From NCBI GenBank assembly GCA_946479615.1, contig CAMLGR010000052.1, forward strand, positions 1-26,932: DNA of 26,932 nt, given 5' to 3'. How positions within the stretch are numbered: position 1 is the stretch's first letter; every line of letters begins with the position of its first letter. The stretch comes from an uncultured Bacteroidota bacterium. Its GTDB lineage: Bacteria > Bacteroidota > Bacteroidia > Chitinophagales > Chitinophagaceae. The notes beneath the pieces are model-generated. The model worked only from the letters and a program-made list of their open reading frames with translations. It had not been told where the DNA came from and made no database searches. The translations under genes and the position numbers were made by a program. This document shows positions 1 through 26,932 of the stretch, piece after piece.

Positions 1-481
1 CCGGGGAAAAATTATTGTTGCCTGAAAAGCGGGTCAGCCATTTATCAGACATGATCCATGTATGACCATCTTTCATTTTTTGAATGCTGCGGACCGGGCC
101 GGCAGGTAAGGAAGAAGGCACTGCATCCTGGTGAACATAATGTAATACCTGGTTGGTCTGTGGATCAAGAATATTCAAGCCGTTTTCTGTACCGATCCAT
201 ATATAGCCTTTTTCATCTTCCATTAAACTGGTCACTACTCCATTGGTCAGCGCAGGCTGACTGAGTATACTATATTGAATAAAAGAGGAACCATCGTAAC
301 GGTTGAGACCTCCATTGGTACCGATCCACATGATCCCGCGTTTGTCCTGCAAAATGCATTGCACGGAATTGTTGCTGAGACCATCTTCAGCACTGAGACG
401 GGTGTATTGCAGGGGAAGTTGGGCAGCTACAGTTGAGTGCAGCAGGAACAACAAAAGACTTATTAAAAAAAAACGTTTCAG
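1..481 (-). CDS. Secreted/periplasmic sensor with regulator-propeller repeats, C-terminal part outside window
   Basis: The frame is open from 592 down to base 1, so only the N-terminus is visible. From a CTG codon at 481-479 it gives a good signal peptide (Lys-Arg, then a hydrophobic run ending in VAAQ), followed by the opening typical of these sensors (YTRLSAEDGLSNNSVQ). Two propeller repeats then follow, with the signatures GIMWIGTNGGLN (about residues 49-60) and YIWIGTENGLN (about 92-102). Such beta-propellers form the periplasmic half of hybrid two-component or HTCS regulators that sense glycans in Bacteroidota. The neighbouring GH27 gene fits that role, but the kinase and output domains are not in the window. 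The start is odd: after an in-frame stop at 595-593 there is no in-frame ATG, GTG or TTG before the signal peptide. The protein family is clear; the start codon is inferred. Confidence 0.8.
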   Translation of the reverse strand, partial: MKRFFLISLLLFLLHSTVAAQLPLQYTRLSAEDGLSNNSVQCILQDKRGIMWIGTNGGLNRYDGSSFIQYSILSQPALTNGVVTSLMEDEKGYIWIGTENGLNILDPQTNQVLHYVHQDAVPSSLPAGPVRSIQKMKDGHTWIMSDKWLTRFSGNNNFSP

Positions 482-520
482 TGGTAATAATTGGAGGAAA
501 GCAATATACAGCTTTTTAAA

Positions 521-660
521 CTCTGCGGCTCCCTGCGTCTCCTCTGTGGCCCTCTGTGTATAATTCTTGTAGGAGAGATTCTTAATAATGCCTTACTTAG
601 AAATCTTACTCCCGGAGTTATACGCAGAGGGCCACAGAGGAGACACAGAGGGCCACGGAG
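521..660. repeat. Long intergenic palindrome, CCACAGAGG word family
   Basis: The left arm 521-563 and right arm 618-660 are 43 bases each and match as inverted repeats at 37 positions. All six differences are transitions. The arms are themselves made of imperfect repeats of CCACAGAGG / CCTCTGTGG. The 54-base loop shows no gene. The element fills the gap between the sensor gene and the alpha-galactosidase gene and ends three bases before the latter's stop codon. No T-run follows either arm, so it is not a textbook terminator. Confidence 0.85.
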
Positions 661-663
661 ATA

Positions 664-2025
664 TTATTGAGGGGTGAGACGTAAAAGGACGGAAGCGTGA
701 GGTCGGAGCTCCTGCTGGTATTGCTTTTTGAAAACACCTGCGCTTGCTTTTTTCCAGAGATCACGTACAGTTACTTTTCCTTTTATTCCCAATGAACTGA
801 AACCGATCGATACCGCATGTGCTGTATCACTGATATTGAATAATCCCACATACCAATCCTTACTGCCTTCTGCCTGCGATATCCATACCATGCTGCCATC
901 TTTCTTGTACAATTGTTTCGGATTGGCACCATGCTGGTTCACCGCCAGCACTTCTTCATTGGTAAAAAGACGAAGTTCCAATTCGCGGTTTTCGGGTTGA
1001 TTACCACCCAGCATTAAGGGCGAACGATAGATGCACCAGAAATTCATGTGCGTATATAATTCATCTTCTGTAAAACGACTGTAACGTTCCGCTCCTACCG
1101 GTCCGCGTTTGGATAATTTGCCGATCTGGATCATATCGCAATCGGGCCAGTGACCCGGGCCTCCTTTGCCTTCCCAGTTTTTTGCATAGTCAAACATCTT
1201 GAGAACCTCGGCCCAGTTGTCCCAGAAATCATCTGCCATTCTCCACATATTGGAATAGGTGGCAGCATGGTCCGCCTGTGCAACAGGGGTTTCTCCCGGA
1301 GAAAGACTTAATACAACCGGTCTTCCACAGGCTTGTATGGCTTTTTGATATCCCTCTACTTCTGCATTGCTATAGGGACGGGCAATATCATCGACCTTTA
1401 TAAAATCAACATCCCAGGAAGCATATAATTTCAATAACGAATTCAGGTATTCCTGTGCACCTTCTTTTTTCATATTCAATCCATACATATGATTCATCCA
1501 GGGACATTTGGAAGTCGTATCAGCGATCATATCTGCTGTGATGCCATTGGTGCCGAGTACGGGAGATTTTGACCAGACTGCCTGGCGGGGAATACCACGC
1601 ATGACATGAATGCCAAATTTCAATCCCAGTCCGTGTACATAATCACTCAATGGCTTGAACCCTTTGCCGCCAAAAGCGGAGGGAAATTTATGCTCATGCG
1701 GCACCAGCCGGCCCCATTCATCCATGGTGAGCCAGGGAACATAAGAGCCATCCTGCAAGCGTTGCTGAAATGGATTTCCGATCTTACTGCCGGGAGGATT
1801 ATCATACGACCATAAAAAATCAACCACGATATACTGCCAGCCAAATGATTTCAAATGCTGCGACATATAATCAGCATTGGCTTTCACTTCCTCTTCATGC
1901 ACGGCAGAACCAAAGCAATTATAGCTGTTCCAGCCCATGGGCGGTGTTGACGCAACCTGTGTGTTCCCTGTTGCAGCGGAAAAGAGAAATAAGATGATGG
2001 CTATCGGGTTGGTTATTCGTTTCAT
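664..2025 (-). CDS. Secreted GH27 alpha-galactosidase
   Basis: 453 residues with an N-terminal signal peptide (about residues 1-22), so it is exported to the periplasm or outer face. The mature part opens with the GH27 hallmark PPMGWNSYNCFG (28-39). Strands of a TIM barrel follow, such as YIVVDFLW (65-72). The likely nucleophile is D212 in FIKVDD and the likely acid/base is D265 in WRMADDFWDNW; GHWPDCDMIQIG (291-302) is the conserved loop after them. A C-terminal beta domain (about 360-453) completes the usual GH27 layout. It should release terminal alpha-galactose (or a related sugar such as alpha-N-acetylgalactosamine or beta-arabinose, also found in GH27). It lies downstream of a propeller sensor on the same strand and is divergent from the Tat-exported protein at 2256. 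Substrate cannot be read from sequence alone. Confidence 0.92.
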   Translation of the reverse strand: MKRITNPIAIILFLFSAATGNTQVASTPPMGWNSYNCFGSAVHEEEVKANADYMSQHLKSFGWQYIVVDFLWSYDNPPGSKIGNPFQQRLQDGSYVPWLTMDEWGRLVPHEHKFPSAFGGKGFKPLSDYVHGLGLKFGIHVMRGIPRQAVWSKSPVLGTNGITADMIADTTSKCPWMNHMYGLNMKKEGAQEYLNSLLKLYASWDVDFIKVDDIARPYSNAEVEGYQKAIQACGRPVVLSLSPGETPVAQADHAATYSNMWRMADDFWDNWAEVLKMFDYAKNWEGKGGPGHWPDCDMIQIGKLSKRGPVGAERYSRFTEDELYTHMNFWCIYRSPLMLGGNQPENRELELRLFTNEEVLAVNQHGANPKQLYKKDGSMVWISQAEGSKDWYVGLFNISDTAHAVSIGFSSLGIKGKVTVRDLWKKASAGVFKKQYQQELRPHASVLLRLTPQ

Positions 2026-2061
2026 GAATAGTTGTATTAGGCTTATGAAGATATTTAATTA

Positions 2062-2080
2062 AATTGTCTGATTGACAATT
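2062..2080. promoter_or_regulatory. Operator-like inverted repeat between divergent genes
   Basis: AATTGTC-tgatt-GACAATT is a perfect 7-base inverted repeat with a 5-base spacer. It sits 37-55 bases before the GH27 start and in the same gap as the divergent gene at 2256. The size and symmetry suit a dimeric regulator, but no regulator is identified for it. Confidence 0.35.
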
Positions 2081-2107
2081 ATTTTATATCAACGGTTATT
2101 AATCGGG

Positions 2108-2169
2108 TTTTGCCATAGATGAACGAATTCTGAAATCATCTTTGACGATTCCGTGCATCCGTGGTAAAA
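2108..2169. repeat. Degenerate intergenic palindrome, CCACGGATGCACGGA family
   Basis: The 23-base arms 2108-2130 and 2147-2169 pair at 17 positions. The right arm, read on the - strand, contains CCACGGATGCACGG, which is also found at 15341-15354 in another gap. The outer ends are TTTT / AAAA, as in the palindrome at 7336. A separate small hairpin (GCCCATG / CATGGGC, 2192-2213) lies just downstream. Confidence 0.6.
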
Positions 2170-2191
2170 ATTATTATCAACCTTTCTGAAC

Positions 2192-2213
2192 GCCCATGAT
2201 TAAAACCATGGGC
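2192..2213. repeat. Small hairpin GCCCATG/CATGGGC before the Tat-exported gene
   Basis: Perfect 7-base arms (2192-2198 and 2207-2213) with an 8-base A-rich loop. They are followed by TAATTTTC (2214-2221), one base off a Bacteroidota -7 box. The hairpin is 43 bases before the ATG at 2256. It may be a leader hairpin or a regulator site; the sequence does not decide. Confidence 0.35.
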
Positions 2214-2255
2214 TAATTTTCGTTTCTTCGTGAGACTTATTTATCATCCGTTATC

Positions 2256-4151
2256 ATGAATAATTTTTCCCGCAGGCATTTTATCAAAACCACTTCTCTC
2301 GGAGTTACGGCCGCAGTAGCCGCGGGATATCCAGGGTTTGCAGCTAATCCACCGGCTAATGAACTTCTGGATCTTTGCGACCGGCTGTCTATGGATTGGG
2401 GTAAGGCTTTATTATCCCTCCAGGTAAAAGACAAACCGGATCCTCATTACGGCACGATCATTTATCCCCCTGAAAATATTGTTCACGGCCGCATGGGCGA
2501 TACGATTTACCCGTTTGTACATCTTGCCAAAAGAACAAACGATCATGCCTGGCTCGATGCATCCGTTTTACTTTATAACTGGATGGAAAGAACCGTCAGC
2601 GAAGAAGACGGTTCCTGGCTGAACGAACCACAAAAAGGCGCCTGGAAAGGCATTACTGTTTTTACCACGATCGCTTTAGCAGAAACAATAAAGAATCATG
2701 GAGAGATCCTCGATCCCGCATTCCGCCAGCAGATCCTTAACCGCCTGAAAAAAAGTTCTGATTTTATCTATTCCAATTTCTCTGTCAATTATGGTAATAT
2801 CAATTATCCTGTTGCGGCTTCCTATGCTTTATCACTGACCGGGCAATTATTGAATGAACCCCGTTATACGCAAAAGGGGCGCGAGCTCGCGCATGCTATC
2901 CTACCGTTCTTTACCAAAAAGGATCATTTACTACACGGCGAAGGCACTCCTTATAATTTACCAAGTCCGAAAGGCTGTTTCTCCGTCGACCTCGGGTATA
3001 ATGCAGAAGAATCATTGCCTTCACTGGTTCAATATGCATTACTGACCAATGACCAGGAAGTATTAGACATGACGAAACAAAGCATGGAAGCGCACCTGTC
3101 CTTTATGTTACCCGATGGCGGATGGGATAATAGCTGGGGAACCCGCAATTATAAATGGACACGCTGGGGCAGCCGTACTTCAGATGGTTGCTTACCTGCT
3201 TATGGATTACTCGCTGCCAAGAACCCCGTATTTTATAAAGCAGCGCTAAGGAACACGGAATTGCTTTCAGCCTGTACCTATAATGGCATCCTGCATGGCA
3301 GCGAACATTATATCACACATGGTGTGCCTGCCAGTTTGCATCATACTTTTTGTCATTTGAAATCATTGGTTACCCTTCTCGATCATGGCATCAATGCTCC
3401 TTCCCTTGCTCCCGCGCAGGTAAAACTTCCCCGGGAAAGAACAGGCAATATTCATTTCTTCAGCGATATACAAACCTGGCTGGTAGCAAAAGGAAAGTTC
3501 CGTGCAACAGTTACAGGATATGACAGGAATTACAAAGATTTCAAAGGTGGTCATGCATCAGGCGGGGCGATGAGTTTGTTATGGCATGAAAAAGCAGGAT
3601 TGATCTTTACCGCCAGCATGAATGAATACCAGTTGTATGAAGCCGGCAATATGCAACGCGATAATGATCCTTTATCGATTCCTTTAACGCCACGGATAGA
3701 ATTACAGGCAAATGGAATCCGCTACAGCAATATCAATGATTTCAGGGCGGTGATAACGGAAAGAAAAGAAAAGGATGTGATTATCATCGATTCAAGATCC
3801 AAACTTGTCGACACCAGCCAGCAGTCACCTGCAAGCGGGGATATTCATTGCCATACCAGCTATCGTTTCTCGGATAAAAAATGCAGCCTCCATTTCAGTT
3901 GCGAAGCAGCAGGCCAGCCCGTTCAGATCGTAGTACCCGTGATCTCCGCCGCCAATGAACAAACAGCAGTAACACCGCATACACTGACCATCCAACGCAA
4001 AGGCACTGTCATTACGATCCATTCAGCACAATCAATGACGGTATTACCCACTACGAAAAAAGACAGGGTTTTCAATTTTGTACCCGGACTGGAAGCGATC
4101 CCGCTTTGTATTCATGAAGCGGATGCACAAATAGATATCGAAGTAGCCTGA
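2256..4151 (+). CDS. Tat-exported protein with polysaccharide-lyase-like layout, unassigned family
   Basis: 631 residues. The N-terminus has a twin-arginine signal (SRRHFIKTTS, residues 5-14), a hydrophobic stretch and a likely cleavage near GFAANP (about 27-32). Residues about 35-380 are rich in helix with regularly spaced aromatic and acidic residues, including YPPENIVHGRMGD, GDGG-like PDGGWDNSWG (about 290) and WGSRTSDGCLPAYG. This resembles an (alpha/alpha) toroid. Residues about 395-631 look all-beta, with GGHASGGAMSLLWHEKAG. An N-terminal toroid followed by a beta-sandwich is the layout of several polysaccharide lyases and heparinase II/III-like proteins. I cannot place it in a named family, so the lyase role is inference. 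Tat export suggests folding, or cofactor or metal loading, before export. It is divergent from the GH27 gene, with which it may share control. Confidence 0.75.
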   Translation: MNNFSRRHFIKTTSLGVTAAVAAGYPGFAANPPANELLDLCDRLSMDWGKALLSLQVKDKPDPHYGTIIYPPENIVHGRMGDTIYPFVHLAKRTNDHAWLDASVLLYNWMERTVSEEDGSWLNEPQKGAWKGITVFTTIALAETIKNHGEILDPAFRQQILNRLKKSSDFIYSNFSVNYGNINYPVAASYALSLTGQLLNEPRYTQKGRELAHAILPFFTKKDHLLHGEGTPYNLPSPKGCFSVDLGYNAEESLPSLVQYALLTNDQEVLDMTKQSMEAHLSFMLPDGGWDNSWGTRNYKWTRWGSRTSDGCLPAYGLLAAKNPVFYKAALRNTELLSACTYNGILHGSEHYITHGVPASLHHTFCHLKSLVTLLDHGINAPSLAPAQVKLPRERTGNIHFFSDIQTWLVAKGKFRATVTGYDRNYKDFKGGHASGGAMSLLWHEKAGLIFTASMNEYQLYEAGNMQRDNDPLSIPLTPRIELQANGIRYSNINDFRAVITERKEKDVIIIDSRSKLVDTSQQSPASGDIHCHTSYRFSDKKCSLHFSCEAAGQPVQIVVPVISAANEQTAVTPHTLTIQRKGTVITIHSAQSMTVLPTTKKDRVFNFVPGLEAIPLCIHEADAQIDIEVA

Positions 4152-4164
4152 AGAACCGCAAGGA

Positions 4165-4599
4165 TCACAACACGTTTTCTTCAAATTTCTTGCTGTGGTA
4201 AAGAAGCGGTACCATGATCGCAACGCCGATACCCACAATAATAATAATCCCGGAGAATAATTCACGGAATTCCATATTGAGGAATGCATCGTTGGTGCGT
4301 TGTATGCCTTTTATTTTTATCAATACAAGCACGGTCAGAAATACAAACAGGGCGATAAAAATGATCTCTCCCACTTTCGACGCCTTGACACACCAGTAGT
4401 AAATGGTGCCGATCACCAGGAAAAAAATATTGATACCGAAGATCAGGGTGGATACATTAATGATGACCGAATAAGGAAAGCCGGTATTTTCTTTAAAGGA
4501 TAAATCGTAGATCATGGCAATGACCGTGATGATAATTCCAACAAAAACACTTGTCATAAAAGCCCTGTAAAACACGGGTTTCTTAAAATCCTGTTCCAT
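4165..4599 (-). CDS. Small four-helix inner-membrane protein, unknown function
   Basis: 144 residues with four hydrophobic segments, at about 13-30, 44-67, 78-93 and 114-133. The cytoplasmic ends are charged (MEQDFKKP at the start, YHSKKFEENVL at the end). There are no catalytic motifs and no domain I recognise. It converges on the Tat-exported gene with a 13-base gap and is divergent from the Crp/Fnr gene, so the 100-base gap at 4600-4699 must hold both promoters. It could be controlled by that regulator; nothing in the protein tells its job. Confidence 0.7.
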   Translation of the reverse strand: MEQDFKKPVFYRAFMTSVFVGIIITVIAMIYDLSFKENTGFPYSVIINVSTLIFGINIFFLVIGTIYYWCVKASKVGEIIFIALFVFLTVLVLIKIKGIQRTNDAFLNMEFRELFSGIIIIVGIGVAIMVPLLYHSKKFEENVL

Positions 4600-4671
4600 A
4601 AGTAGATATTTAAATTATGTTGCCTAAAACGTATTTATAGGCCAAAATTACATTTTTTACCTTATAAAGTA

Positions 4672-4702
4672 TTGCCTGAACAATATAATTGAAGTACCTT
4701 TG
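4672..4702 (+). promoter_or_regulatory. Bacteroidota-type promoter of the Crp/Fnr gene
   Basis: TTG at 4672-4674 (-33 element) and TACCTTTG at 4695-4702 (a full match to the -7 consensus TAnnTTTG) are separated by 20 bases, the usual spacing. Transcription would begin about 3-6 bases after 4702, which falls on or just before the ATG at 4706. The TTG codon at 4700 lies inside the -7 box, so it cannot be the start codon of this transcript. Confidence 0.65.
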
Positions 4703-4705
4703 CCC

Positions 4706-5386
4706 ATGCCCTCTAACAATTGCGACCTGCAAAGCTGCTTTCTTTGCCGTTTTTGCATGCCCGAATGGAAAGACGCCATTGCCGTAAAAAAAACCACCCT
4801 TGCTTTTAAAAAAGGAAAAGAGATTTTCAAAGAAGGAGACAAAGTGAACGGGATGTTCTTTATGTATAGCGGGGCTGTAAAAGTATATAAACAATGGACG
4901 GATGAAAAAGAACTGATCCTCCGTTTTGCCAAAAGTGGCGATATACTTGGTCACCGTGGTTTTGGTGGCGATGATATTTACCCCATCAGCGCAACCGCCC
5001 TGGAAGACAGCAAGGTTTGTTTTATCAGTAACGATTTCCTGGATGCCACTTTGAAAGTAGATACGGCTCTTACCCACCGGCTGATGATCTTTTATGCCAC
5101 GGAATTAAAGAAAGCCGAGAAACGAATGCGTGACCTTGCTCATATGGAAGTGAAAGGAAGGATTGCCCTGGCAGTACTCGAACTCGCGGCATTGTTTGGC
5201 ACCGACAAAGAAAAATATATTGCCGTATCGCTTAACCGGCAGGATATCGCCTCCTATGCCGGCACTACTTATGAAACTATTTTTAAATTCTTCACCGAAC
5301 TCACCCATGCCAGGATCATCACCCTGTCGGGGAAGAGGATCAAAATCAATCAACCTGAAAAACTAAAGAAATTCATTACGGGTTAA
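4706..5386 (+). CDS. Crp/Fnr-family transcription regulator with N-terminal cysteine cluster
   Basis: 226 residues from ATG 4706. An in-frame TTG six bases earlier lies in the promoter and is rejected. The N-terminus carries four cysteines (C6, C11, C14, C17; CDLQSCFLCRFC), a spacing that could bind an Fe-S cluster or zinc. A cyclic-nucleotide-binding-like beta barrel follows (about 25-140, with FKEGDKVNGMFFMYSGAVKVY and LILRFAKSGDILGHRGFGG). A C-terminal winged helix-turn-helix (about 155-226) has LNRQDIASYAGTTYETIFKFF as recognition region. The Crp arginine-glutamate pocket for cAMP is not evident, so the signal is more likely redox, oxygen or another ligand. It is followed after 29 bases by a ClC transporter, probably in the same transcript, and is divergent from a small membrane protein. 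Confident for family, not for signal. Confidence 0.9.
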   Translation: MPSNNCDLQSCFLCRFCMPEWKDAIAVKKTTLAFKKGKEIFKEGDKVNGMFFMYSGAVKVYKQWTDEKELILRFAKSGDILGHRGFGGDDIYPISATALEDSKVCFISNDFLDATLKVDTALTHRLMIFYATELKKAEKRMRDLAHMEVKGRIALAVLELAALFGTDKEKYIAVSLNRQDIASYAGTTYETIFKFFTELTHARIITLSGKRIKINQPEKLKKFITG

Positions 5387-5415
5387 CTACCAACTGAAAA
5401 CAGGCATTTATTATC

Positions 5416-7308
5416 ATGAGCAAGCAATTTCAAAGTCCGTATAACAGCATCCCTATTGCTGTTTCTCTCGATCAAACGATCATTTCCGAAAATATTGATC
5501 ATCATCCATCGACCAATAAAAGAAGACTTTTATTTATCTCTTCGCTGGCGGTGATCACCGGTCTAGCCGTGAGTGTGATCGCAAGGATACTTGTCTACCT
5601 GATCAACCTGATCACCAATCTTGCATTCTTTCATAAATTCTCCCTGGCTTCTTCACATCCCGGCGATAACAACTATGGTATTTTTGTTGTCATCGTTCCT
5701 GTTATCGGTGGCATCATTGTAGGGCTGATGGCGTTGTATGGCTCAAAAGCCATTCGCGGACATGGTATTCCCGAAGCCATGGAACAAATACTCACGAATA
5801 AAAGTAAGATCAGGCCCTCGCTGACTTATCTCAAACCGCTTTCCTCCGCTATCTCTATTGGTACGGGCGGGCCCTTTGGTGCAGAGGGACCTATCATTGC
5901 AACGGGTGGCGCTTTGGGCTCTACACTCGGACAACTATTACGTATCACCCATTACGAACGAAAAATATTATTGGCTGCCGGTGCTACAGCGGGTATGTCC
6001 GCCATATTCGGCAGTCCCATAGCCGCTATTTTTTTAGCGATAGAATTGTTGCTGTTTGAGTTTTCTCCTTCATCGATTATACCTGTCGCGCTGGCCTGTA
6101 TCACGGGTTCTGCCGGTCATCATTTATTATTCGATAGCGGTCCTGTGTTCCCGATGTCTTTCGTCGAATCACCTACCAATACTGCACTTGCCGTGTATAG
6201 CGTGATCGGATTATTGATCGGTCTTTTGGCAGCAGGTGTCACCAAACTCGTGTATCTCCTGGAAGATGGTTTTGAAAAATTGCCTATTCACTGGATGTGG
6301 TGGCCGGCGATCGGCGGTATTGTAGTAGGACTGGTAGGATATTTTGCACCGCGCACCCTGGGTGTAGGATATGAAAATATCACCGAAGTATTGTCGGGCA
6401 CACTGGCCATCAAAGTGGTGTTTGCACTTTGCGTCATGAAATTTATTTCCTGGGCGATCGCTTTATCGAGCGGTACCTCCGGCGGAACACTTGCACCCTT
6501 GCTGACCATCGGTGGAGCTACGGGCGCTTTATTTGGTACATTGGTATTATACCTGTTTCCTTCTTCCGGCATTTCATTACCACTGGCTGCACTGGTAGGA
6601 ATGTCGGCCATGTTTGCCGGCGCTTCACGGGCTTTGCTGACCTCGATCATATTTGCACTGGAAACAACCAACCAGGCAAATGCGCTGCTGCCTTTGCTGG
6701 CTGCCTGTATCGCTTCGTATGTGATTTCTTTTTTCCTGCTGAAGAATACGATCATGACAGAAAAGATCGCGCGTCGTGGCGTCCGTACTCCCCATAGCTA
6801 CGAACCTGATATACTCGATAAAATAACTGTAGGCACCATTGCCAAACAGAATGGTGTGATATTGAGTGATGATAATACGATCGAAGAAGCAAGGACCTGG
6901 CTGAACAGCAATAAACAGGAACAACGCAATTATTATATCGTTGCAGAGCAGGAAGGCATCTTCAAAGGCATCATCAGTTCTTCGAACTTATTCAGTATGC
7001 ATCACCCGGTACAGAATACAGTCGGCTCATTGATAAAAAGAAAACCGGTCGCCATCACCAATGGAAATACGTTAAAAACCGCGGTGGAAGTTATGGCGAA
7101 TGAAAATGTAGATGTACTGCCGGTTATATCCGCTTCGGATAATACGATCACCGGCATATTATCCTATAAAGATATTTTATTGAACTACCGGCACAAGGCA
7201 GAAGACAACCGGAAGAATGTGTCTATTTCACTAAAAAGAAGAACGCTGAAGATCCTGGTGAACGGGAAGAAGAGATTCAAACCGGTGAAGAATGAGGATG
7301 GAGAATAA
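5416..7308 (+). CDS. ClC-family chloride channel/transporter with C-terminal CBS pair
   Basis: 630 residues. The ClC core (about 35-450) shows the three ion-path signatures in order: GHGIPE (115-120), GTGGPFGAEGP (149-159) and SSGTSGGTLAP (351-361). E157 matches the external gating glutamate. E210 in FLAIE lies where H+/Cl- exchangers have a proton glutamate, so proton-coupled exchange is more likely than a pure channel. Two CBS motifs (about 465-525 and 535-595) end in a basic tail; CBS pairs often bind adenine nucleotides to control ClC proteins. It follows the Crp/Fnr gene closely in the same direction, suggesting one unit linking a sensed stress to chloride or proton flow. The tail after 600 is rich in Lys/Arg. 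Ion selectivity is not proven by sequence. Confidence 0.93.
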   Translation: MSKQFQSPYNSIPIAVSLDQTIISENIDHHPSTNKRRLLFISSLAVITGLAVSVIARILVYLINLITNLAFFHKFSLASSHPGDNNYGIFVVIVPVIGGIIVGLMALYGSKAIRGHGIPEAMEQILTNKSKIRPSLTYLKPLSSAISIGTGGPFGAEGPIIATGGALGSTLGQLLRITHYERKILLAAGATAGMSAIFGSPIAAIFLAIELLLFEFSPSSIIPVALACITGSAGHHLLFDSGPVFPMSFVESPTNTALAVYSVIGLLIGLLAAGVTKLVYLLEDGFEKLPIHWMWWPAIGGIVVGLVGYFAPRTLGVGYENITEVLSGTLAIKVVFALCVMKFISWAIALSSGTSGGTLAPLLTIGGATGALFGTLVLYLFPSSGISLPLAALVGMSAMFAGASRALLTSIIFALETTNQANALLPLLAACIASYVISFFLLKNTIMTEKIARRGVRTPHSYEPDILDKITVGTIAKQNGVILSDDNTIEEARTWLNSNKQEQRNYYIVAEQEGIFKGIISSSNLFSMHHPVQNTVGSLIKRKPVAITNGNTLKTAVEVMANENVDVLPVISASDNTITGILSYKDILLNYRHKAEDNRKNVSISLKRRTLKILVNGKKRFKPVKNEDGE

Positions 7309-7335
7309 TGAGTGACTGGCAAACATCTTTTTTTT

Positions 7336-7416
7336 ACCACATAGGATCATAAAAACATAGGCTTCACATAGGATATCTATGTGTGTATTTTCTATGTTTC
7401 TATGATCCTATGTGGT
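7336..7416. repeat. Long intergenic palindrome, CCACATAGG word family (copy 1)
   Basis: The 25-base arms 7336-7360 and 7392-7416 match at all but one position, and the flanking T-run (7328-7335) and A-run (7417-7422) extend the pairing. A nested CACATAG / CTATGTG hairpin (7365-7383) sits in the loop. T's lie before and A's after the arms, on either strand, so this is not an intrinsic terminator. The arm sequence is shared with the element at 16668-16795. It lies between the ClC gene and the hydroxyproline cluster, both on +. Confidence 0.9.
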
Positions 7417-7529
7417 AAAAAACCGGGAGTGAATTGTATATTTATCCCCGGAGAGATAGTTTTTGAAGCGGCAGGATAAGTAAATTGTTTGCAAGCCATT
7501 TTGGAGATATTTTCACCAAAACTCATACT

Positions 7530-8450
7530 ATGAACTCACTATGGAAAGGCGTGTTGCCCGCGCTGACCACCAAGTTCACTGCTGCAGATGAGCTCGATCT
7601 GCCGCTTATCAGGAAAAATATCGAGGCCCAGATCAAGGCCGGCATCGACGGCGTAATACTCGGAGGCACGTTAGGCGAAGCCAGCGTACTCACCAATGCT
7701 GAAAGAGAAAAACTTGTAAAGTATTCGCTGGAGATCATCAATGGACGGATTCCGGTCATATTGAATATTGCCGAAGGTTCTACCCGCGATGCACTTGCAC
7801 TCGCCGCGAATGCCCTGAAATGGGGAGCACAGGGATTGATGATCCTTCCTCCCATGCGGTATAAAAGCGATCACCGCGAAACGGTAACTTATTTCAAGAC
7901 CGTGGCCGCTTCTACTCCTCTGCCCATGATGATCTATAATAACCCGGTGGATTATAAAACCGATGTAACGGCGGATATGTTTGAAGAGTTGCTGGTCTGT
8001 GATAATATCCAAGCCGTCAAAGAATCGACCCGCGAGATCAGCAATGTGACCCGTCTTAAAAATCGCTTTGGCAACCGGTTAAAAGTTTTATGCGGTGTCG
8101 ATACCATTGCCATGGAAGCCATGATGATGGGCGCCGAAGGTTGGGTCGGCGGATTAGTTTGTGCATTCCCCGAAGAAACGGTTGCCATTTACCGGCTGGT
8201 CAAAGCCGGGCAGATCCCGGAAGCGTTGGCAATACATCGCTGGTTCCTTCCTTTACTCGAACTGGATCTGCATCCCAAACTGGTACAATATATAAAGCTC
8301 GCAGAATCCTGCACGGGTCTTGGCAGTGAATATGTTCGTGAACCGCGTCTTACCTTAACCGGGCAGGAGCGCGAAGATATTCTCGCCATTATTAAAAAAG
8401 GAATAGCGACCCGGCCGGTATTGCCCGATTACCTGGCAGTGAGCGTGTGA
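7530..8450 (+). CDS. DapA-family aldolase/deaminase, likely 1-pyrroline-4-hydroxy-2-carboxylate deaminase
   Basis: 306 residues from ATG 7530. An in-frame TTG at 7485 would add 15 residues unlike the family and is rejected. It is a class I aldolase TIM barrel: GGTLGE (45-50) stands where DapA has GTTGE, Y136 is in MIYNNP, and the Schiff-base lysine is K164 in QAVKEST. DapA itself is unlikely because the arginine and second-tyrosine context differs and the next genes are a proline racemase-like epimerase and a D-amino acid oxidase-like flavoprotein. In the trans-4-hydroxyproline pathway a DapA-family enzyme turns pyrroline-4-hydroxy-2-carboxylate into ketoglutarate semialdehyde with loss of ammonia, and this set of neighbours matches it. 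Other DapA-like reactions (N-acetylneuraminate lyase, KDG aldolase) remain possible. Cytoplasmic. Confidence 0.82.
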   Translation: MNSLWKGVLPALTTKFTAADELDLPLIRKNIEAQIKAGIDGVILGGTLGEASVLTNAEREKLVKYSLEIINGRIPVILNIAEGSTRDALALAANALKWGAQGLMILPPMRYKSDHRETVTYFKTVAASTPLPMMIYNNPVDYKTDVTADMFEELLVCDNIQAVKESTREISNVTRLKNRFGNRLKVLCGVDTIAMEAMMMGAEGWVGGLVCAFPEETVAIYRLVKAGQIPEALAIHRWFLPLLELDLHPKLVQYIKLAESCTGLGSEYVREPRLTLTGQEREDILAIIKKGIATRPVLPDYLAVSV

Positions 8451-8530
8451 TCATCTGCTCATTTCGACATTCAGGTATATATGTATCAGAATTAATTTTT
8501 AATTTTCCTTCGTAGTTATCAAACAATCGA

Positions 8531-9538
8531 ATGAACAGTTCTTCTGTTTTTACCTGTATCGATGCACATACCTGCGGCAACCCTGTACGGCTGGTGTCTC
8601 ATGGCGGGCCTGCATTGCAGGGAAAGGATATGAGTGAGAAGCGACAGCATTTTTTAAAAGAATATGACTGGATAAGAAAAGGACTGATGTTTGAACCACG
8701 CGGGCATGATATGATGAGCGGAAGTATTTTATATGCACCGCATGATCCGTTGAATGATGTAGCCGTATTATTTATCGAAACCAGCGGTTGTTTGCCGATG
8801 TGTGGTCATGGTACGATCGGTACGATTACAATTGCGATTGAAGAAGGATTGATCATGCCAAAAATACCTGGTCGGGTACGCATGGAAACACCGGCCGGGC
8901 TTGTACAGGTAAGCTATACGCAAAAAGACAGGAAAGTATCTTCGGTAAAACTGGTGAATGTACCGGCTTTCCTGGCGGCCACTGAACTGGTCGTTGATTG
9001 TCCTGAACTCGGTGAATTAACCATCGACGTTTCTTATGGTGGAAATTTTTATGCGATCGTAGATGTACAGAAAAACTTCAAAGGGCTGGAACATTATACA
9101 GCTGATAAGCTGATTGCCCTGGCCAGGGAATTACGTGCGCGTATCAATAAAAAATATGAATTCATTCACCCGGATAACCCGACGATCAATGGTTGTTCGC
9201 ATATATTATGGACAGGTGCGGTACTGGATAAAAGATCCACGGCCCGCAATGCGGTGTTTTATGGCGATAAGGCTATCGACCGCTCGCCCTGCGGTACGGG
9301 AACATCTGCAAGGATGGCACAATGGTATACCAAAGGATTATTAAAGAAAGGCGATCTGTTCATACATGAAAGTATTATCGGGTCCACATTTACCGGAACG
9401 ATAGAAGAAGAAACAACGGTGGCAGGAAAACCGGCCATCAAGCCGGGTATTGAGGGATGGGCGAAGATCTATGGGCATAATGTAATTTCGATCGATCCGG
9501 CGGATGATCCGTATGCGTATGGGTTCCAGGTTATATAA
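8531..9538 (+). CDS. Proline racemase-family 4-hydroxyproline 2-epimerase
   Basis: 335 residues, the usual length. It has both catalytic cysteines of racemases/epimerases: C91 in LPMCGHGTIG and C254 in DRSPCGTGTSA. Trans-3-hydroxyproline dehydratases of the same fold have Thr or Ser in the second place, so that reaction is excluded. The enzyme inverts C2 by a two-base mechanism without cofactor. Trans-4-hydroxy-L-proline to cis-4-hydroxy-D-proline is favoured over proline itself because the flanking genes supply the next two steps. It starts 80 bases after the DapA-like gene and ends 33 bases before the flavoprotein gene, so one operon is likely. No clear promoter box is visible in the 80-base gap. 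Cytoplasmic. Confidence 0.88.
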   Translation: MNSSSVFTCIDAHTCGNPVRLVSHGGPALQGKDMSEKRQHFLKEYDWIRKGLMFEPRGHDMMSGSILYAPHDPLNDVAVLFIETSGCLPMCGHGTIGTITIAIEEGLIMPKIPGRVRMETPAGLVQVSYTQKDRKVSSVKLVNVPAFLAATELVVDCPELGELTIDVSYGGNFYAIVDVQKNFKGLEHYTADKLIALARELRARINKKYEFIHPDNPTINGCSHILWTGAVLDKRSTARNAVFYGDKAIDRSPCGTGTSARMAQWYTKGLLKKGDLFIHESIIGSTFTGTIEEETTVAGKPAIKPGIEGWAKIYGHNVISIDPADDPYAYGFQVI

Positions 9539-9571
9539 TCAACGAACAATCCTGCTCAAAAGAATATCACC

Positions 9572-10813
9572 ATGAAAGTAGTTATTATCGGCGGCGGTGT
9601 TATTGGTCTTTGTACCGCTTACTATTTGAATAAAGAAGGTCATAAAGTAATCGTTATCGATAAGGGAGATATTACTTCGGGTTGCTCGTTTGGCAATATG
9701 GGTTATGTATCGCCCAGTCATTTTGTACCACTGGCTACACCAGGAATTATTTCGCAGGGTTTGAAATGGATGCTGAGTTCTTCCAGCCCTTTTTATATCA
9801 AACCAAGACTGGATATGGATCTCCTTCGCTGGGGTCTTGCTTTTCGTAAAAAAGCAACTGCCAGACAGCTTGAGAAAAACATTCCTCATCTTAATAATTT
9901 ATTGCAGTTAAGCCGTTCGCTGATGAGCGACCTGAAAAATGATTTTGACTATCATATAGCGGAACGTGGCTGCTGGATGTTGTATAAAAATGAGAAGACC
10001 GGCGAACATGAAAAACAATTGGCTGATCGTGCCCATCAATTAGGACTGGAAACACTGATCTGCGATAGCGCCACGGTGCAATCCTATGAGCCGGAAACAG
10101 CATTAAATATTGCGGGTGGTATTTTATATAAAGATGATTGTCATCTGGAACCGGCTGGTTTTATGCGATCGATCTATACCTATCTGATCAGGAACGGTGT
10201 TCAGTTTTATATTAATACCAGCATTACAGGATTCGAACATGTGAATGGGTATGTTAAAACGATCATTACACATATCGATCAGCGTTTGCATGCAGACGAG
10301 GTGATCATTGCCAATGGTTCCTGGATACCTGGTATTTCCAAATTACTGGGGATCCGGATGCTGATGCAACCCGGTAAAGGGTATAGTTTTTTATACCACC
10401 AGTTGCAGCATAATTTACGCTATCCTTCTATTCTTGTCGATGACCGGATCGCGACTTCACCTTATGACCGCACATTGCGGATCGGTGGTACAATGGAATT
10501 GAGTGGTCACAGCGATACAATCCTTCCCAAACGGGTGCAGGCGATTTACCAGGGATTTAAAAAATATTATCCCGCTATGAATATTCCTGCACCGGAAACC
10601 AGCCAGACATGGTTTGGTTACCGGCCGGTAACACCGGATGGTATGCCGTATATCGGGAGACATACCGATTTCAGTAATCTTAGTTATGCGGGGGGGCATG
10701 CGATGCTGGGTGTATCGGCGGCAACGGGAACAGGGAAGCTGATGTCGGATGTGATTGCTAGGAGAAAAACGACAATTGATATAGATGCGTTTGATCCGCG
10801 AAGATTCGGGTAG
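9572..10813 (+). CDS. DadA-like FAD-dependent D-amino acid (D-hydroxyproline) dehydrogenase/oxidase
   Basis: 413 residues. The dinucleotide-binding motif IIGGGVIGL begins at residue 5, followed by a beta strand ending in VIDKG at about 30-34. The substrate domain is in the middle. The C-terminal FAD contact runs through MPYIGRHTDFSNLSYAGGHAMLGVSAATGTGKL (about 365-400), with TPDGMPYIG typical of DadA/glycine oxidase. There is no signal peptide or membrane anchor. In context it should oxidise cis-4-hydroxy-D-proline to pyrroline-4-hydroxy-2-carboxylate, feeding the DapA-like deaminase two genes upstream; electrons would go to the respiratory chain or to oxygen. A general D-amino acid dehydrogenase is the alternative. 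The gene is followed by a palindrome at 10819-10892 and converges on the DUF885 gene. Confidence 0.85.
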   Translation: MKVVIIGGGVIGLCTAYYLNKEGHKVIVIDKGDITSGCSFGNMGYVSPSHFVPLATPGIISQGLKWMLSSSSPFYIKPRLDMDLLRWGLAFRKKATARQLEKNIPHLNNLLQLSRSLMSDLKNDFDYHIAERGCWMLYKNEKTGEHEKQLADRAHQLGLETLICDSATVQSYEPETALNIAGGILYKDDCHLEPAGFMRSIYTYLIRNGVQFYINTSITGFEHVNGYVKTIITHIDQRLHADEVIIANGSWIPGISKLLGIRMLMQPGKGYSFLYHQLQHNLRYPSILVDDRIATSPYDRTLRIGGTMELSGHSDTILPKRVQAIYQGFKKYYPAMNIPAPETSQTWFGYRPVTPDGMPYIGRHTDFSNLSYAGGHAMLGVSAATGTGKLMSDVIARRKTTIDIDAFDPRRFG

Positions 10814-10818
10814 TTGGG

Positions 10819-10892
10819 TTTCACACAAAGATGCAAAGAGAGTATTTTTAACCCCTTTGCGCCCTTGCGAATCTTTGCCTCTTTGCGTGAAA
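10819..10892. repeat. Intergenic palindrome, GCAAAGAGG word family, between convergent genes
   Basis: The 22-base arms 10819-10840 and 10871-10892 match as inverted repeats at 19 positions. Both are made of near-repeats of GCAAAGA, and the loop side adds CGCAAGGGCGCAAAGG on the - strand. It fills almost the whole 86-base gap between two convergent stop codons, so it may end both transcripts although neither side has a clean T-run. Confidence 0.8.
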
Positions 10893-10899
10893 TTTATTT

Positions 10900-12672
10900 C
10901 TATTTATTATAAAACTTCCAGCTTGTTTTAAAATCTTTCTTCAACGGTTGATTGATCAATATCGCGCGTAACATTTCAATAGGCATGGCATTTTCATGCA
11001 AAACAGCATCATGATATTGTTTGTATGTCATTTTGTGTGAATCGACCAGTTCCTTTTTCAGTGCATAGAATTGCAATCCACCGATCATATACGCGATCTG
11101 GTACAAAGGGCCGTATCCACCTGTAAAAGAACGGCGCACTTCCCCTTCTGCATTGGCGCGTTCATGCCCTACCCTGTCTACCAGGAAATCGATACATTGT
11201 TGCGGGGTCCATTTTCCCAAATGATAATTGACCGAGAAAATGATCCTTGCACAACGGTGCATCCGCCAGAATAACATGCCTATCCTGTCTTCGGGTGATT
11301 GCGGGAATTTCAAATCCCATAGCAGCATTTCCCAATACAGCGAATTACCTTCTACCCAGAATGGTGTTCCAAAATTGCGATAGGTTTTATACCGGTCAGA
11401 CATGAATCCCTGCAAATGGTGACCTGCTATCAATTCATGATGCACAGTAGCTCTTGAAAAATGGGGATTGTTGCCCCGCATGCTCATCATCTTGTCATCA
11501 TAATCCATTGTATTGGTTGGATAGGAAACGATCAATGATTCACCGCCAAGAAAAAACGGGTTGACGAGTTGACGTTCCGGTGTCATCATATACACGCTCC
11601 AGTCTTCTTCCGCCATGGGAGGTATGGTAAGCAAATCGTTCTTTTTCAAAAAATCAACCGATTGTTTATAGAGATCGTACATGGCTTCGGCCTGTTTACC
11701 GGGCGCGACATAGGAATTCTTTACTTTTTCCTGCGCTGCCTTCCAGTTATCGCCAAACCCCATTTCGCGCGATGCTTTCAATAATTCTGCATCGCACCAG
11801 GCAAATTCTTTATTGGCAATATCTACGAGGTCTTCGGGTGTATAGGGTATGAATTCAAGTTTTAACTGGCGGATCAATTCTTCCCGGCCGATGGGGCTGC
11901 CGGTAATACCACTTCCATCTTCTTTTTGCGTGGTACTTAATTTTCCTTTTTTGTGCAGGGCATTTGCATATACCCCGAGCAGGCTATCCACCTGCGTATA
12001 GGTTTTAGGCACCCACCAGGTGAACAGGGGATCATATCCATTATAGAAAATATAGTAATTCTTTAAAATTCCCTGTAACCCTTTTACAGCTGCGAAAGCG
12101 AGGTTAGCCTGTTTCATATCGATGCTATCCGATATCTTCAGGTTATCGATCGATTTTGTGATCTCCTTACTGATATCATTCAATTCTTTGGCCACTTCCT
12201 GTCCTTTTACTTCCAGGCCGCGGCGGCGTGGTTTTTCCAGTGTATAAATGCGATCGGAGAACGGCAGGTATTTGGTGATCTGGGCGTATGTCTTTTGTTC
12301 ATCGAGTAACTGGTATTGTTCATCTTCCACATCGCGTTTAAATAACAGGTAATCGACTTTACCGTTGATGCTCATTTTATCGAAGTCGACAGCATCCAGT
12401 TGTTTCAGGTATTCATCGATCAATTGCAAACGGCGTTGCCTGCGTTCGGGTGAATTATAATCCCTTCCTTCGGAGCGTGTCCACCATTCGCTCTGGGTGC
12501 CGCTGGTGGAATAAAAACGCATGATGCTTTCATGATCGGCATTGTAATGCACCATCATATCATTCATTTCGCTGGTCTGCGCAAAAAGATCGGTACTCTT
12601 TGGCGCCTGTGCAAATGAAGAGATGACAATGACCAGGGAGAAAGCAAGCAGTTGCAATTGTTTATTTCTCAT
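10900..12672 (-). CDS. Secreted DUF885 putative metallopeptidase
   Basis: 590 residues, with a signal peptide at about 1-22 (ending SFAQA). It is largely helical. The DUF885 zinc-like motif is HHELIAGHH (411-419): the HE pair is followed by GHH rather than HExxH, as usual for this family, with the likely third ligand in WVEGNSLYWE about 25 residues later. DUF885 proteins are linked to the zincin fold and behave as peptidases or carboxypeptidases where tested. It starts 30 bases after the S9 peptidase gene on the same strand, so the two are likely co-transcribed, and it converges on the hydroxyproline genes. I infer a role in periplasmic breakdown of peptides, perhaps Pro/Hyp-rich. Family certain, substrate not. 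Confidence 0.85.
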   Translation of the reverse strand: MRNKQLQLLAFSLVIVISSFAQAPKSTDLFAQTSEMNDMMVHYNADHESIMRFYSTSGTQSEWWTRSEGRDYNSPERRQRRLQLIDEYLKQLDAVDFDKMSINGKVDYLLFKRDVEDEQYQLLDEQKTYAQITKYLPFSDRIYTLEKPRRRGLEVKGQEVAKELNDISKEITKSIDNLKISDSIDMKQANLAFAAVKGLQGILKNYYIFYNGYDPLFTWWVPKTYTQVDSLLGVYANALHKKGKLSTTQKEDGSGITGSPIGREELIRQLKLEFIPYTPEDLVDIANKEFAWCDAELLKASREMGFGDNWKAAQEKVKNSYVAPGKQAEAMYDLYKQSVDFLKKNDLLTIPPMAEEDWSVYMMTPERQLVNPFFLGGESLIVSYPTNTMDYDDKMMSMRGNNPHFSRATVHHELIAGHHLQGFMSDRYKTYRNFGTPFWVEGNSLYWEMLLWDLKFPQSPEDRIGMLFWRMHRCARIIFSVNYHLGKWTPQQCIDFLVDRVGHERANAEGEVRRSFTGGYGPLYQIAYMIGGLQFYALKKELVDSHKMTYKQYHDAVLHENAMPIEMLRAILINQPLKKDFKTSWKFYNK

Positions 12673-12702
12673 AACTAAAAGATAGAGGTTGCTGAATAGT
12701 GG

Positions 12703-14997
12703 TTAATCTAATTTCAATTCATTTTTGTTCCTGTCCGGCGGATCTACATCGAGTAAATGTTTGACAAAGAAATCTCTTTTCCTGATCCGGCCATAAGGGC
12801 CGCCATCGGTATGATTCATGCCGGGCATGGTCAGGAATTCAAATGTCTTTCCTGCTTTGATCAGTGCATCGGCCAGGCGATAGGTAGATTCGGGTGGCAC
12901 ATTGGTATCGCCTTCTCCGACAATCAGTAACAGGTTGCCTTCGAGTTTGGCAGCATTGGTAATATTGGATTGCTCTGCATAATGCGGACCAACGGGGTAG
13001 CCCATCCATTGTTCGTTCCACCATTGCTTATCGATGCGGTTATCATGACAACCGCAAGCGGAGACAGCGCATTTATAAAATTCAGGATGAAACAAGACGG
13101 CACCTGTGGAATTTTGTCCGCCGGCAGATGTGCCATAGATACCTACTCTTGAAATATCTACATACGGATATTTAGCAGCCAGTGCTTTCATCCATAAGAT
13201 GCGATCGGGGAAGCCGGCATCCGCTAGATTCTTCCAGCATACATCATGAAATGCTTTGGAACGGTTGGCGGTACCCATCCCATCCATTTGCACTACGATA
13301 AAACCCAGTTGCGCCATGCTCATCATTTCTCCGTAGGGCATAAAATATTTGGGAACGAAAGCATCCTGTGGTCCTGCATAGATATATTCGATCACCGGAT
13401 ATTTTTTAGTGCTGTCAAAATCACGGGGACGGCAAACTACTCCCCAGATATCCGTAACTCCATCCCTGGCTTTGGTGACAAACACTTCAGCCGGCCGTAT
13501 GCCCAATGATTGCCAGTTAGTGATATCTGCTTTTTCCAGTTCCATCACCAGTTTACCATCCGATGTGCGGCGCAGTTCTGTAACGGGTGGTACATTCACC
13601 TGCGAGTAATTATCAATATAATATTTTTTATTGGGTGAGAAGCGCACGGTATGATTCGCCAGAGCGGGTGTCAACGGGATCATTTTCTTTCCATCAAACC
13701 CGATACGATAATAATGTACGAAGTAAGGATCTTCCCCTGCATTCATGCCGCTCGCATTGAACCAGAGTTCTCTTTTCTTTGCATCGACACTATCCACGCC
13801 ACGGACTACCCAGTCGCCGCTGGTAATCTTTGTTTTTTCTCTACCGGTCAATCCATCGACGAGGTAGATATGTTGCCAACCATCCTTTTCCGAGCTTAAC
13901 AATATTTCATCGGTAGCGGGAAGATAACAGGTGAAGATGCGGTTGGTATATATAAATGTATTGGTCTTTTCGTCTACGACGGTGCGCACAGCGCCGGTAG
14001 CTGCATTGACTTCGATGATGCGGAATCGCTGATGGCCACGTTCCATTTTTTCATAATAAAAACAGGCCGAATCGCTGGTGCGCCAATGAAGAAAAGGTGC
14101 TTCGAAGAAATCGATGATCTCCGTATTCACTTTCGAAGATGTTTTTGCCGCTGCATTAAACACATACATTTCATAGGTAGAAAAAGGGTCGCCGGGTTGT
14201 TTGTATTCCTGCGAACGCAATTGCCCGCGGGTGGTATTGGGAACGGAACTCAGTACATAATATACCATTGAATCTTTTACCGGGTTGATGTGATAGCCGA
14301 TGACATATTTGCTATCAGGCGACCAGGCCAGTTGACCATACGGTTTTTCAACCGATCCGTCGGTCGTCATAGAGATGGCATCACCGCCATTGACGGGTTG
14401 AATAAATACATTGCCGTCTTTGATATAGGCTGCCCATTGTTTATTGGGGGAAATGCTATCTGTTTCATAATTCCACCAGCGGCTGGGGGCATTGTATAAA
14501 GTAGGATACCGCGTGGTATCTTTTGGCAATGAATCTATTTTTTTACAGGAATAATCGGTGAGATTGCATTGCCAGTTCTGCTTTTTGTATTCAAATGAAA
14601 TATCTGCATTGTTTTTACCGAACCATAGTTTAGTGATCCCGAGTTTGGCGGGATCGACTGCCTGGCCGGTAACTGTGCTTAATGAAGCGGCTAGTTTAGC
14701 CTGGTCGAATGCTTTTTGCTTTTTGCCGTGAGCGGGGTCGACGTAGAAATATTCGTGGGTACTGTCTTTAAGAAAATTGCGGTACCAGAAAATTTCGCCG
14801 CCGGATTGCCAGTTGGCGGATACGCTGCTTTTATAAACTGTATTGCGCGAAAGGCTATCGAGGAGCAATGCCTGTTTATAGCGACCGATCTCTTCCTGCC
14901 GGGTGGGTTTATAAAGGGCGTTGATAACCTGTTGTGCTGAAAGATGGCTGCCGGTGAGGAGGAGCAGGCAGACGAAAAGTTTTTCCCGTGTGTGCAT
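12703..14997 (-). CDS. Secreted S9-family serine peptidase (DPP IV-type)
   Basis: 764 residues with a signal peptide at about 1-21 (LTGSHLSAQ). The N-terminal half (about 90-470) is a DPP IV-type beta-propeller, with repeats such as ISPNKQWAAYIKDGNVFI and LAWSPDSKYVIGY. The C-terminal alpha/beta hydrolase domain has the triad S624 (GTSAGG), D697 (GEGDTNVPP) and H729 (PGMNHTDG). DPP IV enzymes cut X-Pro dipeptides from N-termini and use a Glu-Glu pair in the propeller; I do not see the usual WxYEE sequence here (the matching region has FFEAPFLHW), so strict dipeptidyl action is uncertain. It is upstream of DUF885 in the same direction. With the neighbouring hydroxyproline genes it suggests proline-rich peptide use. 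A proline-directed S9 peptidase is the safe call. Confidence 0.88.
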   Translation of the reverse strand: MHTREKLFVCLLLLTGSHLSAQQVINALYKPTRQEEIGRYKQALLLDSLSRNTVYKSSVSANWQSGGEIFWYRNFLKDSTHEYFYVDPAHGKKQKAFDQAKLAASLSTVTGQAVDPAKLGITKLWFGKNNADISFEYKKQNWQCNLTDYSCKKIDSLPKDTTRYPTLYNAPSRWWNYETDSISPNKQWAAYIKDGNVFIQPVNGGDAISMTTDGSVEKPYGQLAWSPDSKYVIGYHINPVKDSMVYYVLSSVPNTTRGQLRSQEYKQPGDPFSTYEMYVFNAAAKTSSKVNTEIIDFFEAPFLHWRTSDSACFYYEKMERGHQRFRIIEVNAATGAVRTVVDEKTNTFIYTNRIFTCYLPATDEILLSSEKDGWQHIYLVDGLTGREKTKITSGDWVVRGVDSVDAKKRELWFNASGMNAGEDPYFVHYYRIGFDGKKMIPLTPALANHTVRFSPNKKYYIDNYSQVNVPPVTELRRTSDGKLVMELEKADITNWQSLGIRPAEVFVTKARDGVTDIWGVVCRPRDFDSTKKYPVIEYIYAGPQDAFVPKYFMPYGEMMSMAQLGFIVVQMDGMGTANRSKAFHDVCWKNLADAGFPDRILWMKALAAKYPYVDISRVGIYGTSAGGQNSTGAVLFHPEFYKCAVSACGCHDNRIDKQWWNEQWMGYPVGPHYAEQSNITNAAKLEGNLLLIVGEGDTNVPPESTYRLADALIKAGKTFEFLTMPGMNHTDGGPYGRIRKRDFFVKHLLDVDPPDRNKNELKLD

Positions 14998-15161
14998 AAG
15001 CAGTTTTTTTATGTGACGGCTGGAGTGATGATTTCCTGCGTTGTGCCTGGAATAAGAGCGGTTGTTATTTGCATAAATATTGTACCGGCCAGGCGACAGT
15101 AATTCATCATCTCCATTAGGGGAAAATACAGGAAAAAATCGGGTTTAAAAACAACGAGCCT

Positions 15162-15191
15162 CAACCTATAAGGTTCCAACCTTATAGGTTG
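15162..15191. repeat. Perfect 14-base inverted repeat, AACCTTATAGGTT type
   Basis: CAACCTATAAGGTT (15162-15175) and its exact reverse complement (15178-15191) are separated by only CC. Each arm is itself almost a palindrome (AACCT-TA-TAGGTT). Single arms recur at 15312-15324 and 15468-15480. Confidence 0.85.
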
Positions 15192-15340
15192 GTTGTTATC
15201 CGATGAATTAATCGTATGGCCACGGAGATACGAATCGAATTTGGCGATTTTTTTTCGTGTTTCGATGAGCTATTAACAGGAAAAGGCTGAGGTTAAAAAC
15301 ATCGGACCTGAACCTTATAGGTTGTCTACAAATTCTGCTA

Positions 15341-15389
15341 CCACGGATGCACGGATCGGCTTCAGATATCTTTTTCCGTGTCTCTGTGG
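15341..15389. repeat. Degenerate palindrome, CCACGGATGCACGGA family (second copy)
   Basis: The arms 15341-15356 and 15374-15389 pair at 12 of 16 positions. The left arm CCACGGATGCACGGA matches the arm of the palindrome at 2147-2169. It sits between two copies of the 156-base repeat. Confidence 0.5.
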
Positions 15390-15470
15390 CGATAAACTCA
15401 GAGCTTTATCACGTGTCTAAGTGAGCTATTATCCGGGAAAAGCTGAGGTTAAAAAGATCAGACCCGAACC

Positions 15471-16646
15471 TTATAGGTTGCTTATTGCTTTACTGATCCC
15501 CATTTCAAGGCCCCGCAATTCCGCCAGTCCACGCAAACGGCCAATACCGGAATAACCAGGATTGGTTTTCTTTCCTAAATCATCCAGCATCTGGTGACCA
15601 TGATCCGGACGCATCGGCAGGTCCACTCCCCGCTCCTGCATAACTTCCACCAGGTTTTTTACTACATTATACATATCCACATCGCCTTCCAGGTGATTGG
15701 CTTCATAAAAGTTTCCGTCCTTATCTCTTTCCGTACTCCGCAAATGAATGAAATGAATACGTTCTCCAAAAAGCTTAACCATTTCAGGCAGTTTATTATC
15801 CGGCCTCACACCAAATGATCCCGTACAAAAACAAAGACCATTACTATTACGGCCAACTGCCTTGAATATTTTTTTGATATGCGCTGTCGTGCTCACCACA
15901 CGAGGCAATCCGAAAATGGGAAACGGCGGATCATCAGGATGAATCGCCATTTTAATACCCGCTTCTTCCGCTACCGGTATGATCTGTTGCAAAAAGTAAA
16001 TAAGATGCTGCTGCAATTTGGATGAATCAATGTTCTTGTAAGTATCCAATGCCTGTTGAAATTGCGCCAGCGTAAAACTTTCTTCACTGCCCGGCAAGCC
16101 TGCTATGATATTACGCTGTAATGTTTTTTTCTCTTCCTCCGTCATTACCAATAAGCGCTGTTCCGCTTTTGATAATTCAGCCGGTTTATATTCATTTTCA
16201 GCATTGGGACGTTGCAGTATAAAAACATCGAACGCAATAAATGCCGCTTTCTCAAAACGCAAGGCCTTGCTTCCATCGGGACAGGTGAATGCAAGATCAG
16301 TTCTTGTCCAGTCAAGCACCGGCATAAAGTTATACGTAATGACCTTGATGCCACAGGCAGCCAGGTTCCGGATAGATTCACAATAATTGTTGATGTATTC
16401 CTGGTAGTTACCACTTTGTGTTTTAATATCCTCATGTACAGGCACACTTTCGACTACATTCCATTCAAGACCTGCTTCTTCGATCAGTTCTTTTCGTTTC
16501 ATGATCTCTCCGACCGTCCATACTTCTCCATTTTTAATATGATGCAGGGCCGTTACTACACCGCTGCAGCCCGCCTGGCGGATCTTGGATAATGATCCTG
16601 GGTCCGAAGGGCCGAACCACCTCAGGGTTTGCTGAAATTTGTTCAT
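15471..16646 (-). CDS. uxuA: D-mannonate dehydratase
   Basis: 391 residues, the normal length for UxuA. The opening [25 protein letters not shown] (7-31) is the family signature. Metal and substrate residues of the TIM barrel are visible: H236 in [16 protein letters not shown]301 in FIHLRST and D348/H349 in RPDHGHQM. It dehydrates D-mannonate to 2-keto-3-deoxygluconate in the glucuronate pathway, in the cytoplasm. It lies downstream of the SDR gene on the same strand (160-base gap holding a palindrome), and the pair is divergent from a LacI regulator and a polysaccharide lyase. The last codons (AGC AAC CTA TAA) lie inside an intergenic repeat copy, so the C-terminus may have been altered by that repeat. 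Confidence 0.95.
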
Positions 16647-16667
16647 TCTGTTTTTAGGTTAGATTTC

Positions 16668-16795
16668 CTATGTGTGTATCTCTATGTGCCCCTATGTGCC
16701 TATGTGGTAAATCTACGCTGGTCAGCTATAGTACTATTATAGCATTGCGTAATCTCACCACATAGGCACATAGGGGCATAGGAATACACACATAG
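16668..16795. repeat. Nested intergenic palindrome, CCACATAGG word family (copy 2)
   Basis: The left arm 16668-16708 and right arm 16757-16795 match except for a two-base gap and a few changes. They carry CCTATGTGCCTATGTGGT and its complement. Weaker pairing continues inward (TGGTAAATCTACGC with the complement of GCGTAATCTCACCA), and a small hairpin GCTATA / TATAGC (16725-16743) sits at the centre. The arms share CTATGTGTGTAT and CCTATGTGGTA with copy 1 at 7336-7416. It lies between the SDR and uxuA genes, inside a likely operon. Confidence 0.9.
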
Positions 16796-16806
16796 ATTTA
16801 AAATAT

Positions 16807-17622
16807 TTACACTCCGCTGTAAGCCAGGAATCCTCCATCTACAACAACGGAGGTTCCGTTGACAAAAGCAGATTCATTACTTAGTAACCAGACCAGCGCA
16901 CCGGTCAGTTCTTCCGGTTTTCCGAACCGGCTGAAAGGTGTTTGCTGAATGATGGTCTGACCGCGTTTGGTTAATTCGCCCGAACTTTCCGTGAGCAGGG
17001 ATCTGTTTTGTTCGGTGAGGAAAAATCCAGGTACCAGTGCATTCATCCGTAATGCATCGTTATAACGATTAGCCAGTTCTACCGCAAACCAGCGCGTATA
17101 ACTTTCTATCGCTGCTTTTGCCAGGCTATACCCCAATACTCTTGTCAATGCTTTATGCGCCGTCACCGATGAAATGTTTACAATACTACCAGTACCTGCT
17201 GTAGAAATGATAGCTGGCCCGAACACCTGTGTCGGCAACAGCGTTCCAAATAAATTCAGGTCCATTACTTTCCGCAGTGCATCCAAATTCAGATTGAAAA
17301 CGCCATCGGTTGGCGATACCACCGCTTCAGGGATATTACCTCCGGCAGCATTTACCAGTCCATCGATCTTCCCAAAACTGCCGATCATTTTTTCTTTGGC
17401 AGCTACCAGTTCTCCTTCCTGTAATACATCCGCCACCAGTGCAACAGCCTTGCCGCCGTTTTGATTGATCTCGGCGGCCCGTTGTTCTGCTACCGGTTTA
17501 TTTCTTCCGAGGATACCAACTGCAGCGCCGGCTGCTGCCAATGCTTTATTGAATTCATAGCCGAGTATACCAGTGCCACCGGTAACAATGACTGCCTTGC
17601 CTTCCATTTGTTTTCCAGACAT
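16807..17622 (-). CDS. SDR oxidoreductase, likely D-fructuronate reductase (mannonate oxidoreductase)
   Basis: 271 residues from ATG 17622. An in-frame TTG at 17664 falls in a promoter-like box and is rejected; ATG 17607 is another option. It has a Rossmann fold with TGGTGILG (14-21), NAAGG (91-95), catalytic S151/S152, Y165 and K169 (GYSLAKA). The C-terminus VDGGFLAYSGV is typical of SDRs annotated as mannonate oxidoreductases in Bacteroidota. It would reduce D-fructuronate to D-mannonate with NAD(P)H, giving the substrate of the adjacent UxuA. Reduction of an unsaturated uronate keto acid (DEH reductase) is the alternative, since a lyase gene is close by. Both enzymes lie on the - strand opposite a LacI regulator that likely controls them. 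Confidence 0.85.
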   Translation of the reverse strand: MSGKQMEGKAVIVTGGTGILGYEFNKALAAAGAAVGILGRNKPVAEQRAAEINQNGGKAVALVADVLQEGELVAAKEKMIGSFGKIDGLVNAAGGNIPEAVVSPTDGVFNLNLDALRKVMDLNLFGTLLPTQVFGPAIISTAGTGSIVNISSVTAHKALTRVLGYSLAKAAIESYTRWFAVELANRYNDALRMNALVPGFFLTEQNRSLLTESSGELTKRGQTIIQQTPFSRFGKPEELTGALVWLLSNESAFVNGTSVVVDGGFLAYSGV

Positions 17623-17661
17623 ACTATATTTTTTGATGATACGTGTATTTGCGGGGGCGTA

Positions 17662-17670
17662 CAAAGAATA
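17662..17670 (-). promoter_or_regulatory. Possible -7 box of the SDR-uxuA transcript
   Basis: On the - strand the bases read TATTCTTTG, one base longer than the TAnnTTTG box. This would place transcription start near 17655, about 33 bases before the ATG at 17622. No clear -33 TTTG is seen at the normal spacing, so support is weak. It helps to reject the TTG at 17664 as start codon. Confidence 0.3.
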
Positions 17671-17788
17671 TTCAGCTACCTATGTTATCTTTTGTACATC
17701 ATGTAAGTAAAAGCCTTTATTTGCACACGAATCGATTACAAATTGCACTATTTCTGCTAAAGACTGTTACAATAAAACAGAGTTTTTA

Positions 17789-17802
17789 CGCAAACGTTTA
17801 CG
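17789..17802. promoter_or_regulatory. LacI-type operator, site 1 (before the regulator gene)
   Basis: CGCAAACGTTTACG has the central-CG palindrome AAACGTTT typical of LacI-family operators. It ends 10 bases before a -7-like box (TACCTTTA, 17813-17820) and 38 bases before the regulator's ATG, in position to block transcription. The same 14-base frame CGnAAACGTTTnCG recurs at 18870-18883. Confidence 0.6.
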
Positions 17803-17812
17803 GAGCTTGGAC

Positions 17813-17820
17813 TACCTTTA
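17813..17820 (+). promoter_or_regulatory. Probable -7 box of the LacI regulator gene
   Basis: TACCTTTA differs from TAnnTTTG only at the last base and lies 19 bases before the ATG at 17840, just downstream of operator site 1. The -33 element is not clear. Confidence 0.35.
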
Positions 17821-17839
17821 TGTTTGACAGATACCTGCT

Positions 17840-18859
17840 ATGAAAAATGTGAACCTTAAATTACTGGCAAAAGAACTTGGACTGGCTATTTCCACTGTGT
17901 CGCGGGCATTACGGGATAGTCATGAGATCAGCCCGGAAACCAAAAAGCGGGTGCAGGAACTGGCGGATAAACTGGGGTTCCATCCAAATCCACATGCAAG
18001 CAGTCTCCGGAAGAATAAAAGCAAAACGATTGCGGTAATCGTTCCCGAAATCGAGAATAATTTTTTCTCCCAAGCGATCAATGGCGTGGAACTGATCGCG
18101 CAGGAGAAAGGATATCATGTACTGATCTACCTGACACATGAGAATGATAAACTGGAAAAAGATTTTATTCAACTCCTGCGAAACGGGCGGGTAGACGGGT
18201 TGATGATCTCTTTATCCAATACAACCAGTTCATTTGAACATTTGGAAGCCTGTAAAGAATCCGAATTGCCTTTTGTATTTTTTGACCGTGTGATCGATGA
18301 GTTCGATGTTCCGAATATCACCACGGATGATGTAGATATTTCTTTTAAAGCAACCGAGCATCTTATTAAAAAAGGTTGTGAGCGGATCGCTTTTCTTTCC
18401 ATGTCGGATCATCTTTCCATCAGTAAACGCCGTCTATCGGGTTATCAAAAAGCCATTGAGAAATTACAACCGGGAGGCTGGCAGCGAATTGTTGAATGCA
18501 GTCCTGATAATGAAAAAACAAGGGATATCATCCGTGAGCTGTTGCAACAGGAGGATGCGCCTGATGGCATTTTTGCTTCGGTGGAACGGTTTGCGATCAA
18601 TACTTATGAGGTATGCCAGGAATTAAATATTTCCATTCCTGCGAAAATAAAAGTGATCGGTTTTTCCAATCTTTCGGCAGCGGCGCTTTTTCATCCACCA
18701 CTGACCACGATCGTACAACCTGCCTATGAAATAGGTCGTGAAGCAGCTACCATTTTATTTAAAATCATAGAGAATAAAAAGCTGTTATCCTCTGAAATGA
18801 AAGTGGTATTGCCGTCGGAACTGATCATCCGGAGATCGACTACAAAAGTCTCAACGTAA
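17840..18859 (+). CDS. LacI-family transcription regulator
   Basis: 339 residues. The N-terminal LacI helix-turn-helix (3-25: LKLLAKELGLAISTVSRALRDS) and hinge (HPNPHASSLRKNKS, about 50-63) are complete. A periplasmic-binding-like sensor domain runs from KTIAVIVPEIENNFF (about 64) to the end. It sits between the - strand uxuA/SDR pair and the + strand lyase gene. The matching operator-like sites before its own start and directly after its stop suggest that it represses itself and the lyase, and perhaps the divergent uronate genes. The inducer is likely a uronate or keto-acid intermediate; this follows from the neighbours, not from the sensor domain itself. Confidence 0.93.
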   Translation: MKNVNLKLLAKELGLAISTVSRALRDSHEISPETKKRVQELADKLGFHPNPHASSLRKNKSKTIAVIVPEIENNFFSQAINGVELIAQEKGYHVLIYLTHENDKLEKDFIQLLRNGRVDGLMISLSNTTSSFEHLEACKESELPFVFFDRVIDEFDVPNITTDDVDISFKATEHLIKKGCERIAFLSMSDHLSISKRRLSGYQKAIEKLQPGGWQRIVECSPDNEKTRDIIRELLQQEDAPDGIFASVERFAINTYEVCQELNISIPAKIKVIGFSNLSAAALFHPPLTTIVQPAYEIGREAATILFKIIENKKLLSSEMKVVLPSELIIRRSTTKVST

Positions 18860-18869
18860 TTATACCCGG

Positions 18870-18883
18870 CGGAAACGTTTGCG
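18870..18883. promoter_or_regulatory. LacI-type operator, site 2 (before the lyase gene)
   Basis: CGGAAACGTTTGCG is the second copy of the CGnAAACGTTTnCG sequence. It lies 11 bases after the regulator's stop and 59 bases before the lyase ATG. It contains a TTTG that could serve as the -33 element, but no matching -7 box is evident. Confidence 0.6.
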
Positions 18884-18941
18884 TAGAAAACTGTGTCACT
18901 CCCCGGAATTGTAAGAACTTCCCTGTACAACTACACGCTGT

Positions 18942-20144
18942 ATGAACCGTAAATTGGTAATGTTATTTGCAGGTCTTTTATTCTTCACTTCCCTTCCTGG
19001 CCAATTACCTGCTGTTTACCTGTGGAATGCGCAACAATTGGCTATACAAAAGAAAAAATTTCAGCAAAAAGATAAAGAGGTAATATCATTAGTTGATACG
19101 CTCGAACAACGGGCACAGGCTTTATTATCCATGCGACCTGTTTCTGTCATGGACAAGGCATTCACTCCTGCGAGCGGAAGCAAACATGACTATATGAGCC
19201 AGGCACCGTATTTCTGGTATGACAGTACAAAACCAAACGGATTGCCTTATCTGCGAAGGGATGGAGTGAGAAACCCGGAGATCAATAAGATTACCGATCA
19301 TAAAAGTCTCGATGAACTGGAAAGCGCCAGCCGTATTTTATCATTAGCCTGGTATTTCACCGGTAAAGAGGACTATGCTGCTAAAGCAGTGTCTTTGCTG
19401 CGCGTGTTTTTTATCAACGTGGACACTAAAATGAATCCTAACCTGGATTATGCACAAGGCATTCCGGGAATCACCAATGGTCGTGGCATAGGTATTATTG
19501 AAACGAGATCGTTGACCACTATTGCCAATGCAATTGGCTTGTTGGCAGGTGCAAAATCATTGACGCCAACCGATATCAAATCATTGAAACAATGGTATGC
19601 CCGATACCTCGACTGGTTACTGACCAGTAAAAACGGAAAGGAAGAAAATGCAGCAAAGAATAATCATGGTGTATGGTTTTCTGTACAGGTGGTGGGTCTT
19701 GCTTTATTTACCGGGGATATGGCCAAAGCCAAACAATTAGCGCAGAAAGCAAAAAGCCGGATCGACAGCCAGGTAGATAAAGAAGGGAAAATGCCATTGG
19801 AACTGGAAAGGACCAATGCGCTGTCCTATACCAATTTTAACCTGGAAGCCTGGTTTGATCTCGCTATACTGGCTCAACATGCGGGTGTTGATCTCTGGCA
19901 GTATAGGAATAAAGAAGGCGCCGGCATACAAACCGCACTTGATTGGTTTATTCCCTATGCACTGGGTGAAAAGCAATGGCCTTACCAGCAGATCGGCCAT
20001 TATAACAACGCTGATCTTTACCCGATCCTGTTACAAGCGGCCTGCATTTATACTAATAATAATTATCTTGAGCCGGCTGACAAAGTGAAGAAAAATGATT
20101 TCCTTTATAAATTGCTTAGTTGTACGACCCGGTTTCGGCAATAA
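18942..20144 (+). CDS. Secreted polysaccharide lyase, alginate_lyase-domain (PL5/PL38-like)
   Basis: 400 residues, with a signal peptide at about 1-20 (LFFTSLPGQ). It is an (alpha/alpha) toroid of the alginate_lyase fold. The catalytic set can be read: N241/H242 in KNNHGVWF, R290 in LERT and Y296 in LSYTNFN, as in PL5 and PL38 lyases. Substrate-contact motifs are SQAPYFWYDS (86-95) and GRGIGIIETRS (180-190). It cleaves a uronic acid polymer by beta-elimination in the periplasm. Name-based annotation would say alginate lyase, but the linked genes are for the glucuronate route (uxuA, fructuronate reductase) and no alginate gene set is present, so a glucuronan-type substrate is more likely. It is probably controlled by the LacI regulator upstream through the site at 18870-18883. 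Confidence 0.85.
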   Translation: MNRKLVMLFAGLLFFTSLPGQLPAVYLWNAQQLAIQKKKFQQKDKEVISLVDTLEQRAQALLSMRPVSVMDKAFTPASGSKHDYMSQAPYFWYDSTKPNGLPYLRRDGVRNPEINKITDHKSLDELESASRILSLAWYFTGKEDYAAKAVSLLRVFFINVDTKMNPNLDYAQGIPGITNGRGIGIIETRSLTTIANAIGLLAGAKSLTPTDIKSLKQWYARYLDWLLTSKNGKEENAAKNNHGVWFSVQVVGLALFTGDMAKAKQLAQKAKSRIDSQVDKEGKMPLELERTNALSYTNFNLEAWFDLAILAQHAGVDLWQYRNKEGAGIQTALDWFIPYALGEKQWPYQQIGHYNNADLYPILLQAACIYTNNNYLEPADKVKKNDFLYKLLSCTTRFRQ

Positions 20145-20263
20145 ATGCCTCAGCGCAAGAAATCTTCCTTTTTTAGTCTCTAAGAACAGGAATCCCCGCC
20201 CATTTTCGTTGGCATATCTATTGTGGATGATACCACATATTATTTATCATTTATAACCTCAAT

Positions 20264-21481
20264 ATGAAAAGATCATTTATTTTAATGACGGGACTATGTT
20301 TAGTAGGCCTGTCATCTCTCTTTGCACAGAAGACCAGCCGGCCCAACCAGGTCGTATTACCTGAACCATCTGAATCTTTCCGTAAGAACAGTAAGGTGAT
20401 TGGCTGGCCTGAAGGAAAAACACCCATAGCACCCGAAGGTTTTGTAGTAACAAAATTTGCTGACCAGTTGAATACCCCGCGCTGGATTTACATAACTCCC
20501 GGGGGAGATATTCTTGTAGCCGAATCAAGAACCGGACGGAACAGTCCCAATGACATCATTCTTCTTCGCGACACCAATAATGATGGTGTGGCAGATAGCA
20601 GGCAGCCTTTTATGACGGGATTGAAACAACCACTGGGCATGCTTGCACTGAAGGATTGGTTTTATGTAGGTAATACAGATGCTGTTTTCCGGTTCCCGTA
20701 TAAAGCCGGGCAATTACAGATTACAGAACCCGGGCAAAAAATACTTGACCTGACCCCGGGTGGTTATAATAATCACTGGACAAGAAATATTGTAGCGAAT
20801 AAAGATGGTTCCAAATTATATGTATCGGTTGGTTCGGGAAGTAATGTAGCCGAATATGGAATGGATAATGAAAACAGGAGGGCCAATATTCTTGAGATCA
20901 ATCCTGATGGATCGGGTGAAAGAGTATTTGCAAGTGGTTTGCGCAACCCGGTAGGCATGGCCTGGGAGCCGGTGACCGGCGCTTTATGGACAGCTGTGAA
21001 TGAACGTGACAATCTGGGCGATGAGTTAGTGCCTGATTATATTACTTCGGTAAAAGAGGGTGGTTTTTATGGATGGCCTTATTCCTATTTTGGACAACAT
21101 GAAGATCCGAGGTTGAAAGGACAGCGTCCGGATTTAGTGGCAAAGGCAATAGTACCTGATGTTCCGGTAGGTGCACATACGGCTTCTCTGGGACTTGCTT
21201 TTTATACCAAGACCCTGTTTCCTGTCAGGTATCATGGCGGTGCATTTGTGGGACAGCATGGTTCTTGGAACCGTTCCGTTTTTTCCGGTTACAAAGTGGT
21301 GTTTGTACCATTTACTAATGGTGTTCCGGGTCAGCCGGAAGATTTTTTAACGGGTTTTATTGCTAATGAGGCCAGTAATGAGGTGTATGGAAGACCGGTT
21401 GGTGTAGCTGTTTTAGCGGATGGGTCATTGCTGGTGGCCGATGATGGGGGGAATATCATCTGGAGGGTCAGTAAGAAATAA
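20264..21481 (+). CDS. Secreted sorbosone dehydrogenase-like beta-propeller protein
   Basis: 405 residues, with a signal peptide at about 1-21 (LSSLFAQ). It is a six-bladed propeller of the soluble glucose/sorbosone dehydrogenase family, seen in FVVTKFADQLNTPRWIYITPGGDILVAES (start), GYNNHWTRNIV, YVSVGSGSNV, FASGLRNPVGMAWEP, DNLGDELVPDYI and GQHGSWNRSVFSGYKVVFV. Family members bind PQQ and oxidise aldoses, but many Bacteroidota homologues have no shown activity and PQQ synthesis is not seen here. The gene lies 119 bases after the lyase on the same strand. Co-transcription is possible but not shown, and the 20145-20263 gap shows no terminator or clear promoter. The stop codon is immediately followed by a repeat cluster. 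Confidence 0.85.
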   Translation: MKRSFILMTGLCLVGLSSLFAQKTSRPNQVVLPEPSESFRKNSKVIGWPEGKTPIAPEGFVVTKFADQLNTPRWIYITPGGDILVAESRTGRNSPNDIILLRDTNNDGVADSRQPFMTGLKQPLGMLALKDWFYVGNTDAVFRFPYKAGQLQITEPGQKILDLTPGGYNNHWTRNIVANKDGSKLYVSVGSGSNVAEYGMDNENRRANILEINPDGSGERVFASGLRNPVGMAWEPVTGALWTAVNERDNLGDELVPDYITSVKEGGFYGWPYSYFGQHEDPRLKGQRPDLVAKAIVPDVPVGAHTASLGLAFYTKTLFPVRYHGGAFVGQHGSWNRSVFSGYKVVFVPFTNGVPGQPEDFLTGFIANEASNEVYGRPVGVAVLADGSLLVADDGGNIIWRVSKK

Positions 21482-21482
21482 C

Positions 21483-21570
21483 AAGGTGACACCTCCAATG
21501 CAAGGTGTCACCCTCAAAATAGCCTGTATTTTCATCACAAGGTGTCACCTTGTAGTCAAGGTGACACCTT
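21483..21570. repeat. Cluster of four AGGTG(A/T)CACCT units
   Basis: Four quasi-palindromic units occur: AAGGTGACACCT (21483-21494), AAGGTGTCACCC (21502-21513), AAGGTGTCACCT (21539-21550) and AAGGTGACACCT (21558-21569). The centre base runs A, T, T, A, so units 1+2 and 3+4 can form two hairpins. It begins two bases after the propeller gene's stop codon and no T-run follows directly. Confidence 0.85.
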
Positions 21571-21695
21571 CACATTCCAACAGATTCATTAACCTTAAAT
21601 AACATATGCCTTAACGTTTCCTTATACCGTTTTTGGCACGATGGCATTTGCTTTGGATATAGTAAAACATCTTCTAACAATTAAAATAAATAGTT

Positions 21696-22094
21696 ATGAA
21701 AAAGATTTTTACTCTCGCCATCGCCAGTTTGTTAACCCTTTCCATGTTTGCCGCTGACCGCAAACCCTCCGTAACACTGACTACCTCTAAAAAATTTGAA
21801 GTAGTGATCGATGGAAAAAGTTACGGCAGCGCATTGAACAGCACCATGAATGTTTCTAATATGTATAGCGGTCGCCACACGATCAAAGTATATTCACTGA
21901 AAAACTGTTTGTTCAGCAAACAAAGAAAACTCGTATCGACTTCTACTTTCCAGTTAAACCGCAGCGATATGAATATCTCTGTCGATAAATCCGGCCATAT
22001 TAATATCCGGGAAGAAAGAATTCCTTTCCGCAACGACAGGAATGATAAGAATGACAGGGATTGGAAACAGGGTCACGATAAGAAGAGATTCTAA
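21696..22094 (+). CDS. Small secreted basic protein, unknown function
   Basis: 132 residues, with a clear signal peptide (MKKIFTLAIASLLTLSMFA, cut near AAD at about 20). The mature domain (about 25-100) looks beta-rich, with KKFEVVIDGKSYG and MYSGRHTIKVYSL, a pattern seen in short carrier-like or PEGA-like beta domains. The C-terminus (about 106-132) is very polar, with repeated Asn-Asp-Arg/Lys (RNDRNDKNDRDW). I do not recognise a family. It is monocistronic, ends before a strong terminator at 22105-22150, and has no functional link to neighbours that can be read. The upstream gap holds a TTGGCACG/TTTGCTT pair that resembles a sigma-54 promoter but with wrong spacing. Confidence 0.8.
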   Translation: MKKIFTLAIASLLTLSMFAADRKPSVTLTTSKKFEVVIDGKSYGSALNSTMNVSNMYSGRHTIKVYSLKNCLFSKQRKLVSTSTFQLNRSDMNISVDKSGHINIREERIPFRNDRNDKNDRDWKQGHDKKRF

Positions 22095-22104
22095 ATTCTA
22101 AATT

Positions 22105-22150
22105 AAAAAATCAAAAGAGCGTCCTCACCAGGATGTTCTTTTGATTTTTT
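22105..22150. terminator. Bidirectional-type intrinsic terminator between convergent genes
   Basis: The 20-base arms (22105-22124 and 22131-22150) have a 6-base loop. They pair fully on + strand RNA if two G-U pairs are counted, and end in TTTTTT. A run of A's opens the left arm, so - strand RNA also ends in U's, with two mismatches. It stops the small secreted protein gene and probably the convergent reductase gene. Confidence 0.9.
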
Positions 22151-22158
22151 AATTTCAT

Positions 22159-22716
22159 CTATTTCTTTACCTCATACTGCAATACAAATGCTCCCGATTC
22201 AAAGTGCCGGGTGGCTATTAATTCAAGGTTAAGTTTTTGAGGAAGATTCGCTGTCTCAAACAAGCGTTTGCCTTTGCCCGGGAAAAGAGGCTGCATGCAA
22301 AAACGGAATTCGTCAATTACACCCGTCTCAATTAACGAAGAAAGCAAACCCGGACTGCCCATGATCAGCATGTCCTGGTATGTATCTTTTAACCGGGCTA
22401 TCGCTGCCGGCACTTCTTTTCCAATAATGCTGGCATTCTTCCACCCTGCTTCCTGCAAGGTTGTAGAAACAACGATCTTCGGAATGCGATCGATCAGGTG
22501 AGAAAATTCGAGAATAGAAGGAAGCCCCTCCTCCTGTGCTGCTACACCAGGCCAGTATTCCCTGAATAACAAAAATGTATTTTTCCCGAATACAACGGCA
22601 TCTGCCTGGCGTACAAGTTCATTGGCATATTCATGCAGTTCTTCGTCTGCGATCACAGCAGTATGATCACAAAAACCGTCGGGTGTAATGTTCAGCAAGG
22701 CGATTAATTTTCCCAT
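22159..22716 (-). CDS. Dihydrofolate reductase-family protein (RibD C-terminal-like)
   Basis: 185 residues of the DHFR/RibD-C fold. MGKLIALLNITPDGFCDH opens the first strand. AVVFGKNTFLLFREYWP (about 40-56) is the nucleotide-contact region of this family, and IMGSPGLLSSLIETGVIDEFRFCMQPLFPGKGKRLF (about 117-152) is the typical GS-rich loop and end. Such stand-alone proteins are likely NAD(P)H reductases of unknown substrate and are common as orphans. They are not the folate enzyme. There is no operon partner. A TTTTTACGGTAAAAA palindrome (22748-22762) about 32 bases upstream may be an operator. Family confident, function open. Confidence 0.88.
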   Translation of the reverse strand: MGKLIALLNITPDGFCDHTAVIADEELHEYANELVRQADAVVFGKNTFLLFREYWPGVAAQEEGLPSILEFSHLIDRIPKIVVSTTLQEAGWKNASIIGKEVPAAIARLKDTYQDMLIMGSPGLLSSLIETGVIDEFRFCMQPLFPGKGKRLFETANLPQKLNLELIATRHFESGAFVLQYEVKK

Positions 22717-22747
22717 GGTCGTTTTATTCTAAAATTACTATTTGTGG

Positions 22748-22762
22748 TTTTTACGGTAAAAA
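22748..22762. promoter_or_regulatory. Small palindrome upstream of the reductase gene
   Basis: TTTTTAC-G-GTAAAAA is a perfect 7+7 palindrome. On the - strand it sits about 20 bases upstream of TAATTTTA (22737-22730), one base off a -7 box, so it may overlap the -33 element of the reductase promoter. A similar sequence occurs at 22931-22950. Confidence 0.3.
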
Positions 22763-22811
22763 TTCATCAAAAACAGGGCAGTTTTACGCTAGGCCAGTAT
22801 TGGAGATGCCT

Positions 22812-22819
22812 TATGTTTG
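22812..22819 (+). promoter_or_regulatory. -7 box of the candidate small RNA
   Basis: TATGTTTG is an exact TAnnTTTG match ending four bases before the first base of the 17-base closing stem at 22823. That places the transcription start at about 22823. No gene starts nearby on this strand, and a clean -33 TTTG is lacking. Confidence 0.55.
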
Positions 22820-22822
22820 CAT

Positions 22823-22935
22823 CAGAAGTTGATTGATATACATTTTATCAATCCAATCCAATATCGTACCGAAGAACCCTGTCCAAACATCCTAAAAACC
22901 AATAAAATCCAATATCAGTCAGCTTCTGTTTTTTT
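22823..22935 (+). ncRNA. Candidate ~113-nt structured small RNA, 6S-like
   Basis: Bases 22823-22839 and 22912-22928 form a 17-base closing stem. It pairs fully in + strand RNA with two G-U pairs, which would be mismatches on the - strand, so the + strand is the transcribed one. A second stem, ATTTTAT (22842-22848) with ATAAAAT (22902-22908), stacks inside small bulges. A 53-base loop rich in CCAA and lacking strong pairing follows. The closing stem is directly followed by seven T's (22929-22935), so the molecule carries its own terminator, and a perfect -7 box ends four bases before the stem. No reading frame covers it. Size, rod shape with large internal loop, and self-contained promoter and terminator resemble the 6S-type RNA reported in Bacteroidota (6S-Flavo); the match is by form, not by an alignment. 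Confidence 0.65.
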
Positions 22936-22955
22936 ACCGTCCAGTAAAAAGAATT

Positions 22956-22988
22956 AAAAAAGGTCGTTGCCACGCAGCGGCCTTTTTT
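22956..22988 (+). terminator. Intrinsic terminator downstream of the small RNA
   Basis: The arms 22956-22969 and 22975-22988 pair at all 14 positions in + strand RNA (two G-U), with a 5-base loop and six T's at the end of the right arm. It follows the small RNA by 21 bases and could act as a back-up stop or insulate the lipoprotein promoter. Confidence 0.8.
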
Positions 22989-22990
22989 AT

Positions 22991-23022
22991 TTTGACTGCT
23001 CAAATATCTAGGTCTATGTTGT
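22991..23022 (+). promoter_or_regulatory. Possible promoter of the lipoprotein gene
   Basis: TTTG at 22991-22994 and TATGTTGT at 23015-23022 are 20 bases apart. The first six bases of the -7 box fit TAnnTT, but the end does not. Start of transcription would be near 23026, leaving about 28 bases before ATG 23054. Confidence 0.35.
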
Positions 23023-23053
23023 AAATTGGTTGTTAATACCAATGAATACTGTT

Positions 23054-23596
23054 ATGAAAAGGTACATACAACCACTGCTCCCCACCCTTTTACTCATATT
23101 CTCTGTTTCCTGCAATACTCCTCCTGAAAAATATTTTGATGTAGCCATATTGAATTGCAATACGATCGCAGGTTTTGGTGAAAGCCTCGACCGGTCGCTG
23201 GAATATCCTTCGGTTAGGTTGGTGCCGGGTACAAAAGATCAGACAGAACCGATGAAAAGAGCAGAAGTGATGAATGACCAGATTCATTATGTAGAAAAAA
23301 ACCTGTCAGACATTAATGACCTCAAAAAAACAGATGATACAAAAGATATCTTAGAATCATCGATCGCACTGCATGAATTTATCTTACCGGTTTATAAAAA
23401 TGAATATACACAACTGGCCAAATTATATGATGATAATGCCAGCAAAGAACAAATAGAAGCACAGAAACAGGATATCTTTACTAAATATGCCATCGAATTC
23501 GGCAAACGGTATGATGCCGTTACCAAAGCGGGTAAAGCCTATGCAACCAAACATGGGATCAAGGTGAACTGGGATATTCATACTTCCCCGCAATAA
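23054..23596 (+). CDS. Small lipoprotein, unknown function
   Basis: 180 residues from ATG 23054 (MKRYIQPLLP), the start that puts Lys-Arg directly before the hydrophobic core. ATG 23042 and TTG 23030 are in frame but add residues with no value to the signal. The lipobox is FSVSC, with cysteine at residue 20, so it is likely a lipoprotein of the envelope. The rest is mostly helical and charged (MKRAEVMNDQIHYVEKNLSDINDLKKTDD and ASKEQIEAQKQDIFTKYAIEFGKRYDAV), and may be a helical bundle. I do not recognise the family. There is no operon partner, and it follows the small RNA and its terminator. Confidence 0.8.
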   Translation: MKRYIQPLLPTLLLIFSVSCNTPPEKYFDVAILNCNTIAGFGESLDRSLEYPSVRLVPGTKDQTEPMKRAEVMNDQIHYVEKNLSDINDLKKTDDTKDILESSIALHEFILPVYKNEYTQLAKLYDDNASKEQIEAQKQDIFTKYAIEFGKRYDAVTKAGKAYATKHGIKVNWDIHTSPQ

Positions 23597-23683
23597 ACAC
23601 CCTGGCATACACGAAAAAGCTGATATCGTACCATATATAATGGTAAGAGACCCCGATGCATTTTATTTTTTTAATTTTGCCCG

Positions 23684-23705
23684 AACTGTCATTGCAATGA
23701 CAGTT
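23684..23705. promoter_or_regulatory. Perfect 22-base palindrome, operator candidate
   Basis: Each half reads AACTGTCATTG into its exact complement with no spacer. It starts five bases after a TAATTTTG box (23672-23679, exact TAnnTTTG), so it would cover the transcription start of a transcript running toward the ferritin-like genes. Length and symmetry fit a TetR- or MarR-like dimer site. No -33 element is evident. Confidence 0.5.
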
Positions 23706-23895
23706 GTATTACTCATCCCCATAACGTCTAGCCTTATTTTGGTTTTTCATCTGAATGATTAAACAAATTATTCGTCCACGCATTTATCATCCGGGTTTAT
23801 CCCTATATTTTTTTATTTTGATAGCACCTGTAACACGTATTGAATACAATTTCATTTCACTATTGATTTCAAAACCAATCCCGCAATCTAAAGGA

Positions 23896-23914
23896 ATACT
23901 TATTGCGTAAGTAT
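23896..23914. repeat. Small perfect hairpin before the ferritin-like genes
   Basis: ATACTTA (23896-23902) and TAAGTAT (23908-23914) have a 5-base spacer TTGCG. It is 68 bases before the ATG at 23982, with no T-run after it. It may be a regulator site or a leader hairpin. Confidence 0.35.
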
Positions 23915-23981
23915 CGTTACCAACCGGGAGCCTTCACAAGTTCAATTCCAATCTTTATTTAATCATTTAAATTATTAGCCC

Positions 23982-24689
23982 ATGCCTAAGATCATTGAAT
24001 CCGGCAATGGAATGCTTTTGCCCGATGCGGAAAGTCAAAAGGCTATATCAAGAAGAAAGTTTCTTGGTTATGGTACTGCTGCGACCGCATTGGCTATTGG
24101 TATTGCCGCCTGCCACAAAAACGACGACGATAATGACAACAACAATGGTATTAATCTCGGAAGTGGTGATACCGGTATCCTGAATTATGCTTACGCACTT
24201 GAACAACTGGAAGCAGCATTTTACATACAGGTAATCACTTCCCCGTATTCAGGTATCACACAGACAGAAACCGCATTGCTGACTGATATCAGGGACCATG
24301 AAGTAGCGCACCGCGAATTTTTCAAAGCAGCATTGGCAGGTAATGCTATCCAGGCGCTGACACCGAATTTCAGCGCGATCAATTTTTCAAGCCGCGACAG
24401 CGTACTCGGTGCTGCTAAAACATTTGAAGATCTTGGTGTATCCGCTTACAATGGAGCAGGCAAACTTATTGTTAACCCTGCTTATCTCACACTCGCCGGC
24501 AAGATCGTATCGGTAGAAGCAAGACATGCCGCCCTGATACGCGACCTGATCAGTAATGGAACGTTTGCAGATAGTACTGTTGTCAATTCAATGGGACTGG
24601 ATCAAAGCAATGCACCCGGTACTGTTATAACAGCAGCTAATGAATTCCTTACTACAAAAATTACCGGAAAAAATTTACCCACTTCTTAA
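23982..24689 (+). CDS. Tat-exported ferritin-like lipoprotein (first of pair)
   Basis: 235 residues. The twin-arginine signal SRRKFLG (23-29) leads into a hydrophobic stretch ending in a lipobox (IAAC, C44), followed by an Asp/Asn-rich linker (47-55). The ferritin-like four-helix domain (about 62-200) keeps the expected metal ligands in order: E77 (LEAAFY), E107 and H110 (DHEVAH), E149 (FEDLG), E179 and H182 (VEARH). This is the Ferritin_2-type domain found in exported bacterial proteins whose role is poorly known; iron binding or oxidation is likely from the ligands. Tat export agrees with folding around metal in the cytoplasm. The next gene starts 11 bases after its stop and encodes a second copy of the domain, so the two probably act together. 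Confidence 0.88.
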   Translation: MPKIIESGNGMLLPDAESQKAISRRKFLGYGTAATALAIGIAACHKNDDDNDNNNGINLGSGDTGILNYAYALEQLEAAFYIQVITSPYSGITQTETALLTDIRDHEVAHREFFKAALAGNAIQALTPNFSAINFSSRDSVLGAAKTFEDLGVSAYNGAGKLIVNPAYLTLAGKIVSVEARHAALIRDLISNGTFADSTVVNSMGLDQSNAPGTVITAANEFLTTKITGKNLPTS

Positions 24690-24700
24690 AACTGGTATTT

Positions 24701-25561
24701 ATGAATGTCAAACATATTTTCAACGAAATAGAAAAAACAGACCCGGAAATATATCAGCGCCTGGATACACGACGCAATACCATGAAAGAATTCGCCGGTA
24801 TCGCTGGTAAATTAGCCCTGGCAGCAGTTCCTATTGCACTTGGCGGCATGTTTAAAAAAGCATACGGTCAAACTTCTTCTACGCTTGTAGGTATTCTTAA
24901 TTATGCACTAACCCTGGAATACCTGGAAGCAAAATTCTATGCTACGGGAAATGCGAGCGCCAATCTTATTCCTGCCGGCGCACCCGCTTCCGCCCTTCAG
25001 AATATTGGCGCCCATGAAACCGCTCACGTCGCTTTTTTAAAATCTGCGATCATGAGCGCCGGTGGAACACCTGTCCCCGAACCTGCTTTCGATTTTACAG
25101 CCGGCAACGGTTCCGGCGCCGGCCCTTTTACAGGCGTATTCAGTAATTATGCATTGTTCCTTGCCGTTGCTCAAACGTTTGAAGATACCGGCGTAAGAGC
25201 TTATAAAGGACAAGCCGCCGAGCCTGCACTGATGGCGAATAATGATGTACTGACTGCTGCACTACAGATCCATTCTGTGGAAGCAAGACATGCATCACAT
25301 ATCCGCCAGATGCGCCGCGCAAATGGAGGGCTTGTTCCTGCCGGTGTGACAGTAAAACCCTGGATCACGCTGAACCAAAGCGGCATCATGTCCAGCGATG
25401 TACAGGCTAGTTATAATGGAGAAGAAGTGACCAGCCAGGCCAATGTACCGATAGTAAATATTGGCGGACAAACGATATCGGCCAGTGCGGCCTCAGAAGC
25501 TTTTGATGAACCACTGACCATGACACAGGTACTTGCAATCGTCGATCCGTTTATTGCATAG
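24701..25561 (+). CDS. Exported ferritin-like protein (second of pair)
   Basis: 286 residues. The N-terminus is long and charged (1-28) before a hydrophobic segment (about 31-50) ending in KKAYGQ, so it is a late signal or anchor without a clear twin-arginine lipobox. The ferritin-like domain (about 60-200) has E76 (LEAKFY), H105/E106/H109 (AHETAH), E151 (FEDTG), E184 and H187 (VEARH), the same ligand set as the first gene. A C-terminal extension of about 80 residues (from GVTVKPWITLNQSG) is absent from the partner; it has Asn/Ser-rich stretches and ends in LTMTQVLAIVDPFIA. It is co-transcribed with the first gene (11-base gap). Metal binding is likely; the reaction is unknown. Confidence 0.87.
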   Translation: MNVKHIFNEIEKTDPEIYQRLDTRRNTMKEFAGIAGKLALAAVPIALGGMFKKAYGQTSSTLVGILNYALTLEYLEAKFYATGNASANLIPAGAPASALQNIGAHETAHVAFLKSAIMSAGGTPVPEPAFDFTAGNGSGAGPFTGVFSNYALFLAVAQTFEDTGVRAYKGQAAEPALMANNDVLTAALQIHSVEARHASHIRQMRRANGGLVPAGVTVKPWITLNQSGIMSSDVQASYNGEEVTSQANVPIVNIGGQTISASAASEAFDEPLTMTQVLAIVDPFIA

Positions 25562-25572
25562 TGTTATGATCA

Positions 25573-25632
25573 AAACAGGCTGAGGAAATTCATAATTATA
25601 AATTCATAATTCTTAATTTCCTCAGCCTGTTT
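25573..25632. terminator. Strong 18-base-arm hairpin between convergent genes
   Basis: The arms 25573-25590 and 25615-25632 are exact inverted repeats. The 24-base loop is A+T-rich and holds a repeated TTCATAATT. The + strand ends GTTTATTT and the - strand ends GTTTTGAT, so it can stop both the ferritin-like operon and the convergent hydrolase gene. Confidence 0.85.
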
Positions 25633-25639
25633 ATTTAGT

Positions 25640-26932
25640 TCACTGTTTGATATAAAAAGGAAAGTTGGCAGTAGCAACATTATTATTGCCATCCGTGATA
25701 TAGACAAATAAACGATAAGCGCCTTCGGCGGCTGGTGTTGTAAATTTTGCATTACCATCGTTGCCCGAAGTCACTGCCCCGTCGATCGCTTTTGGCTTCG
25801 CTTCAAAATCACCGCCATTGCCTACCTGTGTAGGTTCCGGCAATAATTCCCAGCGATAAGAAAGTTTATCACGATCGGGATCAGTGGCTATTACCGTTGC
25901 CGTATAACTATTGCCTGGTTTCAGGTATACATTGTCAAGTATTTTTTTCTTATCCACCTGTAAGGAGTATACATGCGGCGCCTGGTTCTTTGGCCAGCTT
26001 CCTGACCAGAGGTATTGCATCACATCAACCACTTCCGATTCTTCGCCTTTGTCTGTAAAGATTCCATACCAGGTAGGAGTTCGCTCCTGTTTTTGTCCCC
26101 AGAGAAAAACATAAGAACCCAAACACTTACCCCTGTCTTTTTCAACTCCATATTCATAACGGCTTTTATACACGCCTGCTTTTTCGCTGCTTGTTTCTTC
26201 GATAGGAGATTTCCATTCGGTTTGCAATCCTTCCCAATGTCCTGTTGGCCCCCATTCTGTTACCATATAGGCACCATCCCAACCGGCTGTGCGTATCGCG
26301 CCGGGCAAAGTCGCCAATCCTGCATAGGTATTAATTGCGAGGAAATCGATATCTGTTGCACGTTCCTTTATATAATCAACCAATCCCTTGCTGACACCAG
26401 CGAGTACGGTTGTTGTAGGATGATTCGGATCCTCCTGATGTATCATTTTTGAGATATCATTAACCGCGTTCCATACAGCAGGATTTTTATACTGGAGATT
26501 TAATTCATTTCCAATGCCCCAGGCCAGCAAAGCCGGATGATTTTTATATTTTATGACTTCAGCTCTTACACGATCGAGTTGTTTCCTGACAGCAGCCGTA
26601 TCATCATAATTAAATCCATGACGTTCCGCTACTACATCCAATCCCATCAATACTGTCAAGCCGTAACGTTGTGCTGAATCCAATACTTTTTGTCCGTCAC
26701 GTGTACCCCAGGTACGAATGGAATTACCACCATACGCTGCAATGCGGTCAGGATAACGACTGCCTCCTGCTCCTTTTATAAAATAGGCTTCATTGGCCCT
26801 GTATAATTGATAACTGTTACCAGTCTTCCGTATCTCTACTTTAACAGGATCTTTTTGTTTAACACTTGTTCCCGGTTGTGCAGTAGCAGTGATCACTGCA
26901 AAGGATAGCAGGGCCGCCGCAAGAGGCTTATA
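25640..26932 (-). CDS. Clan-A glycoside hydrolase (GH2-type TIM barrel) with C-terminal Ig-like domain, 5' end outside window
   Basis: The frame stays open to the window edge, so the true start lies beyond 26932. The first visible residues (YKPLAAALLSFAVITATAQPG) are a signal peptide, which shows that the GTG at 26896 is not the start. The barrel shows GGNSIRTWG, the acid/base E in AWGIGNELN (codon 26506-26504) and the likely nucleophile E in MVTEWGP (codon 26257-26255), with FLAINTYAG between them, as in GH2-like and GH5-like clan-A enzymes. From about codon 310 on, an Ig-like or cadherin-like segment (PHVYSLQVDKKKILDNVYL, ATDPDRDKLSYRWEL) ends the protein. Substrate cannot be told. The GH2 sandwich domains are absent from the visible part, so GH5-like is an alternative. 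It converges on the ferritin-like pair. Confidence 0.82.
   Translation of the reverse strand, partial: YKPLAAALLSFAVITATAQPGTSVKQKDPVKVEIRKTGNSYQLYRANEAYFIKGAGGSRYPDRIAAYGGNSIRTWGTRDGQKVLDSAQRYGLTVLMGLDVVAERHGFNYDDTAAVRKQLDRVRAEVIKYKNHPALLAWGIGNELNLQYKNPAVWNAVNDISKMIHQEDPNHPTTTVLAGVSKGLVDYIKERATDIDFLAINTYAGLATLPGAIRTAGWDGAYMVTEWGPTGHWEGLQTEWKSPIEETSSEKAGVYKSRYEYGVEKDRGKCLGSYVFLWGQKQERTPTWYGIFTDKGEESEVVDVMQYLWSGSWPKNQAPHVYSLQVDKKKILDNVYLKPGNSYTATVIATDPDRDKLSYRWELLPEPTQVGNGGDFEAKPKAIDGAVTSGNDGNAKFTTPAAEGAYRLFVYITDGNNNVATANFPFYIKQ

Follow-up and report, generated by a model that had tools for sequence, protein, structure and literature searches.

Evidence for a multi-copy family of structured RNA genes in Chitinophagaceae with a conserved closing stem and an A/C-rich loop of UCCAA repeats

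Introduction

An intergenic segment of the 26,932-nt stretch of DNA analysed here (the window) combines a promoter box, a long stem and a run of T's, and a sequence-only reading had proposed that it encodes a self-contained 113-nt structured RNA, possibly of the 6S type but potentially a new family. Which kind of RNA gene is present at this locus, where its transcript ends and how it could act are the questions addressed here. To our knowledge, small-RNA control in Bacteroidota has been little studied beyond gut and fish-pathogen models, and a multi-copy family would offer direct handles on a UCCAA-binding protein and on a palindrome-binding regulator.

Results

The RNA locus and its neighbouring genes

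A Chitinophagaceae-like bacterium is the source of the window, whose ferritin-like gene (24701–25561) aligned at 80% identity with a gene of Terrimonas ginsenosidimutans. The features of the locus, with the evidence on which each was placed, are the following:

22159–22716, minus strand: RibD_C-domain gene, upstream flank of the RNA feature
22776–22791, plus strand: degenerate form of the operator-like palindrome and −33 element seen in the family (130-region profile against the window row)
22812–22819, plus strand: −7 promoter box TATGTTTG (TAnnTTTG; from the sequence, A and TTT being invariant in 130 aligned copies)
22823–22839, plus strand: 5' arm of the closing stem (sequence, fold, family alignment)
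22824–22992, plus strand: predicted transcript of about 169 nt (start placed by taking the box as −12 to −5, end placed by the terminator)
22831–22853, plus strand: alternative local hairpin GATTGATA-N7-TATCAATC, competing for the 5' arm (predicted nascent fold, family test)
22840–22911, plus strand: A/C-rich single-stranded region with repeated UCCAA/UCC (motif counts)
22912–22928, plus strand: 3' arm of the closing stem (sequence, fold, family alignment)
22929–22952, plus strand: run of seven T's with predicted pairing to the following A's around CGTCCA (fold of 22823–22992)
22955–22992, plus strand: intrinsic terminator with a 16-pair stem, a 3-nt loop and a T run (terminator search, fold)
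From 23030 or 23054, plus strand: ORF without Pfam match, downstream flank of the RNA feature

Both neighbouring genes are clear of the RNA, as had been claimed; small ORFs do overlap it, for example one of 46 aa at 22817–22957 from a TTG start. A protein-coding reading was rejected, since loop lengths among the relatives are evenly split over the three modulo-3 classes (44/49/39), which argues against coding. The protein encoded at 23054–23596, used as bait, retrieved no locus, and the RNA together with the two flanking genes was not seen by blastn and tblastn in the 80 loci obtained from the ferritin alignment. Further downstream, two adjacent Ferritin_2-domain genes lie on the plus strand (23982–24689 and 24701–25561), possibly an old duplication.

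Distribution of the RNA in Chitinophagaceae

When the window segment was compared by blastn with 10 genomes, clear matches were obtained in 7, T. ginsenosidimutans among them (E 5e-28 to 5e-4), and weak ones only in 3, the best matches beginning at the promoter box and reaching the T run. A covariance model (R1) was then built from 15 copies and applied with a cut-off of E<=0.01. At least 110 of 294 Chitinophagaceae genomes were positive, and at least 92 of these had two or more matches, both figures being lower bounds given the 10–20 candidates scored per genome and the strict filters. The set corresponds to the family group of G001, reached via the Terrimonas record, with genome completeness not given. 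One of the 110 genomes (G162) is doubtful, because its only match, L158, failed the arm match, and other matches with weak E values were kept without inspection.

In a sample of the order, 10 of 149 genomes were positive, all already in the 110 and including the doubtful G162; in a sample of the phylum 7 of 296 were positive, namely five credible family members, G162 and G444, whose match, a simple hairpin with just 4 nt in its loop, was discounted. Outside the Chitinophagaceae set, no credible match was thus found in the order (149) and phylum (296) samples.

For alignment, a first set of 73 matches was reduced to 70 by removing L107 and L116, which duplicate L145 and L154, and the cut-off L143:1–121, L092:3967 being extended to its real 3' arm, and a second set of 68 was reduced to 67 by removing L175:1355. 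The resulting 137 rows (136 distinct) gave 134 once L220:1229+ and L158:1501+, for which the arm match failed, were taken out, and 132 copies after L157 and L201:1551+ were removed by eye.

Same-strand tandem arrays occur, with four units 433–460 nt apart in G230 and three units 408–410 nt apart in G251. Among 111 loci, which are not independent genomes and many of which are short, 34 had, on the same strand and within 2.5 kb, a CBS-type gene (PALP plus CBS domain) on the upstream side and a Peripla_BP_2 gene on the downstream side; at least one of these neighbours was present at 56, and no locus had either of them on the opposite strand. This recurrent arrangement points to one old chromosomal locus with paralogs elsewhere, the window copy being among the paralogs.

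At gathering score no Rfam family matched the window or any of eight relative loci. No title or abstract describing the RNA was found in the literature covered (supplements, preprints and subscription papers being outside its scope), and a search combining Chitinophaga or Chitinophagaceae with sRNA retrieved no paper. The part of PMC8040213 available to us mentions neither Chitinophaga nor Terrimonas, and a word search of the available part of PMC8632094 gave no match. The family therefore appears so far undescribed, with the motifs of PMC8040213 and those PMC2864571 motifs that lack an Rfam entry (GUCCY-hairpin, Bacteroides-2) left uncompared.

The closing stem is conserved and shows paired changes

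The 17-base closing stem is present as described, 22823–22839 pairing with 22912–22928 and G-U pairs being formed at T22829 and T22833. The segment 22823–22935 folds at −22.5 kcal/mol (z −5.97), with none of 200 shuffles as good, and the recurrence of the same layout in relatives indicates more than chance. The 132 copies come from 87 genomes, the window being taken as one of these, and standard pairing is found at 96.7% of the 15 core pairs, against 21–49% paired when the stem partner was slid (134 copies; anchoring by family consensus).

The expected paired changes were observed in the closing stem, the 48 distinct arm pairs of the 132-copy alignment containing 13 two-sided changes spread over 5 positions (at position 14, for instance, U-A is replaced by C-G in 6 genomes), against a mean of 3.7 in column shuffles, none of 1000 of which reached 13; such shuffles ignore relatedness. 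The clear two-sided excess is seen only with 132 copies. No excess was present in the 15-copy alignment (2 against 1.0 shuffled; 122/500) or in the 73-copy alignment (3 against 2.3; 182/500), because the sequence of the arms is itself conserved, and the covariation score was above shuffles in both (22/500 and 1/500, respectively). Two sequences, L242 1337–1480 and L220:1229–1371, carry the variant arms AGAAAGTTGATTG / CAATCAACTTTCT, with a small hairpin standing separately past the 5' arm, and are probably a sub-family.

Taken with the promoter box, the stem with paired changes, the presence in at least 110 of 294 genomes and the lack of an Rfam match at gathering score bear out the suggestion of a new family, and the existence of an RNA family is, in our opinion, almost certain.

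The promoter and an operator-like palindrome

The TAnnTTTG box was found where it had been reported. A Flavobacterium sigma-A box is placed at −12 to −5 in the accessible text of PMC9723704, and the same spacing puts the predicted start near 22824, at the base of the stem. In 130 upstream regions the profile is AAAAT-N-GAGCAATT-N-TGCTCTTG, followed after about 20 nt by TAttTTTG; a weak ACCG element stands about 55 nt ahead of TTTG. At the −33 place, CTTG occurs in 85 of 130 regions and CTCTTG in 71 (within the slice used).

The palindromic part of the profile, GAGCA-N4-TGCTCTTG, is kept in its strict form by only 37 of the 130 copies. In the window, 22776–22791 reads GGGCA...CGCTA and the upstream promoter half is poor (ACGCTAGG against TGCTCTTG in the 130-copy profile); given this degenerate operator, the window copy may be weaker or under different control.

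In 12 chosen genomes, the exact operator pattern GNGCANNNNTGCYCTTG gave 15 matches (reversed control, 1), with at least one in 8 genomes and none in 4. Eight of the 15 precede model-matched copies (four in G230, two in G179, one each in G013 and G297), one precedes an arm-less G179 unit with UCC/AAAACC text, and six lie elsewhere, with no model match. The arm-less unit (L235 ~1300–1500; G179:C4, upstream of 394143, minus strand) has the exact operator and a TACTTTTA box, followed by UCC/AAAACC-rich text without stem arms, which suggests that promoter and loop text can occur where the closing stem is absent.

The 3' end and the length of the transcript

The seven T's that had been taken for the terminator are present at 22929–22935, but they are probably not the main one, being predicted to pair with the A's that follow (22929–22937 with 22944–22952) and being followed by the 16-pair hairpin of the intrinsic terminator (hairpin proper, 22955–22989). 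Thus, while the structured RNA gene itself looks real, its 3' end was probably misread, and the window transcript is probably about 169 nt rather than 113 nt. Sub-threshold Rfam matches at 22922–22995 were taken as chance matches to this terminator.

Among relatives, the first 100 nt past the modelled unit hold the start of a canonical terminator in 21 of 132 copies, compared with 6 of 336 control windows, and the first 350 nt do so in 55 of 132 compared with 35 of 336; none was found in 72 of the 132 copies within the stretch read. In many relatives UCC-rich sequence runs on past the stem, so that the units are longer there.

The loop carries repeated UCCAA and UCC words

The region between the arms measures 65–312 nt (median 86; 132 copies) and is rich in A (0.44) and C (0.245), with T at 0.21 and G at 0.106. 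TCCAA was counted 356 times where 29.5 were expected (sd 5.1), TCC 715 times against 148, and GAAAAACC-like motifs 145 times against 15.6, the expectations coming from mononucleotide shuffles and the copies being related. The number of TCC grows with loop length (r 0.73). The longest of the 132 loops (312 nt between the arms, with dense TCC) belongs to the T. ginsenosidimutans copy L092 3967–4332 (G001:C23) and suggests a repeat expansion in that copy.

A predicted local hairpin as an alternative pairing of the 5' arm

In 102 of 133 copies (77%), at least 7 bases at the end of the 5' arm can pair with a stretch close by, against 15% in shuffles, and the local hairpin appeared in the predicted nascent folds of 106 of 132 copies. 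With the local partner, 15 copies from 6 genomes form G-C or C-G at the last position of the arm (3.3 expected; 0/2000), and no G-C or C-G is found with the distal partner; only 59 of 88 examined local-hairpin pairs are standard at this position. The minority of copies with a different arm end has another hairpin at the same place. Once the whole arm-to-arm segment is present, it is predicted to fold into the long stem in 129 of 132 copies, and the bare long stem was evaluated at −19.7 kcal/mol, the alternative fold at −10.9 kcal/mol.

Candidate protein partners

Partner proteins were sought in the same 98 genomes, 36 RNA-positive and 62 RNA-negative. CsrA was found in none of the 98 family genomes, with control matches in 3 of 14 known genomes, and Hfq in none over the cut-off, with weak matches in 2; a dependence on Hfq was set aside on this result. 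RRM_1 proteins are present in 91 of the 98; at least two occur in 36 of 36 RNA-positive genomes against 39 of 62 RNA-negative ones. The association persists when genome size is included in a linear model (t 3.8), relatedness and completeness being uncorrected, and RRM proteins occur in most RNA-negative genomes too.

Discussion

The family, its promoter box, stem, repeats, distribution and conserved locus can be read directly from the genomes. The copies have the own promoter and conserved structure of an independently transcribed sRNA family, the transcript being predicted.

Transcription, folding order and action are what we infer from these sequences. Each unit would carry its own sigma-A-type promoter, with transcription starting around 22824, at the base of the closing stem, and ending at a separate terminator (about 22990 in the window). 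During synthesis the 5' arm would enter a short local hairpin; as the 3' arm emerges, the stem of 15–17 pairs would close and display the A/C-rich strand with its UCCAA/UCC and GAAAAACC-like motifs. The repeats would offer multivalent sites to a sequence-specific RNA-binding protein, perhaps of the RRM type, and the RNA would titrate this putative partner, in the way in which CsrB titrates CsrA. Copies with the common palindromic promoter would answer to one regulator. Protein titration by sibling sRNAs is, on our analysis, the likeliest mechanism, although we hold it at somewhat less than an even chance. The complete picture, a new protein-titrating RNA class in which co-controlled siblings present UCCAA arrays to an RRM-type protein, play a CsrB/CsrA-like role in a lineage in which searches gave neither CsrA nor Hfq, and exchange the local hairpin for the closing stem during transcription, is more speculative, and as a whole we regard it as rather unlikely.

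The main rival to titration is an antisense action of FopS-like sibling sRNAs, in which the loop repeats or a stem arm would pair with mRNAs and repress or protect them. The multi-copy sRNAs of the phylum with a known action are of the antisense type, FopS being the case described in the consulted part of PMC11697453, and the long single-stranded loop and conserved arms would suit such pairing. Against it, complements of the loop words were not enriched at 888 start regions taken from crude gene models (TTGGA, 22 against 29.4 shuffled), and many repeats per molecule suit a decoy better than a single seed. The 5'-arm word TGATTGA was slightly more frequent at the 888 start regions (8 against 4.1), so that the 3' arm may pair there. 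Weighing both sides, we consider an antisense action unlikely, yet worth keeping in view.

Rho prefers C-rich, G-poor RNA, and the loop composition would also fit a decoy for Rho, a similar helicase or a general transcription factor; this reading is improbable, since specific words (ATCCAA, GAAAAACC) are kept beyond composition.

A cis-acting leader or attenuator of the next gene would agree with the Peripla_BP_2 gene downstream on the same strand at the commonest locus and with the two mutually exclusive predicted folds. We find it very improbable: 55 of 111 loci (an upper figure, because many loci are short) have neither a Peripla_BP_2 nor a CBS-type neighbour, the neighbours differ, tandem units have their own promoters and, where seen, terminators, and in the window a terminator stands between the RNA and the next gene.

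A MITE-like mobile inverted-repeat DNA with no RNA function would explain the multiple copies, terminal inverted repeats and tandem arrays, but it is hardly credible in view of the conserved promoter, locus and loop words, the two-sided stem changes, the G-U pairs on one strand and the lack, by eye, of a target-site duplication at the window copy.

The 6S assignment was not supported. Paired ends, a rod-like drawing and an own promoter could indeed belong to a 6S RNA analogue that binds RNA polymerase; an Rfam search of 22700–23050 at E<=10, however, returned 18 matches, none of them 6S. The proposed inner stem (22842–22848/22902–22908) is not conserved, with 43.8% of cells paired against 20.6–43.8% in slid controls (15 copies), and the interior varies from 65 to 312 nt in a mostly multi-copy RNA. 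The 6S-Flavo model (RF01685) does give matches in the phylum, in 11 of 99 genomes at E<=0.001 and over the cut-off in 2, and matched none of the 98 Chitinophagaceae genomes, with silent controls. Chitinophagaceae's own 6S RNA is thus unaccounted for, which speaks for a 6S analogue; even so, we judge one extremely unlikely.

Comparison with known systems

6S-Flavo RNA resembles the RNA described here in the size of its 5' domain and in its paired ends. It differs from it in that our RNA has no match to the model and no conserved inner stem, and has a variable interior and multiple copies.

In Y RNAs the ends are paired into a sequence-conserved stem, followed by a U-rich stretch and enclosing a variable loop; they have paralogs, and their partner is the TROVE protein Ro60. 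All these structural traits and the paralogs recur here. Membership was nevertheless rejected, TROVE proteins being found in 9 of the 98 genomes but in only 1 of 36 RNA-positive ones, against 8 of 62 RNA-negative ones. The Ro60-like carriers are G015, G035, G064, G067, G071, G074, G077, G086 and G097.

FopS sRNAs of Bacteroides are paralogous and multi-copy, have sigma-ABfr-type promoters and are bound by the RRM protein RbpB; in the consulted part of PMC11697453 they are given as about 65–70 nt long, composed of a single-stranded 5' stretch and a terminator, present in Bacteroidaceae and deposited in Rfam by the authors. The phylum, the multi-copy paralogs, the type of promoter and a single-stranded functional part are shared with our RNA, which differs in its long closing stem, its repeated motifs and the lack of an Rfam match at gathering score. 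On architecture and on that lack of a match, the RNA was set apart from FopS and GibS, which share a seed named R1.

CsrB and RsmZ expose many copies of one short motif, GGA, and occur as several siblings. The repetition of one short motif within one RNA and the sibling RNAs are the likeness; the motif is UCCAA/UCC here, the partner is only putative, and CsrB membership was rejected given that CsrA was found in 0 of 98 family genomes. If the RNA is a protein sponge, it would apply a CsrB-like logic to a different protein.
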